Source: Candidatus Binatia bacterium
GTDB taxonomy: Bacteria > Vulcanimicrobiota > Vulcanimicrobiia > Vulcanimicrobiales > Vulcanimicrobiaceae
Direction: 5' to 3'
Assembly: GCA_035544215.1 (NCBI GenBank)
Contig: DATKHY010000003.1
Location: 1 to 64,000, forward strand
Length of the DNA stretch: 64,000 nt
A program made the position numbers and the translations under genes. Positions 1 through 64,000 of the stretch are shown piece by piece; the first letter of the stretch is position 1; each line of letters opens with the position of its first letter. The notes under the pieces were generated by a model that saw nothing but the letters and a program-made list of their open reading frames with translations, did no database searches and was not told the origin of the DNA.

Positions 1-1
1 T

Positions 2-190
2 ACGGCCATCTTCGGGCATCTCGGCAAGCAGAGCCAGCGTCTCGTGGTCGGGGCCTATCTGAAGGGCCAGCTCGACATCTACCGCTACACTCCGACCACG
101 CTGACGTACTACTATAGCTTCAACAACGGCTTGGGCGGAGCATCGCAAGACATCGAGGGTGCCGCTTACAGCCCGTCCTCGAAGAAGTAG
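2..190 (+). CDS. C-terminal end of a probable beta-propeller protein (partial)
   Basis: An open frame runs in from the left edge and stops at a TAG at 188-190, giving the last 62 residues. The text reads like the last blade of the propeller lipoproteins elsewhere in the window: a strand with QRLVVGAYLKGQLDIYRY, then an acidic turn and IEGAAYSPSSKK at the end. The start lies outside the window, so signal peptide and full length are unknown. It points the same way as the next gene, 244 bp downstream. Family assignment is inferred from composition and layout. Confidence 0.6.
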   Translation, partial: TAIFGHLGKQSQRLVVGAYLKGQLDIYRYTPTTLTYYYSFNNGLGGASQDIEGAAYSPSSKK

Positions 191-434
191 CAGTTACACT
201 CAACAACTCGATACGCGAGTATCCAAACGGGGTGGTCGCACTAGTGACGGGCACCCTCTTTGTTTTCCGGCGTCCAGGTGCAAAGCCTCACAAACCCCGA
301 TGAACACCTTGGATCTTGGCCGTCGGCCATAAGTGCTCTTTCGCGATCGGTGCCGCCGCGGCGAGGGAAGTCTGTCACCTCCCGGGAGACGTTAGGACCC
401 CGCCGAACGTTCCATCATTAAGAAAAGGGAGACC

Positions 435-1442
435 ATGAAGATTCCAAATCTCAGCCGCTACGCGTTTAGCATGTACGCAGCTTCTGCGTTGCTGGCAGGC
501 TGCGGCAGTTCGCAGCCGCCAGTCGGCGCAGCGAACGCGATACCGCGAAACGCAGAGATCAAAACGCACGCCGTGCATTACTCATCGTGGATGCGGCCGG
601 AAGCGAAGAGTGGGGATCTGCTCTACGTTTCCAGTCAGAACGGCGGAGTGTTCGTCCTTTCGTATCCCAAAGGTGCGTTTGTAGGTGAACTTAGTGGGTT
701 CGATTATCCCCACGCTCCCGCCGGCTTGTGCTCGGACAAACTGGGCAACGTTTTCATAGTAGATTCTCATGCGCAAAATATTATCGAGTACGCGCACGGT
801 GGAACTAACCCCATTGCCACGCTCAGCGATTCTGGCAACTCTCCCAACGGTTGCGCTCTTGATCCCAAATCCGGGGACCTTGCTGTCGCAGGTGGTTCTT
901 GCCCAGGACAATGTGAGGCTAATATTGCCGTATACACGAAGGCTATAGGATCTCCAACTGTTTACCCCGACCCGTCCGACGCTCGTTTCACCTGGTGTAC
1001 ATACGACGCACAGGGTAACCTCTTTACAAATGGCGCTCCCCTCACCGAACTCCCCAAGGGCAGCGGCACATTCACGAACATATACGCAAGTAACATCCTC
1101 GGTAACGGGCCGATCCAATGGGATGGCAAGTATTTGGCCGTTGGACAGCCCCACCAAGATACGCATGGGCCAACCACGATCTACCAAGTTCAGGTCTCCG
1201 GGACAACCGCAACAGTCGTCAACACAATTGAGCTTTCCAGTGGAAAAACCGACCGAAATCCGGGCAGCGGTTTCGTGCAGTTCTGGATACAAGGCAGCAG
1301 CGTCGTTAGCCCAAAGTTACCTTGGGGTCACGAAAGCGTCGGGCTCTGGCGTTATCCCGTTGGCGGAAATCCTATCGGGGCGATCGCTAGCCACGCGCTG
1401 GAGCCACTGGGCATCACCGTCAGCAAAGCCCCGAGGTTGTAG
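435..1442 (+). CDS. Beta-propeller lipoprotein (subfamily A)
   Basis: This encodes 335 residues with a type II signal peptide (lipobox LLAGC, Cys23), so it is predicted to be membrane-anchored outside the cytoplasm. The body is a run of about 45-residue blades with motifs repeated in other genes here: LCSDKLGNVFIVD, IIEYAHGGTNPIATL, GCALDPKSGDLAV, YDAQGNLFTNG, WDGKYLAV and VSGTTATV. These are typical of six- to seven-bladed NHL/SMP-30-like propellers. The ATG at 435 follows an AAAGGGAGA ribosome site. It is close to the proteins at 4703, 19975 and 51460. No catalytic residue can be assigned; binding or scaffolding is only a guess. Confidence 0.85.
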   Translation: MKIPNLSRYAFSMYAASALLAGCGSSQPPVGAANAIPRNAEIKTHAVHYSSWMRPEAKSGDLLYVSSQNGGVFVLSYPKGAFVGELSGFDYPHAPAGLCSDKLGNVFIVDSHAQNIIEYAHGGTNPIATLSDSGNSPNGCALDPKSGDLAVAGGSCPGQCEANIAVYTKAIGSPTVYPDPSDARFTWCTYDAQGNLFTNGAPLTELPKGSGTFTNIYASNILGNGPIQWDGKYLAVGQPHQDTHGPTTIYQVQVSGTTATVVNTIELSSGKTDRNPGSGFVQFWIQGSSVVSPKLPWGHESVGLWRYPVGGNPIGAIASHALEPLGITVSKAPRL

Positions 1443-1564
1443 GGGCCAAGAACCATGAGACCGTCGGATCTTGGCCGCTAGGCGCTACATTCCGTGTCCG
1501 AAGTCAAGCATTGGATCGAAGCCTCGGGTCCGAAGGGTCGTCCCGACTTAACGACACCATATCG

Positions 1565-3205
1565 TCAAACGATCGTCAAACTCTGAGGTTCCGACAGCGC
1601 TACCGCCGCGCGGATCGCTGTCGCTTCGTTCCGGTAATTCGGCTGCCGGAGAATTTGCGCTGCTAGGTCGAGCGCCTGCGCCGTCTGTTGCGGTTTGCCC
1701 ACGGCATACCCAGCTTCTATGGCGGCCATAATCGCCCGTTTCGCATCGCGCCGACGGCCTTGAACGTGAGCCACCCGCGCGAGCTCACGAAGCGTGCTTG
1801 CCCGAAATACACGGTTCCCTGTCGCCACTGCGGCATCGTCGGCGGCACGTGCTGCGCGCTCCGCCTCTGCGACCTTGCGCAGCATGAGTTTTGCGAACGA
1901 CTCCGCGACTTTGGCGCCTATCCAGTCCGAGGTCTGGGCTCGGCTCAAGCCGATGGCGCGCCGAGCGTTATCCAGGATAGCCATGGGCTGCGGGTGCGAC
2001 GCTCTCATTTGAGCCCGAGCTAGATACGTATGGGCGCGTGCGCAGAGGCTCGGAGAGCCAAGCCGTCGGCTTTGCTCGCAGATATCGGAAAGGCGCTCTA
2101 TGGCCATTGAAACGGCGCCGCACTCGAGCGCAAGCGTCGCGTGCGAGAGATCGAGTCGCACCATGTCGAGGTCGAGTTTACTTTGTCGGGCCACTAGCCA
2201 GGCGTCGGCGAGCATTCGAGACGAGTCCGAAAACCGGCCAAGTTCGAAGAGAACGATAGCTGCCTCCAACGTGAGTTCGACATGCTCCGGAGCCGCGGCA
2301 AACTTCGCTGCCCGGAGATCCGGAAGCAAGCTCCTCAAACACGACAGGGACTCGTTGTGCTTTCCCATTACGAGATGGCCATAAGCTGCGATAGAAAGGG
2401 CGCGCAACCTCAGCCAACGCGCGGCATCGTTGCTCTGCGCAAGGGTATGGGCAATCGCAGTGGAGCCTTCAGTCGCCCGGTCGAACCGCCCAAGATGGAT
2501 GTCCATTTCTATGAGAGCAAGCTCGATCTCGGTGTTGATGAGCGGCCGAGAGGGCTCGGTAGCGTCAACCTTCTCGAGAATCGATCGCGATGCCGCTAGC
2601 GCATCGTTTGCGCCAGCAAAGTCGCCCATGTACCGCTGTCGTATCAATGCCAGAAGACAGAGCGCCGAAGCGGTGAGAGAATCGTCGCCGCTCGCCGTTA
2701 TCGCGGACAGCCGCGCGAGCGCGCCGGCAGTCGATCCCTTACTCGCCAGTGCCACTACCTCACGCAGTGGCGAGCACGCGCGATCCGGAGTCGTTCTCGC
2801 ACGCACTTCGTGCTGTATTTCAGATGATAGCAATACTGCGATACGCCGCCGTATGCCGTGTTGAATCCGGGTATACTGACGTGCGGAGAGTCCCAGTTTC
2901 GCCGCGAGAAGGCCCCGCGGTATCCCGTCGACGTCAGCGTGGATTACCTCGTACCGTTGCCAAGCACGTTCCTCATCTTCGAGGCGATCGCTCTGAAGGC
3001 AGAGCTCCGCATGTCTGCAGACGGCATCGCGAATCGCGCTGGCTAGCGCAGCGTCCGCGCGAATTCGGGCTACCCCTTTTAACTCTTGCGAGAAGTACGC
3101 GCTCACCAACGGGTTTCTGCGTAACTCGGCAGGCTCTCGAAGATGCCTAAAAAAGTGTCGGCAGGCAGCGTCGAAGGAACGGTTCGGTAAAGCGCGGGTA
3201 GTCAA
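1565..3205 (-). CDS. TPR-rich transcriptional regulator with N-terminal helix-turn-helix
   Basis: This is a 546-residue soluble protein. The N-terminal part begins with a conserved FRHLREPAELRRNPL stretch and carries a helix-turn-helix-like segment (GLLAAKLGLSARQYTRIQ) at about residues 98-115. The rest is all-helical, Ala/Leu/Arg-rich and arranged like tetratricopeptide repeats, as in MalT-like regulators. It is clearly paralogous to the protein at 27082-28695, which has the same N-terminal block, helix-turn-helix spacing and repeat region. No signal peptide or ATPase motif is seen. It is divergent from the propeller gene at 3453 across 247 bp, where it may act. The regulatory role is inferred. 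Confidence 0.7.
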   Translation of the reverse strand: MTTRALPNRSFDAACRHFFRHLREPAELRRNPLVSAYFSQELKGVARIRADAALASAIRDAVCRHAELCLQSDRLEDEERAWQRYEVIHADVDGIPRGLLAAKLGLSARQYTRIQHGIRRRIAVLLSSEIQHEVRARTTPDRACSPLREVVALASKGSTAGALARLSAITASGDDSLTASALCLLALIRQRYMGDFAGANDALAASRSILEKVDATEPSRPLINTEIELALIEMDIHLGRFDRATEGSTAIAHTLAQSNDAARWLRLRALSIAAYGHLVMGKHNESLSCLRSLLPDLRAAKFAAAPEHVELTLEAAIVLFELGRFSDSSRMLADAWLVARQSKLDLDMVRLDLSHATLALECGAVSMAIERLSDICEQSRRLGSPSLCARAHTYLARAQMRASHPQPMAILDNARRAIGLSRAQTSDWIGAKVAESFAKLMLRKVAEAERAARAADDAAVATGNRVFRASTLRELARVAHVQGRRRDAKRAIMAAIEAGYAVGKPQQTAQALDLAAQILRQPNYRNEATAIRAAVALSEPQSLTIV

Positions 3206-3452
3206 GGAAAGCCTCTCCTAGCAAGGATGCTCTCATTGTTCGATTTTGCCAAATCGCTGCCTTTTGGACAGACTTCGGCCATTTGGCGCCTCGTTGAAGG
3301 TCCGTCTGGTCGATGGACTTGAAACGAATGTAGTCGCATGGACTACGAGCAATCACCGCAATGAGCGTTTCAGAGTTTCTTCAGATTTATCCTAGACATT
3401 TATTTCGGGGCCATCGCACTTATTGCTACTAGGCCAAGGAGCAGGTTTTCAC

Positions 3453-4685
3453 ATGAAGCATCGCCGCTTTAGCCGCGCCCTGCAAACCGCAATCATTGCT
3501 GTTTTCGCCACATCGTTCGCCGCGTGCGCCGGGCCCGGCAACTCACCCGTAGCCGGCTCCCAAGTGTTCTCGACACAACCGCGCATCGGCGGGCAACGGC
3601 ACACCGCCGGTCTGGGTCCGGTCGTGACGTCACAGTTTGGTGGCCAGATCTTCGGCTGGGACATCGACCAAAATGGAAACGACGGGGTGCTCTCGGAAAC
3701 GGTACTCGGGAGCCAAGTGATCAATGCGATCGAGACGTTTGATGAATCGACCGGCAAGATCACCAAGGTCGTCCAAAAGGTACAACGTCCCAACGCGAAC
3801 GTCGAGCCCGTGGTGGATGCAATCGCCGGGAGCGACGTCGGGATCGTCGACGTAGCACGCCAGATCCCACAGTTCGAACGCAACGATTACTTCGACCTGA
3901 TCAACCCCGTGACGGGCGAAAAGATCACCGGGCGCTCGAAGCCGCGCCAGATTCTCGGGGACGTTCCGAACTTTTTCACGAATAATCAGGCCTCATCGAG
4001 TCAAGTCATGATGGCCCTGTACCCGAACAAAAAAGGCGAGGATGCAGTCGGCTTGTATACGTACGACACCGTCCGCAACGCCTGGGGAAAGCGGGTGGAC
4101 TTCCCGAGGACGTTTCTTTTCCAAACCGGCTTCCCGAACTATGCGGCGGTCGACGCCACGACGGATGAAGCGGTGGTCGGCTATCTCGGCCGGCCACGCT
4201 ACAATCCGCACGAGTCGGCTACCATTTACATCATGGATGCGGCGACCGGAAAGCACCTTCGCAGCTTTTATGGCGTCGGCTACGGCTGGCCCCACGGCAT
4301 GGCGATCGACCCCACGACGGATACGATGTGCACGACGACCACGGGTGACATGGACGTCGAGTTTTATAATCTGGCGACTGGTAAAGGCAAAGCCGTGATG
4401 ATCCCCATTTTCTACAGCAAGGGGCCCCTAACCAATGGCGCCGCCGTGGCGGCCGATCCGATTCATCATCTGTTTCTAGTCGCACAGTTGAACTCGACCT
4501 TCGCGCCGAATGGAAGCACGGTCATCGTGTACGACGAGCACGGCAAGCTCGTTGAATTCATCAACGGATTCGAGTTTCTCAATCGGTTTTCGGTCGTCGT
4601 ACCGCACCTTGCCGTCAATCCCTCAAATCGGACGGGATACGTCAATGGGCCGAATCTCAATCAGCTTCAGGAGTTCACTTACTAA
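3453..4685 (+). CDS. Secreted lipoprotein with beta-propeller-like fold (subfamily D)
   Basis: The start chosen is the ATG at 3453, preceded by AAGGAG at 3436-3441; an in-frame codon at 3423 has no ribosome site. The 410-residue product has a signal peptide with lipobox SFAAC (Cys25). The body has propeller-like strands (TIYIMDAATGKHLRSFYGV, HGMAIDPTTDT, VIVYDEHGKLVEFINGF) but longer blades than the other propellers here, so it is probably a distinct subfamily. It lies 17 bp before the next lipoprotein gene, implying co-transcription. The divergent regulator at 1565-3205 shares its upstream region. Molecular function unknown. Confidence 0.8.
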   Translation: MKHRRFSRALQTAIIAVFATSFAACAGPGNSPVAGSQVFSTQPRIGGQRHTAGLGPVVTSQFGGQIFGWDIDQNGNDGVLSETVLGSQVINAIETFDESTGKITKVVQKVQRPNANVEPVVDAIAGSDVGIVDVARQIPQFERNDYFDLINPVTGEKITGRSKPRQILGDVPNFFTNNQASSSQVMMALYPNKKGEDAVGLYTYDTVRNAWGKRVDFPRTFLFQTGFPNYAAVDATTDEAVVGYLGRPRYNPHESATIYIMDAATGKHLRSFYGVGYGWPHGMAIDPTTDTMCTTTTGDMDVEFYNLATGKGKAVMIPIFYSKGPLTNGAAVAADPIHHLFLVAQLNSTFAPNGSTVIVYDEHGKLVEFINGFEFLNRFSVVVPHLAVNPSNRTGYVNGPNLNQLQEFTY

Positions 4686-4702
4686 ACAAGGAGACTTCGA
4701 AT

Positions 4703-5674
4703 ATGCGTCGGCACCCCATGCTCGGTATTGTCGCGGTCGCCGCGTTCGCCGGTTGCAGCTCACCGCAGACGTCGACCACACCGTTCGTGCAACAAAACGC
4801 TCCGGTCGCGCGAGACTCCGGTCATGCGCGATCGTGGGTGCTGTCTCAAGCTAGGAGCGAGGACCTCGTCTACGTCTCCAACGTGTACACCATTACCGTG
4901 TATTCGTTTCCGAAGGGCAAGCTGGTCGGGTCGCTCATCAATTTTTACAAACCGTACGGGGAGTGTGTCGACAAGAGTGGCGACGTCTACATTACCGATA
5001 GCTCGTTCGGGAAGATCTACGAATACGCGCACGGCGGCGCAAAGCCGATCCGAACCCTGAAAGATCCGTCGTATCAACCCTACGGCTGTGCCGTCGACCC
5101 GACGACGGGCAACCTCGCGGTCGCGAACTATTCGGACAACTCTGATCGCGAGGGTAACGTCGTCATCTATCACAAGGCCAAGGGATTTCCAAAATCGTAC
5201 ATCGGCTACGGCCTCTACTACTATTACTATCTGGCCTACGATCCGAAGGGGAACCTGTACGTCGACGGCCTCAATTACGGCGGCTTCAACTTTGAGTTCG
5301 GCGTGCTCCGCAAAGGGGGCGGCCAGATTAACCCCGTCCTGCTTCCTCAGACCATCAGGTTTCCGGGCGGCATCCTATGGGACGGCCAGTACGTCGCCGT
5401 TGGCGATAATGCGGGTGAGGCGATCTATCAGTTCACGTTCAGCGGCAGCACGGCGACGCTCGAAGGCACGACGCCCTTGACCGGTGCGGGCAACGTTGGT
5501 CAGTTTGGGATTGCGCGCTCGAGCGTCGTTACGCCCAATCAGTTCTTTAGCAACTCGAGCTCGGCCGTCGTAGTCTACCCCTATCCCGGCGGCGGAGCGC
5601 CGACCAAGACGATCACCAAGGGCGTTTTCTATCCGTTTTCCGCGGTTGTCAGCCACGCCCCGATCCGCAACTAG
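4703..5674 (+). CDS. Beta-propeller lipoprotein (subfamily A)
   Basis: This encodes 323 residues. A short signal peptide ends in lipobox FAGC (Cys18). Blade motifs include VYITDSSFGKIYEYAHGG, GCAVDPTTGNLAVANY, YDPKGNLYVDG, WDGQYVAVGD and FSGSTATLEGT, matching the proteins at 435, 19975 and 51460. A Tyr-rich strand (GYGLYYYYYLAYD) is unusual. The ATG follows AAGGAGA at a good distance and starts 17 bp after the upstream lipoprotein stop, so the two are probably one transcription unit. The S53 lipoprotein gene follows at 6363, and the same neighbour order recurs at 19975-22347. Confidence 0.85.
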   Translation: MRRHPMLGIVAVAAFAGCSSPQTSTTPFVQQNAPVARDSGHARSWVLSQARSEDLVYVSNVYTITVYSFPKGKLVGSLINFYKPYGECVDKSGDVYITDSSFGKIYEYAHGGAKPIRTLKDPSYQPYGCAVDPTTGNLAVANYSDNSDREGNVVIYHKAKGFPKSYIGYGLYYYYYLAYDPKGNLYVDGLNYGGFNFEFGVLRKGGGQINPVLLPQTIRFPGGILWDGQYVAVGDNAGEAIYQFTFSGSTATLEGTTPLTGAGNVGQFGIARSSVVTPNQFFSNSSSAVVVYPYPGGGAPTKTITKGVFYPFSAVVSHAPIRN

Positions 5675-6063
5675 CGGTGGGACACGACGTTGGCTGGCGC
5701 GAAACCGACACGGTCGCACATTGCGGCGAGGTCAGCGACGGCGAGTTTGCATGCGGCTCTGTGGCCCCGCGCATCGGTAAGCCCAGGAAGAGTCTCAAGA
5801 GCGGCTTAGGCGGCCCGTTCGGCGCGGCGATAAGCCTCGCTCGAAAGTAACTTCAACGATTCGTACGCGCACGGCTTCGCTGACTTGGTGCCCCTTTGCG
5901 CGTTGCCGCATGTCGAGTGGATCACGAATCATTCTGGCAGGACGGGTCTGCACACCTAAAAGTCGAACCGCATCAGCGGTTGCTCTTGCGCATGGAATGC
6001 GCCAGCCTAGAACTACTTTCCGGCGCCGCGAAATCGGAATGGGAGATGTTATGGAGTTGCAAG
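5675..6063. other. Intergenic stretch without a supported gene
   Basis: These 389 bases hold no reading frame with a family signature or a convincing ribosome site. A longer in-frame extension of the next small gene (from 5896) exists, but its residues look non-coding. No clear hairpin terminator follows the propeller stop. Confidence 0.4.
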
Positions 6064-6237
6064 ATGATTCGGCTTGGTGATCATGTTGTCGTGAAGGGTG
6101 AGGACGAGGAAGCGATCGTTACTGCGGTGCATCCTGACTCACAGGTCGAAATCGAGTTCCTGCACGCATCCGAGGGTGGGCCGCGGCGGAGGCGCTACGC
6201 CGCCGAGGCGCTCGAGAAGATCTCGCGGACCTCTTAG
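6064..6237 (+). CDS. Small SH3/KOW-like hypothetical protein
   Basis: This short frame of 57 residues begins MIRLGDHVVVKGEDEEAIV and continues with a strand-rich segment (QVEIEFLH) and a basic tail. The pattern resembles small SH3-like beta-barrel proteins that start with a LGDxVVVKG strand. The ATG at 6064 has GGAG at 6053-6056. The frame is open upstream to 5896, but that part lacks protein-like character. It lies between the propeller and S53 genes of the first cassette and may be a passenger. Function unknown. Confidence 0.5.
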   Translation: MIRLGDHVVVKGEDEEAIVTAVHPDSQVEIEFLHASEGGPRRRRYAAEALEKISRTS

Positions 6238-6362
6238 CGTCCCAGGCAAAATGGCCGACCGAGCGCTCGTTGTTGCGTCGAAGTGCGAGCGGTGCAGAAG
6301 GTCTCGCCGCCGCCAAAAGGAAGCTCTGCCGCCCAAACAGCGATAAGGAATGAGGAGCACTC

Positions 6363-7571
6363 GTGAACGGAACCATTAAACTTGTGGCGCCGCTTGTCGC
6401 GGCGCTCGGAATAGCCGCCTGTAGCTCTGGCGGCTCGAACATTCCAGGCGCCTCCGGAGCGCCGGGTCAACCCATGATCACGCAGGCACGCGGATTCGTG
6501 CCTGCCTGGATGGTCAAGAACGAAGCGCGCGCAGCCTGCCCGCAGGTCATCGGACAGCCGACCTGCCTCGCGCTGATCAAGAACGGACCTCAACCTAACT
6601 GCAGCCCGTCGAGCAGCTGCGGCTTCACGCCGAAGGATCTCGAGACCCGCTACAAACTGCCGATCACGAAAGGATCCGGCCAGATCGTGGCGATCGTCGA
6701 CGCCGGCGATCATCCCGACGCCGCTTCCGACCTCTCGAAGTATCGAACGCAGTTTGGCCTCGGAACGGCCAGCTTCTTCAAGTACAATCAGAACGGGCAG
6801 CAGAGCAACTATCCGTCGTACACCGGCTGGCATCTCGAGATCGATCTCGACATCGACATGGTCTCGGCGGCATGCCCGCTCTGCACGATCTATCTCGTCG
6901 AGGCGAACAGCGCGAGCACGAGCGATCTCGATACGGCCGAAAAAGAGGCCGTGACGCTGGGCGCGCACATCATCAGCAACAGCTGGATCTGCTACGGCTC
7001 GATCAACTGCGTCGACCATTCGGCCTTCGACCAGCCGGGCGTGGAGTACCTCGCCGCGTCGGGTGACGCCGGCTACGGGCAGAACGGCGCGCCGGAAGCG
7101 CTCGGGACGGTCGTTTCGGTCGGCGGCACACAGCTCGCGAAGAGCGGATCGACCTATACTGAATCTATCTGGTTCGACGGCGGCGGCGGTTGCGCCACCG
7201 GCGAGACCAAGCCGTCGTGGCAGCACGATCCGGACTGCTCGTACCGTACCGACTCCGACGTCTCCTCCGAGGCCGGCTGCTCGCCGGGCGTTGCCGAGTA
7301 CGACACTCTCAGCGGCGGCTGGGTCGGCGTCTGCGGCACGAGCGCGGCGTCGCCGCTGAACGCCGGCATCTACGGTCTCGCGGGCAACGCGAGCTCGCAG
7401 GACGCGGCCAAGAAGTTCTGGACGCTGACGAAAACACAACACAAGAAGGATCTGCACCGCGTCTCAGGCGGCGGCAACTGCGGCAGCTACCTGTGCGGGG
7501 ACGGCAGGTACAAGCGCTACTACTCTGGGCCGGCCGGCTGGGGAAGCCCGAACGGCATCGGAGCCTTCTAA
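6363..7571 (+). CDS. S53 (sedolisin-like) serine-carboxyl peptidase lipoprotein without propeptide
   Basis: The 402-residue protein has a lipoprotein signal (Cys20 in IAAC). The S53 catalytic set is visible: Glu159 and Asp163 in WHLEIDLDID (the four-residue spacing of the family), Asp235 of the oxyanion hole in ASGDAG, and nucleophile Ser327 in CGTSAASP. The C-terminus KDLHRVSGGG...GPAGWGSPNGIG matches the usual calcium-loop region. Classical sedolisins carry a propeptide of roughly 180 residues; here only about 85 residues separate the lipid Cys from the catalytic domain. Numerous Cys suggest disulfides. GTG start with GAGGAG upstream. Paralogue at 21148. A surface-anchored endopeptidase is likely. 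Confidence 0.88.
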   Translation: MNGTIKLVAPLVAALGIAACSSGGSNIPGASGAPGQPMITQARGFVPAWMVKNEARAACPQVIGQPTCLALIKNGPQPNCSPSSSCGFTPKDLETRYKLPITKGSGQIVAIVDAGDHPDAASDLSKYRTQFGLGTASFFKYNQNGQQSNYPSYTGWHLEIDLDIDMVSAACPLCTIYLVEANSASTSDLDTAEKEAVTLGAHIISNSWICYGSINCVDHSAFDQPGVEYLAASGDAGYGQNGAPEALGTVVSVGGTQLAKSGSTYTESIWFDGGGGCATGETKPSWQHDPDCSYRTDSDVSSEAGCSPGVAEYDTLSGGWVGVCGTSAASPLNAGIYGLAGNASSQDAAKKFWTLTKTQHKKDLHRVSGGGNCGSYLCGDGRYKRYYSGPAGWGSPNGIGAF

Positions 7572-7597
7572 AGACTCCGGTCCAGGATGGAAACTCT

Positions 7598-7634
7598 GAG
7601 GCGGGTGCGACTGCACCCGCCTCGTTGCACTTTT
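7598..7634 (+). terminator. Rho-independent terminator after the S53 gene
   Basis: An 11-bp perfect inverted repeat (GAGGCGGGTGC / GCACCCGCCTC) with a 4-base loop lies 27 bases past the stop codon and is followed by GTTGCAC and four T. It probably ends the transcript of the propeller-propeller-S53 cassette. Confidence 0.75.
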
Positions 7635-7656
7635 ATCGGTAGATAGTGCATGCACA

Positions 7657-7849
7657 ACGCCTCAACGCGGAAGCGCTCCCACGTAATAGGCGATGCCTGC
7701 CGGGCTGTTCATCCCCAGTCGGAACTGGTGCCAGGGCTCAGTGGATCCGGTACGTCGGCCGGGGAGTTCATTTTGCTGATCGTCTGGTATGGCTGACCCT
7801 GACCGGCCCTGTACTCCTCGACGTCGCCGTAGGCGCTGGACGCGGTGCC
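7657..7849. repeat. Direct repeat copy 1 (propeller gene 3' segment)
   Basis: This segment matches 14670-14930 nearly base for base on the same strand. Copy 1 lacks a 67-base block present in copy 2 at 14765-14831; the break falls between 7750 and 7751. It also has one base fewer near 7672. Both copies encode, on the minus strand, the last blade of the same propeller type. Confidence 0.85.
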
Positions 7850-8329
7850 CGTCGGGAGGGACACACCGCTCGTGATGGTCCGGCTCGGCGATGTCGCGCC
7901 CTTCTTATACTCAGTCACGCTGTTGTAGCCGAGGTTGGTCACCCAGAGGTTGCCGCGGCGATCGATCGCGCAGAATTCGGGAAAGGAGAGACCGTCGGTG
8001 ATCGTCTGGAACGGCGCGGTCTGGCCGGGCTCGTTCTCCGAGATCGAATCGGACCCGTTATTCAGCACGTAGAGAACGCCGTTGGCGCCGATGCAGAGGC
8101 CCACCGGAGAGCTAACGCCGTCTGTAATCTCCGCAACCGGCCCGACCTCATATTTCCTCGCGTCGTATACGTCGATTTTCCCCAGCGTGTTCTCGGCCAC
8201 GTAGAGCAGCGGCATCGACCGGGCGCCGCCTACCGTTTGGCGCAGTGGCGCGGCCGGCGCCACTCCGGCGGGCAGTCCGACCGGGGGTGTCGTCCCGCTG
8301 CAGGCCGCGAGTACGGCCGCCGTGATCAA
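7662..8329 (-). pseudogene. Decayed beta-propeller lipoprotein gene (subfamily C)
   Basis: The reverse strand encodes propeller blades: LLYVAENTLGKIDVYD, GLCIGANGVLYVLNNGS, CAIDRRGNLWVTNLGYNSV and DVEEYRAGQGQPYQTI. The gene looks broken. The signal peptide is cut short (only a TTG start just before AAVLAAC), about 20 residues of one blade are missing between GVSLP and GTASSAYGDV, and a 67-base deletion at 7750/7751 shifts the frame. The original ending (GIAYYVG..., stop at 7662-7664) is therefore out of frame with the body, and the shifted frame stops at 7709. Paralogous fragment at 14670-14985. Confidence 0.7.
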
Positions 8330-8500
8330 CCCTCCAAGTTGCGCACCTCACGATACACCGCCCACTGCTCTTCTGCGCGGCGAGTGCCATTTCCGCGACA
8401 TCGACGGGCCCCATCACATTTCGGAGCGAGGCGCGTTATGTACGATGGGTTCTGATCCTGTGCTTTTGATAACGAAGAGCTGCTTTTAGGGAGGCCCTAC

Positions 8501-9202
8501 GTGAAAAACGTCGCGTTTCTCGCGCTTCTTGCGCTGCTTGCTTCTTATGCCGCTGCCTACGGCCAGGCGCCCCAGACAAACCCCTACCCGACGATGGCGC
8601 CGATCGCGAAATACCTGATGCCCAGCGCTGCCGCCGAAATCGCCTTGGCTCGCACGGCAGGGCCGTCGTCGATCTCCGCTCATGCCGAAGTGCTCGTCCT
8701 GACGAAGCAAGGCTACGTCGTTGGGGCCAAGGGCACCAATGGCTGGGTCTGCTTTGTCGGACGCTCGTGGTCGGCCGGTCTCAATGATCCCGAGTTCTGG
8801 AACTGGCGGGGTCTCGGGCCGGCGTGCCTCAACCCGCCGGCCGTGCGAAGTGTACTCCCGCAATACATCGCACGTACGAAGTGGGCAATCGCCGGTGACA
8901 CCCGCGAGGAGATCGCTGCGAAGTCGAAAGCCGCCTACGCCGACCACCAATTCACCGATCCCGCTCCCGCATCGTTTGCGTTCATGCTATCGAAACAAGG
9001 CTACCTGCTCGGCGCCGACGGACCGTGGCGTCCGCACGTTATGCCGTTCACCGCGTACGACCAAATGGCCACGTGGGGCGCGGGCTTCAAGGGGTCGCCA
9101 ATCGATGGGCCCTCGGATTACACGTACTATCGCCCGTACGAGCCGTTGACGATCGCTATTCCGGTGTCCCACTGGTCCGACGGTTCGCCCGCGCCAAAGT
9201 GA
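8501..9202 (+). CDS. Secreted hypothetical protein
   Basis: This encodes 233 residues with a type I signal peptide (hydrophobic core FLALLALLASYAAA, cleavage after AYG). The mature part has two related segments: VLVLTKQGYVVGAKGTNGWVCFVGRSW and FMLSKQGYLLGADGPWRPHVM, which suggest an internal duplication of a small strand-rich unit around KQGYxxGAxG. GTG start with GGGAGG upstream. It is flanked by a broken propeller gene and a small ORF. I do not recognise an enzyme family; a periplasmic role is inferred only from the signal peptide. Confidence 0.75.
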   Translation: MKNVAFLALLALLASYAAAYGQAPQTNPYPTMAPIAKYLMPSAAAEIALARTAGPSSISAHAEVLVLTKQGYVVGAKGTNGWVCFVGRSWSAGLNDPEFWNWRGLGPACLNPPAVRSVLPQYIARTKWAIAGDTREEIAAKSKAAYADHQFTDPAPASFAFMLSKQGYLLGADGPWRPHVMPFTAYDQMATWGAGFKGSPIDGPSDYTYYRPYEPLTIAIPVSHWSDGSPAPK

Positions 9203-9416
9203 CAGCGCTTATTTCCGTTCGCGATTCTTCGACGACACGGATTTGTGCGCGACAAAGCTCTATCTGTGCTCCAGGAATGCGTGGCCCCGAGCCTTGTGGA
9301 CAGCCTGTGCATAGACCCCGTGACCGGCCGCTCGTCGTCGAAGAGGCTGAATAGGCGGAAGAGAAACGTCGTAGACCGCGGTTAGATTCGCTGTTACGAT
9401 CAAGGCCTTCCGTTGA

Positions 9417-9450
9417 CCGCCCCCGTTTGATAGGGCGGCCGGTTCGTTTT
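9417..9450 (+). terminator. Possible terminator hairpin
   Basis: CCGCCC and GGGCGG form a 6-bp stem with a loop of about 10 bases, followed closely by GGTTCGTTTT. It sits 215 bases beyond the secreted-protein gene and just before the small ORF at 9467, so it could end the former transcript. The stem is short. Confidence 0.35.
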
Positions 9451-9466
9451 ATACGAGGAGGCTGCC

Positions 9467-9673
9467 GTGAACGATATGGAACGCGTCTGGAAACGAATTA
9501 AGACCACGGCGGCGAGGTTCGCTAGGCGCAAAGCCGTCGTTGGCGAGGCTGAATCGCGAGATACCGTCCTCGAAATCTGCCGCTCGGAAAATGCGAAGTC
9601 GCCACCCCCCGAGGCTGTAGACTACCTGACGGCCGAATTGCTGCGGCTCACCCGAGAGGGCCAGAACAACTAG
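9467..9673 (+). CDS. Small hypothetical protein
   Basis: A 68-residue charged, mostly helical product (begins MNDMERVWKRIK; contains EAVDYLTAELLRL). The GTG start has a strong ACGAGGAGG ribosome site at an ideal distance, which is the main reason to accept it. No signal peptide or membrane segment. Not recognised. Confidence 0.5.
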   Translation: MNDMERVWKRIKTTAARFARRKAVVGEAESRDTVLEICRSENAKSPPPEAVDYLTAELLRLTREGQNN

Positions 9674-9922
9674 GCCGAGCGCGTCACGCTGGAAGGCTAC
9701 CCCCTCTTCCCTGAAGTTGCGCTTTACGCTTCGACGCCGGATGCATCTCGCCGTGCTCGGACGCGCAGTTGGCGAATGAGTTCCAGACATTCATTGCGTC
9801 ACGCACCGCTCTGCCAGCGAACCGAGCACGTACGCTTTTAACGCCCGGCCGCGGCCCAAAGTCCGCCCGCGCCATCCGACGCTACCGCCAAGAGATCGTC
9901 GAAGCTTTGCGGCTGTTGCGGC

Positions 9923-10063
9923 CCTCCAAACCTCGTCGTTATCTGGGGACCGAATAACAGCGTAATTTGTGCGTATCCGAACGATCTCGTTTCCCCCGGT
10001 AACTACGAGCTCGACCCTGCGACACTCACGATCCAGTCCTTGAACACGTCGCCTAGTCCGTGA
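9923..10063 (+). pseudogene. C-terminal remnant of a secreted or propeller-like protein
   Basis: Reading from 9923 in the frame that stops with TGA at 10061-10063 gives a protein-like text (NLVVIWGPNNSVICAYPND, then SPGNYELDPATLTIQSLN). It resembles a propeller tail where a strand ending VYPND precedes the terminal sequence. There is no start codon or upstream homologous text, so it is most likely a leftover 3' end. The assignment is weak. Confidence 0.3.
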
Positions 10064-10075
10064 TCGTATCGCGGG

Positions 10076-11710
10076 CTACGATCCAGTGCGAGGTCCGAGT
10101 CTTGCGTTCTCGGGAATCATCTCAATGAGCCGCTGGTTCTGGACCCAAGTATTCAAAAGATTCAAGGCAGGAAAGCTCAGGTTCGTTAGCAGGCGATCCT
10201 CGCGCCAACTGCCCGTCCTCGCCTCGTACATGCTGTGATCGGCGCCGGGAATGACGCCGATCGTGTAGTTTTCGTTCCCCGCCTCGGCCATCGTCTTCGC
10301 GAATAAGGCGATGTTCTCATCGGGATCGCCGATGGTATCGTGCTGCGCGAACAAAAGCAGAACCGGCCCCGTAAAACGCCGCCAGAATTCGGTAGGTTGA
10401 ACGGCACCCGACTCGCGCCAAAACTTCCATGCACTGGAGCTTTTCGACGCTGGCGGACCGACGTAGGGGTCCGGAAACCACGGACGGTTTGCATATTTCG
10501 TGTAGGCCGCCGCATACGCGTCCCAATCTTGGCCCGTCCGCGCGTAGTGAAACTTGAGGCGCTGAAAAGCAACCGCATCGGCGATGTCACGTTCGTTGAA
10601 ACCATCGACGCGCATCATCCTTGCAGTTCGCTCTATCTCTTCGGTGTTCGCGTCGACGATGCTGCCCGACTCATTCACAATGAATCCGACGCCGTTCTCT
10701 AGAGTCGCGACTTTTGGCGCGATGATCCCACCTTGGCTCATCCCCCAGATTCCGGTCCGCGCGGGATCGATGCCGGGTTGCTGTTTAAGAAACCGAAACG
10801 CCGCCGCGGCCACCTGCTCAACGCCGTTGTCCCCTGCCGCACCGCTGGAATCGCCGACGCCCCGCTTGTCGAAACTCAACACGACAAAGCCCAAGCGGGC
10901 AAACTGATCGGCGACGAAATCTTCGAGCGCGTAAAAGCCGCTTCGCGGCTGCCCGTTCGAACCCGACAGAAGGAGAACAGCGGGAAACCGGCCCACCCCC
11001 GGCGGTCGTCGCAGCGTTCCGGATATGCGCGCGCCGAGGGCATCGAAAGTTACGTCTGCTAAATTGGCGACGGTTACTCGGTGAAGCATCGCGGTCGCGC
11101 CGTCGACGGCAAATGTGAGATCGTTCGCCCCGAAGCTAAACTGGGCGGTCACGGCCACCGGAGCGTAAATAAGCAGGGATGGACCCCCAAAGAACGACCC
11201 GTTTGAAAGCGGATAAAGCCGGCCTGTTCTTCCAGTCAAGCGATCGAAGAAGTAGAGGGCCCCGAGCGACTCACCGATGACGACGTCGTGGCCGTGCCCA
11301 TCGGAGAAATCACCGGTGAACGGAAGCAGATCGCTTCGGCCCATCTTTCGTAGCGGCCAAAGGTCGAATACACCCTGGCTTATCCCGAAGCGGTAGCTGC
11401 CTTGGAATCGTTCGCCCGAAAGTGCGCCCGCCATGAATAGCGTAGCGCCGTCCTTGAGAGCCGTGATCGTCGTCGTTCCGTTCGCTGTCGATCCTGAGGC
11501 AGGAAACGCAGTTTCCCCCTCTTTTGGGAAGGCGATCGTCGCCTGCTGAACGCCTTTGCCGTCGTGCCAAAGCGTGACGACCAAATACAACGTCTGCGTG
11601 CCATCTTGTACGACCCCCGCCCACGAACCATCAAGCCCCGACGGTGGGCTCGCGACCGCGAAAAGACACGAGAACAGAACGTTCCCAAGGGTCGCAAAGA
11701 TGCGCGACAT
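10076..11710 (-). CDS. Secreted alpha/beta hydrolase (dienelactone hydrolase / S9-like)
   Basis: This 544-residue protein has a signal peptide (cut near AVASPPSG). The N-terminal half is a beta-rich lipocalin-like region (GSWAGVVQDGTQTLYLVVTL, RFQGSYRFG). The C-terminal alpha/beta-hydrolase domain starts near residue 228 (ARISGTLRRPPG). Catalytic triad candidates are Ser325 in GMSQGG, Asp in HDTIGDP and His in PGADHSMYE. A DKRGVGDSSG loop is typical of the family. The layout matches exported carboxylesterases/peptidases annotated as alpha/beta hydrolase with an N-terminal accessory domain. Start ATG at 11708-11710. Substrate unknown. Confidence 0.82.
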   Translation of the reverse strand: MSRIFATLGNVLFSCLFAVASPPSGLDGSWAGVVQDGTQTLYLVVTLWHDGKGVQQATIAFPKEGETAFPASGSTANGTTTITALKDGATLFMAGALSGERFQGSYRFGISQGVFDLWPLRKMGRSDLLPFTGDFSDGHGHDVVIGESLGALYFFDRLTGRTGRLYPLSNGSFFGGPSLLIYAPVAVTAQFSFGANDLTFAVDGATAMLHRVTVANLADVTFDALGARISGTLRRPPGVGRFPAVLLLSGSNGQPRSGFYALEDFVADQFARLGFVVLSFDKRGVGDSSGAAGDNGVEQVAAAAFRFLKQQPGIDPARTGIWGMSQGGIIAPKVATLENGVGFIVNESGSIVDANTEEIERTARMMRVDGFNERDIADAVAFQRLKFHYARTGQDWDAYAAAYTKYANRPWFPDPYVGPPASKSSSAWKFWRESGAVQPTEFWRRFTGPVLLLFAQHDTIGDPDENIALFAKTMAEAGNENYTIGVIPGADHSMYEARTGSWREDRLLTNLSFPALNLLNTWVQNQRLIEMIPENARLGPRTGS

Positions 11711-11899
11711 TTTACTGAATCATAGTACGTAAGGTCGCTAAGGCGATTTGACTAACGTTTGCTAAGGAAGTTTGCGCGTCCTTTTCGGATTCGGAAACGC
11801 GCTATCAACTTTTATCAAATACTGAGCGATTCGTTTGGCGCGTGAGACACGATTACAATAAAGGAGCGGCTAAACTACGCTGGCGAACGGGACGATGTC

Positions 11900-12772
11900 A
11901 TGAGTGCCGTACTTTCGCGGAGACGGTTTGTCGTGGTCTCTGCGAGCATAGCAGTAGCGGCGTGGCCGAAATGGGCGCACGGCGAGGGCGCGTTTATTCA
12001 GGACGCGGCTTGGTCGCCCGACGGCACACAGCTCTTATTCTCGAAGGGCGACGTACGAGGGCCAATGCATCTATTTCTCATCCGTAGCGATGGCTCGGCT
12101 TTACGGCAGATCACGGCCGGTGCATCGGTCAACGTGTTCGGCGCCTGGTCGCCCGACGGCACCCGCATTGCATTCCGCTCGAACCGAGACGGCGCGAACG
12201 AGCTTTACCTCATGCAGCCCGACGGTAACGATATTCGCCGGCTGACGTTTGGTGGAGCGCCCAATACTTTTCCGTCATGGTCGCCCGCCGGGCCGATCGC
12301 CTTCAATTCGAAGCGCACGGGAACGTGGCAGATCTTTGAGGTCGCCCCCGGTAAGACGCCGGTGCAGATCACAAATAGCGCTTGGAACAACGAGAACCCC
12401 ACCTACTCGCCGGATGGCCAGCTCATCGCGTTTCAATCGAACCGCCGACGACGTGAAGCGATTTACGTCATCAGTAGTGATGGTAGCAGCGAGCGCGTCA
12501 TATCGGGACCGCAGCCCTTCTGCATCTTTCCCTCTTGGAGAACGAGCGACGTCCTAACCTTCAGCTCAAGTGCAAGTGCGGACAGCCCGGCCGACAGCAT
12601 CGATGCGGTGAGCCTCGAGACAGGTGCAGTGAGCAAACTTCCGGTTAAACCCGGCTTCTTCGTACGCTGGGACCGGGATGGACGTCAGGCCGCCATCATT
12701 AGCGGAACGTACCCGCAGAGCAACCTATTCCGCTGCAACCTGGACGGGACAAACGTCGTCGAGATCGCCTAG
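11900..12772 (+). CDS. TolB-like PD40 beta-propeller protein with twin-arginine-type signal
   Basis: The 290-residue product begins with SRRRFVVVSASIAVAAWPKWAHG, an RR-led hydrophobic segment compatible with Tat or Sec export. The body contains classical PD40/WD40-like repeats of the TolB C-terminal type: AAWSPDGTQLLFSKG, GAWSPDGTRIAFRSNRDG, PTYSPDGQLIAFQSN, each followed by IYxxxSDGS-like strands. It is shorter than TolB (about 430 residues) and lacks the TolB N-terminal domain, so it is not the Tol-Pal subunit itself. It lies 26 bp before the M3 homologue and is probably co-transcribed with it. Confidence 0.82.
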   Translation: MSAVLSRRRFVVVSASIAVAAWPKWAHGEGAFIQDAAWSPDGTQLLFSKGDVRGPMHLFLIRSDGSALRQITAGASVNVFGAWSPDGTRIAFRSNRDGANELYLMQPDGNDIRRLTFGGAPNTFPSWSPAGPIAFNSKRTGTWQIFEVAPGKTPVQITNSAWNNENPTYSPDGQLIAFQSNRRRREAIYVISSDGSSERVISGPQPFCIFPSWRTSDVLTFSSSASADSPADSIDAVSLETGAVSKLPVKPGFFVRWDRDGRQAAIISGTYPQSNLFRCNLDGTNVVEIA

Positions 12773-12798
12773 ACAAATTGACGAAGGGATCGCCCGGG

Positions 12799-14649
12799 AT
12801 GGTCGCGATGGTATTCGCTGCTCTTTCGTTCACCTTGATTGGCGCATCGGTACCAGACGCGCAACCGAATGACGCTGTGCGTGCCGGCGCCTACGTCTGG
12901 AATCTTACGCCTCTATTCGCATCAGATGTGGCCTGGGAAGCCGAGCGGCAAGACATCGTGCGGCGCCTGGCGGTCATCGGCCAGCTCCGCGGTATGATGC
13001 ACGACGAGGCAACCTTCACCGATGTGATGAGCCAAACAACGAAGCTTCGTCAAGACGTCGCGAATCTCGCAAATTACGCGCTCCTCGAATCATTACTCGA
13101 CGTTGATTCTGCGGAACTTCAAGCGCGATATGCGGGTGCAGCCGCGCTCGAAGCCAACGTCTTGGCGACGCTCTCCTTCGTCGACGACGACGTGCGCAAG
13201 CTGGGGCCAGAGCAAATTGCGGCATTTCTACGCGTCGATCCCCGGCTGGACAAGTACCAGGTTAGGCTTCACACCATCTTCGTTGAGTCCCCACACGCAC
13301 CGTCCCCCGCGTCCGCGTCGGCAGAAGCCGGACTCGTAAACTGGCAGGCGTCTAGCGGCAAGGTCTGGCTGTCGATGTTCGAGCGGAGCATCGCGTGGCC
13401 TAGGTTTCAACTCGACGTGAGAACGTCGGTGCGTCTAGACCGCGGCGAATACAATTTGCTGCGTGCATCTCCAAAGGCCGGTACGCGGCGAGCGGCCGCG
13501 AACGAATACTTCGGAGAGCTGCAAACCTTCGCAGATACGTTTGGGGTTGTGCTGACCCAGCGAGTCGCCGCGGATCTCGCTCTGGCGCGCTTCCGGAAGT
13601 TCGACACGGGTTTGGAAGCGGCGCAGTTCGACGAGGGCATGCCGCCGGCCGCGACCAAAGCCATGATTGACTCGGCCCACAGCCACGTCGGTTTGCTGCA
13701 TCGGTACGTCGCACTTCGAATGCGCGCGCTGGCAATAGCGCATCCGTCCTTCTACGACCTGTACGGGACACCCCCAACCACCGCGCACGTGTTCACCGTG
13801 CCAGAGACTCTCGCCATCACCCGAGCCGCGGCTGCACCTCTGGGGCCGAGCTATCAAGCGCGCATGGATCGCGAACTTGCCAGACCGTGGCTGCATGCAC
13901 CGCCGTGGCCGCAGAAACGCGATACCTATGGGAATTGGGGAAATTTTATTGCCGGAAAGCCGACATTCGGCTTCATTCGGTACCAAGGAAGCCTTCTCGA
14001 CTCGTGGCGCCTTTCGGGCCTCATCTTCTCACTGATGGTCAAGACAAACATTCCCCGGGACCGTCCCGGCGATCAGCGCGAAGATCCAGGCATCTATGGA
14101 AACGGCGTCCTCATGGCCGGCCAGTTGCTGCATGACGACTATCTCGTCGAACACGCGGTCAGCAAGGCCGATCGCATCGACTATTTGCTGGCTGATCTCG
14201 AGCACATGGTCTCGGATTGCTTCGACGACGTGCGTCTTACGGAGTTTGTCGCGGGCGTCGAAGCCGAGATTGAGGTGGGTTCCACTCCAAGCAGCTCCGA
14301 CATCTCCGGCCTCTACGGACGGCTGCTGCGCTCCTATTACGGCAGCGATCTCGCCATCGATCCCGTTTTCGACCTTGGCTGGATTTCGGAGCCGTATTTG
14401 TTTTACGGCTACATTTCACAGCACTTTCCCGCGTCGATGGCTTCGGCGAGCCTCCTCGTAGAGCGCGCTCGAGCTAATGACGCGCTGGCCATCCGCGGCT
14501 TCGACCAAGTGCGGGGTCGGTTCGACAGTGACTATTCGTACGATCTTTTGAAAGCGGCCGGCGTCGACCTCGCGACCCGTGTTCCGTACGACGCGGCATT
14601 TGCACGCATGAAGCACCAGCTTGACGAACTCGAAGCAAACCTGCAATAA
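12799..14649 (+). CDS. M3-family (oligopeptidase F-like) homologue lacking the HEXXH zinc motif
   Basis: The ATG at 12799 is preferred (GAAGGGA upstream) over an in-frame TTG at 12778. The 616-residue protein has a signal peptide and the long helical body of PepF/M3 peptidases, including the WNLTPLFASDVAWEAE start, RTSVRLDRGEYNLLRAS, and RYQGSLLDSWRLSGLIFSLM near residues 394-413. In PepF the last segment reads QGTLDDVFTLAHELGH; here the HELGH position reads GLIFS. The downstream glutamate-containing helix is also altered (IYGNGVLMAGQLLHDDYL). Zinc binding by the usual residues is thus impossible, so it is probably a non-catalytic homologue. Likely operon with the TolB-like gene. Confidence 0.75.
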   Translation: MVAMVFAALSFTLIGASVPDAQPNDAVRAGAYVWNLTPLFASDVAWEAERQDIVRRLAVIGQLRGMMHDEATFTDVMSQTTKLRQDVANLANYALLESLLDVDSAELQARYAGAAALEANVLATLSFVDDDVRKLGPEQIAAFLRVDPRLDKYQVRLHTIFVESPHAPSPASASAEAGLVNWQASSGKVWLSMFERSIAWPRFQLDVRTSVRLDRGEYNLLRASPKAGTRRAAANEYFGELQTFADTFGVVLTQRVAADLALARFRKFDTGLEAAQFDEGMPPAATKAMIDSAHSHVGLLHRYVALRMRALAIAHPSFYDLYGTPPTTAHVFTVPETLAITRAAAAPLGPSYQARMDRELARPWLHAPPWPQKRDTYGNWGNFIAGKPTFGFIRYQGSLLDSWRLSGLIFSLMVKTNIPRDRPGDQREDPGIYGNGVLMAGQLLHDDYLVEHAVSKADRIDYLLADLEHMVSDCFDDVRLTEFVAGVEAEIEVGSTPSSSDISGLYGRLLRSYYGSDLAIDPVFDLGWISEPYLFYGYISQHFPASMASASLLVERARANDALAIRGFDQVRGRFDSDYSYDLLKAAGVDLATRVPYDAAFARMKHQLDELEANLQ

Positions 14650-14669
14650 AACTTCACGGCAGTCGCACG

Positions 14670-14930
14670 ACGCCTCAACGCGGAGGCGCCCCCGACGTAG
14701 TAGGCGATGCCTGCCGGGCTGTTCATCCCCAGTCGGAACTCGTGCCAGGGCTCGGTGGATCCGGGCTTAAAGACCACGACCGCGGGTGTACTGCTTTCGG
14801 AGACGTAGACGTAACCTGTCTTGTTGACGATTACGTCGGCCGGGGCGTTCATTTTGGTGATCGTCTGGTATGGCTGACCCTGACCGGCCCTGTACTCCTT
14901 GACGTCGCCGTAGGCGCTGGACGCGGTACC
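14670..14930. repeat. Direct repeat copy 2 (propeller gene 3' segment)
   Basis: This is the longer copy of the segment at 7657-7849. It includes the 67-base block 14765-14831 that copy 1 lacks. The two copies are about 7 kb apart in the same orientation. Confidence 0.85.
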
Positions 14931-14985
14931 AAATTCGTGACGTAGAGTGTGCCCTTCGTGTCGCGCCAGTACGATGCCGTGCAGC
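14670..14985 (-). pseudogene. Fragment of a beta-propeller gene (subfamily C), frameshifted
   Basis: The reverse strand encodes the last two blades of the propeller type at 7662-8329: LHGIVLA, then (in a shifted frame) DTKGTLYVTN, then DVKEYRAGQGQPYQTITKMN, YVYVSESSTPAVVVFKPG and SPAGIAYYV. Frame breaks occur near 14955-14935 and near 14690, and everything 5' of the fragment is missing. It retains the 67 bases lost in the other copy. It ends abruptly against the unrelated plus-strand pseudogene at 14988. Confidence 0.7.
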
Positions 14986-14987
14986 AT

Positions 14988-15401
14988 ATGCTCGGACAAT
15001 ACGAGAGCGACGCGATCTCTACTTCGCGCCTCTACGTGTACGAGGATTTAGCCGGGCATATGCTGGATCCGGGATATCGTGAACAGATCCGTTCCGGACG
15101 TATTGCGCCAACTTCGCACCCAGAGTTTCTGGTTGGAAGATTCCTTAATAAGCTTAGCACCTTGATTTCCGCGGGCGTCATCGATAGTGAAATCGCGCTT
15201 GCGCAGTTCGCGCAGGCAGCGCCACGCTTGTGGGAATGCTTGCTGGCGGTGATCGCTCTACGTCGGTCGTGATTCCCGAGTTTTTGGCGCGGTTTCGAGT
15301 CGTTCGTCGTACTTTGCCGATCTGTGGATTACGAGAAGTACCCCCTGAGTTTATCGGTCGCACACCGCGCCGGCTACGGAGCGGTTGGACGCGCGCCTTG
15401 A
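14988..15401 (+). pseudogene. Unknown helical protein gene interrupted by an in-frame TGA
   Basis: From ATG 14988 the frame reads MLGQYESDAISTSRLYVYED, then HPEFLVGRFLNKLSTLISAG and AQAAPRLWECLLAVIALRRS, and stops at TGA 15270-15272. The same frame then continues with clearly protein-like text (FWRGFESFVVLCRSVDYEKY, PLSLSVAHRAGYGAVGRAP) to a TGA at 15399-15401. A C-to-T change of an Arg codon would explain the internal stop. The 5' end abuts the propeller fragment, so the start may also be lost. I do not recognise the family. Confidence 0.5.
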
Positions 15402-16026
15402 CGGAAGTGCAAACCACGAGCGAGTTGGCATACGATGCGACAGGCCACCAAAACCTTTCGCCTCCGGCAGGCTGACGCGGCTTTCGGGGCGGCCTCCGCT
15501 TCTCCAAACATCGACTCGCCTTTTCAATATCAAGCGTTAGGTTGCACGCCTGCGCGTCATAGGCCCAACGGGCGCGAACTTCGGTAAGGCTGTGCACCGA
15601 GAGGATTTGCGAGAGCCGGAAGTAGGCGCCTCCAGCGTGTCATGCGACGTGGTACTTCCCTGAGTAGCCGAGGCTTCGGTTTTTCCAGAGGCATTCCAGC
15701 GGGATCAATAATCATCAAATCACAACATGAGACGACGGGGAATTTAGCCTTCTACGTGATCGATTGCCTACCGACTGTCAGTTCCGCTCTCTTGCCACGG
15801 TCGATGACTGAGCGCCCTGTGACGTTGCCACATTTAGGCGAGCAGCGTCACGTGTCGGGCGTGCGCTTGCCCCTCCGTAATCCAGTTGACGCTGTAACTC
15901 GCATCGATCCGACGCTCGGCGCGTGTGCTAGAATCAATGCGCAGATGAAGGTCGTGAACTCTGGCCGACGGGGTCCCTTCCGAAGCGTCGGCCACGTGCA
16001 GCTTGCACTGCTAATCGGGGAAGAGG
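15402..16026. other. Intergenic stretch without a supported gene
   Basis: These 625 bases contain only reading frames with non-protein-like composition (for example 15642-16052 in +). No hairpin terminator, repeat or RNA gene was recognised. The promoter of the large LuxR-type regulator must lie in its right half. Confidence 0.4.
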
Positions 16027-18795
16027 ATGATGCACGCCTCTTTCATGCTTGAAGTTATGTCCCCTGTGGCTCTGTCGTCACCGCTTCAGGGTGGGCTGTG
16101 GCAGTTCGTGGGGCGTCGGCGGGAGCTCGCGGAGCTTCACGAGTGCGTGTGCAACGCAGCTCGGGGAGTTCCAGGCGTGGTCTCGATTTTCGGCCCGGCT
16201 GGAATTGGAAAGACCCGACTCCTCGCAGAATTCGAACGAGCAGAGGGCATCCCCATCTTTCGGATCCACTGCAGGGAAACTGAGATGGAGCCCCTCGCGG
16301 CGATTAGTCGGCTTCTGGACCAACTGCGGTCAATCTCGCACCTTGCCGACCACGCACAGCCACCGGCAACCATGGGAGAGTTGTTCCGTTGCATCCTCGA
16401 CGAGCTGCGTAAGGTTTGCGCTGCAAAAGTCTGCGCGCTTGTAATTGAAGATGCCCATTGGGCCGCCCCTGATGTGAGGGCGTTCGTGAATTACGTCATT
16501 GATGTAATGAACGTCCTAGAATCCAAACCACGCATCCTAATACTCGTGACTTTCCGCGAATTCTCAGTCGCCGACTCGGCTCGTGCTGGATTCATCGAAA
16601 CCCTACTACAACGCGAAAAGCATGCGCTTCAGCTACCGCCTCTTTCAGTGGGCGAAATTGCGGCAATGGTCCCCGCGTACCGCTTTACCGAGCGCATTTT
16701 CTATGAACTAGTTAGGCTTTCAGAAGGAAACCCGCTGTACGTCGAGGAGTTGATCCCAGTGTTGCGCGAGGGCGGAGTCGGGTCGCTGCCCTTGCGAGTT
16801 CAGACCGCGACGCGCACTGCGCTGGCAACGCTTAGCACCAATGCGCGCCGGGCTCTGTACGCTGCTTCCGTGATCGGAGTCCATTTTTCTTTCGAAGATG
16901 TTGCGGCGCTCTGCGACACTCCGAATGATGCGCTACTCGACGCTTTACAAGAGGCGAGCGACAACCGCTTCGTTCAGCCCGGGCCCTCCAGCTCAACGTA
17001 TCGCTTCCGTCATGCGCTGATCCGAGAGATCGTCTATAATGCGCTGCTGCCGGCCAATGCGACGCGGTTGCATCGTCGGGCGGCTCGCGCGATCGCCGGG
17101 TCACGTCGCTGCCGGGATCACCTCGCTGAGCTCGCCGCTCACTGCGAGCGCGCTGGCTGGCCTGGACGTGCGTCAATCCTCTTTCTTCGTTCCGGCACGG
17201 CGGCCGAAGAACTCCACGATTTCGAATCGGCAGCATCGGCCTATCTGCGCGCGCGGTCCAACGCGCCGTCGCATGATGCGCGGCTCGCGGTGTTGGCGGC
17301 GCGCCATGCAAACTGCCTGTTTGCGATTGGAGCTTTGGAAGAAGCTGCCGACGCATTCGCTGAAGCGGCGGCCCTCTACGACGCACTTGGGTCCGTTGAG
17401 ATGGCCGCTAACTTCGTAGACCGCCGATCGATATGTCTCGAACGAATCGGCGAACCCCAAAGGGCCCTACGCGAGCTTGACGCCATGCTGCTGCGGACAA
17501 AAAATACCCTCCCCGAAGTCGCCGCTAGGGTCGTCCTGGCGGGAGCCTCACTCTCACAAGCTTACCGACCACTGCTTGCCCGAGAATACGATAAGTGGTG
17601 CACTCATATGCAACATGTGCGACGGCCGCAAGCCTCCGCTTATCATCGCATGGCTGAAATGAAATTTGAAGCTATTCGTGATGTCCAAGAAGGTCGGTGG
17701 TCAAAGGGAATGCGAGCCTTCGATCGAGCGCTGGAGCTGGTAGGTCGCCTGGGTGACGCCGAGGATAAGTTCGATACGGCGGTCATGGCCGCAAAATACC
17801 ACGCTTTAGGAGGCGACATAGCACGATCCTCAGCGCTCTTTCGACACGCATACGCCATCGGCAAGTCCGAAAACAGTACCTGGATGCAGCATCTGGCCGG
17901 AACGCGTCTCGTAAGGCTTTTAGTGTTCAGCGGTTGCCTCGGCGAAGCTCGGATGTTGCTAGAGCGCTGCGTCGAACTGCCCGCATACTCACACTTGATG
18001 CAAATTAGCGTGGCGACGAACGCACTCCTGCTTGGGGTGCTTCAAGACGACGCCAACCTTGTCGATCGTTTCCTAGATCAACGCTATATTGATATGGGAC
18101 TTCGCTATCCATCGAGCGCGGTGCTCTGCGACATTGGATTTTCATATGGCATCGCTTTGCGTTCGCGAAATCGGATTGCCGAGGCGCGCGAACTGGTCTC
18201 GAAGATCCTAGACCACGTTCACCAACCGTGGGAGGCGCGCCCCTTTCTGGCCATGACTTCCCTTTGGGGGGCGGCAAGAGAAGCTAACCGGGCGCAACAG
18301 CTTTTGACAACCTCGATGCACGTACCGGGGGCGAGAGGTTACGTCCATTTGTGCGTTGGCCACGCACGTCAGCGATCGAAGGATCCTCGTGCGCGTCATG
18401 ATGGGAAACGCGCCGCGCAGGAGTTTCATAACAGCGGGCTGAGGCTTTTTGAAGCCATGGCTTATGAGCTGGCCCAGGACCGCAAACGCGCTGTAGCGCT
18501 CTATCAGAGTTGTGGTTCAGTGTACGACATCGCTCGCTTAACCGGACTGCGCTCAAATGACGAGCTCTTCACAGTGCGTCAGGCTCAGATCGTCGAGCTC
18601 GTTATCCGTGGCGAGACCAATAAGAGAATCGCCGAGGCACTCGGCATTGCAACCGGAACGGTTGGTGCGCACTTAGCAATTATTTATCGAAACCATGGGG
18701 TCTCGTCGAGGGCACAACTCGTCGCCAGCGTTTTGGCGAGGCGCAATCCCGGCCCGCATGCTCATGCAGGGCCTCCGGCCTCATTAAGCCACTAA
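16027..18795 (+). CDS. LAL-type LuxR regulator (AAA ATPase - TPR - LuxR HTH)
   Basis: This encodes 922 residues. The N-terminal ATPase has Walker A GPAGIGKT (residues 56-63) after FVGRRRELAELH, and a Walker B-like ALVIEDAHWA. A long helical TPR-like middle follows. A GerE/LuxR helix-turn-helix closes the protein (LFTVRQAQIVELVIRGETNK, then ALGIATGTVGAHLAIIYR). This is the standard large ATP-binding LuxR (MalT-like) layout, so it should activate transcription on ligand binding. Several ATG codons (16027, 16030, 16045, 16057) could be the start; GGGGAAGAGG lies just upstream of the first. The propeller-propeller-S53 cassette follows in the same direction and is its likely target. Confidence 0.87.
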   Translation: MMHASFMLEVMSPVALSSPLQGGLWQFVGRRRELAELHECVCNAARGVPGVVSIFGPAGIGKTRLLAEFERAEGIPIFRIHCRETEMEPLAAISRLLDQLRSISHLADHAQPPATMGELFRCILDELRKVCAAKVCALVIEDAHWAAPDVRAFVNYVIDVMNVLESKPRILILVTFREFSVADSARAGFIETLLQREKHALQLPPLSVGEIAAMVPAYRFTERIFYELVRLSEGNPLYVEELIPVLREGGVGSLPLRVQTATRTALATLSTNARRALYAASVIGVHFSFEDVAALCDTPNDALLDALQEASDNRFVQPGPSSSTYRFRHALIREIVYNALLPANATRLHRRAARAIAGSRRCRDHLAELAAHCERAGWPGRASILFLRSGTAAEELHDFESAASAYLRARSNAPSHDARLAVLAARHANCLFAIGALEEAADAFAEAAALYDALGSVEMAANFVDRRSICLERIGEPQRALRELDAMLLRTKNTLPEVAARVVLAGASLSQAYRPLLAREYDKWCTHMQHVRRPQASAYHRMAEMKFEAIRDVQEGRWSKGMRAFDRALELVGRLGDAEDKFDTAVMAAKYHALGGDIARSSALFRHAYAIGKSENSTWMQHLAGTRLVRLLVFSGCLGEARMLLERCVELPAYSHLMQISVATNALLLGVLQDDANLVDRFLDQRYIDMGLRYPSSAVLCDIGFSYGIALRSRNRIAEARELVSKILDHVHQPWEARPFLAMTSLWGAAREANRAQQLLTTSMHVPGARGYVHLCVGHARQRSKDPRARHDGKRAAQEFHNSGLRLFEAMAYELAQDRKRAVALYQSCGSVYDIARLTGLRSNDELFTVRQAQIVELVIRGETNKRIAEALGIATGTVGAHLAIIYRNHGVSSRAQLVASVLARRNPGPHAHAGPPASLSH

Positions 18796-18809
18796 GCAAA
18801 TGCTATAGT
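18781..18809 (+). promoter_or_regulatory. Possible extended -10 promoter for the propeller cassette
   Basis: TGCTATAGT at 18801-18809 fits an extended -10 element (TGnTATAGT); the position 17 bases upstream (TCATTA) is a poor -35. It lies between the regulator stop and the lipoprotein start at 18886, as expected for a regulator-dependent promoter. Confidence 0.35.
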
Positions 18810-18885
18810 GCTCTTCCCGCTTAAGACATGTTAGCGTAGAAGGATCTAATTGCAGGTCGTAACCGACCGAGCGGGAGATCACGAT

Positions 18886-19866
18886 ATGCGTTTCTCAGCA
18901 TCATCCTTCAAGCTCGCAAGCATTGTTGGCGCAACGGTGCTCCTCGTTGCGTGCTCAGGCGTCTCGCAGCCATATTCCGTCCCTGCGGGGATTGCCGCCT
19001 CGCCTCCTGTTCGCGTCATCAGCGAACTTGTGTCCGGTGGGCGAGTGCGGGTTACCCCCCACGCTGCTCGCGCATTGCTCTACGCTGCTGTGTTGGACAA
19101 TAACGCGGTCGAAATCTACCGGCAGAAAGGTCAGAATCAACAGCCTATTGGTCAAATCGGCGGCCTCAACCAGCCGTATACGGGTCTCTTTGTTGACGGT
19201 ATGCGGAACCTTTACGTTTGCAACTATGGAAACGGGACTGTCACCGTGTACGGTCCGGGCAAGACCGCGCCGTTTGAGACGCTAACTCGGGCGGGCAACC
19301 CTGGCGCGGTGGTCGTGGGCTCGGACGGAACCGTGTATGTTGCAGACCGCCACAACGGCTACAACGGGTCAATCCTCGTGTATCCACCAAACCAGACAAC
19401 CCCATCCGGCTCACTTTACGCGTTCACAGGTGGTGCGTATCCCATAAGCATGGCGCTTAACTCTCTGAAAACGGTCCTATATATCGGTTTCGATCTCCCG
19501 GCGGGCGGAAATGGCAAAGTCGAAAGGGTACAGCTCCGTTCGAAGAAGGCTACGAATCTCGGGATTACCGTCGGAACAGCCGGCGGCATCGCGATCGACA
19601 GCAAGAAAAATCTCTTGCTGGTTGATGGATTGGTTCCAGCCGTGGATGTGTTCCCTCCGGGGAGCACGAAACCATCGCAGCAGATCACGGGCTTCCAGGG
19701 AGCGGCCGGTATCGCGCTCAATCACGGCAACACTGAACTTTGGGTTGCGGAAGGCCTTAACAACACCATTGCTGGTGTGACGTACCCCGCCGGCGCGATC
19801 GTCGATACAATTACAGTCGGCACTGGAGTATTCGACGTCGCCACAAGTCCCGCGAACCCTCACTGA
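18886..19866 (+). CDS. Beta-propeller lipoprotein (subfamily C)
   Basis: The ATG at 18886 has GGGAG upstream; an in-frame TTG at 18850 is less likely. The 326-residue product has a signal peptide with lipobox LLVAC (Cys23). Blades show the pattern nnxVEIYRQKGQNQQPIGQI, GLFVDGMRNLYVCNYGNGTV, TVYGPGKTAPFETL, VVGSDGTVYVADRHNGYNGS and VDVFPPGSTKPSQQITGF, typical of NHL-like propellers. It matches the decayed genes at 7662 and 14670 and, less closely, 25866. It is the first structural gene of the second cassette, directly after the LuxR-type regulator. Confidence 0.86.
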   Translation: MRFSASSFKLASIVGATVLLVACSGVSQPYSVPAGIAASPPVRVISELVSGGRVRVTPHAARALLYAAVLDNNAVEIYRQKGQNQQPIGQIGGLNQPYTGLFVDGMRNLYVCNYGNGTVTVYGPGKTAPFETLTRAGNPGAVVVGSDGTVYVADRHNGYNGSILVYPPNQTTPSGSLYAFTGGAYPISMALNSLKTVLYIGFDLPAGGNGKVERVQLRSKKATNLGITVGTAGGIAIDSKKNLLLVDGLVPAVDVFPPGSTKPSQQITGFQGAAGIALNHGNTELWVAEGLNNTIAGVTYPAGAIVDTITVGTGVFDVATSPANPH

Positions 19867-19974
19867 CGTGGCCTCGCCTTACTCGGTCGTTGCCTCTTTC
19901 CGAAGGTAACGCTCGGAACAGATTGCTCTTCGTAGTCGAAGCCTGAACGCCAAACGAAAGGTAACGATTTTCTG

Positions 19975-21078
19975 ATGCGTATCTCCAGGTTCGGCCCTTT
20001 CACCTTAGGCGTATTAGCAGTCGCGGGGGCATTCACGGGTTGCGTCGCTGGTGGGTCACAGTCAGCAGTGCTCGGCCACAATGGATTGATTCCTGCACAG
20101 TCGGCGGACGCCGGCATCGCTGCCCTGCGTCCAGGCATTTTTAAGGAGGCGCTGACCGGCGCGCAACGGCCAGATCACCTCAGGTCATGGATTTCTCCGG
20201 ACATCGAAAGCGTGCACAAACTCCTCTTCGTTTCCGATGCGCTTGGCGTTGTGTGGATTTACAAAATGCCTAGTCTCGAGCTTAAAGGAATCCTAACAGG
20301 TTTCCAAGCGATAAATGGTGTGTGCTCCGACCATAAGGGCAACGTTTGGGTCGCCATGTCGGGGTTCGAGCAAATGTGGAAGCTTGCACATGATGGCACG
20401 ATAGTAAGTATTTTGCAAGACACGATCGGAACTCCGATTGGGTGCGCAGTGGACCCGACGACTGGAAATCTCGCCGTGTCGAATGTCGGCAACAATCAGC
20501 CACCGCCCATAGGAGGAAGCATACTCGTGTACCGACGTGCCTCGGGCGTCCCAACGGAGTATTATTGTTTGTCGTGCCTTATTGCGTACGGTTTCGTCGG
20601 CTACGACACCCACGGTAACCTCTTTGTCGATGGCAAAAATGCGTCGAACGTCTTCGCGCTTGCCGAACTTCCAGCTGGAAGCAGTGCGACAGATCAACTA
20701 AAAGCTCTCAATATCGAAGGCGCCACTCTTTACAGCACCGGCATGGTTGAATGGGATGCCGCGGGCCACTACCTAGTAATCGGAGATCAGACCTGCGACA
20801 ACAGGCTACCCAGCTGCGTATACCGAGCGAAAATCGTCGGTTCGACGGCTACGATTATCGGTAGAACGACGCTCTTGGACTCGGCAGGCAATCCGATTTG
20901 TGACATGATTCAAGGTACCCTAGACGGCCACTCTATTGCTGGATCATCTGTCGATAATGGTATTTGTGGCCACCCTAGCGGCACGGACCTTTGGGCGTTC
21001 CCGGCCGGCGGACGGGCGACGCACTATAACGACATCTACGACTATGAGCCGATTGGCGCCGCCATCAGTCAAAAGTAG
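19975..21078 (+). CDS. Beta-propeller lipoprotein (subfamily A)
   Basis: The 367-residue product has lipobox FTGC (Cys23). The blades match those of the protein at 4703: LLFVSDALGVVWIYKMPS, GVCSDHKGNVWVA, GCAVDPTTGNLAVSNVG, YDTHGNLFVDGKN, AELPAGSS, WDAAGHYLVIGD and IVGSTATIIGRT. It also carries several Cys (for example YYCLSCLIAYG) likely to form disulfides outside the cell. It starts 108 bp after the previous lipoprotein and ends 69 bp before the S53 gene, so the three may be one operon under the upstream LuxR-type regulator. Confidence 0.86.
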   Translation: MRISRFGPFTLGVLAVAGAFTGCVAGGSQSAVLGHNGLIPAQSADAGIAALRPGIFKEALTGAQRPDHLRSWISPDIESVHKLLFVSDALGVVWIYKMPSLELKGILTGFQAINGVCSDHKGNVWVAMSGFEQMWKLAHDGTIVSILQDTIGTPIGCAVDPTTGNLAVSNVGNNQPPPIGGSILVYRRASGVPTEYYCLSCLIAYGFVGYDTHGNLFVDGKNASNVFALAELPAGSSATDQLKALNIEGATLYSTGMVEWDAAGHYLVIGDQTCDNRLPSCVYRAKIVGSTATIIGRTTLLDSAGNPICDMIQGTLDGHSIAGSSVDNGICGHPSGTDLWAFPAGGRATHYNDIYDYEPIGAAISQK

Positions 21079-21147
21079 TCTCATCCTCCGAACATCTGCA
21101 TCAACAGGCTTTTCCGCATTGATGGACGACGGTAACATGGAGCATTT

Positions 21148-22347
21148 GTGAACAACCTCGCGAAAGTTACGGCCCCTCTCGCTGCGGCGCTATTCGTTTC
21201 AGCATGTAGCGTCGCTGGCACTTCCAACATGCCGAGAACAAGCTATCGATCAACGGCGCAGCTGCGCTCCGCCCCAGAATGGCAGGCAAGACACCTCGCG
21301 AAGCGGGCTTGCGCAGAGACACATGATGGCACGGCGCAATGCGAGGTCCTTATTCAGACTAGCGCCATCGGCCCCGATTGGATGGGTTGGGGGCCGTCAG
21401 ATCTTCAAACGGCTTATGACCTACCGTCGTCGGGCCGAGGTTTTGGGCAAATCGTGGCTATCGTCGATGCCTACGACAACCCCGTCGTTGCCTCGGACCT
21501 CGCTACATACCGTTCGAACTTCGGCCTGCCAGCGGCGAAGCTCTATAAATACAATCAAAAGGGACAGCGGAAGCACTATCCCAATGTCGACGTTGGTTGG
21601 GGCGTTGAAATCGATCTCGACGTCGACATGGTTTCGGCGAGCTGTCCAAAGTGCACCATCTATCTCGTCGAGGCAAATAGCAGCACCACTACTGACCTCG
21701 AGGCGGCCGAAGTCGAAGCAGTAACTCTCGGCGCACATATCGTCAGCAACAGCTGGATATGCTACCTCTCGCTCAACTGCCTTAAGCGATCCAAGTTCGA
21801 TACCCCGGGCGTGGTCTATCTTGCCGCCGCCGGCGACAATGGATTTAACCAGGAGGGCTTGCCTATGGCGCTCCCAAACGTTATCTCAGTCGGCGGAACG
21901 GTGCTCTCGCGATTCGGCAAGAAATACAGCGAGAGAGTCTGGAGCGGGACAGGTTCAGGTTGTGCATCTGCCATCGCCAAGCCATTGTGGCAGCACGATC
22001 CTGGATGCTCAAATAGAACCAACAACGATGTCGCAGCCGTAGCCTGGGACCTAGCAGTGTACGACACCTTTGGGTATCGAGGCTGGATCACTGTCGGCGG
22101 CACGAGTGCCGCTTCGCCACTGCTGGCTGGTGTATACGGACTTGCCGGTAACGCCAGAACTCAAACCACCGCTAAGAGGTTTTGGACTATGCGCGGAACC
22201 AAACGCGCACACGACCTCCACACAATCAGCTTCGGCAACAACGGCTTATGCGGTGGCAACTACCTCTGCACCGCAGGAACCGGTCAATTCGGGACATTCT
22301 CCGGCCCTACAGGGTGGGGTACCCCCAACGGCCTCGGCGCCTTTTAA
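21148..22347 (+). CDS. S53 (sedolisin-like) peptidase lipoprotein, paralogue of 6363
   Basis: This encodes 399 residues, GTG start. Lipobox VSAC (Cys20). The catalytic set is conserved: Glu154 and Asp158 in WGVEIDLDVD, oxyanion Asp230 in AAAGDNG, Ser320 in VGGTSAASP. Long stretches are shared with the protein at 6363 (for example GQIVAIVDA, CTIYLVEANS, EAVTLGAHI and SNSWICY). As there, the usual large propeptide is missing. The ending GPTGWGTPNGLGAF matches the family. It is the third gene of the second cassette. A degraded putative protease gene follows about 100 bp later. It is probably an anchored extracellular endopeptidase active at acidic pH, by analogy to sedolisins. Confidence 0.87.
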   Translation: MNNLAKVTAPLAAALFVSACSVAGTSNMPRTSYRSTAQLRSAPEWQARHLAKRACAETHDGTAQCEVLIQTSAIGPDWMGWGPSDLQTAYDLPSSGRGFGQIVAIVDAYDNPVVASDLATYRSNFGLPAAKLYKYNQKGQRKHYPNVDVGWGVEIDLDVDMVSASCPKCTIYLVEANSSTTTDLEAAEVEAVTLGAHIVSNSWICYLSLNCLKRSKFDTPGVVYLAAAGDNGFNQEGLPMALPNVISVGGTVLSRFGKKYSERVWSGTGSGCASAIAKPLWQHDPGCSNRTNNDVAAVAWDLAVYDTFGYRGWITVGGTSAASPLLAGVYGLAGNARTQTTAKRFWTMRGTKRAHDLHTISFGNNGLCGGNYLCTAGTGQFGTFSGPTGWGTPNGLGAF

Positions 22348-22453
22348 GAACGTAGTGGACAGTTGAAAGGAACTGAAAAGTGATTCCGCTCTCACTACGT
22401 TTACCAAAAGTGGTCTTGCTACCTAAATCATCACAAAAAAGTTAATAGTACGA

Positions 22454-23264
22454 TGCATTGGCTTTTTGCAGATCGTTGGCAGTGTGGCGTTCGTTTCGAC
22501 GCTCGCGGTAGCGGGATGTTCGTCGAATTACAACGCAACACCGAGTCCAGGTACACTAATAAACGCGCGGGAGCAGGCACTAGTCAACCAAGGGTGGGTT
22601 TACAAGAACGGCGTAACATAACATATGCCCCATTACATCGGCACGCGTTACATGACCTATCCCCAAGCTCAGCCAGACATTCAGATGGTGTACCGCCGCG
22701 GCCCGGTACTTGTCGCGCCGAAAATGTACCTCATCATCTGAGGGTACAAGTTGGCCGGCGACCCAAGCAAAGTCAAAATGCTGCTCGACTGTACATCCGA
22801 CACATGCACAGATCGCCGCCGAAGCAATCAAAAGCGTCGCGCATATGGGATACGATCCTAACGGTTCGTACGTAATCGCGACACCCCACTTGCAGAATTC
22901 GTCAGGCTTTGGGACGTCGTGGTGCGCGTATCACAGCTCGACGATTTCTGAAAGAAAAGTCATTTCGTACACTGGCCTACCATACATTCCGGATGCTGGA
23001 GCGAGCTGCGGGGCGAATTTTACCAGCCCGCCCCCCGACGAGATAAGCGCCGACGAAGGCGTAACCATCGTCGAAGGGCACGAGACCGGCGAGTCCGTGA
23101 CCGATCCGAATCCGCCCATCGGTTGGTACAACAAGTTCTACGGGGAGATCGGTGACGTGTGCGCGTGGCAGAACGTTCTCAACGACCCGTTTGGCGCGAA
23201 GAGCTATACTTCTCAGCCGATGTTTAGCAACGCGTCCGGGTCCTGCGTACGCTCCTACCCATAA
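22454..23264 (+). pseudogene. Broken lipoprotein gene for a putative HExxE metallopeptidase-like protein
   Basis: One frame from 22454 encodes a lipoprotein signal (FVSTLAVAGCSS) and INAREQALVNQGWVYKNG, then hits TAA at 22619-22621. It continues as YRRGPVLVAPKMYLII and hits TGA at 22732-22734, where GYKLAGDPSKVKMLLD follows. A frameshift near 22790 leads into the long tail: HAQIAAEAIKSVAHMGYDP, EGHETGESVTDPNPPIGWYN and GEIGDVCAWQN. The tail matches a secreted family with a HE(L/T)xE motif and a GEIGDxCAW signature. No ATG fits the first frame. Two stops and at least one frameshift indicate a dead gene. Confidence 0.7.
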
Positions 23265-23355
23265 CGAACGACGCTAATCTCCCAACCCAAACAACTCCGT
23301 AACTGGGACGGGCGCTGCTCAACGTGTTCAGTGTGGGCCTCATTTCTTGAGAAAC

Positions 23356-23490
23356 ATGACGCGTGAATTCAGGGAAGGCTTTAATCTCGTTGATCTGGAT
23401 CGGATCGTGCGCCTCTACGGCGACACCTCTGTTGATGAAAAGCTTAAGGCAGCCGATCCAGACGAGGCGCGGCGAGGCTGTCTTTTGTAG
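23356..23490 (+). CDS. Possible very small protein
   Basis: A 44-residue frame begins MTREFREGFNLVDLDRIVRL and continues YGDTSVDEKLKAADPDEA with protein-like, charged helical composition. The upstream TTGAGAA is only a modest ribosome site. It could equally be the tail of a lost gene. Confidence 0.3.
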   Translation: MTREFREGFNLVDLDRIVRLYGDTSVDEKLKAADPDEARRGCLL

Positions 23491-23610
23491 CATTTTTCTA
23501 CCGGAGTGCTTAAAAACGGTCGGGAGCGGCCGGGGACCAGTGTGCCCTAAAGGCATTTACAGGATAAGCCTTTAAGTAGCCAGCGGGACTGCCCGGAACC
23601 TCCGAGTAGT

Positions 23611-23635
23611 GAGTCGAGCCCCGCTCGAGCCACCA
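23611..23635 (+). other. tRNA 3'-end-like fragment
   Basis: The sequence ending GCTCGAGCCACCA preceded by GAGTCGAGCCCC resembles the T-loop and acceptor end of a tRNA with an encoded CCA. One T of the usual GTTCGAG is missing and no matching 5' acceptor strand (GGCTCGA) is seen within 90 bases upstream. At best this is a remnant. Confidence 0.25.
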
Positions 23636-23704
23636 AATCCGGCACGCATTCGCATCACACTCACAACGACGCCGGGCGAGTTAAACGAAGAAGAGGGCCA
23701 GAGG

Positions 23705-24202
23705 CTATTTGACGGTCAGTTCAAACGCCGCCGAGTGCTTTAATCCGTAGCAGCAGCCACCCGAGATATCTTTGCCTTGAATCGTGAGTGTGTACGTCGT
23801 CTTCAATGTATTTGGCGTTGCTCCGAGGGTAATGTAGGCTACCGCGGTGCCGTTTGCATCCAGCGGAATGTCATAGCGCGGTTGGTTAATGGTAAAGCCG
23901 TTACTCCCGCTCGGCGGGGGGGAAATACTCCGAATTCCCACATTAATGGTCCCGGCTAAGCCGCAGAGGCTGGACATCTCGACGCTGACTCTTACGCTGT
24001 GACCACTGGTGATCGTCGCACTTGACGGACTGAGCGCGAACGTGAAGTCCGGCTGACACATCGCATTCCCTGTACGGCTTCCGACGGCGTGGTCCTGATC
24101 GTTGGGACTGCCGGGGCTCATTGTACCGGAGCCGCATCCGGCGAGAACGAGAAGAAACACCGCAACGATCGGCGCGAAGGCGGAACTACGGTTAACAGTC
24201 AT
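23705..24202 (-). CDS. Small Ig-like lipoprotein
   Basis: The ATG at 24200-24202 has TTGGAG upstream; the frame is open further but without protein character. The 165-residue product has lipobox VLAGC (Cys23), a Ser/Gly/Pro-rich linker and one immunoglobulin-like beta domain of bacterial surface type: FTFALSPSSATITSGHSVRV, then DIPLDANGTAVAYITLGATP and a final strand AFELTVK. Four Cys in the domain could pair. It stands alone between pseudogenes. Function unknown; adhesion or binding is possible. Confidence 0.72.
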   Translation of the reverse strand: MTVNRSSAFAPIVAVFLLVLAGCGSGTMSPGSPNDQDHAVGSRTGNAMCQPDFTFALSPSSATITSGHSVRVSVEMSSLCGLAGTINVGIRSISPPPSGSNGFTINQPRYDIPLDANGTAVAYITLGATPNTLKTTYTLTIQGKDISGGCCYGLKHSAAFELTVK

Positions 24203-24469
24203 TTCAGAACTCCAATCTACTCGACGAACGTTAGCGCACGCCCGTGAGAAAAGTCTGAAGGCAGATACAACGGTCAAACATTCTAATATCAATAATAATC
24301 AAGCGGGCAACTACCCGGATGTGGACTCCTTTACCGTCAGCAAAACCACGTTTGAATAAACTTGAATTCTCTGAACGTGACTAGAACATCCAGGCCGGTA
24401 TTAAATAGCATGGTTTTCAGAATCCAGGAGACGCGTCACTTAGTTGAGTGAAAGCTTTACGAGGGGATC

Positions 24470-25456
24470 ATGAGGACTATGCGTTTCGGACGCCTCACAT
24501 TGTGCACGGTCGCCGCATTTACCATCGCCGCGGCGGGCGGCAGCAATTGCCTAGCCCGCTCGGAAGCAGGGTCCAGGCGGGTGCGATGGTGCCGCTCGCG
24601 GAACAGCGCGAGCCCAACAGATATTCATGCGCAACAAAACCGTGCATCTACGTTGTGAATCATGAATCAACGCAGGGGAATGGCAGCATTACGATCTATC
24701 GCGAGAAGGCTAACGGGGCGTCGCTCCAATCCATACCATCAGCGGCAAACGCACGGTGTTGAATGCCCCATCGGGCGTAGGCCTAGACGCGACGGCAAAC
24801 GTCTATGCTACAAACTTCACCGTTAACGACGTCACGGTCTATGCCGCACATTCCTATGGCAACATCGCGCCGATGCGTACGATCACTAGTCCGCCTAAAG
24901 GTGGGAAAATGCAGAATCCGAGCGACGTCGCGTTCGATGCTATTGGGAACATCTTCGTTTCGGCGGCTGCTAGTAATAGCATAAGTGTCTATGCTCCGGG
25001 TGCGAGTGGTCACCCGAAACGCGTCCAATACATCAGCGGCGGTAACACCGGTTTAAAGTTTTCAAGCTCTCTAGCGGTGAGTGCCACTGGAGTGATCTAC
25101 GTAGCCAACTACCTTAGCGACAGCAATTAGATGTATGCCGCCGGGTCGAGAGGTAACGTCGAACCGGAACCGACGATCAGCGGCACAAAGACCAACCTGA
25201 GGTCTTGCACCGGGCTCGCCCTAGACAGTAAAGGCGACATTTACGTATCGAACGCCAAGCTGAAGCATTCAAGGCCTAGTGTGACCGTCTACGCAAAGGC
25301 CGCGAATGGAAATGTCGCCGCAATTCGCACGATAAGCGGCTCGGCCACAACGCTCACAGCGCCAAATAGTCTCGCCTTAGGCTCGTTGTCCCGCTCCGCA
25401 CAATCAGCGGATCGGGCACGATGTTGGACGTTCCCGCAGGAGTTACCGTCCATTAA
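24470..25456 (+). pseudogene. Broken NHL-type beta-propeller gene (subfamily B)
   Basis: Protein-like text is spread over frames. A signal (MRTMRFGRLTLCTVAAF) starts at 24470; CIYVVNHESTQGNGSITIYR follows in a second frame. A third frame holds GVGLDATANVYATNFTVNDV, SDVAFDAIGNIFVSAAASNS and GVIYVANYLSDSN, stops at TAG 25128-25130 and resumes in the same frame with MYAAGSRGNVEPEPTISG and GLALDSKGDIYVSNAKL. The last part (PLRTISGSGTMLDVPAGVTV) is in yet another frame, ending at TAA 25454-25456. At least three frameshifts plus one nonsense codon. The intact relative is 32267-33283. Confidence 0.75.
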
Positions 25457-25865
25457 TCTGCCAAACCTGACGTGCATAGTATTCGCAAGGTAAAGGTAGG
25501 ACGCTGAGGGGCGCCCGTGCCTATCGTCCGTGATGGGACAAAGCGGGCGATATGTCGATCGTCGGCAACGCGGCCACGGTGCGGTCGAATGTGGAGACCG
25601 CGGTACGAGCCCACGTATATATATAACGACGGGCGTGGGCAACGTTAACCGCTTCCGCTTGCGCTCTTTTGGCCACGGTTCACGCACTTTTGGCCAAACA
25701 ATTTGATGGCCGCAGGACAGCGACCGGAAGCACAACAATCCGTTGTGCGTAGCAGTTTGGTCGGTATCGAGAGTTCGCCGATGCCGAACAGAGCTGGAAC
25801 CAGCGCAATGTCGCCGCCGGTTGCAGCGAGCGCTTATCTCATTAACATTATGAAACGAGGTCAAT
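25457..25865. other. Intergenic stretch without a supported gene
   Basis: These 409 bases carry no recognisable gene. A 238-codon minus-strand frame crossing it (25289-26005) has low-complexity Arg-rich text and overlaps two propeller genes in antisense. The local composition (ATATATATA near 25617) is AT-richer and may hold the promoter of the next gene. Confidence 0.4.
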
Positions 25866-26879
25866 GTGCGCCTTTCACTGACAGCTAGTTGCAGCATAGC
25901 TACATTCTTACTCCTCGTGGCCTGCGGAGCGAATAACTTAGGGGAACCGGCGGTCTCCGGGTCCCCAGTCTCAGTCTCGGGGCGCGGATTAACGCCCGAA
26001 AACAATGCCGCGCTAGCGCTGACTCATGGGCTTATCTACGTCGATTATACTCAGAACGGTCAGCACACCCCGGCAACCTTTTACAGCGAGCCACATCCGC
26101 TCCACCTGGCCGGAGTGATCCGCCGGAACATATACGGCGCACGTCAACTCGCGGCTGATCCGGCTGGTAACGTTTACGTTACAACTCAGGGCTCCCGTGT
26201 GGTGCCGGTAGTCGAGGTCTATGCACCCGGCGCGATTAAGAAGACAAAGACCCTCCACATTCCTAGCTCGGATTTCAATTTCATATACGGAGTCTGCGTC
26301 GCTCCCGACAGCACCGTCTACGTCGCCACTGCCGAAGGGTTCAGCGAAGTTCACTCAGTGTACGCATACGCAAACGGCAGCACGCACCCTACGTCAACGG
26401 TCTATACATATCCGATGGCCGATGAGCCCGAGGCGTGTGCGGTCGACTCGGCTGGAAATCTATATGTTCTGTACTACGCCGGGTCAGGCTCGCTTATCGA
26501 TGAGTTCGCCCCTGGTTCGCACACGCCTCATACTCTCGGTATTGCGCTCCAATTCGGGTTCGATATCGGGCTTGACCCTAACGGCAATCTGCTCGTCTCG
26601 GGTTATTATCAAAGTCAAGCCGCGGTGTTCGTGTACCCACCGGGCTCAACTAAGCCTTCAAGGTCGTTCCAGTCGCCAGGCACGCCTGCGGTTGAGGGAT
26701 TCGCCTTGAGCTCGTCAGGCACGCAGCTCTACGTAAACACTGTTTTGAAAGGTAGTATGGCATCCGCCGTGCTTGTTTATAACTATTCGTCAGGAAAGCA
26801 GGTCGGGCAATTCTGGGGAGGCAGCAAGCGATTTGGCAATGGCCTTCTCTACATCGCGGTTACACCCCGCGCTCCGTAA
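25866..26879 (+). CDS. Beta-propeller lipoprotein (subfamily C)
   Basis: This encodes 337 residues, GTG start with CGAGG upstream. Lipobox LLVAC (Cys20). Blade motifs: LAADPAGNVYVTTQGSRVVP, VEVYAPGAIKKTKTLHI, VCVAPDSTVYVATAEGFS, CAVDSAGNLYVLYYAGS, LDPNGNLLVSGYYQS, VFVYPPGSTKPSRSFQS and LSSSGTQLYVNTVL. This is an intact six- or seven-bladed propeller predicted outside the cytoplasm. It lies 202 bp upstream of the TPR-type regulator at 27082 in the same direction, a third association of regulator and propeller in this window. Confidence 0.86.
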   Translation: MRLSLTASCSIATFLLLVACGANNLGEPAVSGSPVSVSGRGLTPENNAALALTHGLIYVDYTQNGQHTPATFYSEPHPLHLAGVIRRNIYGARQLAADPAGNVYVTTQGSRVVPVVEVYAPGAIKKTKTLHIPSSDFNFIYGVCVAPDSTVYVATAEGFSEVHSVYAYANGSTHPTSTVYTYPMADEPEACAVDSAGNLYVLYYAGSGSLIDEFAPGSHTPHTLGIALQFGFDIGLDPNGNLLVSGYYQSQAAVFVYPPGSTKPSRSFQSPGTPAVEGFALSSSGTQLYVNTVLKGSMASAVLVYNYSSGKQVGQFWGGSKRFGNGLLYIAVTPRAP

Positions 26880-27081
26880 TGAGGACACTGCGTTAGGGAA
26901 GCTTGGGAGAGCTCGACGGGCAGCGCAGCGAGGTGATGCGACAAAGCTCGGCTGCTCGGCGATACCAGCGCTGCCCCGGATTCCGGCTTAATGGACCCTG
27001 AGCACCGACGCCGCGGCTCAGCAAATCCGTGGCGAGCAGTGTCGCGCAGGATGGTTAGGCGAATGGAGAAAAGCCCTGAAC

Positions 27082-28695
27082 GTGGCGCGCATCGTGGATC
27101 CAGCCGCGTCGTTCGAGAGGGCCAGTCGTCATATCTTCAGGCATTTGCATGACGTAGCCGAACTTCGTCGGAATCCCCTGGCAAAGCACCTCGTGGACCA
27201 AGCCGAGCATACCGGTGCCGTCATAGGCGCGGTCACTCGCTTAGCCGAGACCTGCCGCCACGAGCCAGCGGCTGGCAAACCACGACTCAACGCGAACCGA
27301 GAATATACCGTCTTCGTCCGCGCTGTCATTGGTCGCGAGCCCTGGGCTAAAATCGCATCAGATCTCGGACTCTCTCGACGGCAGTTCACACGCGATAAGG
27401 CTGCGATGTGCCGACGTGTCAGTTGTCGATTGAGCGCTGAGGCCCGAGCATTTGCTTCGGCACGAACCACGGTTGCGTCGATCGATGCCGAAGCGCGCAT
27501 CACTTATGCATACGTTCAGGCTGAGAGCGGTGATTTGCGTAGCGCACTGGCCCAGCTCGACGAGATCATACGCTGCGCTCCGCAATGGTCAGTGCGGTTC
27601 GAGGCTCACTGCACGCGCGTCCGAATCCTCAGCGATTATGCCAACCCGGTCGGGGCGCGATTGGCCCTGAGCGAAGCGCGGAGGTTTTCGAGAACGTGCG
27701 ACGAGCGCGAAGAGAGTCTTATGGCGACGGCTCGCGCTCGTCTCGATATAATCGAAGCCTCACTAGCGCGTCAGGTGAGTGCGACGCAAAGAGGTCTTGA
27801 GAGACTCGAACGCGCGGATGGCGCGCTACGCTGCGTAACGGGGACCGCAATTCTTCAGACGCAGAAGGATCGCCTGCGCCTGCTTATCGAGCGCGGCATT
27901 CTCCTATACCTAAAGAAAGGCCCAGCTGCAGCCAAAGCTACGCTGACGCTTGCGGTCGAGCGACTCCCTGACGCGCAGTCTGACATGGTGATGCAAAGCG
28001 ACGCGCTAATCTTCCTAGGTATTACGCTCGGTGCATGCAAGGCAACGCACTCGGCAGGTACGGGCGTCCTTCGCCGAGCCCGCGAGTTGGCAAGTGCAGC
28101 CGGACTTCGGTCTCGAGCCCTAATAGCCTCGCTGTTTCTCACGCAACATGAGGCCCTGAGCATGGATGCAAGCATCGCATGCACTCGAGCTTGGGAGTGC
28201 ATCGCCGTTGCAGAATCTATCGGTACGCCGGCTCTCGTTGCGATGACCTGCATGAATGCAGCGGAGCTCAGCCTACTCTCGCAACAAACTGCCGCGGCGG
28301 CTATGGAGGCGGAGTCGCTCCTTGCACGCGCCGGACGAGTTGTAGAGTTGCATAGTGAAATGTCGGCGTCAATCCAATATCTGCGGGCTTCGGCATCGTT
28401 GCTTCGCGGGGAAACTGAACAGGCTCTTAGAAGGGCGCAGGCGGCGGATGCCGCTGCGCTCGGGTTTGAAAACTCAAGGATGCGCGCGTCGACACTACGC
28501 CTCCTTGCCGATATTCACTCGCGACGAGGCGAGCTCCCGCAAGCAAATCATCTCATTCATGAAGCCGTTGACTTGTCAGAGCGGTATGGAAGTTGGGGGA
28601 CGATGGCCGCGTGTCTCCGAGTTGCGGCGAATATCACCGGCGAGAAACAGTTCACGCGCCGAGCTATCGAACTGGACTCCTCACTTGTAGGATAG
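27082..28695 (+). CDS. TPR-rich transcriptional regulator, paralogue of 1565-3205
   Basis: The 537-residue soluble protein begins with SFERASRHIFRHLHDVAELR, nearly repeating the start of the protein at 1565-3205. A helix-turn-helix-like segment (WAKIASDLGLSRRQFTRDKA) lies at about residues 93-112. The remainder is a long array of helical repeats. GTG start at 27082; GGAG lies about 14 bases upstream, so the exact start is uncertain. No ATPase motif and no LuxR-type C-terminal domain, so it differs in layout from the LAL protein at 16027. A role as regulator of neighbouring lipoprotein genes is inferred from repeated co-location. Confidence 0.7.
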   Translation: MARIVDPAASFERASRHIFRHLHDVAELRRNPLAKHLVDQAEHTGAVIGAVTRLAETCRHEPAAGKPRLNANREYTVFVRAVIGREPWAKIASDLGLSRRQFTRDKAAMCRRVSCRLSAEARAFASARTTVASIDAEARITYAYVQAESGDLRSALAQLDEIIRCAPQWSVRFEAHCTRVRILSDYANPVGARLALSEARRFSRTCDEREESLMATARARLDIIEASLARQVSATQRGLERLERADGALRCVTGTAILQTQKDRLRLLIERGILLYLKKGPAAAKATLTLAVERLPDAQSDMVMQSDALIFLGITLGACKATHSAGTGVLRRARELASAAGLRSRALIASLFLTQHEALSMDASIACTRAWECIAVAESIGTPALVAMTCMNAAELSLLSQQTAAAAMEAESLLARAGRVVELHSEMSASIQYLRASASLLRGETEQALRRAQAADAAALGFENSRMRASTLRLLADIHSRRGELPQANHLIHEAVDLSERYGSWGTMAACLRVAANITGEKQFTRRAIELDSSLVG

Positions 28696-29107
28696 GCGAT
28701 CCACCGCGCGCTCTGACAGCCGAGCTTGTGACACTGTAGAACTTCGCTGACCTGTAGTCAAGCCAGTATAAGCAGCCCTTGGCCGAGATTTCGCCCAGCC
28801 GGAGGACCTTTCTTCATTCGATTCTAGCAGCAGCGGTAGAGGAGGTAACGGACCGAAATTCGATGGGCCACGCGCACCATCACCGAGGTACTGACAATCG
28901 CCACGCCGACTCCGAGGATTGACCAGACCCAGCAAGGCTTTGCTTTACGGCACCGAGGCAAATCATGTTTTCGTAGGATTTATTTTGATATGAGTTTTAT
29001 AACCGACAGCGCCCGTATTCATTGATGTAATTTGGAAGGACGAGGCCACTCGGCTTAGAACGCCAGAGCTCAAGCCAGCGATACTTCAACCGAGGTGACA
29101 GCTTACG
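28696..29107. other. Intergenic stretch without a supported gene
   Basis: These 412 bases hold no protein-like frame on either strand and no clear hairpin or repeat. Confidence 0.4.
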
Positions 29108-29670
29108 ATGCGACCTTTGGAGTTCCTCGATGTGTGCAGCGCCACGACGGCGACAAGCCTCGTCGGTGAGATCCCGCCCTCAGTAGAGGGCGACGTCGAA
29201 GCGGTTTACATCGCTGCGAAACTGCACGATTCCGGTCGAGCACTGGGGCACATGAGCGCGGGCAGCGCTTTGAAATCCACGGCTCGAACCTGGCACGCAT
29301 GTCAATAGAGCGGCACGGGATCGGCGGGTCGCGAGCGGAGCTCGTGTGGGACGCGATCGCGTGGCACGACCAAAGCGACATCGCTCACTCGAAAGCGCCG
29401 AAGATGGTCCTGGCCAACGCTGGGGTCGCCGCGGATTTCGGCGCTTATCTCAAGCTAATGAAGCGCGAAGACATGATCGGTGCGCTGACCACCCCGTCGC
29501 GTACCGGTTTTGTATCGGTCTTTCTCGATGCCGTCGCCGTGCTGGCGAAACGCGAGCCGCAAGCCATCGGCAACTGCTTCGTCACGGACGTCGGGCATCG
29601 TACGGTCACCGGATTTCACTTCAAGAACTTTTGCGACGCGGTTCAGGATGACCCGTTCGCCGGTTACTAG
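29108..29670 (+). pseudogene. Frameshifted HD-domain phosphohydrolase-like gene
   Basis: The first frame gives MRPLEFLDVCSATTATSLVG, then YIAAKLHDSG, where LHD is the HD motif. Around 29250 the coding text moves to another frame: ERGQRFEIHGSNLARMSIER, HGIGGSRAELVWDAIAWHDQ, NAGVAADFGAYLKLMKRED and TGNCFVTDVG-like text, ending DPFAGY. This is the pattern of small HD-superfamily hydrolases. The segment between TSLVG and YIAAKLHD is shorter than expected, suggesting an additional N-terminal deletion. With the metal-binding half split from the rest, it is unlikely to be functional. Confidence 0.65.
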
Positions 29671-29960
29671 TAATGTGGCTCGCATTCGCAAGAATATACG
29701 TGGCGCGCTGTGGCTGGTGTACGGAACGTCAAGGTTCGAGCCAGCTTGGGCAGAGCCTGCGGGTGAGTTCTTTCAAGCCGCTCGGTATGCCGCTACGCTC
29801 ATTAGCGGGCCGATGCACGACTTCATCATTTCGTTCGTTTTACGAGGGATTGCTCTTCGTCTATAGTCTTCTCTTGCTCGTCCTACCAAGCACCCGACAT
29901 TTGAGGCTCGACGCGCTGATCGCTCGGCACTCGCGTCGAAGAAAAGGCGGTCAGCGCGCG

Positions 29961-31178
29961 ATGCCCAGCCGATCGCTGTTTATCAGAGAATCAATGGACT
30001 GGGCCCTACGCGTAATGACAGTGGGACCTCTAGTGTTTCTGCTTGCTGCCTTCGTTCCCCCAAGTTGCCTCGCGGCCCAAATCCCGGAGAATATACACAG
30101 CGAATACTTGATGGGCGCGCGAAGGGTGCTCCTCGCGACGGACACCAGTAGGATTCGCCTTTCCGGTACGGACTGGTTCGGCCATTACCGGTCACCTTAT
30201 GTCCAAGTCTACGTGAATGGTCGAGGGCCGTTTACTTTCCTTTTCGATACTGGGTCTAACGTAACCACAATCAGTACAAAAGTAGCAAAAGCCGCTTCAG
30301 TCGCAACCATTAGTCACGTACCGGGCCACCACGCGATCGCCCGTGCTAACGAAATCCGAGTCGGGCACGTTTCAATGCGCGATTACTACGCTGTCATCGA
30401 GGATGGTGACGACTTGGATGGGATTCTCGGCTTCAATTCGTTCGGCCAAAACTATCTTACGTTCGACGTTGCGAACAAAACGTTGCTCGTGAGCAGACGG
30501 CCGATAGCGTTACCACGCGGATTTTGGGTGCCCTACACCCTAAAAAAACATCTACCGCTCATAGATCTCTTCGCGGACAGGCGTAGGCTCCCGACGCTGA
30601 TCGACACTGGGGACGACGCGTACGCCTGGGAGGGAACCTCGGCGGACCTGAAGGGGCTACTCTTCGATCACTCACCCATTCCAGCTGCGACGGTATTCAA
30701 CGGCGAGACGGGAGCCACAAAGACGCTGATAACCTCCATTGATGGCTCGCTGGTGCTCGGGCGAGTGGAGTCCGAAAGACCTGCCGTCGCGATTAACGAG
30801 GCACTGCCCGTGCCAGATATTGGGATTAGCGTAATCGACCAGTTCGTCATGGAGTTCGATCGCATCCATCATCGCGTCGCCTTCCAGCCGCGTTTCTCGG
30901 GATCTCAGTTCGTCGTGCCCGGCGAGCTTACGTGCGGTTTCTACATCTCATTCCGCCAACCGACCCGCCGCGTTAGAGAAGTCTTGCCGGGTCTGGCGCC
31001 TGCGCGCGCTGGCATGCGTGCAGCGGAGGTAATTGTGAGCGTCAATGGGCATCGTGCGGCGTCGGTCAACTACAAGTACTGGGATCGATTACTTCGGGCG
31101 CGTCGGCCGGTTACGGTGGTCTGGGACCACGACGGTCGCGTTGTATCAAAAACGTTTCCCGTCGTTGAGCTTCGATGA
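29961..31178 (+). CDS. Exported aspartic protease (retropepsin-like) with C-terminal PDZ-like domain
   Basis: The frame is open from 29673, but the ATG at 29961 (AAAAGGCGG upstream) or 29994 gives a good signal peptide (VMTVGPLVFLLAAFVPPSCLA). The 405-residue product has two aspartyl-protease-type motifs: FLFDTGSN (Asp96) and TLIDTGDD (Asp215), each followed by a hydrophobic-Gly strand (DGILGFNSF; VPDIGISVIDQF). This fits a single-chain protein with two retropepsin-like lobes. The tail (GLAPARAGMRAAEVIVSVNG) resembles a PDZ peptide-binding unit. A periplasmic or surface proteolytic role is likely. It follows the HD pseudogene and precedes a convergent gene. Confidence 0.8.
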   Translation: MPSRSLFIRESMDWALRVMTVGPLVFLLAAFVPPSCLAAQIPENIHSEYLMGARRVLLATDTSRIRLSGTDWFGHYRSPYVQVYVNGRGPFTFLFDTGSNVTTISTKVAKAASVATISHVPGHHAIARANEIRVGHVSMRDYYAVIEDGDDLDGILGFNSFGQNYLTFDVANKTLLVSRRPIALPRGFWVPYTLKKHLPLIDLFADRRRLPTLIDTGDDAYAWEGTSADLKGLLFDHSPIPAATVFNGETGATKTLITSIDGSLVLGRVESERPAVAINEALPVPDIGISVIDQFVMEFDRIHHRVAFQPRFSGSQFVVPGELTCGFYISFRQPTRRVREVLPGLAPARAGMRAAEVIVSVNGHRAASVNYKYWDRLLRARRPVTVVWDHDGRVVSKTFPVVELR

Positions 31179-31278
31179 GCCGCCGCCTCGCCACCACAGC
31201 TCCGCAATCGTGGGTAGACCATCACTGAATGTGCTGCGTTAGCCGGTTCTCGGTTGACCTCGACCCTGCGCAGAGCGT

Positions 31279-32067
31279 CTAGGGAATCGCGAGTGAGCCC
31301 TCGATCACGAGCACGCAGTCGCCGGAAAGTCGCACGCGAGCGCCGCGATCTTCGACCCAGAGCTCGCCGCCGCGCGCAGAGAGTTGGCGCGCGAAGAGCG
31401 ACGGCTTTCCGAGAGCGCCCGACCAGTAGGGCGTCAGCACGCAGTGCGCGGATCCCGTCACCGGATCTTCGGCGATCCCGAGCTTCGGCGCAAAGAAGCG
31501 CGACACGAAGTCGCAGTCGCCGTCAAAACCCCGCGCCGTCACGATCAGACTTTTGAACGGGAGGTCGGCGACGCGCCCGATGTCGGGGCGCAGCTCGCGC
31601 ACTTGCACGGGATCACTGAGCACGGCCATCCCGCGGTCCGCCTCCCACAGCTCGTCCGGCCGCACGCCGATCGCGCCGGTCACCACATCCGGATCGAGCT
31701 CGCGTTGCAGCGGCAGCGCCGGGAAATCCATGCTCAAGCGCTCGCCGTCGCGCGACACCTCGACGGGGCCCGACAGCGTCTCGAAGCGAACGCGCTCGCG
31801 CCCTGGCTCGAGCATCCGGAGGATCACGTGGCCGGTCGCGAGCGTCGCGTGGCCGCACAGCGGCACCTCGGCGACCGGCGTGAACCAGCGCAGCCGGTAC
31901 GCGCCGTTTTCGCGCACGAAGAACGCGGTCTCGGCGAGGTTGTTCTCGGCCGCGATCGCCTGCAGCATGTCGTCGCCGAGCCACTGCTCGAGCGGACAGA
32001 CGGCGGCAGGATTTCCCGCGAACGGCTCGCGGGTGAACGCGTCCAGTTGGTAAAGCGGAATCTTCAC
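31279..32067 (-). CDS. PhzF-family isomerase/epimerase-like protein
   Basis: This encodes 262 residues, starting MKIPLYQLDAFTREPFAGNP, the signature start of the PhzF/DAP-epimerase-like fold. The catalytic Glu of the family is Glu46 in NNLAETAFF. GHATLATGH and AEDPVTGSAHC complete the family motifs. Members isomerise small hydroxylated or amino acid substrates, but the specific substrate is unknown for most. The local base composition becomes distinctly GC-richer from here on. It is convergent with the aspartic protease gene. Confidence 0.93.
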   Translation of the reverse strand: MKIPLYQLDAFTREPFAGNPAAVCPLEQWLGDDMLQAIAAENNLAETAFFVRENGAYRLRWFTPVAEVPLCGHATLATGHVILRMLEPGRERVRFETLSGPVEVSRDGERLSMDFPALPLQRELDPDVVTGAIGVRPDELWEADRGMAVLSDPVQVRELRPDIGRVADLPFKSLIVTARGFDGDCDFVSRFFAPKLGIAEDPVTGSAHCVLTPYWSGALGKPSLFARQLSARGGELWVEDRGARVRLSGDCVLVIEGSLAIP

Positions 32068-32266
32068 GCCCTACTCGTTCGCTAGTGCTTGGTGCAGACT
32101 CCGTGTTGCGTTACCGTCTTACCCGAGGGACCGGGACCTTGCTGATCCATCGAGTACTGCGTGGCACGTTGGCCAGGTGCAGCGCTGCCGTCCCGTGAGG
32201 AGCCTAGCCGCCGCGCTCGATTCGCTGGATTCGGTCCGGCGTTTCGAGCGCGACGACTGAGGTTCC

Positions 32267-33283
32267 TCACCGCAAGACGAGGTAGTTGGGACCCTTAAGG
32301 GTCGTCTTGCGGCCGCGGATCGTCCGCAGCGGCGTCGCGTTGCCGTTCGCGTTCGGTAGGAACTCTTCGATCGACTCGCCCGAAAAGTTCGCGACATAGA
32401 TGTTATCCTGCCCATCCGTCACGACGCCGGCCGGATACGTCAGACCGGTGATGTGCGCGACCGGCGCGACGTTACCGTTCGCACCCGGTGAGAAGACCAG
32501 GATGCCGGCGCTTTCATCCGCGACGAGCAGCCGGCCCGTCGAGTCGACCGCGAGTGCGAAGGGCCTGGAGAGGCCGGTGTTGCTGCCGGCGATCGAGACG
32601 ACGGGCGCGACGTTGCCTTTCGCTGCGGGGTTGAATCCGACGACCGACGCGCCACCCGTGTTGGCCACGTAAACTACGTAACTGCTGCCGTAGGTTCCCC
32701 AGACCATTCCCGTAGGGGTGCTCAGCTGCGTGTTGCCGCCGCTGATCACGGTCGCGGGCTTGACGTTGCCGGAAGCGCCCTTGGGATACGCGGTGATCGC
32801 GTTGTTGCCGTAATCGCTGGCCCAGAGCTTGCCGTAGCCGTCGACCAAGAGCCCCTCGGTCGGGCCGAGTTGCGACTTCGAGCCGCCGATGATTCTCTCG
32901 GGCTTGACGTTGCCGTTCGCGCCCTTCGCGAACACGGCGACCTGGTTGGCGCCGTCATTGGCCACGTAGACGTTGCCCGAGGCGTCCAGCGCGATGGAGT
33001 CCGGGCTATTGAGCGTCGTGTTCGACCCGGTGATCCGGACGACTGGTGCGACGTTGCCCGACGCCGTCGCGCGGAACGCGAGCACGGCCGGGTTGTCGCG
33101 GTTAGCCGTGAACATGGTGGCGGCGCGGTCCGGCTGCGCCGCATCGCCCATAGCGGATGGAGGCATCGGCGCCGTCGCTTGGGGCGGGAGCGCGCTCCCG
33201 GTCTGGCCTCCGGCGCAGCCGGCCAGGCTGGCCGTCAGGGCGACCGCCATGGGGCCGCCCCGGAGAATGGTGGATACGTTCAT
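32267..33283 (-). CDS. NHL-type beta-propeller lipoprotein (subfamily B)
   Basis: Start ATG at 33281-33283 with GAGGAGACC upstream; the frame is open to 33676 only as an artefact of high GC. The 338-residue product has lipobox SLAGC (Cys23). Six regular blades follow the pattern SIALDASGNVYVANDGANQV, AVFAKGANGNVKPERIIGG, LLVDGYGKLWASDYGNNAI and VVTDGQDNIYVANFSGESI. This is the best-preserved member of the ANGNVxPxRTIxG subfamily; the gene at 24470 is a broken relative. Exported and lipid-anchored; function unknown. Confidence 0.9.
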   Translation of the reverse strand: MNVSTILRGGPMAVALTASLAGCAGGQTGSALPPQATAPMPPSAMGDAAQPDRAATMFTANRDNPAVLAFRATASGNVAPVVRITGSNTTLNSPDSIALDASGNVYVANDGANQVAVFAKGANGNVKPERIIGGSKSQLGPTEGLLVDGYGKLWASDYGNNAITAYPKGASGNVKPATVISGGNTQLSTPTGMVWGTYGSSYVVYVANTGGASVVGFNPAAKGNVAPVVSIAGSNTGLSRPFALAVDSTGRLLVADESAGILVFSPGANGNVAPVAHITGLTYPAGVVTDGQDNIYVANFSGESIEEFLPNANGNATPLRTIRGRKTTLKGPNYLVLR

Positions 33284-33398
33284 GAGAAAGGTCTCCTCGT
33301 AGCTGTTGCGGTGTTGAGGAGCCCATCCTAGCGAACGCGGCGCACCAAAACGTACGGTCCCCGGGGTCCCGGCGGAGCCCCCGTGTATCCGGGCTAGC

Positions 33399-33947
33399 CT
33401 AGGCTTCTTGGACCGCCTCGACGTCGAGAATAATGTCGATGTCGCGGCTGACCACGATGCCGCCGTCGGGCATCGAGTCGTTCCAGCTGACGCCGAAGTC
33501 GTAACGGTTGATGCGCGTCCGGGCGGTGAAGCCCGCGCGCGTCTTCGGGCCCTTGTCGACGCCGCCTTCCCACCACGGCGTCTGCCACGATCCGAGGTAG
33601 CGCGTCTGTAGCGTAACGGGCCGGGTGACGTCCCGAATCGTGAGATCGCCGGTGACGAGATAGTCGACTGGGCCAATCTCCTCGACCGCGGTGCTCTTGA
33701 AGTGCATCTTGGGATACTGCTCGCAGCTGAGGAAGTCGGGGCTGCGGAGGTGATTGTCGCGCATCTCGACTCCGGTCCAGCAACTCGACGCGTCGATCGT
33801 CGTCTCGACGGAAAGCCGACGCGGATCGGCGGGGTCGAAGTCGAGCTTACCCTCGATGTTCTTGAACGCGCCGCGCACCCAAGTGATCATCATATGCCGT
33901 GCGCGAAACTCGGCGGCGCTATGTCCGGGCTCGAAAAACCATTTCAT
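33399..33947 (-). CDS. YceI-family protein
   Basis: The ATG at 33945-33947 gives 182 residues; the open frame beyond it overlaps the MFS gene in another phase. The sequence is a typical YceI lipocalin-like barrel: FEPGHSAAEFRARHMMITWV, GAFKNIEGKLDFDP, ETTIDASSCWTGVEMRDNHL, YLVTGDLTIRDVTRPVTLQT and INRYDFGVSWND. YceI proteins bind isoprenoid or fatty-acid-like ligands. No signal peptide is present, unlike E. coli YceI, so this one is probably cytoplasmic. It starts 11 bp after the MFS transporter stop and is probably translated from the same mRNA. Confidence 0.93.
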   Translation of the reverse strand: MKWFFEPGHSAAEFRARHMMITWVRGAFKNIEGKLDFDPADPRRLSVETTIDASSCWTGVEMRDNHLRSPDFLSCEQYPKMHFKSTAVEEIGPVDYLVTGDLTIRDVTRPVTLQTRYLGSWQTPWWEGGVDKGPKTRAGFTARTRINRYDFGVSWNDSMPDGGIVVSRDIDIILDVEAVQEA

Positions 33948-33958
33948 CGTAAGTACCT

Positions 33959-35317
33959 CTATGTCGCCTTGTGAATCGTCGATTGGGCTGCGAATCCCTG
34001 TGCGGCAACGGCAGCCGCCGCAAAGGAGAGTAGGGCCGAGACGAGCATCGCCGCGCGAAAGCCATACAAGTAGGCGGGCGCCGCCGTGACGACGACGCCG
34101 AGCACCGCGACGCCGATCAGGCCGGCGGTGCGTGCCACCGCGTTGTTGATGCCCGAAGCGACGCCGGAATGTTCGACCGGGACCGAATTCATCACGGTCG
34201 TGGTCAGCGGGGCGACGAACAGCGCGCCCCCCAACCCGAGGATCGTCGCCGCCGGGAAGAACGTCGTCCAGTACGATCCGTCGGTGCCCGGCAGCGCGAA
34301 CGCGACGAATCCGAGTCCCGCGAGTATTCCTCCGAGTACCAGCGGCCCGCGCGGGCCGACGCGCCCGACGAGGCCGCCCGACCAGCGCGACGCCGCCACC
34401 ATGATGACGATGAAGGGCAGCAGCGCGGCCCCCGCCGCGGTGGGCGAATAGTGGTGGACGTTGATCAGAACGAACGGGACGAAGTAGAGGCTGCCTCCGA
34501 TTGCCGTGTAGAGGAAGAACGTGTAGATATTCGAGACGCTGAAGTTGCGCACGGCGAAGAGATCGCAGCGCATCATCGGGTCCTTGACGCGCATCTCGTA
34601 CATGACGAAGACGGCGAGCAGCGCGAGGCCCAGAACGGCCGTCCCGACGGCCGCAGCCGACACGTGCGCGGCGTTCATATCGATCAGCCCGTAAACCAGA
34701 AGCCCCAATCCGAGCGTCGCGAGCGTCGCGCCGCCGACGTCGATGTGGCGGTCGGCGGTCTCGTCGCGGCTCTCGGCGACGTAGAAGAAGAGAATCGGCA
34801 GGACGAGTGCGGCGATCGGCAAGTTGATCAAGAAGACGTAGCGCCACGAAAAGCTCTGCGTCAGCCATCCGCCGATGATCGGTCCGGCGGCCGAGGTGAG
34901 CGCGGAGAAGCCCGACCAGAGCCCGATGGCGCGTCCTCGCGCGCCGCCCGAGTAGGCGGCGCTGATCAGCGACAGGCTACCCGGCGTCGAGAGTGCGCCG
35001 CCGATGCCCTGTACGCAGCGCGCCGCGATGAGCCATTCGACGGTGGGCGCCAGCGCGCAGCCGATCGATGCGACGGCGAACAGGACGATACCGGCGCCGA
35101 AGACCAACCGCCGGCCGTACAGATCGCCCAGCGCTCCGCCGAGCAGGATCAGCGCGGAGAGAAAGAGCGCGTAGCCTTCGATGACCCACTGGGTCTGTCC
35201 GGTGGTCGCATGCAGCTCGCGCTGGATGACCGGCAAAGAGACGTTGACCGCCGTGCTGTCGATGAACGGCATCGCCGAGCCGAGAATCGCCACGAAGAGC
35301 ACCCACCCGGCCTTCAT
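33959..35317 (-). CDS. MFS drug/proton antiporter, DHA2 (EmrB/QacA-like) type
   Basis: The 452-residue membrane protein begins MKAGWVLFVAILGSAMPFID, then STAVNVSLPVIQRELHATTG, typical for the DHA2 family. Loop motif LGDLYGRRLVFGAG lies between the second and third helices, and about 14 hydrophobic helices follow. Family members export cationic drugs or metabolites using the proton gradient. It forms an operon with the downstream YceI gene. The 47-bp gap to the divergent proline dehydrogenase gene must contain both promoters. Confidence 0.92.
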   Translation of the reverse strand: MKAGWVLFVAILGSAMPFIDSTAVNVSLPVIQRELHATTGQTQWVIEGYALFLSALILLGGALGDLYGRRLVFGAGIVLFAVASIGCALAPTVEWLIAARCVQGIGGALSTPGSLSLISAAYSGGARGRAIGLWSGFSALTSAAGPIIGGWLTQSFSWRYVFLINLPIAALVLPILFFYVAESRDETADRHIDVGGATLATLGLGLLVYGLIDMNAAHVSAAAVGTAVLGLALLAVFVMYEMRVKDPMMRCDLFAVRNFSVSNIYTFFLYTAIGGSLYFVPFVLINVHHYSPTAAGAALLPFIVIMVAASRWSGGLVGRVGPRGPLVLGGILAGLGFVAFALPGTDGSYWTTFFPAATILGLGGALFVAPLTTTVMNSVPVEHSGVASGINNAVARTAGLIGVAVLGVVVTAAPAYLYGFRAAMLVSALLSFAAAAVAAQGFAAQSTIHKAT

Positions 35318-35328
35318 CCATCGCGCCC

Positions 35329-35365
35329 TTGTAGTTCCATGTGGCGGGCTCCTACAATAGACCGA
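35329..35365 (+). promoter_or_regulatory. Likely sigma-70-type promoter giving a leaderless transcript
   Basis: TTGTAG (35329-35334), an 18-base spacer and TACAAT (35353-35358) fit a housekeeping promoter. The A of the ATG start at 35365 lies 7 bases beyond the -10 element, where transcription would begin. No ribosome-binding sequence precedes this ATG. Confidence 0.45.
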
Positions 35366-36303
35366 TGACCTCGGCTCTCGATCGGTCGTTGCGCGCGGCG
35401 ATTCTCGCCGCCGCCGGCAACGCGTTCGTGCGTCGCGCCGTCACGCGCTACGGCATGCGCCTGGGCGCCGGGCGCTTCGTAGCCGGCGAGAGCGCGGCGG
35501 AGTTCCTGCCCGTGGCGCGGGACGCCAACGCGCGCGGCTTCGCGGTGGCGGCGACGATCCTCGGCGAGAGCGTGCGCGATCGCGACGAGACGCTGGCGGT
35601 CACGAGCGAGTACTGCGACCTGCTGTGCGCGTTTGCCGCCGAAGGCAGCGACGCGAACGTCGCGTTCAAGCTCACGCACGTGGGCCTCGAGATCGACCCG
35701 GAGCTCGCCTTCGAGAACGCGGCGCGCGTCGCCGCGACGGCAGGCGAGAGTCACAACACGGTCCGGATGGACATGGAGCAGTCGCGCTACGTCGATCCCA
35801 CGCTCGCCATCTACCGCCGCCTGCGCGAGCGCTACGACAACGTCGGCTTCGTGCTGCAGTCGTATCTCTACCGCAGCCGCGACGACCTGCTCGCGGCGCT
35901 GCCGCTTGAGCCGAACGTGCGCATCGTCAAGGGGGCGTACCTCGAGCCGCCGTCCGTCGCGTATCCGAAGAAAGCCGACGTCGACCGCAACTACATCGAG
36001 CTCATGGAGCTGGCGCTCACACACGGCGGCTACACGGCGATCGCGACGCACGATCCCACAATCGTCGAACACGCGATTGCGTTCGCCCGGCGGCAGCCGC
36101 TGCCCCAGCGCGGGCGCTTCGAGTTTCAGCTGCTCTACGGCATCGCGACGCCGCTCGCGCGGAGCCTCGTGGATCGCGGCTATCGGGTTCGCCTGTCCAT
36201 CCCATATGGAGCGTATTGGTTTCCGTATCTGATGCGCCGCTTGGCCGAACGGCCCGCGAATCTAGCATTCTTCCTGCGCAACTTATTCCATGTGTCCCGC
36301 TGA
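35365..36303 (+). CDS. Proline dehydrogenase (monofunctional PutA/ProDH type)
   Basis: This 312-residue protein has a TIM-barrel ProDH domain: FKLTHVGLEID, TVRMDMEQSRYVDPTLAIYR, FVLQSYLYRSRDDL, IVKGAYLEPPSVAYPKKADV, AIATHDP and the C-terminal IPYGAYWFPYLMRRLAERP. The last segment carries the paired Arg and Glu that hold the substrate carboxylate in known ProDH. It oxidises proline to pyrroline-5-carboxylate with FAD. An upstream in-frame GTG at 35341 is possible but falls on the promoter. The final residues and the TGA come from a dispersed repeat. Confidence 0.92.
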   Translation: MTSALDRSLRAAILAAAGNAFVRRAVTRYGMRLGAGRFVAGESAAEFLPVARDANARGFAVAATILGESVRDRDETLAVTSEYCDLLCAFAAEGSDANVAFKLTHVGLEIDPELAFENAARVAATAGESHNTVRMDMEQSRYVDPTLAIYRRLRERYDNVGFVLQSYLYRSRDDLLAALPLEPNVRIVKGAYLEPPSVAYPKKADVDRNYIELMELALTHGGYTAIATHDPTIVEHAIAFARRQPLPQRGRFEFQLLYGIATPLARSLVDRGYRVRLSIPYGAYWFPYLMRRLAERPANLAFFLRNLFHVSR

Positions 36304-36317
36304 GCTTGTCGAAGGAC
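36293..36317 (+). repeat. Dispersed repeat, short form
   Basis: GTCCCGCTGAGCTTGTCGAA, followed by GGACG, belongs to the family of short repeats with a CTGAG...GTCGAAGGAC core. It contains the TGA stop of the proline dehydrogenase gene. Confidence 0.6.
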
Positions 36318-36337
36318 GAAAAAGTGGCAGCACCCCG

Positions 36338-36382
36338 TGTCATCCTGAGCGGAGCGAGCGCAGCGAGCGGAGTCGAAGGACG
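36338..36382 (+). repeat. Dispersed repeat, long form (CHPERSE-type)
   Basis: The element starts GTGTCATCCTGAGCG, has an internal GAGCGAGCGCAGCGAGCGG tract and ends GTCGAAGGACG. Translated in one frame it gives the familiar PCHPERSERSERS string. Its GAAGGA end sits at the ribosome-site distance from the ATG at 36383. Confidence 0.65.
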
Positions 36383-37267
36383 ATGATCGCGGGAATCTGG
36401 TCCGCCGTACTCACGCCGGTCGATGCCGATCTCGCGCCTGACGCCGCCAGGGCGCTGCCCTATTACCGCGATCTGCTACGGCGGGGCTGCGACGGCATCA
36501 ATCTCCTCGGCACGACCGGCGAGGCGATGTCTTTCAGCGCCGATCAGCGGATCGAGTTCATGGAGGCGGTGGCTTCGGGCGGCATGCCGATGGAGCGCAT
36601 GATGGTGGGCACGGGAGCCGCGTCGACCGCCGACGCGGCGCGCCTTACGGGGCGCGCGTTTGCGTGCGGCTTCTCTGCAGCGCTCGTGATGCCGCCGTTC
36701 TTTTTCCGCGACGCCTCCGACGACGGAATCCTGCGATTCTTCGAAACGCTCTTCGCGCGCACGAACCCTCCGCGCGGAAGCGTTCTGCTCTACAATTTTC
36801 CGAAGATGAGCGGGATCACGTTCCATCCCGAGCTGGTCGACCGGCTGTTGCGGGAGTTTCCGAACGTGATCGCCGGCATGAAGGACAGCTCGAACGACGC
36901 GCGGCTGCAGGGCGAGATCCTATCGAACCATCCCGAGCTCGTGGTCTTGCCCGGCTCGGAAAGCGATCTGCTTGCGGCCAAGGCGCGCGGCGCGTCGGGA
37001 TGCATCTCCGGGAGCGTGGCGCTCTGGCCCGCGCTGGCGCGCGACGTCTTCGAGAGCGGCGACGCGGGCGACGGCGCGACACTCGCGCGAGCGCGCGCGG
37101 CCCTGGACGGCGTTCCGTTTATCCCGGCGGTGCGCTATGCTACGGCGCGCCTGCGCCGGGATCCGTCATGGGAACGCCCGCTGCCGCCGCTCCTGCCGCT
37201 GGATGAGCCGCAACGGCGCGCACTCGACCTTGCGCTGCAACCGTTTGCAGCGGTGCATCGGATCTGA
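36383..37267 (+). CDS. DapA/NanA-family aldolase or lyase (dihydrodipicolinate synthase superfamily)
   Basis: From ATG 36383, 294 residues. Family residues are visible: LLGTTGEAMS (43-47 GTTGE), Tyr137 in LLYNFP, and the Schiff-base Lys167 in IAGMKDSS. The barrel continues with LPGSESDLLAAKARGASGCI. Members cleave or condense pyruvate-containing substrates such as dihydrodipicolinate, sialic acid or keto-sugar acids; the exact substrate is not clear. Its pairing with proline dehydrogenase raises the possibility of hydroxyproline-derived substrates, which is inference only. Ribosome site GAAGGA is supplied by the upstream repeat. Confidence 0.9.
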   Translation: MIAGIWSAVLTPVDADLAPDAARALPYYRDLLRRGCDGINLLGTTGEAMSFSADQRIEFMEAVASGGMPMERMMVGTGAASTADAARLTGRAFACGFSAALVMPPFFFRDASDDGILRFFETLFARTNPPRGSVLLYNFPKMSGITFHPELVDRLLREFPNVIAGMKDSSNDARLQGEILSNHPELVVLPGSESDLLAAKARGASGCISGSVALWPALARDVFESGDAGDGATLARARAALDGVPFIPAVRYATARLRRDPSWERPLPPLLPLDEPQRRALDLALQPFAAVHRI

Positions 37268-37418
37268 AGCCATGTGGACCGATCGCGTTTTCAAGGACGA
37301 GACAGAATTGCATTTCGATCTGTTCCCCGCCAACGGCAGCGCGGCGGTAATTAGCTGGCATGCGGGATATATGAGAGGCTTGCGGCGGGCGCAATGGCGA
37401 CGGTTCTCTACGTCGATA

Positions 37419-38774
37419 TCAACCCGCGTAGCGCATCTGCGATCTTACGATAATGAGAGCGGTCCAATATACGAACGCCAGGCCGAGAAATGTCAGGACG
37501 TGAGACGGCCAATAGAAGGCTGTCGGAGGCAGCTGCTCCGAGAATCGCGCCCAGCCGGCCTCGGCGAGAGCCGAATCCGGAACGGACGGGAGAGCCCGAA
37601 TCAGTCCCTGATTAGGAACGAGACCCTGTGCATACCAGAGTGCCACGGTCAACCCAAGACTGACCGCCCCTGCTAAAACCGGCTTGCCGTGGCGCCCATA
37701 ATAAATGAGAACAAATGCTACGACGCCGGCCATCACCGCAAGCTTGTCTTCGAGCACGATTTGCCACGGAATGGCAAGCAACACAACTCCAAGCCATGCA
37801 CAAATCGACTCCTGCGCGGCCAGCAGGACGAACGCAAATGGCAACGCGCCGGATACCTCAGGCAAGTGGATGAACGTTCCCCCGGTCACGCCGCAAGCCA
37901 GAGGCGCTAACACTACACTACCCGGGACTTTGGCATGTAGCCCGTAGGCTAGCCCGATCCCGGCAATGAGGAAAGCGATGTATTGGAGTGTTCCGATTAA
38001 TAGTGCACTACGATCCGACGCGCCAAATAGGTGTAGCAATGCACTGAGGCTGTACTGTCCGTAGGCTCCGATCTCGGACAACGCGTGGGCGGGGAGCACT
38101 GCATTGAGATACTCGTAGTTCAGAACAATGCCGCCTGCGATTAGCGAGATCGCGAGCAAAGCCGCACCGACGATTGCTAGATGAAGCTGCATTCTCGGAA
38201 CCACTAAAAAGGTGGCGAGCACCGGTCCGGCCGCGACGTGCGGTTGTATGCAGGCGATCCCGAGCAGAACGGCAGCCGTTGCATGACGCCCTCGATCGAC
38301 GGCAAGCGCAGCGGCCGTTAGAAGAGCGATCGGAATCGGCGGCAGTCCGCTCACGGTCAAAGGTTGAAACAGGATACTAAGCAGAACGCACGGAGCAATA
38401 AGCAGCAGCGGCAAGCCGGTCAGCTCGACGATCGCCCAAATGATGACGAAAGCACTCCCGATTAATAGTAGAAACCACACCACGCTGGCCTGTGCGTACG
38501 GCATCATTGAGAGCGGCACGAACTCGGCAATGCCGTAGGGTGGCAGCGGCGCAGGCACTATCGCGTGTGGCGTTATGGTACGCAAATTCGTCGTTTCGCA
38601 CCGGTGCATCGAGCCGTAACGATATGGATCGCCGCCATTAGCAAGCACCTTTCCGGCACAGTAGAACGCATCGAAGTCAGGCTTCCCCATCATCGCGCTC
38701 GGCGGTCGCGCAAGAAGAAACGCCAGCCCGATGAGTCCCGCCACGACAAGCAACGTGGTCTGCTGAATTTTCAT
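37419..38774 (-). CDS. GT87-type (DUF2029) polyprenyl-linked glycosyltransferase-like membrane protein
   Basis: The 451-residue protein has about 10-12 hydrophobic helices. After the first helix comes DFDAFYCAGKVLANGGDPYR, the loop with acidic residues that characterises GT87/DUF2029 mannosyl- or arabinosyltransferases using lipid-linked sugars. Start ATG with the standard MKIQQTTLL membrane entry. It is convergent with the DapA-family gene and follows the PQQ-type gene in the same direction after 115 bp. Composition is slightly less GC-rich than that of the flanking genes. Donor and acceptor unknown. Confidence 0.8.
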   Translation of the reverse strand: MKIQQTTLLVVAGLIGLAFLLARPPSAMMGKPDFDAFYCAGKVLANGGDPYRYGSMHRCETTNLRTITPHAIVPAPLPPYGIAEFVPLSMMPYAQASVVWFLLLIGSAFVIIWAIVELTGLPLLLIAPCVLLSILFQPLTVSGLPPIPIALLTAAALAVDRGRHATAAVLLGIACIQPHVAAGPVLATFLVVPRMQLHLAIVGAALLAISLIAGGIVLNYEYLNAVLPAHALSEIGAYGQYSLSALLHLFGASDRSALLIGTLQYIAFLIAGIGLAYGLHAKVPGSVVLAPLACGVTGGTFIHLPEVSGALPFAFVLLAAQESICAWLGVVLLAIPWQIVLEDKLAVMAGVVAFVLIYYGRHGKPVLAGAVSLGLTVALWYAQGLVPNQGLIRALPSVPDSALAEAGWARFSEQLPPTAFYWPSHVLTFLGLAFVYWTALIIVRSQMRYAG

Positions 38775-38889
38775 AATAGTAGCGCTTCGTTACCCCTGGT
38801 TTCCGGCACAGCTGAGGAATTCGATGCGGAAGTGCGACAAAAACTGCCACATTGCGTCTTCGACGCGTCGCGATTTTTGCAAACGGGGG

Positions 38890-40329
38890 TTAGCGCAGCG
38901 CGTATGCGGTTAGTTGGCCGTTTTCGTCGGAGCAGTAGACCCAGCCGTTGACGACGATCGGGCTCTCCCAGTGCACCGGACCGATCGTGCGGCCGGCGCC
39001 GTGCATCGCGCTGCTCCATAACTCGTTGCCGGTGAGCGCGTTGAGCGCGACGATCGCGTTGTCGAACGCGACGAAGACGATGCCGTCGGCGACGGCGGGC
39101 GAGGTGCCTTCGCCGCCGGTCGAACCGGAGCTGGACTGCCACATGAGCTTGAGGCCGCTGACGCCCTGGCCGTTCGTCTGCAGACGGTAGCCCTCGACGA
39201 CGCTGGAGAATCCGAGGAAGATCCACGCGTTGCTCGAGGCATCGGTCCAGACGGCGGGAGTGGAGAAGAGCCCGCCGGGCAGATCGATCAGCTGGAGCTC
39301 GTTCCCGACGCCGGGAAGCGCGGCGCGGTTTACGAGCTTGAGCACCGCGTCCTTTCCGCCCTGAACGAGCATCCACGGCGTCTGGCTGGACGCCTGCTCG
39401 GGCAACATCACCGGCGACGTGCTGCCCAGATCGACGTCGCCTTGCTCGAGCTGGTCGTAGTTGACGGGTGTATAGCTGCCGAGCAGCGACGAAAGATCCT
39501 CAGCGAGCGAGATCACGGAGTCGCCGTAGTTGTGGCCGCCCGTGTTGGCGCTGAAATCGCCGTTACCGGTAGCAGCGTAGATCCGTCCGTTCATGGAAGG
39601 ATCGGGGTCGACGACGGCGCCGCCGCGCGCCCAAATTCCCGAGCGCTGCGACGAGCACGTGCCCGGTCCGGGCAACCGCCGCCTGAGGCTGCACAGCGAG
39701 TTGAACACCGCCGTCGCGCCGTCGCTGAGACGAACGCTGACGACGTGTCCGTCGTACGGCGGAGCGTCGCCGATATACCCGGACGTCACCGCATAGAGAT
39801 AGCCGTTGGCGACGTTAAGTGGCGAGGCGTCCTTCTCCGAGTTCGGCATGCGCGTGATGCGCGCCGGGAATCCCGGTGCGTGCTCCTCGCGTCCCGTGGC
39901 TGCCGATAGCTTGTGGACCTTGCCGTCGATGCCGGGTACGTAGATCGATTTGCCCGACGGATCGCCCGCCGGCGTGGAATCGGTGATTTGCGTGCCGCGC
40001 GTCGCAAAGTGCCAGATGACCCGCCCCGACACGGCCTCGATGCCGTGCGTCACGCCGTCCTTGGTCGTTTGAAAGAGCATCGGATGGTATGCGCGCCCGA
40101 TCCGAACGCGCTGGAGCAGGATCGGCGTGGAGTCCGCCACGGCGCCGAGCGAAATCTGCCAGCGCTCGTGCAGACGGTGCACGTTTCCGGTGGTGATGGT
40201 GCGTTCCGCGGAGTTGAATCCGCTGCGCGACGGGTCGAACCCGAAGACCGGCCAGTTCGTGGCCGATGCGCGCGGCGCCACCGCGGCCAGGGCGATGAAA
40301 ACCAGGAGGCCGGCGAGTCGCCTCACCAT
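38890..40329 (-). CDS. Exported PQQ-like beta-propeller repeat protein
   Basis: The 479-residue product has a type I signal peptide (LAGLLVFIALAAVAPRASA). Repeats of the PQQ/BamB-like type follow: FGFDPSRSGFNSAERTI, HGIEAVSGRVIWHFATRG, VPGIDGKVHKLSAATGREE and VAFDNAIVALNALTGNELW, ending YCSDENGQLTAYAL. The layout is an eight-bladed propeller without the C-terminal cytochrome of alcohol dehydrogenases. It could be an oxidoreductase or a non-enzymatic propeller. It starts 45 bp after the lipoprotein gene at 40375-40839, so both may share a transcript. Confidence 0.87.
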   Translation of the reverse strand: MVRRLAGLLVFIALAAVAPRASATNWPVFGFDPSRSGFNSAERTITTGNVHRLHERWQISLGAVADSTPILLQRVRIGRAYHPMLFQTTKDGVTHGIEAVSGRVIWHFATRGTQITDSTPAGDPSGKSIYVPGIDGKVHKLSAATGREEHAPGFPARITRMPNSEKDASPLNVANGYLYAVTSGYIGDAPPYDGHVVSVRLSDGATAVFNSLCSLRRRLPGPGTCSSQRSGIWARGGAVVDPDPSMNGRIYAATGNGDFSANTGGHNYGDSVISLAEDLSSLLGSYTPVNYDQLEQGDVDLGSTSPVMLPEQASSQTPWMLVQGGKDAVLKLVNRAALPGVGNELQLIDLPGGLFSTPAVWTDASSNAWIFLGFSSVVEGYRLQTNGQGVSGLKLMWQSSSGSTGGEGTSPAVADGIVFVAFDNAIVALNALTGNELWSSAMHGAGRTIGPVHWESPIVVNGWVYCSDENGQLTAYALR

Positions 40330-40374
40330 GCCTCCTGGTTGGCGGCGCCCGTTCCGGGCGCCTGCCGAATGGGT

Positions 40375-40839
40375 TTACAGCGTGTTATTGATGCGGAGCG
40401 TCGCCCAGCCCGCTTTCTGATTGTTGTTGAAATAGTTGAAACGCGCCTTGCAATGGCCCGCCGTCGGGCCGGCGGTCACGATCCAGGCGTCGCCGGATCC
40501 CTGCGTGATCGTCGCGATGCCGGAAGCGCCGCCGCAATGATCGCTCTCGCGTAAGAGACCCTTGGCGCCCTGCGGCGTGCGCACGTAGACGGTGTCGGGG
40601 CCCGGGTTCGCGGCGCTGAATCGAATCCTGCACGGGGCGACGCGCACGCCGCCGCTATTCAAGCAGACGTCGGGTTCGATCGCCGAGTTATGGAGCGTGG
40701 CCGCGGAGTTCATTTGGGCCGGTCCCTGTGGATTGAGTGAGGACTGCGAACCGCCGCATGCTGCAAGCATGCCGGCTGCCGCGATGATGCTGAGAGTACC
40801 CAACAGAGGACGCATGGAAACGAACCGAGATGTAAGCAC
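40375..40839 (-). CDS. Small Ig-like lipoprotein
   Basis: GTG at 40839 is chosen because AAAGGGAG lies 8 bases upstream; the ATG at 40815 is an alternative. The 154-residue product has lipobox MLAAC (Cys28). The mature domain is strand-rich with four Cys (DVCLNSGGVRVAPCRIRFSA; DHCGGASGIATITQGSGDAW; AGHCKARFNYF) and looks like a compact Ig-like or C2-like module closed by disulfides. It is located 45 bp before the PQQ-type gene in the same direction. Not assigned to a known enzyme. Confidence 0.72.
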   Translation of the reverse strand: MLTSRFVSMRPLLGTLSIIAAAGMLAACGGSQSSLNPQGPAQMNSAATLHNSAIEPDVCLNSGGVRVAPCRIRFSAANPGPDTVYVRTPQGAKGLLRESDHCGGASGIATITQGSGDAWIVTAGPTAGHCKARFNYFNNNQKAGWATLRINNTL

Positions 40840-40921
40840 TTCGTGTTCTCCCTTTTGTCCAGAGTGTGAAGGGCAATGATAGCGTTAGATAAAACGAATC
40901 GCAAGACACGGTGGCAAGGGT

Positions 40922-41353
40922 ATGACAAACTGTGTGAGTAACTGGTACAAACGTACCATCCCCGCTTTTGCGGTCGCCGCGATCGTCTTTTGCGGGTGCG
41001 CCGGCCGATCGGCACTCGACAACGGCCGCGCGATCTTCCAAACCGGCAAAGACCTGGATGGCGTGCAGATCACTGCGGCGGCTCCGCCGCTGCGCCCCTA
41101 CTGCGCCGCGTGCCACGGTGCAAACGGCGCCGGCGGCGTGCACTTTCCGGATGGCGCGGTCAGCGCCGATTTGCGGTACCGCGCGCTCGTCACGGAGCAA
41201 CGTCACCCGTACACGCTTGCGCTGCTTGAGCGCGCGATCTCGACTGGGGTCGACAACGACGGAAAACCACTCGATCCCGTCATGCCGCGATGGCGGCTGA
41301 GTACGCGCGACCTGCACGACGTCGCATTGTACGTGCTGACGCAGCTGAAGTGA
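40922..41353 (+). CDS. Small c-type cytochrome lipoprotein
   Basis: This encodes 143 residues. A signal peptide with FCGC suggests lipid attachment (Cys24 or Cys26). A single haem c site CAACH lies at 61-65; Met121 in DPVMPRW is the probable axial ligand. The spacing fits a class I monohaem cytochrome. It would carry electrons on the outer face of the membrane. Its stop overlaps the start of the VIT1-type transporter gene by one base (TGATG), implying translational coupling. Confidence 0.88.
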   Translation: MTNCVSNWYKRTIPAFAVAAIVFCGCAGRSALDNGRAIFQTGKDLDGVQITAAAPPLRPYCAACHGANGAGGVHFPDGAVSADLRYRALVTEQRHPYTLALLERAISTGVDNDGKPLDPVMPRWRLSTRDLHDVALYVLTQLK

Positions 41354-42099
41354 TGGCGCGGCCGCGCATTCCCGACACGCAGCAGCGCCGGACGTTGGAG
41401 AGGCGCCGGGGTGTTCGTCAGATCGTCTTTGGCGCTCAGGACGGCATCTTGACGACGCTCGGAATCATCACGGGCGTGGGGGTGGCCGAGGGAGACCGTT
41501 CCGCCGTGTTCATCAGCGGTTTCTTGGCGTTGCTCGCGGGCGCGCTTGCGATGGGCGTCGGCGAGTATCTCGGACGCAAGTCCGAACGCGAGGTCGTCCA
41601 GGCCACGATCGAGATGGAGAAGCGCGAGATGGCCGCCGATCCGCAGGGCGAGTTCAGCGAGCTGGTCGCCTATTACAAGCTCAAGGGCTTCAGCGCGCAG
41701 GAAGCCGAGATGATCGTCAAGCGGCTCACGCAGATGCCGGAGATCTACCTCTACGAGATGGTGCGCGACGAGTTCGGGATCGATCCGCGCGAGGCCGAAG
41801 ATGCCGGCCTGCGCGCACCGCTTTCGATGGGGTTCTCGTTTGGAGTTGGTTCGCTAATACCGATTCTCGCCTTCATGCTGCCGCTCTCGATGTTCAATTC
41901 GACCCTCACGTCGCTGCTGTTCGCGCTCGTCGGCCTGTTCGCCGTCGGCTATTACGCGGGAACGCTGAGCGAGCGAAATCCGATCGGCAAGGGACTCGAA
42001 GTGGTGCTGTATGGATGCGCCGTGTTCGCGATCTCGTATCTTGCCGGACATTTTATCCCGCCGCTCTTCGGCCACGCGCCGGTTACGGTCGGGGGCTGA
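41353..42099 (+). CDS. VIT1/CCC1-family iron/manganese transporter
   Basis: The 248-residue protein matches the VIT1 family: VFGAQDGILTTLGIITGVGV (first helix with the conserved Asp-Gly), GALAMGVGEYLGRKSEREV, a cytoplasmic acidic helical region (KREMAADPQGEFSELVAYYK, with Glu residues that bind metal in plant VIT1), then LSMGFSFGVGSLIPILAF and two more helices. Such proteins move Fe(II) or Mn(II) out of the cytoplasm, usually by proton antiport. Coupled start with the cytochrome gene. The permease gene follows with almost no gap. Confidence 0.92.
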   Translation: MARPRIPDTQQRRTLERRRGVRQIVFGAQDGILTTLGIITGVGVAEGDRSAVFISGFLALLAGALAMGVGEYLGRKSEREVVQATIEMEKREMAADPQGEFSELVAYYKLKGFSAQEAEMIVKRLTQMPEIYLYEMVRDEFGIDPREAEDAGLRAPLSMGFSFGVGSLIPILAFMLPLSMFNSTLTSLLFALVGLFAVGYYAGTLSERNPIGKGLEVVLYGCAVFAISYLAGHFIPPLFGHAPVTVGG

Positions 42100-42110
42100 C
42101 GCTGGTTACG

Positions 42111-43187
42111 TTGGCGCATGCGCTCGCCGCCGGCATCGCTGCGGCGGCGGGATTCTTCTGGGACAGCCTGTTCGGGTTGATCTTTGGCTTCCTCGTTTCG
42201 GCGATCGTCCAGGTCATGCTCACTCCCGCGACGATGCACCGCTATCTCGGTCCCGGCCTGCGCGGGCTGTTGTACGGAACGGGCTTCGGCATCACCTCGT
42301 CGGCCTGCTCCTACGGCGCAGCCGCGGCGGCGCGTGGATTCTATCGCAACGGCGCCGACGCCCGCGCGGTCTTCGCGTTTCTGATCTCGTCCACCAACAT
42401 GAACATCGCCATCGTCATTCTCTTTTGGTCGCTGCTGGGTTGGCGGTTCGCCTTCGCGGAGTTCTTCGGCGGCGTCATCATCATCGCCGTCGTAACGCTC
42501 GGACTCACGTTGCTCTTTCGCACGACCGGCCTGGTGCAAATGCAGCGCGCATATACGAGCCCCGCCGATAAGACCGACCCGTCTTGTCATCCTGCGGGCA
42601 GCGCCGTAGGCGCGAAGTCGAGGGGCGCGTGGGCGCACGTCGCGTCGACGGCGCTCGCCGACGTGCGCATGCTGCGCACCGAGCTGATCGTCGGCTACCT
42701 GATCGCCGGCTTCGCGGCGGCGCTGATACCGCCGGGCTGGCTTGCGGCGGCGCTGCACGCCGTCGGCTCGGTCCCGCTGATCGGCTACGTGCTGCTGCTG
42801 ATCGTCGGCCTGCTGATCGCGGTGGCGACGTTCGTGTGCTCGATGGGAAATGTGCCGATCGCGCGGTATCTCGCGAACGCGGGCATACCGCTCGGCGCGA
42901 ACACGACCTTCATCTACGGCGACCTACTGATTCTGCCGCTGATCGCGATCTATCGGAAGTCGTTTCCGGCGCGACTCGCGTGGGCGTTCGTTGCGCTCTT
43001 CGGGCTGGGCGCGCTGGTCGCGGGAGCGGTGATGGAGCGCGTCGTCGGCGCGACCGGCGGCGGCATGACGATGCCTTCGATGGCGCTCAACGACCGCTTC
43101 ACCCTGATCTCGAACGTCGTCGCGCTCGCAGCGGCCGTTGCGGTCGCCATCGCGGCACTCTCCCGCAAGCGCCAGGCGAGAGGCTGA
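42111..43187 (+). CDS. ArsP/UPF0718-type permease with repeat-derived loop
   Basis: The frame has no stop from 42015, but protein-like text begins at TLAHALAAGIAAAAGFFWDS; TTG at 42111 (or CTG at 42096, overlapping the VIT1 stop) is the likely start. About ten helices are present, with two related halves: SSACSYGAAAAARGFYRNGA and STFVCSMGNVPIA-like CSMGN. These are the small-residue/Cys motifs of the DUF318 permease family (ArsP exports methylated arsenic). Between halves a loop PSCHPAGSAVGAKSRGAW is encoded by a dispersed repeat. Substrate unknown; context suggests metal or metalloid handling. Confidence 0.82.
   Translation: MAHALAAGIAAAAGFFWDSLFGLIFGFLVSAIVQVMLTPATMHRYLGPGLRGLLYGTGFGITSSACSYGAAAAARGFYRNGADARAVFAFLISSTNMNIAIVILFWSLLGWRFAFAEFFGGVIIIAVVTLGLTLLFRTTGLVQMQRAYTSPADKTDPSCHPAGSAVGAKSRGAWAHVASTALADVRMLRTELIVGYLIAGFAAALIPPGWLAAALHAVGSVPLIGYVLLLIVGLLIAVATFVCSMGNVPIARYLANAGIPLGANTTFIYGDLLILPLIAIYRKSFPARLAWAFVALFGLGALVAGAVMERVVGATGGGMTMPSMALNDRFTLISNVVALAAAVAVAIAALSRKRQARG
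42585..42629 (+). repeat. Dispersed repeat variant inside a coding region
   Basis: TGTCATCCTGCGGGCAGCG begins the segment and GCGAAGTCGAGGGGCGCG ends it, matching the two ends of the repeat at 36338-36382 with a different centre. It lies in frame within the permease gene, in the cytoplasmic loop between its two halves. Confidence 0.5.
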
Positions 43188-44372
43188 CTACTCTGCTACG
43201 ACCGCCTGGCTGACCAGCGATTTCCCGACTGGTGCCGAGCCGAGATCGAGGGTTTGACTCGTGCTGAAGTTGGCGCTACCAAAAACCAAAACCGTGTATC
43301 CGCCGCCGGCATTGCTGTAGTTTACTTGCGTCGTGGGGAAATACAGAAGGCCGCTAAAGTTGCACGTGCAGGTACTCAAGTCGAGAGCCGAACTTTGCGT
43401 GGGAACTCGATAGAAGAGCACCCCGGCGGTGTTCCCCGTTGTCGGAGCCGACAGCGTGAGGTTCGCACTACTGAAATTCGTGTCCTGAACGTTCTGCGTC
43501 ATGTAGATCGTAACGCCACTGCCCGTGACCGTCGCGTTGTTGACGTGGAACTGCCCGTTGATGGTGTACGGCCCCGGGGACATCGTGACGCTCCCCGAGA
43601 GCGTCAGGCTGTTGTAGCAGCCCGGCGAGATCGTCGTGTTCTTAAAAGTTCCGCCAGCCGAGCACCCTGAAGTCGAAGGCGGATTGTTCGTCAAGTATGC
43701 ACAGCCGGTAATTCGGGGGCACGGGTCCGACGACGGCAGAGCTGGTCCGGGTGGCGCCTCCGGGAAGCTGGCACCGCTGATGTTTGGAGCCAGGCCCGAA
43801 TACGCGATCGAGAACGCGTCGATCGTCGAGTTGCTCATGTTTGCCGTGTCGTTGATGACGATGCCACATCCCGGCGCGTTGATCTTGGCATTACTTATAT
43901 CCGACACCGTACTCATACTCAGCAGATAGACGCACGCGGTGGCGCTTGATGCGACCTCAGCAACGGCGTGCGTGGATTCTGCCATGCCCCCCGCGTAACC
44001 GAAGAGTTTTGAGAAAAACGTCGCCACGTGCTGCGTCGAGATCGTTACGGACACGGCGCAGGGATTGCTGGCGAAGGGGCCGCTAAGAGGCGGATTGTTC
44101 GGCGTCACGCTGATGTTGCCGCCGTTCGTGTAGCCGTTGTTTGTGGCGTTGAAGTAAGCAGCCGCGTCGGCAGCCGTGCTATTCGGACAACCTGTGCGCA
44201 GGAGCGCTTCGGCGCCGCCTGCCGCGGCCGCGTCGGTTGCGTTCTGCTGCGTCTGTTGTCGATATTCCAAATATCCGACGTCGACGCCGATGCCCGCAAA
44301 ACCCATAAGCACCGCCAAAGAAACGGCGAGGAGCGGCAGGATCTGACCTTTTTGTCCCGTGCGTCTACGCAT
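43188..44372 (-). CDS. TadG/TadE-like pilus-assembly-type protein
   Basis: The 394-residue protein begins with the TadE/G-like segment RRRTGQKGQILPLLAVSLAV, a transmembrane helix, then DVGYLEYRQQTQQNATDAAA, the standard form for Flp pilus-associated proteins. The remaining 330 residues are Ser/Thr/Asn/Gly-rich beta structure with paired Cys (for example TACVYLL, NAPGCGIVIND, CTCNFSGLLYF), resembling a parallel beta-helix surface domain. No other tad genes are nearby. Its stop is directly adjacent to the stop of the convergent permease gene. Surface or matrix role inferred. Confidence 0.75.
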   Translation of the reverse strand: MRRRTGQKGQILPLLAVSLAVLMGFAGIGVDVGYLEYRQQTQQNATDAAAAGGAEALLRTGCPNSTAADAAAYFNATNNGYTNGGNISVTPNNPPLSGPFASNPCAVSVTISTQHVATFFSKLFGYAGGMAESTHAVAEVASSATACVYLLSMSTVSDISNAKINAPGCGIVINDTANMSNSTIDAFSIAYSGLAPNISGASFPEAPPGPALPSSDPCPRITGCAYLTNNPPSTSGCSAGGTFKNTTISPGCYNSLTLSGSVTMSPGPYTINGQFHVNNATVTGSGVTIYMTQNVQDTNFSSANLTLSAPTTGNTAGVLFYRVPTQSSALDLSTCTCNFSGLLYFPTTQVNYSNAGGGYTVLVFGSANFSTSQTLDLGSAPVGKSLVSQAVVAE

Positions 44373-44505
44373 TGGGACCCTCCGAGGGCCTTGGCAGGTA
44401 AAATGTGGGAACGGCCCAGAGCCGATGTTAGCAGAACACGGCGTCCGTGGGAATCTACGAGGCGGCGGCGACTCACACAGTTTGTCGCACAGTTGGGCGC
44501 CCCCG

Positions 44506-46521
44506 CTAACTCTTCGAAGCGGCGCTCGCGCGGCGGGTCGGCAGAACGATCCGCATCTTCGTTCCCGAACCGGGTTGGGCTTCGATGCTCACGTTGCGCG
44601 CCAAGGACGCTATCAAGAAGAGGCCGCGGCCGTCTTCGTCCAAAGTGTCGGTGGGCAAAGTCGGCATCAGACGCGTCAGCCCCGGGCCGGCGTCGGAAAT
44701 CGTGACGACCGGATGTGTGTTCGTCCAATCGATGGCCACGCTCACTAGGCCGGGCGCGTGCTCGACCGTGTTTGCGAGCGCTTCGCCGATTATCAGCTCG
44801 GCGCCAAACAGCTCATCGTCGCTCAACGCCAACGGACGCATGAACTCCGCGACCTCACGACGCAGCGAGTGGGCTTGTTGCGAGCTTCTCGAATCGTAAC
44901 TCCAGGTTTGGCGCAGCGCCACACCGAGTTGAGCGACGAGGAGCACAGTATCGTCGGCGGGGCTCGCGGAACCCATGACGCCGCGCTGGATAAACGCTGC
45001 CGGTCGCTCGATGTTGGGGTTCTCGACAAGCTGCGTAACGGCTCGTATCGCGGCTCGCTCGGCCCGGTCGATGTCGCGCTCGAACTCGATGAGGCCGTCC
45101 GTGTAAAAGAGGATCGCGGCGCCCGGCTCGAGGGCCACCGTGTGCGCGCCTAACGCGATCGGCATGCCGATGCCGAGCGGGACGCCGCCGTACGCCAGCG
45201 AGTGCGCGAGGATGTTCGGGCCGGCGAGGATCGGCGGCGGGTGGCCGGCGCTGGCGTAGGTGAGCGTCGAAAGATCTCGGCTCAAGACGGCAACGAGCGC
45301 CGTCGCCGGAGCGCTCCCTTCGAATCCGTGGATGCGGTCGGCTTTGACCAGGACCGCCGCGGGATCTGCAGCCTCGAACGTAGCGGCAAAAATGCTCTGA
45401 CGAAGTCGCGCGGCGGTGACCGCCGCGTCGAGTCCGTGGCCGGTCACGTCGCCGATCGAAAAGGCAATGCGCCCGTCCGGCAGATCGAAGGCATCGTACC
45501 AGTCGCCGCCGATGAGCGTTTCCCGCTCCGCCGCTATGTAGAGCGCATCGCAGCGCAGGCCCAAACGCTGCGGAAGATGGGCGGGAAGAAAGGCGGCCTG
45601 AAGGGTCTCTGCCGATCGCTTCGTCTCGTTTAATAGTGCCTGAAGCTCGCGGCGCGCGCCCCGCCTTTCGGCCGCGATTGCGCTGAGCACGAGACCCGTT
45701 ATCGCGAGAATGGACATCCAGCTGTCGAGTTGCACCAGTCTTGAGTCGAGCGACCCCGCCCCCCAGGGCCCCAGCCCGTGCGACGTTGCCCAAATGGCAA
45801 CCCCGGAGATCAGGGCGATGACTGTCGCGGTTTCGCGCTGGCGGAAACGCAGGGCCGTCCAAATGACGAACGGATAGACGGAGAAGCGCAGCGGGACGTT
45901 GCTCAGGAACGACACCGAGCTTGCGGCAAATAGCGTTACCGCAAGGGCGCCGAGTTCAAGAAGCCCTCCACCTTGCGCGCGCTCCTTTCGCCGTATGCTC
46001 GTAATCCACGTGAGCAACAGCGGCGCGACGAAAAGTACCCCCATCGCATCGCCGGCCCACCACACCCACCAGACCGACGGGATAGCACGCCACGGAACGA
46101 TCCCGGCAAGAGCCAGAGCTATGACGCCGTTCGTCGCCGATACCGTCATCGCAATCGCCGACCCGAATATGGCAAGAAGAAGAACGTCTCGAGTGCGCTC
46201 GAGCGCCTCGTGGAAATCGAACCGCCGCAGGAGGAAGTTGCCGAACACAGGGGCGAGCGTATTTCCCGTCGCGATAGCCGCTGCAGTCCAAATCGGCTCG
46301 GAGCTGAGGGCGTTGCTAACGAACGCGCCGAGCCAGATGCCGGGCCAAACGCGATATCCCAAGAGCAGGAGGGCGGCGAGCGCGATGCCCGTCGGCGGCC
46401 AGACGGCCGTGACTTGTTTCGTCGCGAACGCCAAAGTAAAGCCGAGCTTGGCCGCAATAACATACGCGACTGCGACCAGCAGCGAGGTAAGAAATGTTCG
46501 AGCGACGGTGGTCTTCAACAA
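44506..46521 (-). CDS. MASE1 - SpoIIE phosphatase - HATPase fusion signalling protein
   Basis: This encodes 671 residues. Residues 1-300 form a MASE1 membrane sensor (AAKLGFTLAFATKQVTAVWP, then PTGIALAALLLLGYRVWPG). A PP2C/SpoIIE phosphatase follows with metal-binding motifs GGDWYDAFDLPDGR, FSIGDVTGHGLDAA and FYTDGLIEFERD. The C-terminal HATPase (RsbW-like) has IIGEALANTVEHAP, ISDAGPGLTRL and DGRGLFLIASL. Phosphatase plus anti-sigma-type kinase in one chain suggests partner switching on an anti-sigma antagonist, as in general stress control. No antagonist gene is adjacent. Confidence 0.9.
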   Translation of the reverse strand: MLKTTVARTFLTSLLVAVAYVIAAKLGFTLAFATKQVTAVWPPTGIALAALLLLGYRVWPGIWLGAFVSNALSSEPIWTAAAIATGNTLAPVFGNFLLRRFDFHEALERTRDVLLLAIFGSAIAMTVSATNGVIALALAGIVPWRAIPSVWWVWWAGDAMGVLFVAPLLLTWITSIRRKERAQGGGLLELGALAVTLFAASSVSFLSNVPLRFSVYPFVIWTALRFRQRETATVIALISGVAIWATSHGLGPWGAGSLDSRLVQLDSWMSILAITGLVLSAIAAERRGARRELQALLNETKRSAETLQAAFLPAHLPQRLGLRCDALYIAAERETLIGGDWYDAFDLPDGRIAFSIGDVTGHGLDAAVTAARLRQSIFAATFEAADPAAVLVKADRIHGFEGSAPATALVAVLSRDLSTLTYASAGHPPPILAGPNILAHSLAYGGVPLGIGMPIALGAHTVALEPGAAILFYTDGLIEFERDIDRAERAAIRAVTQLVENPNIERPAAFIQRGVMGSASPADDTVLLVAQLGVALRQTWSYDSRSSQQAHSLRREVAEFMRPLALSDDELFGAELIIGEALANTVEHAPGLVSVAIDWTNTHPVVTISDAGPGLTRLMPTLPTDTLDEDGRGLFLIASLARNVSIEAQPGSGTKMRIVLPTRRASAASKS

Positions 46522-46626
46522 GCTAAGCCTCTGCGCTCAAATTCATGAAGGACGACGCCGAACCTCCCGAGTCACGGCGTAGCTCGACGAAGGAAATGGG
46601 CTTCCATCGGAGCTACTGTGTAGGCG

Positions 46627-47262
46627 GTGAAAACTGCGCATCGTCCCGCTCGGCTAATCACGGCCGCTGTCGCCGCCGCCAGTTTGAGCGTCTTACTTCC
46701 CGTGTCCGTATCGGGAGCCCGCTTTCCCAACGCTTTGGAAAAGCAGATCGTAATTCGCGGAGACGCGGCCGTTTCGGTGGCAACGTTGCTGGGATTATCT
46801 TCGACCGCGCCATCTTCCGCTTCGCTGCAGCTAGGGTCAGGCGATGCTTGGGCAGTGTATCTCCTCAGGCACGACACCAAGAAGGAGATCACGGACGGTA
46901 ACGGACCCGCGCGGTACAATAATGTGAGGTTTTCACCGGCTCCAACTGCCTCGCTAACGATCGGGCCCTACTGGCTTGATCTAGGGACGCGGCTTCCGGA
47001 GATGAGAGCCGGCTACTACTCTTTTAGCTCTCCTTTTCTATCTGAAGATTCGACCTCCAACGATCCATGGATGCGAGTCTTACGCCGGCTCAAAAGAGAA
47101 TCCGGTTGGAATAGTAATGGACGGCCGCAATTCGAGCGCTGCTTCGCATCACCAGAGGGCAACGAAATTTGCATCGATGCGTATGGCGCAAAGGATTATG
47201 CGACCAAGCCTGAACGAAACGGATACTTAATAACCATTACCGCGCATCCATCGTTTGGATAA
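46627..47262 (+). CDS. Secreted hypothetical protein
   Basis: This encodes 211 residues, GTG start. Signal peptide ITAAVAAASLSVLLPVSVSG. The mature protein is mixed alpha/beta with no recognised motif; it has two Cys close to the C-terminus (ERCFASPEGNEICIDAYG) likely to pair. No lipobox. It is divergent from the signalling protein gene with 105 bp between. Function unknown. Confidence 0.6.
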   Translation: MKTAHRPARLITAAVAAASLSVLLPVSVSGARFPNALEKQIVIRGDAAVSVATLLGLSSTAPSSASLQLGSGDAWAVYLLRHDTKKEITDGNGPARYNNVRFSPAPTASLTIGPYWLDLGTRLPEMRAGYYSFSSPFLSEDSTSNDPWMRVLRRLKRESGWNSNGRPQFERCFASPEGNEICIDAYGAKDYATKPERNGYLITITAHPSFG

Positions 47263-47380
47263 GCGCCGTCGGTAAACGCCGCGGTGCTTACTCGGATCAA
47301 TGGTCGGGTACTCTTTATTATTGACCTGCGTTTCAGTGGAGTGGCAAGTGATTTGAGCCGACTCGCGAAGGCCGTCTTGA

Positions 47381-47749
47381 ATGATAAGTCGCGCGTTCAT
47401 AAAGGCCTTTTCGTGGTTTGAACGGACGTTCTCGGTGCCCGTCGTTGGCGGACTCTTCGTCCTGGGGCTAACGATCTGGATTCTACTCTCGGTGTGGTCA
47501 TCGACCGGCCAGCCGCTCCTGCTCTGTGACGGCAAAGGACGCTTCTGGGGTTGCGCTTGGGACCCCGGCGCATTGTATGGCAATGCGTTCCAAAATCTCT
47601 TTCAGGTTTGGGTACTGCTGGCCACGATGTCCATCGCCTATTCGATTCGTATCGCAGCGACCCACCACCATTCGTTGCTACACGAGAAAATCGAGGTGCT
47701 GCGCCAGGCCGTGGAGGATCTCAGCGCCGAGGACGAAGAGACCGGATAG
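47381..47749 (+). CDS. Small two-helix membrane protein
   Basis: The 122-residue product has two hydrophobic helices (VPVVGGLFVLGLTIWILLSV; LFQVWVLLATMSIAYSI) joined by a loop with two Cys (LLCDGKGRFWGCAWDPG), and ends in a charged helix (HEKIEVLRQAVEDLSAEDEE). The loop would face the periplasm and could carry a disulfide. It lies 46 bp upstream of the MntP-type gene in the same direction. Not assigned to a family. Confidence 0.6.
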   Translation: MISRAFIKAFSWFERTFSVPVVGGLFVLGLTIWILLSVWSSTGQPLLLCDGKGRFWGCAWDPGALYGNAFQNLFQVWVLLATMSIAYSIRIAATHHHSLLHEKIEVLRQAVEDLSAEDEETG

Positions 47750-47795
47750 AGTCAACAAGAGGCACTTCCCGTAGCCGGAAGGATGACATGTCCTG

Positions 47796-48335
47796 GTGAC
47801 ATTGAAGATCGTTGCCTTCGTTCTTCCGCTGGCTCTCGATACATTAGCGATCGCGATCGCTCTCGGCCTTCGCGGTCTTAGTCCGTGGCGACCGGCCTTT
47901 ACCTTCGCTACCTTCGAGGCTATCATGCCGATTTTCGGGATAGTCTTAGCGCGAATCGTTGGTCTTCGATTTGAGACTGCCGCAGTAGTGATTGGCGGAA
48001 TCATACTGATCGGCGTCGGGCTCCGCGCAATCCACGAGGCGACTTTGGGCGAGGCGGGGGCGGAAGGCCTTTCATTCGGTTCCTTCCGAAGCTTGTTCGT
48101 AGCCGGTCTCGCCATTTCGACGGACGAGCTTGCAATCGGGTTTCCGCTCGGAGCGTCAGGGTTGCCGATTGCCACGGTGTTGATCGCGATAGCAGTGCAA
48201 ACGTTATTCGTTACCGCAGTCGGGATCGCGATAGGGAATCGCATTGGTTCGGCTCTTGGACTTCGCGCTTCGCGTTACGCGGGCGTCGCGGCCGGCATCG
48301 CATTTTCGGCCGTTGGTCTTTGGCTCATCCTGTGA
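47796..48335 (+). CDS. MntP-like (DUF204) manganese efflux pump
   Basis: This encodes 179 residues with six hydrophobic helices. The two half-repeats carry the family Asp motifs: LALDTLAIAIALGL and AISTDELAIGFPLG; MntP uses such Asp residues in a pseudo-symmetric pair to carry Mn(II). The GTG at 47796 is the only plausible start, since neither nearby ATG is in frame. It is convergent with the MarC-like gene, whose stop lies 4 bases away. The substrate is inferred from the family. Confidence 0.82.
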   Translation: MTLKIVAFVLPLALDTLAIAIALGLRGLSPWRPAFTFATFEAIMPIFGIVLARIVGLRFETAAVVIGGIILIGVGLRAIHEATLGEAGAEGLSFGSFRSLFVAGLAISTDELAIGFPLGASGLPIATVLIAIAVQTLFVTAVGIAIGNRIGSALGLRASRYAGVAAGIAFSAVGLWLIL

Positions 48336-48339
48336 CCGC

Positions 48340-49014
48340 TTAGGGACGCTGCGAAAGAAACGCGGTGTAACCCTCAAGGGCGATTTGCACGCCGATGCAG
48401 AGCAAGATGAACGCCGAAAGCCGCAGCAATACGTTGACGCCAGTTGGCCCCAGCTTTCGTAAGACGTGTTCCCCTTGGCTGTAGCAGAGATAGATCACTG
48501 TGGAGATGCACGCGAGGCCCACCAAGGCGCCGAGGCCATCGAGTAGGACTGAGCCTCCCGGAGCGGCGAGCAAACTGCTGCCGACGGTCACCATGATCGC
48601 GATGGATCCCGGGCCGATCGTTAACGGCAACGTTAGCGGGTAGAACGCGCCGCCGAGCACTTCATCTTGAGTAGCGGCCGGCGCGCGATGTTTCGAGTCT
48701 TCCTGCCCCTGGCTGAGCAGGCGCCAACCCGCACTGGCGAGGACGAGGCCTCCGGCGACACGCACCGCCGAGAGGCTTAAACCGAAGAACTTCAGCGCCA
48801 GCGGACCGACGATCAAGGACGCAGCCGTGAGAATGAAGGCGTTGATCGCGACGCGCCGCGCGAGGCTTCTCGCAACGGCGTCGTCAAGGGACTCCGTATA
48901 GTTCAAGAAAATGGGTGCCATGCCCGGCGGATTGACGATCGGGAACAGGGCCAGCGTTACTAAGAGAAAACCCTGGACAAACGGCCACGCGGCCACGGTC
49001 CTAAGTGAGTCCAC
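48340..49014 (-). CDS. MarC-family integral membrane protein
   Basis: This encodes 224 residues, GTG start. Six helices and the family pattern FLLVTLALFPIVNPPGMAPI near the N-terminus, VRVAGGLVLASAGWRLL in the middle, and LPLTIGPGSIAIMVTVGSSL in the second half. MarC (UPF0056) proteins are multi-pass inner-membrane proteins whose transport function is not established. It is divergent from the 2H-phosphoesterase operon. Confidence 0.9.
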   Translation of the reverse strand: MDSLRTVAAWPFVQGFLLVTLALFPIVNPPGMAPIFLNYTESLDDAVARSLARRVAINAFILTAASLIVGPLALKFFGLSLSAVRVAGGLVLASAGWRLLSQGQEDSKHRAPAATQDEVLGGAFYPLTLPLTIGPGSIAIMVTVGSSLLAAPGGSVLLDGLGALVGLACISTVIYLCYSQGEHVLRKLGPTGVNVLLRLSAFILLCIGVQIALEGYTAFLSQRP

Positions 49015-49152
49015 CGTAACGTTATCTCACGCAGCGGGCTACTCTCCCTTTCGCAAAGCCACGGCCTTGTCGCTCGCAGCGTGCTCGCGCGTCCGGGCGG
49101 CCTAGGAACCGAGCGTCGGCGCCGAACGTTCTGAGGACTGGAGGTACCAAGG

Positions 49153-49866
49153 ATGAGAAACGTCGCGACTTTGGTCGCTTGCATGCTCTGTCTGGCGCCT
49201 GGAATCGGCAGGTCTCAAGCGCCCGATCTGCCCTCCGTTACGGCCATCGATATTGCGCTGGAACCGGATGCAACGATGATGGAGCATGCGAATGCCTTGA
49301 ACGCTCGCCTACGTCAGTCATTTCCCAAAGGATACGCGCTAGATGCGACGCATCATCCGCACATAACGATGCTGCAACGATACGTCCGCACAGCGGACCT
49401 GCCGAAGATCTACGCAGCGGTCCGGAAGATCAGAACGGAATACAATGTGGGCGCCTGGAACTTCGAAGCGTTCAAAATTGACCACGCGGTCTGGAGCGGG
49501 CTAGCTGTCACGGTCATCCTCGCCAAACCTCCGCGAAGCGTCCTAGAGGCGCAGCAGAGACTCATCGATGCGATTGCGCCCTATACAGTTCAGATTGGAA
49601 CGGCGGCCGCGTTCGCGACGACCCCTGCCGAGCCGGACATCAACGCCTCCACGATTGCGTATGTCACGGCGTTCGTTCCAAAATCGACTGGGAAGAACTA
49701 CATCGCGCACGTCACCTGCGGCGTTGCTTCCGTGGCATTCGTTAAGCAGCTAGAAGCGGAACCATTTTCCTCGTTTACGTTCTCACCGGTAGCCATATCC
49801 GTGTACCAGCTCGGAAACTTCGGTACCGCGCGCAAGAAGCTCGAGGCCTGGAGCTTTGCACCATGA
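49153..49866 (+). CDS. Exported 2H-phosphoesterase-like protein
   Basis: The 237-residue product begins with a signal peptide (VATLVACMLCLAPGIGRSQA). The two HxT/S motifs that define the 2H (LigT/2'-5' RNA ligase-like) superfamily are present: HPHITML (His70, Thr72) and IAHVTCG (His186, Thr188). The body is clearly homologous to the next gene product, which lacks the signal. GGAGG-like site precedes the ATG. 2H enzymes open or form 2',3'-cyclic or 2'-5' phosphodiester bonds; a periplasmic version is unusual. Its stop overlaps the next start (ATGA). Confidence 0.75.
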   Translation: MRNVATLVACMLCLAPGIGRSQAPDLPSVTAIDIALEPDATMMEHANALNARLRQSFPKGYALDATHHPHITMLQRYVRTADLPKIYAAVRKIRTEYNVGAWNFEAFKIDHAVWSGLAVTVILAKPPRSVLEAQQRLIDAIAPYTVQIGTAAAFATTPAEPDINASTIAYVTAFVPKSTGKNYIAHVTCGVASVAFVKQLEAEPFSSFTFSPVAISVYQLGNFGTARKKLEAWSFAP

Positions 49867-50510
49867 ACGATACGATGGTCGCGATCGACATCGCAATCGA
49901 GCCCGGCGAACCCATGGTTAAGCGCTCCCTAGCCGACAACGCCAAACTTCTCGAAAACTTCCCCCAGGGTTACTCTCTCGACAAGACGCATCACGCGCAC
50001 ATATCAATCTTGCAACGCTTCGTCCGCGAGACCGACCTCGAAAAGGTGTATACAGCGATCGCACATGCCGTCGCTTCGGAAAACCCGAGCGCGTGGACGC
50101 TCGCAGCGAGCAAGTACTACTATATTCCCGCGGGTCCGATTGGACTCGCGGGTATCGTCGTCGAGGTAACGGACGACCTGTTGAGGTTTCAACAGAGGCT
50201 TATCGACGCGGTGACTCCCTTCTCGATCGCTACCGCGACGGCAGACGCGTTCTTCAAGCTGCCAGCCGAGCCTGCGCTACACGAGGTACCAACGATGATT
50301 GAGTACGTCGGAAGGTTCGTCCCAGACCATTCCGGGAAAAACTTTATGCCGCACGTCACCATCGGCGTCGGGCTGAAAAGCTACCTGGAGGAGATGCTCG
50401 CCGCACCCTTCGAGGCGTTCACGTTCACCGCCGTAGGCGCTTCGGTTTATCAACTCGGCGACTTCGGCACCGCCCGCAAGAACCTCAAGACCCTGGAGTT
50501 CAAACCATGA
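49863..50510 (+). CDS. Cytoplasmic 2H-phosphoesterase-like protein
   Basis: This 215-residue protein has no signal peptide. 2H motifs: HAHISIL (His46, Ser48) and MPHVTIG (His164, Thr166). It shares VAIDIAIEPG-type start, QRLIDAVTPF and VYQLGDFGTARKNL with the exported paralogue at 49153, so the pair arose by tandem duplication, with one copy gaining or losing export. ATGA overlaps occur at both ends with its neighbours, indicating tight translational coupling in a three-gene operon. Substrate unknown. Confidence 0.78.
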   Translation: MNDTMVAIDIAIEPGEPMVKRSLADNAKLLENFPQGYSLDKTHHAHISILQRFVRETDLEKVYTAIAHAVASENPSAWTLAASKYYYIPAGPIGLAGIVVEVTDDLLRFQQRLIDAVTPFSIATATADAFFKLPAEPALHEVPTMIEYVGRFVPDHSGKNFMPHVTIGVGLKSYLEEMLAAPFEAFTFTAVGASVYQLGDFGTARKNLKTLEFKP

Positions 50511-51451
50511 CCGACCCGCTGCCGTCGTGGAACGATGGTCCGGCCAAAGCAGCCATCCTGGACTTCATTCGGAAGACGACTGACCCGGCGGGCGCAGAGT
50601 TCGTTCCCGAAAAGGACCGTATCGCGACGTTCGATCAGGATGGCACGACGTGGGTCGAGCACCCGATGTACACGCAACTTGCGTTTACTCTGGCTCGGCT
50701 CGCCGACCTAGCGCCGCAGCATCCCGAATGGAAAACCACCGAGCCGTTCAAATCCACGCTTGCCGGCGATATGGCGGCGTTTGCGAAATTCACGATGAGC
50801 GATTTAGAAACCCTCGTGGCGGCTTCGCACGCAGGAATGAGTACGGACGCCTTTCGAGGGATCGTCGTCGACTGGATGGGGAAGGCCAAGCATCCCCGCT
50901 GGGGCCGCCCCTACACCGACCTCGTCTATCAACCCATGCTCGAAGTCATGCGGTACCTGCAGGCCAACGGCTTCAAGAACTACATCGTGACGGGTGGTGG
51001 CCAAGCCTTCGTGCGAGCCTATGCCGAGCGCGTGTACGGCATGATGCCGGAGCGCGTCATCGGATCGTCCCTGGAAACACAGTTCGAATACGATGCCAAT
51101 GGCAATGCCGTCCTCATGCGCCCGCCGAAATTGTTGCTTTACAACGATCTGTCGGGTAAGCCACAAGACATCTATCTGTTCCTCGGGCGTCCGCCGCTTG
51201 CCGCGTTCGGCAATAGTACGGGGGACCAGCAGATGCTCGAATATACGCAGTCCGGCGGGGGAGCGCGACTGACGGCCCTCGTCCTACACGACGATGCGGC
51301 ACGTGAGTACGATTATGGACCGGAAAGCCCGCAATCCGACACGAAATTCGGAGCTTTCACGCAAGCACTGGCGGACACGGCCAAGGCAAAAGGCTGGGTT
51401 GTCGCAAGCATGAAGAATGACTGGAGGCGGATCTTCGCGTTCGAGGCCTAG
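50507..51451 (+). CDS. HAD-superfamily phosphatase (phosphoserine phosphatase-like)
   Basis: The 314-residue protein has the HAD motifs in order: DxD in ATFDQDGTTW (Asp43, Asp45), the Thr/Ser motif in NYIVTGGG, and the acidic motif in AAFGNSTGDQQML. A helical cap lies between motif I and II. No signal peptide. The enzyme should dephosphorylate a small substrate in the cytoplasm. Its start overlaps the 2H gene by four bases, linking the two activities. It is convergent with the propeller gene at 51460. Confidence 0.85.
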   Translation: MTDPLPSWNDGPAKAAILDFIRKTTDPAGAEFVPEKDRIATFDQDGTTWVEHPMYTQLAFTLARLADLAPQHPEWKTTEPFKSTLAGDMAAFAKFTMSDLETLVAASHAGMSTDAFRGIVVDWMGKAKHPRWGRPYTDLVYQPMLEVMRYLQANGFKNYIVTGGGQAFVRAYAERVYGMMPERVIGSSLETQFEYDANGNAVLMRPPKLLLYNDLSGKPQDIYLFLGRPPLAAFGNSTGDQQMLEYTQSGGGARLTALVLHDDAAREYDYGPESPQSDTKFGAFTQALADTAKAKGWVVASMKNDWRRIFAFEA

Positions 51452-51459
51452 GAGAGCCG

Positions 51460-52473
51460 CTATGTCTTCGCTGCCGTCACGCCGAGCGGGAGATCGAAGC
51501 TGCCCGTAAATGTAGCAATCGGTGAACCGCCGGCGGGGTATCTGAAAACCTCGCCGTCGCCATTTCCCGCGTCGCCGCAATACAGCAGGCCCTTAACGAT
51601 CCACGTCTGCGCGCAGTCGCTAGCCCCGGAGAGCTGTACGGTGTTCTTCAACGTCGCCGTCGTTCCGCTAACCGTGTAGCGATATGTCGCACTCGCGTAC
51701 TGATCGAACACAGTGAGGTAGGTACCGTCCCACTGCACCGAGCCAGGAAATTGCGGAGAGTTACTCGTTTTGATCGTAACGAATTTGCTGCTGCCCTTCG
51801 GAAGCTCGACGAGTGCGAAGTTAGAGCTCGAGCCGAAACCGTCGGCGAAGAGATTGCCGCTGGGATCGTAGCCGTTGAAGTATTCTTTGGACAGCGGTGT
51901 ATTGTATACCTTACCCGAGCCGGTCGCGTTCTTGAAGATCACAACCTGACCGCCGGGACCGTAAGAATTACCCAAAAGGATTCCGACTGCGAGATCGCCG
52001 CTAGCATTCATCGCGCAGCTGGATGTGAACGTGTAGTTAAGAGACAGCGTCTTGATCAGCTTGTTTGGAACCTTGTATTCGCTAATCAGGTCGTTCGTAC
52101 GCCCGGGGTTCCAGATAATGTTCTTCCCATAGCCGTACAAAACGTTGGTGCACCCTTGGCCGCCGGCGCCATTAATCTGACCAATCATCGCGGTGCTTTT
52201 TGGATAGTTGAAAATGCTGGCGTACGAGCCGTAGTAGTTGATGATGTACTCGTACTTCGTTAACTCCGATCTATCCGGTACGAGCTCTGCGTAACGCGGC
52301 AGTGGATTCAGCCTCTCCGCCGCCACGGGCCTCCCATTCACGAACAGCGTCCTACCTACGTAGGTCGCAGTCAACGGAGCGGCTGACGGCGTGACCGTCG
52401 AGCTCCCGCACGCCGAAAGAATTACGAGTGCAACGACAGCGCCGGCGCACTTAAGAAAACCATGGATGATCAT
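51460..52473 (-). CDS. Beta-propeller lipoprotein (subfamily A)
   Basis: The 337-residue product has lipobox ILSAC (Cys22). Blade motifs match the proteins at 435, 4703 and 19975: YDPSGNLFADGFGSSSNFAL, VELPKGSSKF, SVQWDGTYLTVFD, VSGTTATLKNTVQLSG and FRYPAGGSPIATFTG. It is a member of the same family located far from the cassettes and without an adjacent regulator. Only 8 bases separate its stop from the convergent HAD gene stop. Confidence 0.86.
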   Translation of the reverse strand: MIIHGFLKCAGAVVALVILSACGSSTVTPSAAPLTATYVGRTLFVNGRPVAAERLNPLPRYAELVPDRSELTKYEYIINYYGSYASIFNYPKSTAMIGQINGAGGQGCTNVLYGYGKNIIWNPGRTNDLISEYKVPNKLIKTLSLNYTFTSSCAMNASGDLAVGILLGNSYGPGGQVVIFKNATGSGKVYNTPLSKEYFNGYDPSGNLFADGFGSSSNFALVELPKGSSKFVTIKTSNSPQFPGSVQWDGTYLTVFDQYASATYRYTVSGTTATLKNTVQLSGASDCAQTWIVKGLLYCGDAGNGDGEVFRYPAGGSPIATFTGSFDLPLGVTAAKT

Positions 52474-52519
52474 TCGCTTGCTCCCCTTGAAGTAGATATC
52501 AGGCGTCGTGCTCGGCTTC

Positions 52520-52760
52520 TTGCAGCAACACCGGTGTGCTTTGGGTTTTCGACCGGCATTGGGGCCGTGCCTCCGTGACCGTATTCATAAACCGCTTTAA
52601 GCACGTAGTACGCGATGCCGTTGGCGAAAACCAAGGCGAGTAAGCCCCGAACGACGCGCAACGCTCTCGATCGTCTGCAGCGGCTTGGCCTGCCCGTTAC
52701 GTCCACGACGATCGCGGACGATACCGCTGCCCAACTATTTACCAGAACGCGAGACTGCGC
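52520..52760 (-). pseudogene. Possible remnant of a propeller gene
   Basis: Minus-strand text in changing frames resembles subfamily C endings: NSWAAVSSAIVV, NGQAKPLQTIES, FANGIAYYV and VYEYGHGGTAPMP. None is continuous and there is no start or signal. The similarity to GIAYYV at the 3' end of the fragment at 14670 supports a common origin, but the evidence is thin. Confidence 0.3.
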
Positions 52761-53022
52761 ACATGGGCCGCGACAGCGCAACTCGTTTATGGGAACCCTG
52801 GATGGAGCGGCGCGCGGAGCGCCTATACCGACTGAGAACGTCCGGCCCAAGCGGCGCGGAGAAAATCAACGGGAGATTTGCCTCCTTTTGGCCCTGCGGA
52901 TACGATCTCGCTATTCGGCCCCCGACGCCCGTGTCATGAGGCGCCGAATCGGCGGCTGAGGCTTGCTCAACGCCTGGCAAAGGGGCCGGAACATCCGGTG
53001 ACAGCTCGAAAAGGCCTTCTAC

Positions 53023-53418
53023 GTGAAGCGAAACGTCGTATTGCCGGTAACGTCGCTCCTCTCGATCCTTCTCGCATCATTCCACCTGGTGGATGACATC
53101 GTATACGGGTCGGACAAAGGCGTGGCATTAAACCTCCTGATGGTAGCCATTCTTGCTGTTTGGCTGTACGGAACGCTGATGCTGCCCGAACGTCGGTCGG
53201 GGCATATTATCATGCTGCTCGGATCGCTACTCGGACTGACCATTTTCTTGGTCCACGTAACCGGCACCGGAGGCCTCCAAGGCATCGAGATCGGCAAAAG
53301 GAGCGGAGCCTTTTTCTACGTCTGGACGCTTCTCGCGCTTGCGGTTGTTTCTCTTTTGTCGCTAACGGTCTCAGCGCAAGGTCTATGGAGTCTGCTGCGC
53401 TCGAAGGCGCGACGATGA
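53023..53418 (+). CDS. Four-helix membrane protein
   Basis: This encodes 131 residues, GTG start. Four hydrophobic helices (TSLLSILLASFHLVDDIV; LMVAILAVWLYGTLML; IIMLLGSLLGLTIFLVHV; VWTLLALAVVSLLSLTVS). A conserved-looking FHLVDDIVYG acidic motif at the end of helix 1 and His residues in helices 1 and 3 could bind a ligand. No family recognised. Confidence 0.6.
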   Translation: MKRNVVLPVTSLLSILLASFHLVDDIVYGSDKGVALNLLMVAILAVWLYGTLMLPERRSGHIIMLLGSLLGLTIFLVHVTGTGGLQGIEIGKRSGAFFYVWTLLALAVVSLLSLTVSAQGLWSLLRSKARR

Positions 53419-53794
53419 CAAGGGCGAAGAGCGCCGCGTCCCTTGCGTCGGACACGCGACGCGGGCTTACGCTGGAAAGATCACGATCGATATCGAACGG
53501 CTCTCCCGGGACGCTTCCGATGCGCCGTACACGTGCCAGGATCGGCTGGTCGACGGTGTGCGGCGGACTCGTCATTAGAGGCTTTAACAGAGAAATGCGC
53601 GTCCACGGTCTAACAGTGAGCCCCGTCGCGAAATAGCCCCGCATCGCCCCTGCCCCTCTGCACGGCTCCGCGACCGCGAGACCGTTGCGGTTAGCGGCTT
53701 AGAGTTGCTTGCAACCTAGCGCGCATTACGGCGGCGCATGTTCGCAGCGCGGCGGCTAGGTCTCGCAGCAGCCTCGCTACTGAGCGCGCGGCGG
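53419..53794. other. Intergenic stretch without a supported gene
   Basis: No protein-like frame with a start site was found on either strand in these 376 bases. The frame 53160-53636 (+) is an Arg-rich shadow. Confidence 0.4.
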
Positions 53795-53923
53795 TTAACG
53801 CGTCGCGGCTTGGATCGCGCCTGCTTCAATAGTTGCGGATTGGATCGCGGCGTCAAAACTGACCGCGACGTACCCGGTAATCGGCCGATCGTAGTCGATC
53901 CATAGGGCCGTGGTTGACAGTTG
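53795..53923 (-). pseudogene. Second C-terminal tail of a DUF4239-like gene
   Basis: Directly after the stop of the DUF4239 gene, and in the same frame, the minus strand reads QLSTTALWIDYDRPITGYVA, then VSFDAAIQSATIEAGAIQAA, to a TAA at 53795-53797. This matches the gene's own ending (MVDYDRPNTGFVRVSLTPLK) and so is a duplicated or displaced tail from a paralogue. Confidence 0.6.
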
Positions 53924-54706
53924 TCAGCGCGAGCGCTGCATCGATTCGAGTTGCAATTTTAGTGGAGTCAGGCTCACCCTTACGAACCCGGTATTTGGGC
54001 GATCGTAGTCGACCATCAAACTGATGACAAGGACATAGGCAATTACATAGATCGCACTCAAGACGGCGGGCCGCGACTGAGACATCGCAAAGTGCAAACC
54101 GAGCGACAAGGTTCCAAGGGTCACTAGGGCCAGCGTGAGCACGACCACAGCCGTTGGCACATGGCTCGTCAGCGCCTGGAGCTGCTCCAACGAGAGGTCA
54201 ATCGTATCATTCAGACTCTGCATCAACAGCGAAATGCCCAGATTCGTTTGGTGTGCACGCAACGCGGAGGACACAATCGACCAGAGCTCGCCCTGATCTT
54301 TGTTGCCTTGATCGATTGTTTTTCGATACAGTTCCGGATCGCGGGGCGTTTCATATGCCTTCAGCCTCGCAGCGGTGTAGTCGGTCAATATCCGGCGAAA
54401 TCGCGTGGACCGGGTGGCCTCAAGCTGATTGGAGCGAAGCCACGTCGTTCCAATAGCGTTGGCTTCTCGGATCACAAGTTGCCGCCGCGTGTCGAAACGC
54501 GCCGATGCCTGATTAAAAGATAGAGCCAACACGAAGGCCGCTAACGTGAGCAGCCCGGTTTGGACGACACTAAATGGATCGGCTTTCGGCATGTAGCGTG
54601 CCAGCGATCGCCCAAAGCGATAGGGCACCTCAATCGAAAGCCCCAGCACAACCAACATCAGCGCCGGCAGCAACCACGGGTTCGAAGAGAAAATCAGCTC
54701 GGTCAT
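53924..54706 (-). CDS. DUF4239 (bestrophin-like domain) membrane protein
   Basis: This encodes 260 residues with two N-terminal and two C-terminal hydrophobic helices around a helical central domain. Typical DUF4239 features: GLLTLAAFVLALSFNQASAR, then RFDTRRQLVIREANAIGTTW near residues 50-95, and VISLMVDYDRPNTGFVRVS at the end. Function of the family is not known; a channel-like role has been proposed by resemblance. It is the last gene of a leftward operon, 32 bp after the second ThrE-type subunit. Confidence 0.85.
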   Translation of the reverse strand: MTELIFSSNPWLLPALMLVVLGLSIEVPYRFGRSLARYMPKADPFSVVQTGLLTLAAFVLALSFNQASARFDTRRQLVIREANAIGTTWLRSNQLEATRSTRFRRILTDYTAARLKAYETPRDPELYRKTIDQGNKDQGELWSIVSSALRAHQTNLGISLLMQSLNDTIDLSLEQLQALTSHVPTAVVVLTLALVTLGTLSLGLHFAMSQSRPAVLSAIYVIAYVLVISLMVDYDRPNTGFVRVSLTPLKLQLESMQRSR

Positions 54707-54738
54707 CTAGGCGCCCGGGCCAATCGAGGCGCAGTAGG

Positions 54739-55254
54739 TCACTGAGCCCGCGGGGTCGGCAATCCGCTTTCTGGAGTGCCGGCACTAACGAGGTGCCATT
54801 TGAAGGCCCGGGCGATTAAAAACCCCAGACCAATCCCAAGCGCCATCGCGAACGTCGTCGTGAATACGGCACTAAGGTTGGCCGACAACTGCGCTGATGC
54901 TGTAATGAGCGCCTGTTCCTTGAGGCTCGAAATATCGAGTATCCCCTTGATGGAATTGAAAAGTGCTACGGCGGCGCCAAGAGGAAGAACGCCGGTCACG
55001 ATTGCAATCACGGAAGCGCCGCGACGTCGGCCGGTTAGTCCGATTGCCAGCAACACGCACGCCGCTGCAGCAAGGACAACCGCAGCACTCGAACTCAAGC
55101 CCCAGCCAATTAGAACATTACGAATGAGTCGAGCCGCAAAGCCGCAGAGAAGGCTCGGAATGATGGCCTGAGGCGGAGCTGTTAGAACAACAGCCAGCGC
55201 TGCGGCAAAGAGACCGGCCCAAACACCATTGATTACCATCGGCATGATAGCCAT
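54739..55254 (-). CDS. ThrE-type threonine/serine exporter, small subunit (YjjB-like)
   Basis: The 171-residue membrane protein has about five helices and the DUF3815 pattern: NGVWAGLFAAALAVVLTAPP, then SLLCGFAARLIRNVLIGWGL, and VTGVLPLGAAVALFNSIKGI. In the split form of ThrE this subunit pairs with the larger DUF1212 subunit, encoded 9 bp upstream. Together they would export threonine, serine or, in YjjPB, succinate. Confidence 0.85.
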   Translation of the reverse strand: MAIMPMVINGVWAGLFAAALAVVLTAPPQAIIPSLLCGFAARLIRNVLIGWGLSSSAAVVLAAAACVLLAIGLTGRRRGASVIAIVTGVLPLGAAVALFNSIKGILDISSLKEQALITASAQLSANLSAVFTTTFAMALGIGLGFLIARAFKWHLVSAGTPESGLPTPRAQ

Positions 55255-55263
55255 GCTCTCAGC

Positions 55264-55986
55264 TCACTTCACTTCAACGACCGCTTGCCCAACCGCAATA
55301 CCGATCGCGAGGATGAGAAAGAGAAACGCTGCATTGAGTATGCGTTGAATCCCGACCGACATATTTCGGTGAGATGCAACGTCGATAAACCCGTTTACGA
55401 GCGGCAGGCCCGGAATCATATATCCGACTGATCCAATCAATGTCGCGGGCGCAACCTGACTGATGCCTGCGCGTAGACCAAACGCGGCGATCAGCGCCGA
55501 CAAAATCGCACACGCCATGGTCGTGGCTGCCGCTCCGAACTTCCTAGCCTGAAGAGCGGCGCGAACGGTTTGCCCGATTGCACCCGCTACAAATGCTATT
55601 CCGAAGCCGCCCCAGTTACCCCCGATAAAATGCGTGAAGAACCCTGCGGCACAGGCCGCCGCGAAAACAACCAGCCATGCATTGTAGGGCGACGGAATAT
55701 TCCTGATGCGCTGCACTTCAGTAGCGATGGTCGCTTGATCGACGTCGCCCCTTGCGATGCGCTCAGCGAGCGTTGACGCTTCCGCAACGCGTAAGAGGTT
55801 CGCACCCGGTGGCCGGATGGGACGGATGAACGTCTCCGGTTCGCCGTCCGTCACTCGAGTGACGGCCACGAAATCGTAGCGCCAAAATGTAGCAACGCCC
55901 TCGGCGTTCGCTCCCCTGAGGATGCCGTTGAAGGCGCGCTCCGCTCGGACGGTTGAGCCGCCATTTTCCATGATGATGAGCGACAC
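55264..55986 (-). CDS. ThrE-type exporter, large subunit (YjjP-like, DUF1212)
   Basis: This encodes 240 residues from a GTG at 55986. The family segment IIMENGGSTVRAERAFNGIL opens the protein, followed by a soluble part and about five helices (AWLVVFAAACAAGFFTHFIG; GSVGYMIPGLPLVNGFIDVA). The true start may be slightly upstream: the frame includes LVSAALDVSLIIMENGG, which fits family N-termini, but no ATG or GTG precedes it before the ADC-like gene. Forms a transporter with the next gene. Confidence 0.85.
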   Translation of the reverse strand: MSLIIMENGGSTVRAERAFNGILRGANAEGVATFWRYDFVAVTRVTDGEPETFIRPIRPPGANLLRVAEASTLAERIARGDVDQATIATEVQRIRNIPSPYNAWLVVFAAACAAGFFTHFIGGNWGGFGIAFVAGAIGQTVRAALQARKFGAAATTMACAILSALIAAFGLRAGISQVAPATLIGSVGYMIPGLPLVNGFIDVASHRNMSVGIQRILNAAFLFLILAIGIAVGQAVVEVK

Positions 55987-56026
55987 ATCCAGTGCCGCAG
56001 ATACTAGTCCGCCAGGGAGCGCCGTG

Positions 56027-56926
56027 TTACCAATTCTCGCAAAGGCTCGACTTGGCGTTCATGTCGCCGTAGAACACCATAGCGTCGAGGATCTGGTTCA
56101 CCGGGAGCTTGTAGAGCGGATCATCTTCAGACGGGTGGAATGCCAGGCTGGCCTCCCCGGCCCACAGCTCGCCCTTCGCCAGGGTCCAGACCAGCCCGTT
56201 CAACTGCGACAGCGCCCACGGGTTTTTCTCGCCACCGATATCTGCGATGAATCGCGTTGAGAGGGTTTTAAACGGTAGCCCCTGCGGTTGGTTCGCAGGC
56301 TCGGGGAGTGGGAGCGTCAGGTTGTACGGGAATGGAAAGGTTGGCTTCCGGTTCGCGGGCAGCGGCAACGAGAGCATTTTGCCGGTCTTCTTGAAGGTGT
56401 ACGAGGCGATACGCTTCCCACTTCCAATTGGCCGCTCCTGAGAGCGTTCGAGGTAACCGGTGCCAAGTTCTCCGTGCCAGTTGACACCCATGTCGGCCAT
56501 CTTCTTGGGAAATCCGCCCAGTTCACGGCCCGACGTCATGGCCGAGTCGGTGTCCACCCAAATCTGACACACGTAAAGGTACAGCTCACCCTTATAGAGG
56601 CAAGGGATATTTTGGATGACCTCGAGGTACGGAGGAAGCGTTCCGCCGCGATAGTTCGCGAAGAGCATCTTCACTGCCGATTGGCCTGGCGCCATCGGGA
56701 TTCCAACGAGATTGCAGGGAGCAGGCAGAAATTCAGCCGCCGCCTTTGCGTCGGTCATATAGTCGATCAGGACCGCATCGATGTTGGTCCACCACCATCC
56801 CTCTGGGCCGAAATTGGGGTAAAGCGGCGCGTACGAAGGTATGGAAGGTCCGAAGTTTTCTTTGGTCAGCTTACCCTGAAGCCCGACGGGAATTTGTGGC
56901 GCGGCCACGTCTGCTGCGATTGTCAT
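56027..56926 (-). CDS. Acetoacetate decarboxylase-like protein
   Basis: The 299-residue protein has the ADC-fold landmarks: YLEVIQNIPCLYKGELYLYV, then TSGRELGGFPKKMADMGV, where Lys141 or Lys142 occupies the place of the Schiff-base lysine next to Glu135. The C-terminal strand-rich half (STRFIADIGGEKNPWALSQL) fits as well. Family members decarboxylate acetoacetate or act as Schiff-base aldolase/dehydratases on other keto acids. It starts 27 bp after the amidohydrolase stop, so the two probably act in sequence on one substrate. Confidence 0.87.
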   Translation of the reverse strand: MTIAADVAAPQIPVGLQGKLTKENFGPSIPSYAPLYPNFGPEGWWWTNIDAVLIDYMTDAKAAAEFLPAPCNLVGIPMAPGQSAVKMLFANYRGGTLPPYLEVIQNIPCLYKGELYLYVCQIWVDTDSAMTSGRELGGFPKKMADMGVNWHGELGTGYLERSQERPIGSGKRIASYTFKKTGKMLSLPLPANRKPTFPFPYNLTLPLPEPANQPQGLPFKTLSTRFIADIGGEKNPWALSQLNGLVWTLAKGELWAGEASLAFHPSEDDPLYKLPVNQILDAMVFYGDMNAKSSLCENW

Positions 56927-56953
56927 TTTGAAACTCCTTGTGTGACTCAGCGA

Positions 56954-57913
56954 TTAAGCGGGCACTGAAGCCGCGACTGATCCGTCGGGCTTCCGTGCTC
57001 CCGCTTCATTGACTTTGAGCAGCCGGGCCGCATTGGAGTAGAGATACTTCTCCATCGTCGCATCGCTCACGTCGTGCTCTTTTTGAAGTTTGAAGGTCTC
57101 CTCAACATACGTCTTCATATCGCAGAACGGGAAAGCGCTCCCGAAGACGAGCTGCTCGGGAATCCGCTCTAAGTTCATGGCGTAGAGAAAGCCGTTCGGC
57201 CAAAACATATAGACGTCAGCTGAGAGGTGGAGCTGCGGCCACTTGGCAGCCAAACCTAACACTTCCTGAATATACGGATATCCGCCGTGGGCGAGGACCA
57301 CGTTTAGTTTCGGGAAGGAAAACAACATGCGGTCTAGGGCTTCCGGATTGTTGAAAGAGATATCCGTTCCGACAAAGAGTCCCGTTTGGATGAGCAGAAA
57401 CGCGCCGGCGTCGGAAAGCACCTCGAGGATCGGCCAGAATGAGGGGTCGTCGGTGAATGTTCCCATCTTCCCCAGGCCAACCGTCTGATAACCCGGCTCA
57501 AGGTTGGCACCGGCCATGCCCTGCTGCTTGATTGCCTTTTCGACTACCCTTGCCGTCTCGTCGGGATTCTGGTCGAGGTTAATCTGTGAAAGACCAAAGA
57601 GTCTCCCTGGATACTGTTTCTGCAGGCCGGCTAGCGTGTCGTTATCCATCGTGAAGTCCGGCATGCCGCCGGCATAACGCCCGTTGACCACAACCGCATC
57701 GATCCCAGCCTCGTCGATCTCTTTCCACCATTGCTCCATCGCTCCGGGCTTCCCAACCATCGACATGGAGGAAGAGGCTGTGTTTGCCGGGCGATTCTTA
57801 ACTTTCAAGTGGCTCTTCATAAGCATGTTGTTCTTCAGGTCGAACAGCCCCTTATAGGGCTGGAGCGGCGGCCGATTGCGAAAATCGATGATCTTGCGGT
57901 TGCCTACACTCAT
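56954..57913 (-). CDS. Amidohydrolase family 2 (TIM-barrel metal-dependent hydrolase)
   Basis: This encodes 319 residues. It begins KIIDFRNRPPLQPYKGLF, where the usual DxHxH reads DFRNR, so the first metal ligands differ from canonical ACMSD-type enzymes. Later family features are present: DEAGIDAVVVNGR, GLFGLSQI-like strand, VVLAHGGYPYIQEVLGLA (metal His) and LVFGSAFPFCD at the end of the barrel. Such enzymes hydrolyse or decarboxylate small carbocyclic acids. It is the first gene of a five-gene leftward operon with the ADC-like protein and the exporter. Confidence 0.85.
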   Translation of the reverse strand: MSVGNRKIIDFRNRPPLQPYKGLFDLKNNMLMKSHLKVKNRPANTASSSMSMVGKPGAMEQWWKEIDEAGIDAVVVNGRYAGGMPDFTMDNDTLAGLQKQYPGRLFGLSQINLDQNPDETARVVEKAIKQQGMAGANLEPGYQTVGLGKMGTFTDDPSFWPILEVLSDAGAFLLIQTGLFVGTDISFNNPEALDRMLFSFPKLNVVLAHGGYPYIQEVLGLAAKWPQLHLSADVYMFWPNGFLYAMNLERIPEQLVFGSAFPFCDMKTYVEETFKLQKEHDVSDATMEKYLYSNAARLLKVNEAGARKPDGSVAASVPA

Positions 57914-58493
57914 GTTAGTCCCTCCGGCGTCATCTTCGACGCGAAAATCTCGTATGTAGTGATTTCGATACGGCCAGCACCTCTAAGAGCGGAGCAAGCA
58001 AGCCGCAAGAACGTGCGCCGCTTCGCCCGAAGACGCCGCACACGCTCAGTCTAGTTTATCGCGGATGGCTTGGGCTATCCCAAAAAAGCACCGAACAATT
58101 GTTTTGATCAGATCGGCCGGTTTTCGTCGTTATCGCCAGCCGTGGCCTCCCTTAAAAGGATCTTTAGTCAGCGGGCTTGAGGTGTAGTGAGTGCAAGATA
58201 TGCGCGATCCGGCTTCAGTTAGTTGTGAACAGAATGGTCCGTGTTTGAAGTGAGCCATGGCTAGCAAGGTCTCAGTGGCTACAACCGCCGCTCGCAAGCT
58301 AGGGCATGAGCTGCGCGACTTTGCCGTAGCAGCCCTGTACCTGTATGCGTGTTTCCGTGCGCTTAATCTCCATAGAGAGGCGATCCTAAACGCGCACGGG
58401 GTGAGTTATTCGTCTCAAGCGTAGTGGACTTGCGCCCCGCATAGAGGTGGCAGAAGTTCTTTCCGAAACATGCGAGCATTGGAGGATGCCTTA
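57914..58493. other. Intergenic stretch between divergent operons
   Basis: No protein-like frame was found in these 580 bases. Being flanked by divergent genes, it should hold the promoters of the amidohydrolase operon and the DUF1254 gene. I did not find a convincing -35/-10 pair or operator palindrome by eye. Confidence 0.4.
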
Positions 58494-59942
58494 GTGAAAC
58501 GTACGATTGTCGCGGCATTGTCTTTAGCAATTCTCTGGAGCTGCTCGTCGCAGAAGTCAGCGCAACCGACGAAAGCAACCTCGGCAGCTGCTTCGCAGAT
58601 GGTCGACGTAGCGAAGGAGGCGTACGTCTACGGGTTTCCGATTGTGGACCTTTACCGGATCGAAGCTGCCTACTTTTTCTTTCCACGCAGCCCGGCGTTT
58701 AAGGCTCCCATAAACACCGTTTATAATACACCGAATGTCTCCACGCCGGCGGACGCCACGATACAGTCGCCAAACGCCGACACCCCGTACTCGTTTGTTA
58801 TGTTCGATTTGCGCGCCGAGCCTTACGTTCTAACGCTCCCGGCGATCGAAAAAAATCGTTACTACTCTGTGCAGCTCGTCGACCAGTACACGTTCAACTT
58901 CGCGTACCTCGGCACGCGCACAACGGGCAACGCCGGGGGGCGTTTCCTGATTGCCGGCCCGGGTTGGAAGGGAGCGGTGCCGAGGGGAATAGACAAAGTG
59001 GTGCGAGGCGAGACCGACTTCATCATGGCCGGAATTCGGACGCAACTCTTTGGCGCATCCGACTTAGCAAGAGTCCACCAGATCCAGGCGGGCTACAAGA
59101 TCGCCTCTTTATCGGCATTCTCCGGAGCGCGGGCGCCGCCCGCAGCGCCGGCTGTGCACTGGATGCTACCCCTCAGCGCAGCGGCGCCCACATCATCGGA
59201 ATTCAACGTCAAAGCGTGGATTGTATCGAAACTCATGCCCCCCGAGCGCACGTCGCCGAAGTTTTTCGACGTGTTGTCGTTCGTTCTCCAGTTCTGCCCG
59301 GTGGATCCGAGCGAAGTCGCATTGCGCAAAGGCTTCGAAAGCATCGGCATACAACCCGGAAACTTTCGGCCACCGAGTGGTGTGACGCAAGAAGACCTAG
59401 TTGCCGGGATGGCCGCGGGGCAGCAAGAGATCGACGTGGCGAGAGCCGCGACAAAGAGCTCACGCGACCTGTTTGGCACCCGCGAAGCGATGCACAACAA
59501 CTACCTGAACCGATCGCTCGGAGCGCAACTCGGCATCCTCGGAAACACAGCGGCGGAGGCAGTCTACCTTAACTACTCCAACGATGCAAACGGAAAACCG
59601 CTGAGTGGTGCTCACAAATACACTGTCCACTTCGCACCGGGTGGGCTCCCGCCGGTCAACGCGTTCTGGTCGATCACGATGTACAACCTGCCACAGCAGT
59701 TGCTCGTCGCAAATCCAATCAATCGCTATCTCATCAATTCGCCGATGTTGCCGCAGCTTAAGCGCGACCTCGATGGCGGGCTCACGATTTTTGTGCAGCA
59801 GTCGTCGCCCGGACCGGGGCGCGAGCCGAATTGGTTGCCCGCTCCGAAAGGCGGCTTTTTTGCGGTCCTTCGCGCGTACAATCCCAAAGAAGCGATTCTG
59901 AGTGGTAGCTGGAAGCTACCGCCAATGCAACCCGTAAAGTGA
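58494..59942 (+). CDS. DUF1254/DUF1214 lipoprotein
   Basis: GTG at 58494 is chosen because GGAGG lies 8 bases upstream; the ATG at 58470 would place the ribosome site inside the gene. The 482-residue product has lipobox ILWSC (Cys17). The DUF1254 part has AKEAYVYGFPIVDLYRI, then NTPNVSTPADATIQSPNADT, PYSFVMFDLRAEPYVLTLPA and YYSVQLVDQYTFNFAYLGTR. The C-terminal DUF1214 part has PPVNAFWSITMYNLPQQLLV and PNWLPAPKGGFFAVLRAYNP. The family is exported and widespread; biochemical role is not established. Confidence 0.92.
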   Translation: MKRTIVAALSLAILWSCSSQKSAQPTKATSAAASQMVDVAKEAYVYGFPIVDLYRIEAAYFFFPRSPAFKAPINTVYNTPNVSTPADATIQSPNADTPYSFVMFDLRAEPYVLTLPAIEKNRYYSVQLVDQYTFNFAYLGTRTTGNAGGRFLIAGPGWKGAVPRGIDKVVRGETDFIMAGIRTQLFGASDLARVHQIQAGYKIASLSAFSGARAPPAAPAVHWMLPLSAAAPTSSEFNVKAWIVSKLMPPERTSPKFFDVLSFVLQFCPVDPSEVALRKGFESIGIQPGNFRPPSGVTQEDLVAGMAAGQQEIDVARAATKSSRDLFGTREAMHNNYLNRSLGAQLGILGNTAAEAVYLNYSNDANGKPLSGAHKYTVHFAPGGLPPVNAFWSITMYNLPQQLLVANPINRYLINSPMLPQLKRDLDGGLTIFVQQSSPGPGREPNWLPAPKGGFFAVLRAYNPKEAILSGSWKLPPMQPVK

Positions 59943-59985
59943 GCGCGATACGGTTCCTGATGACCGAAAGCAGCTAACCTGGCGG

Positions 59986-60906
59986 ATGAAAGCACTGAAC
60001 GAGGTCGAGTTTGCGAGCCGAGGCGTTATTTGCCGTGCTTGGCTCTGCCCGCCGGAGTCCGAGGTGTTGCGGAACGACCGGGGATATCCCGCACTGGTCA
60101 TGGCGCATGGGACATCGGGCGTTCGTTCACAGCTCAAGCAGTATATTCCGCACTTCACTGCGGCGGGGATGCACGTGCTCGTGTTTGACTATCGCTATTT
60201 TGGTGACAGCGACGGAGAGCCGCGGCAGCTCCTTTCCGTGCGCCGGCAGTTGCAAGATTACGTGGCTGCCCTGGATTTCATCCGTCAAGTGCCCGGCGTG
60301 GATCCCGATCGCGTGGCCGTCTGGGGCAGTTCACTGTCGGGCGGCCATGTGGTAGAAGTGGCGGTAGCCGACGGGCGCGTGGCGGCCGTAATCTCCCAGT
60401 GTCCCGCGATGGACAATCGAGCCAATACCGTCAGTCTGCTAAAGTATGCCGGGCTCGGGATGGTCATGAAACTCATAGGGCTCGGGTTGGTGGATGCGGT
60501 CCGCGGCATGTTTGGATTGGCGCCCAGGCTGATTCCGGCCGGCGCCGCGCCGGGTAAGGTGGCGTTGCTGATGACGCCAGACACGTTGCCTGGCATGAAG
60601 GCCATCGAGGCTCCCGGCTGGCGAAATGAGCTGTGCGCTCGCTTCATCCTTACGTTGGCATTCTATCGTCCGGGTCTCAAGACGGACCGATTGCCGTGCC
60701 CGATCCTGATCGCTATCTGCGACTACGACTCGCTCGTTGTCCCCGCGGCCTCCGAGGCGGCGGCCCGTCGGGCCGGCAAGCGCGCCACACTCAAGCACTA
60801 CCCGATCGGCCATTTCGATATTTATCTGGGAGAGTGGTTTGAGCAGTCGGTTTCGGATCAGGTGGCCTTTCTGCAGCAAGCTTTGGTACGATTGCCGGCT
60901 GCATAA
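59986..60906 (+). CDS. Alpha/beta hydrolase (acetyl xylan esterase/dienelactone hydrolase-like)
   Basis: The 306-residue cytoplasmic protein has the hydrolase landmarks: oxyanion loop MAHGTSGVRSQL, FDYRYFGDSDGEPR, nucleophile region AVWGSSLSGGHV (probably Ser116), acid in ICDYDSLV and His in YPIGHFDIYLGEW. This is the XynE/Hydrolase_4-like subgroup that often has GTSxSGGH. No signal peptide. It follows the DUF1254 gene by 43 bp and may be co-transcribed. Substrate unknown. Confidence 0.85.
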   Translation: MKALNEVEFASRGVICRAWLCPPESEVLRNDRGYPALVMAHGTSGVRSQLKQYIPHFTAAGMHVLVFDYRYFGDSDGEPRQLLSVRRQLQDYVAALDFIRQVPGVDPDRVAVWGSSLSGGHVVEVAVADGRVAAVISQCPAMDNRANTVSLLKYAGLGMVMKLIGLGLVDAVRGMFGLAPRLIPAGAAPGKVALLMTPDTLPGMKAIEAPGWRNELCARFILTLAFYRPGLKTDRLPCPILIAICDYDSLVVPAASEAAARRAGKRATLKHYPIGHFDIYLGEWFEQSVSDQVAFLQQALVRLPAA

Positions 60907-60929
60907 CGAGCAACGCATCCGCACCCGCT

Positions 60930-61212
60930 TCGAAGAAATAGGTAGGGGCGCCCGTTCGTCGTAGCCGCAGAAATAGTAATTTGCGAACTTAGCGTTCTTG
61001 TGCCGCGTTGGGTTGGTCGAGGCATTTTGATATATCGCGACATCACCCAAGTCAGCAACGGCAAGATTTCCCGTAACCTTGTCGACGGAACATGCCCGCG
61101 GAAACTCGGGGTCGTTAAAGGTAGCGACGGCGTCGTGCCGCCGTGCGCGTACTCAAAAATCTTTAACTCGCTGCCGTCGGGGATAAAAACGTTTCCGGCT
61201 TCGTCGGAGCAC
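60930..61212 (-). pseudogene. Internal fragment of a subfamily A propeller gene
   Basis: The minus strand encodes LCSDEAGNVFIPDGSELKIF, EYAHGGTTP, then in another frame ACSVDKVTGNLAVADLGDVA and IYQNASTNPTRHKNAKFANY, YFCGYDERAPL. These are consecutive blades of the type at 435 and 4703. Both ends of the gene are missing and a frameshift divides the rest. Confidence 0.65.
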
Positions 61213-61217
61213 AAGTG

Positions 61218-61742
61218 CGCGTCAAGCTCGCTGCGCTCGCGTTGCGCGCGCTGCTCTTCGATCCGCACAAACTGGAAGCGATTCCGCTGCTGGACGGCGG
61301 CGGCGGCATCGCGCTGCAGATCCCTCTCGCCGCCGCGCCGCACTGCGCGCGCAGGGCCTCGCCGTCTGCACGCCGATTCGGTGGAGCGAGCTCGGCTCGT
61401 TCGGAAGCGCCGGAGCCGTCACCGCCTCCGAAATCCCGCAGTGCCTCCGCGACCGCGGCGACGTCTTCGCACGCGAGCTCGCGCCAATCGCGGCGCAACG
61501 TCTCGGCAGTCGCAATAGCGGCGCCGTCCAGATGCGAACGACGCCCGAGCCGCGCGGCCACATCTTCACCGCAGCCATCGGAATCCTCGGCGACGGCAAG
61601 GCCGGCGCCAGACAACTCCTAGAGGAAGCGCTCGCGCGCAAACTCGTTCCGCCGAACACCACCTACCACTACGTCTACGCCTCGCTCATCGAGTACATCG
61701 CACGCCAGTTCGGCCGCGGGCGCAAGCCGCCGATCCTCCAAG
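61218..61742 (+). pseudogene. Composite fragment: LigD-like polymerase domain piece fused to an unknown piece
   Basis: Text from one frame (ALRALLFDPHKLEAIPLLDG, then GGGIALQIPLAAAPH) changes near 61345 to a second frame with GLAVCTPIRWSELGSFG and SEIPQCLRDRGDVFARELAP. The latter fits the end of LigD-type primase-polymerase domains (RAxxGxPVxxPIxWxEL...LxxRGDxF). The same frame goes on with unrelated text (HIFTAAIGILGDGKAGARQL; YHYVYASLIEYIARQFGRG). It ends where the convergent CMD fragment begins. No start codon with a ribosome site. Confidence 0.5.
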
Positions 61743-62183
61743 ACGCGGCTTTGATGTGGCGACGCACACCGGGTGCATACATGTGGGTGTATGATACATC
61801 GAAAGCGATGCTCAGGAACTCTGCGAGCTTCGGATCGAGGCCGCCGGAATATACGGGAGCGCCACAAGCAATGAATGCTTCAGTCCACGCGGGGTCGATC
61901 TGGTAAAACCCATCCCACGCGACGTTCCATTGCCCGATGGCGCGCATCCGATCGCAAACCGGCGTTTCTGCATTTTTCCCTCGGTGGCTACCCCGGCATT
62001 GGACGCCTCTTCTAAAAGAATTGGGGCGCCGAGGCTACAGACGTGGATCGACAGGAGCGAAGCCATCTTGAGCACCATTAGCAGCTCATAGCGCGTCGCG
62101 CCAGCGTCGCACCACTGGGCATCCCATCGTTCCAGCGTGTCGAATGCTTCCGCATCCCACGGTCCAGCTTTATCGATTGTCAT
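61743..62183 (-). pseudogene. Broken carboxymuconolactone decarboxylase-like gene
   Basis: The gene begins normally: ATG at 62181-62183 with GGGAGG upstream and MTIDKAGPWDAEAFDTLERW, then ATRYELLMVLKMASLLSIHV, CSLGAPILLEE, the end of an AhpD/CMD-like domain. A frameshift near 61950 leads to the second domain (MRAIGQWNVAWDGFYQIDPA; PKLAEFLSIAFDVSYTHMYA, PGVRRHIKAA), which is cut off at 61743. It overlaps the FMN reductase stop by 14 bases and was probably the third gene of that operon. Confidence 0.65.
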
Positions 62184-62829
62184 TGTCGCCTCCCTCATTG
62201 CTATTGTCTAAGCTCGGCGTGACGGCCTCGTCATCTTCCCACAAGTGAAGCAGCTCGCGCGCTTCCTTCGAGGCGAGCATGCGCGTCAACCGCGCAATCT
62301 TGCGCCCTACGTCTCTTACTCGTTGTTCAGAATTAGGATCTTTGATATGCCCGTCCTCGGTGAAGGCGGAATCGGCGTTGTAGATCCATGCTTCGGAAGG
62401 AATGACCCAAGCATGCAGCGTTCGGCCGATCGCGCGTAAGGTGTTCAGGGTGAAAGTTCCGCCCATCCGTCCACCCGAGACGCCAATAAGGCCGACAACC
62501 TTACCCTCGAACTCGCGCATGCTCATCAAGTCGAGCGCGTTCTTTAGGACGCCGCTCAGGGAGCCATGATAGTTCGGAGTTGCCAGGATGATGCCGCTCG
62601 CCTCCGAGACCTTTTGTCGAAGCCGTTGAACGCCGGCGTTACCTTGGATCGCGTCAGGGTCCCCGCCGGCGCAAAATGGAAGGTTATAATCGCGCAAGTC
62701 CAGCAGTTCAGCGGTCGCGCCCCTTTCCTTCGCACCGGCGAGTGCAATCTTCAACGCGGCCAACGTCCAGCCGTTAGGTCTAAGACTGCCGCAGATTCCA
62801 ACGACACGAATCGATTCGTCGTCGCCCAT
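62170..62829 (-). CDS. NADPH-dependent FMN reductase family protein
   Basis: This encodes 219 residues with a flavodoxin-like fold: VVGICGSLRPNGWTLAALKI (phosphate loop for FMN), LLDLRDYNLPFCAGG, IILATPNYHGSLSGVLKNAL (YHGSxSGxLKNxLD signature) and VVGLIGVSGGRMGGTFTLNT. Such enzymes reduce FMN or quinones with NAD(P)H and often supply a partner monooxygenase. Its ATG follows the BKACE stop without any gap (TAAATG), so the genes are translationally coupled. Confidence 0.9.
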   Translation of the reverse strand: MGDDESIRVVGICGSLRPNGWTLAALKIALAGAKERGATAELLDLRDYNLPFCAGGDPDAIQGNAGVQRLRQKVSEASGIILATPNYHGSLSGVLKNALDLMSMREFEGKVVGLIGVSGGRMGGTFTLNTLRAIGRTLHAWVIPSEAWIYNADSAFTEDGHIKDPNSEQRVRDVGRKIARLTRMLASKEARELLHLWEDDEAVTPSLDNSNEGGDNDNR

Positions 62830-63954
62830 TTAGTACGCCAGTAAGTGTGCGTCCGAAACTGCTGGCGATGGCTCCTTAAAGGTGCCGTCTGTCTTGAGTA
62901 CCAGAAAGCCCTGGTGGCCAGGTTCGCGATTCGGCGGCAGGCCGAGTTTAGCTAATGTTTCCTCGGTGGTCTTATACGTAACACCCAGCTTTAGCATCTG
63001 CCGTGCCTGCTCTGGAGTGGCTATATCACGCCCAATCTCACGAGCCATGCGAACGTGCCTCTCGACCATCTGAACGGTCGTCATCCGCACGCCTTTTTTG
63101 GTGTCATAAAGATTGTCCTCAATGCCGGCGCGCGTGTGTTGGCCGAGGGCGATCATCATCATCGAGATTGGGTGTGTTAAGCGAAACGTTGTTTGATAGG
63201 TGAACACCGAACCGTGCGGCGTCCGGCGTACGAGCTCCATCAGGTCAAACGGATTGGCGCCGAGAAAGCCGCCGCCGCCGGTGCTGAAAAATCCATTCAT
63301 CGGGCCCATGTAGTAGCCTCGCCGAATCATGCGCTCCACTAGTTCGAGGTTGTGGACGTGGCCAAGCGCGAAATACGGCTGGATCCCGTGCTCCACACAG
63401 AGTTTTGTCTCTTCGATGTAGAAGTCCGGCGTACCATCGGCCACCATATTAGCGATCCCATGCATGGCTTCTTCATTGCCCAGGTGCGTTCCGCCGAAGG
63501 AGTCGTCAACTGGGTGCAGCGCGGTTAAATCGTAGAGACCGCTACCGCACAAAACGGTGATCTGATCCGGCTTAGGGTCGATCTGAGTCAGCTTGTGGCG
63601 CTGTTCGTAAGTCCCGAACTTCCCGACTTCGCCCGGCTCTGGCGCGAACGAGATCGATCCGCCGACCTGCAGGATCATTTTCGGCACAGCTTCACGGAGG
63701 CGCCCGATTTGCTCGCCGTATTCCTTGAAGTTCTTCGAGATATGTCCCGTCTTGGGATCGCGCACGTGGATGTGCAATAACGTTGCACCTGCATTATAGC
63801 AATCAACGGCAGCTTGAACTTGTTCATCCCACGTAAGGGGGATGTATCCCGGTGGGCCGTCCTCGGGAAGCCACATTGGCCCGTAAGGAGCCGCCGTGAT
63901 CATCAGAGGTGCCATGTTTTCGGGGAGAAGGGAGTCATCGGTAAAGTACGCCAT
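62830..63954 (-). CDS. BKACE (DUF849) beta-keto acid cleavage enzyme family protein
   Basis: Start ATG at 63952-63954 with AAGGAGAG upstream; the longer frame adds only 12 residues. The 374-residue protein has the DUF849 metal site and barrel motifs: APLMITAAPYGPMWLPEDG, GATLLHIHVRDPKTGHISKN (zinc His pair) and YFALGHVHNLELVERMIRRG. Members such as Kce condense a beta-keto acid with acetyl-CoA to give a CoA ester and acetoacetate. If this one yields acetoacetate, the ADC-like protein encoded at 56027 could act on it; this link is inference. Confidence 0.9.
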   Translation of the reverse strand: MAYFTDDSLLPENMAPLMITAAPYGPMWLPEDGPPGYIPLTWDEQVQAAVDCYNAGATLLHIHVRDPKTGHISKNFKEYGEQIGRLREAVPKMILQVGGSISFAPEPGEVGKFGTYEQRHKLTQIDPKPDQITVLCGSGLYDLTALHPVDDSFGGTHLGNEEAMHGIANMVADGTPDFYIEETKLCVEHGIQPYFALGHVHNLELVERMIRRGYYMGPMNGFFSTGGGGFLGANPFDLMELVRRTPHGSVFTYQTTFRLTHPISMMMIALGQHTRAGIEDNLYDTKKGVRMTTVQMVERHVRMAREIGRDIATPEQARQMLKLGVTYKTTEETLAKLGLPPNREPGHQGFLVLKTDGTFKEPSPAVSDAHLLAY

Positions 63955-64000
63955 GGTTTGTGCTCTCCTTAAAGGTCGCGAGGCCTTCAACGCAAAACAA

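Follow-up and report, generated by a model that had tools for sequence, protein, structure and literature searches.

In the Appr>p pathway of eukaryotic tRNA splicing, a 2H cyclic phosphodiesterase opens the cyclic phosphate and a macro-domain phosphatase acts after it; neither fusion nor export is known from this pathway. Some 2H enzymes act on ADP-ribose cyclic phosphate (PMC9503650), and in the 2H enzyme LigT the catalytic motifs are borne on the two equivalent strands (PMC5283653). Outside the cell, the periplasmic enzyme CpdB serves as both 2',3'-cyclic nucleotide phosphodiesterase and 3'-nucleotidase (PMC4905662), opening a cyclic nucleotide and then removing the phosphate with a single metallophosphoesterase of the 5'-nucleotidase family.

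Here we describe an operon, P1-P2-P3, from the window (the analysed stretch of 64,000 nucleotides of a Vulcanimicrobiaceae genome), whose predicted reactions share the logic of the Appr>p pathway and whose proposed overall task resembles that of CpdB, but which uses two unrelated domains, 2H and HAD, the latter replaced in some relatives by PhoN. Specifically, P1, P2, and P3 have no match to CpdB-type domains (metallophosphoesterase, PF02872), and the 5'-nucleotidase C domain (PF02872) is absent from the whole window genome, which hence has no CpdB or UshA. PhoN/PhoC, a class A nonspecific acid phosphatase (PAP2), forms the N-terminal half of four fusions with 2H domains of this family, whereas the matched PhoN/PhoC structures (217-274 aa) have no 2H domain. 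The superfamilies are known, and we found no description of their arrangement in the literature: a search for the HAD-2H fusion or the sulfatase-HAD-2H set returned no paper, a mention in the founding 2H classification (Mazumder 2002) being possible.

Operon architecture

The first-pass annotation had proposed three genes chained by four-base overlaps. The open reading frames bear this out: P1, P2, and P3 all lie on the plus strand (Table 1), and both junctions are ATGA overlaps (P1/P2 at 49863-49866, P2/P3 at 50507-50510). The flanking genes lie on the minus strand, one of the MarC family at 48340-49014 and the other, lipoprotein-like, at 51460-52473, so that P1-P2-P3 form one closed operon. 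The lipoprotein-like gene has no Pfam match; a homologue directly adjoins a 2H gene in the genome G007 (L003:2242-3258), in the opposite relative orientation.

Export was predicted here and throughout by a hydrophobicity heuristic, not SignalP. By this measure the N-terminus of P1 is signal-peptide-like (MRNVATLVACMLCLAPGIGRSQA) and no signal peptide is present in P2 or P3, which also lack any extension at the N-terminus, in line with the annotation's assignment of a signal peptide to the first gene alone. A lipoprotein nature of P1, for which LVAC (residues 7-10) might be read, was ruled out, the motif being too near the N-terminus.

Table 1. Features of the P1-P2-P3 operon, in window coordinates
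Feature	Position	Strand	Size or basis
GGAGG, Shine-Dalgarno-like, 8 nt ahead of P1	49140..49144	+	sequence
P1, predicted exported, divergent 2H phosphoesterase	49153..49866	+	237 aa; ORF, fold, sub-threshold PF13563
P1 signal-peptide-like N-terminus, residues 1-23	49153..49221	+	hydrophobicity heuristic
P1 putative catalytic motif 1, H70-I-T72	49360..49368	+	H invariant in 31 sequences
P1 putative catalytic motif 2, H186-V-T188	49708..49716	+	H invariant in 31 sequences
P2, predicted 2H phosphoesterase without signal peptide	49863..50510	+	215 aa; 43% identity to P1, tree
P2 putative catalytic motif 1, H46-I-S48	49998..50006	+	sequence; H invariant in 31 sequences
P2 putative catalytic motif 2, H164-V-T166	50352..50360	+	sequence; H invariant in 31 sequences
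P3, predicted HAD phosphatase without signal peptide	50507..51451	+	314 aa; PF12710 above cut-off, 4ovy E 1e-90
P3 HAD motif I, D43-Q-D45-G-T47 (nucleophile and acid/base Asp)	50633..50647	+	aligns with DNDGT of 4ovy and 18 fusions
P3 HAD motif IV region, G235-NSTG-D240	51209..51226	+	aligns with GNSDGD of 4ovy, GNSxGD of fusions

Motifs and fold of the three proteins

The assignment of P1 and P2 to the 2H phosphoesterase superfamily is supported by motif and fold, and phosphoesterase activity is predicted on that footing, as the annotation had proposed. Both carry the two expected HxT/S motifs. Their PF13563 scores (18.2 bits for P1, 24.2 bits for P2) are below the cut-off of 27, which the relative at L031 passes with 27.1 bits, and 30 of the 31 family members match the profile at E < 0.01. 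An AlphaFold model of P1 built from 31 sequences (pLDDT 89.3, pTM 0.84) places the His motifs at the starts of two equivalent strands (71-79 and 185-193), the counterparts of those that bear the catalytic residues of LigT (PMC5283653). Every significant Foldseek match to this model (E < 0.001) is a 2H-type enzyme, and VIA-align yields Z scores of 15.0 with YjcG, 14.2 with drCPDase, 13.6 with Arabidopsis CPDase, and 13.2 with E. coli LigT.

The family thus has the bilobal fold of ThpR/LigT, YjcG, and plant cyclic phosphodiesterase (PF13563/PF02834), with two HxT/S motifs at equivalent strands, but structural sequence identity to these enzymes is only 11-17%. Unlike them, it has conserved HxxHhT..Q and YYYxP..G..GIVV signatures and is mostly exported and coupled to a phosphatase. 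Arg130, the phosphate-binding residue of LigT (PMC5283653), seemingly has no counterpart at equal spacing past motif 2, where P1 has V191. No NCBIfam ThpR hit was obtained, and an hhalign comparison of the family profile with E. coli ThpR gave a probability of 0.8%, the relationship being visible from the fold alone. Elsewhere, at C1:86369, the window genome encodes a further PF13563 protein, which is above the cut-off and of the ThpR/LigT type; that protein could be a candidate for an RNA role.

The third gene, annotated as a HAD phosphatase, proved to fit that description. P3 scores 32.1 bits against the HAD profile PF12710 (cut-off 27), is HAD-IB like, and has intact DxDGT and GNSxGD motifs. 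The closest solved structure, 4ovy, aligns over the full length (E 1e-90). It is a full-length homologue of P3 as well as of the HAD portion of the fusions; we found no paper on its function.

Linkage of 2H domains to phosphatases across bacteria

A scan with the 2H alignment, in which 84,980 species were represented by one genome each, yielded 64 loci, 63 of them with a usable 2H gene call; since only 2H patterns were used, the search was unbiased toward HAD. A link to HAD, by fusion or adjacent gene, is present in 38 of the 63 loci found in this way by 2H sequence alone. In particular, 19 loci (counting the chimera L068 described below) encode HAD and 2H in a single ORF, with examples in Pseudomonas syringae (L073), Planctomycetes (L086), Acidobacteria (L076), and Omnitrophota (L058); 16 have an adjacent HAD gene on the same strand; and 3 have a divergent adjacent HAD gene, two of these being a remnant or chimera. 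HAD is farther off in 2 loci, and no HAD gene lies within the visible stretch of 19, partly owing to contig ends. Four further loci (L061, L062, L063, L069) encode fusions of 2H to a class A acid phosphatase of the PhoN type. A Streptomyces plasmid carries a distant 2H gene (36% identity), annotated as "hypothetical protein", 13 bp downstream of a HAD gene. Among 41 genomes comprising that of the window and its relatives, HAD is present in 8/8 with 2H (one a remnant) versus 4/33 without, p=5e-6, or 1e-4 with the remnant not counted, values that are optimistic because the genomes are related.

The order 2H-2H-HAD was seen in the window only, and is absent from the other genomes of the phylum that were searched and from the 63 other loci. 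The neighbourhood search called for in the annotation gave a divided answer: the exact three-gene make-up is real here and specific to this genome, and it is the 2H-HAD link that recurs. The proposed coupling of a 2H enzyme to a phosphatase draws strong support from the natural fusions, in which this 2H domain is joined either to HAD or to an acid phosphatase unrelated to HAD; the occurrence of two unrelated phosphatases on one domain argues strongly that the product of the 2H domain is the substrate of the phosphatase. In the tree, a single clade of PhoN-fused 2H domains is rejected (AU p=8e-5), with four changes counted, so that phosphatases were swapped more than once or domains recombined; the PhoN halves are 67-84% identical. 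A model of a HAD-2H fusion (pLDDT 65.9) was too poor for active-site placement and was left unused, and the position of the L030 HAD in the HAD tree was disregarded, as its ORF looks frameshifted.

Predicted export of the two partners co-varies. In the 19 loci with separate 2H and HAD genes, both proteins are predicted to be exported in 12 and neither in 6, with 1 mixed (18/19 in agreement; Fisher p=2.6e-4, likewise optimistic because the loci are related); export at L043 and L046 was judged visually. Because the whole 2H-HAD pair is exported in most relatives, the cytoplasmic pair of the window is the less common state.

P1 and P2 belong to different 2H lineages

P1 and P2 are 43% identical. 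A tree that joins the two, as expected from tandem duplication, is rejected (AU p=0.0016; the branches are long, that of P1 among them). P2 clusters (support 99/95) with alphaproteobacterial 2H genes that are cytoplasmic and likewise lie ahead of a HAD gene, and P1 with the exported solitary 2H of G109, a relative within the family, and with one from Methylomicrobium. The P1-like relative in G109 also has a signal-peptide-like N-terminus. P1 deviates at 13 of 66 positions conserved at >=90%, mostly in the KYYYIP..G..GIVV segment, which is altered in the G109 relative too. No exported or second P3-family HAD was found in the window genome; five PAP2 proteins are encoded elsewhere in it. Given the changed segment and the lack of a second P3-family HAD, the substrate or partner of P1 may differ from that of P2. 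The reading of P1 as a simple exported copy of P2 is thus not supported, given its lineage, the loss of a near-invariant segment, and the lack of an exported P3-family HAD among those found in the genome.

Association with formylglycine sulfatases

A sulfatase (PF00884), mostly with the CTAGR formylglycine motif, is encoded at 29 of the 63 2H loci, and at 11 loci it lies directly upstream of a HAD-2H fusion. Genes for formylglycine-generating enzyme (FGE) or anaerobic sulfatase maturase are present at 11 of the 63. The window genome also has a sulfatase gene (C3:82095-83576, 56%, no signal peptide) and an FGE gene (C3:72275-73159), 31 kb and 21 kb beyond the operon, respectively, on the same contig. 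The association favours a set of enzymes that scavenges esters of phosphate and sulfate. Because so many loci carry a formylglycine sulfatase, the substrate is possibly not a nucleotide.

In rhizobia (S. meliloti, R. leguminosarum), a sulfatase is paired with a P3-family HAD and no 2H gene is adjacent. On Sinorhizobium and Rhizobium plasmids (L127:4164-10267, L128:4156-9274), the gene that comes after the arylsulfatase-HAD pair is for a cytochrome c3 or a tetratricopeptide protein. Members of a multihaem-like gene family are also repeatedly present in the vicinity of L035, L078, and L085.

Proposed mechanism and alternatives

Computation shows the genes with their motifs and folds, the fusions, the recurrence, and the joint variation of export signals, and from these we infer the catalytic activity, step order, substrate, and nutritional role of the 2H-HAD pair. 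On balance we think it probable that the 2H enzyme opens a cyclic phosphodiester and the phosphatase frees the phosphate, a predicted activity that would accomplish a CpdB-like task with unrelated enzymes. By analogy with 2H chemistry (PMC5283653), hydrolysis to a monoester by the 2H domain is the most likely first reaction, and release of phosphate by HAD or PhoN the most likely second. In the window, P2 and P3 would form a cytoplasmic two-step pair, in which P2 would hydrolyse a cyclic phosphodiester and P3 would then dephosphorylate the resulting phosphomonoester to yield free phosphate. The substrate is most likely the 2',3'-cyclic phosphate of a nucleoside or oligonucleotide, which P2 would convert to the 2'-phosphate. 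P1, encoded upstream in the operon as a predicted exported relative of a different 2H lineage, may act on an external substrate; a shift in its specificity is probable, and any partner it has would be another exported phosphatase. Across bacteria, the 2H protein would mostly be an exported unit beside or fused with HAD or a class A acid phosphatase, often behind a formylglycine sulfatase, in a set that looks like nutrient scavenging.

Nucleotide scavenging leaves the frequent sulfatase partner unexplained, and the frequent occurrence of P3-family HAD beside sulfatase without any 2H, as in rhizobia, speaks against the preferred reading, as do the 19 of 63 2H loci with no HAD in the visible stretch and the seeming lack of a counterpart to LigT Arg130. 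The module might instead degrade a non-nucleotide compound bearing sulfate and (cyclic) phosphate esters, with sulfatase, HAD, and 2H each removing or opening one group. The sulfatase and maturation genes at the 2H loci, the rhizobial pairs, and the sulfatase and FGE genes on the operon's own contig all point this way; we nevertheless consider it rather unlikely, as sulfatase and 2H-HAD also occur separately, independent phosphorus and sulfur scavenging enzymes could merely be co-regulated, and no known compound that fits was identified. A broader scheme, which we put forward tentatively as falling short of probable, is that widespread exported bifunctional HAD-2H or PhoN-2H proteins, together with formylglycine sulfatases, strip phosphate and sulfate from an environmental cyclic-phosphodiester compound, the phosphatase half having been repeatedly exchanged, and that the window genome has a cytoplasmic pair plus an extra exported 2H of changed specificity.

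The absence of signal peptides from P2 and P3, and the healing of 2',3'-cyclic phosphate RNA ends by known 2H enzymes (PMC9503650, PMC5283653), would suit a role of the cytoplasmic pair in repairing or clearing RNA ends or 2',3'-cyclic nucleotides from RNA turnover, with P1 incidental. Such a role is distinctly improbable, since the window genome already has a separate above-cut-off PF13563 protein, relatives of the P2-P3 pair are mostly exported, and neither an RNA ligase nor an RNA-repair gene was seen among the recurrent neighbours. Structural matches to P1 include penguinpox cGAMP phosphodiesterase and phage Acb1, and the 2H proteins could accordingly be imagined as phosphodiesterases against cyclic oligonucleotide signals. 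We regard this as very improbable indeed: the 2H proteins are mostly exported and fused to phosphatases, defence genes were not seen among the recurrent neighbours, and 50,697 phage records hold zero matches, on which ground a phage or defence origin of the family is rejected.

For the two-step cyclic-phosphodiester reading that we prefer, the fusions to two unrelated phosphatases constitute a direct, testable prediction. They also point to a scavenging route that would run parallel to CpdB in Pseudomonas, rhizobia, Planctomycetes, Acidobacteria, and Eremiobacterota (Vulcanimicrobiota). In the records whose annotation was checked, the 2H gene bears no label other than "hypothetical protein", and surveys of how organic phosphorus and sulfur are turned over may therefore overlook the pathway.

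Variant loci

Several loci depart from the common arrangements. In Pseudomonas reinekei (L068:5137-6630), a single ORF joins a sulfatase N-terminus (signal peptide, CTAGR), the C-terminal part of a HAD without nucleophile motif, and a full 2H domain, and is a natural deletion chimera of neighbouring genes, counted among the 19 fusions. A likely deletion chimera in Eremiobacterota (L092:4865-5788) combines a phospholipase C-like part with a HAD C-terminal part and adjoins a truncated 2H. The 2H gene at L007/L010 (G008:C13:4684-5257) is split across two frames, as a pseudogene or through sequencing error. At L052, L065, and L113 (Eremiobacterota, Variovorax), a 2H without signal peptide is beside or near a phospholipase C-like gene, and two of these loci have a second, CTPxR-type sulfatase. 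In G031 (L114:5331-7366), two P3-family HAD genes stand in tandem and overlap by 4 bp; the product of the second may be exported, and an anaerobic sulfatase maturase gene follows.
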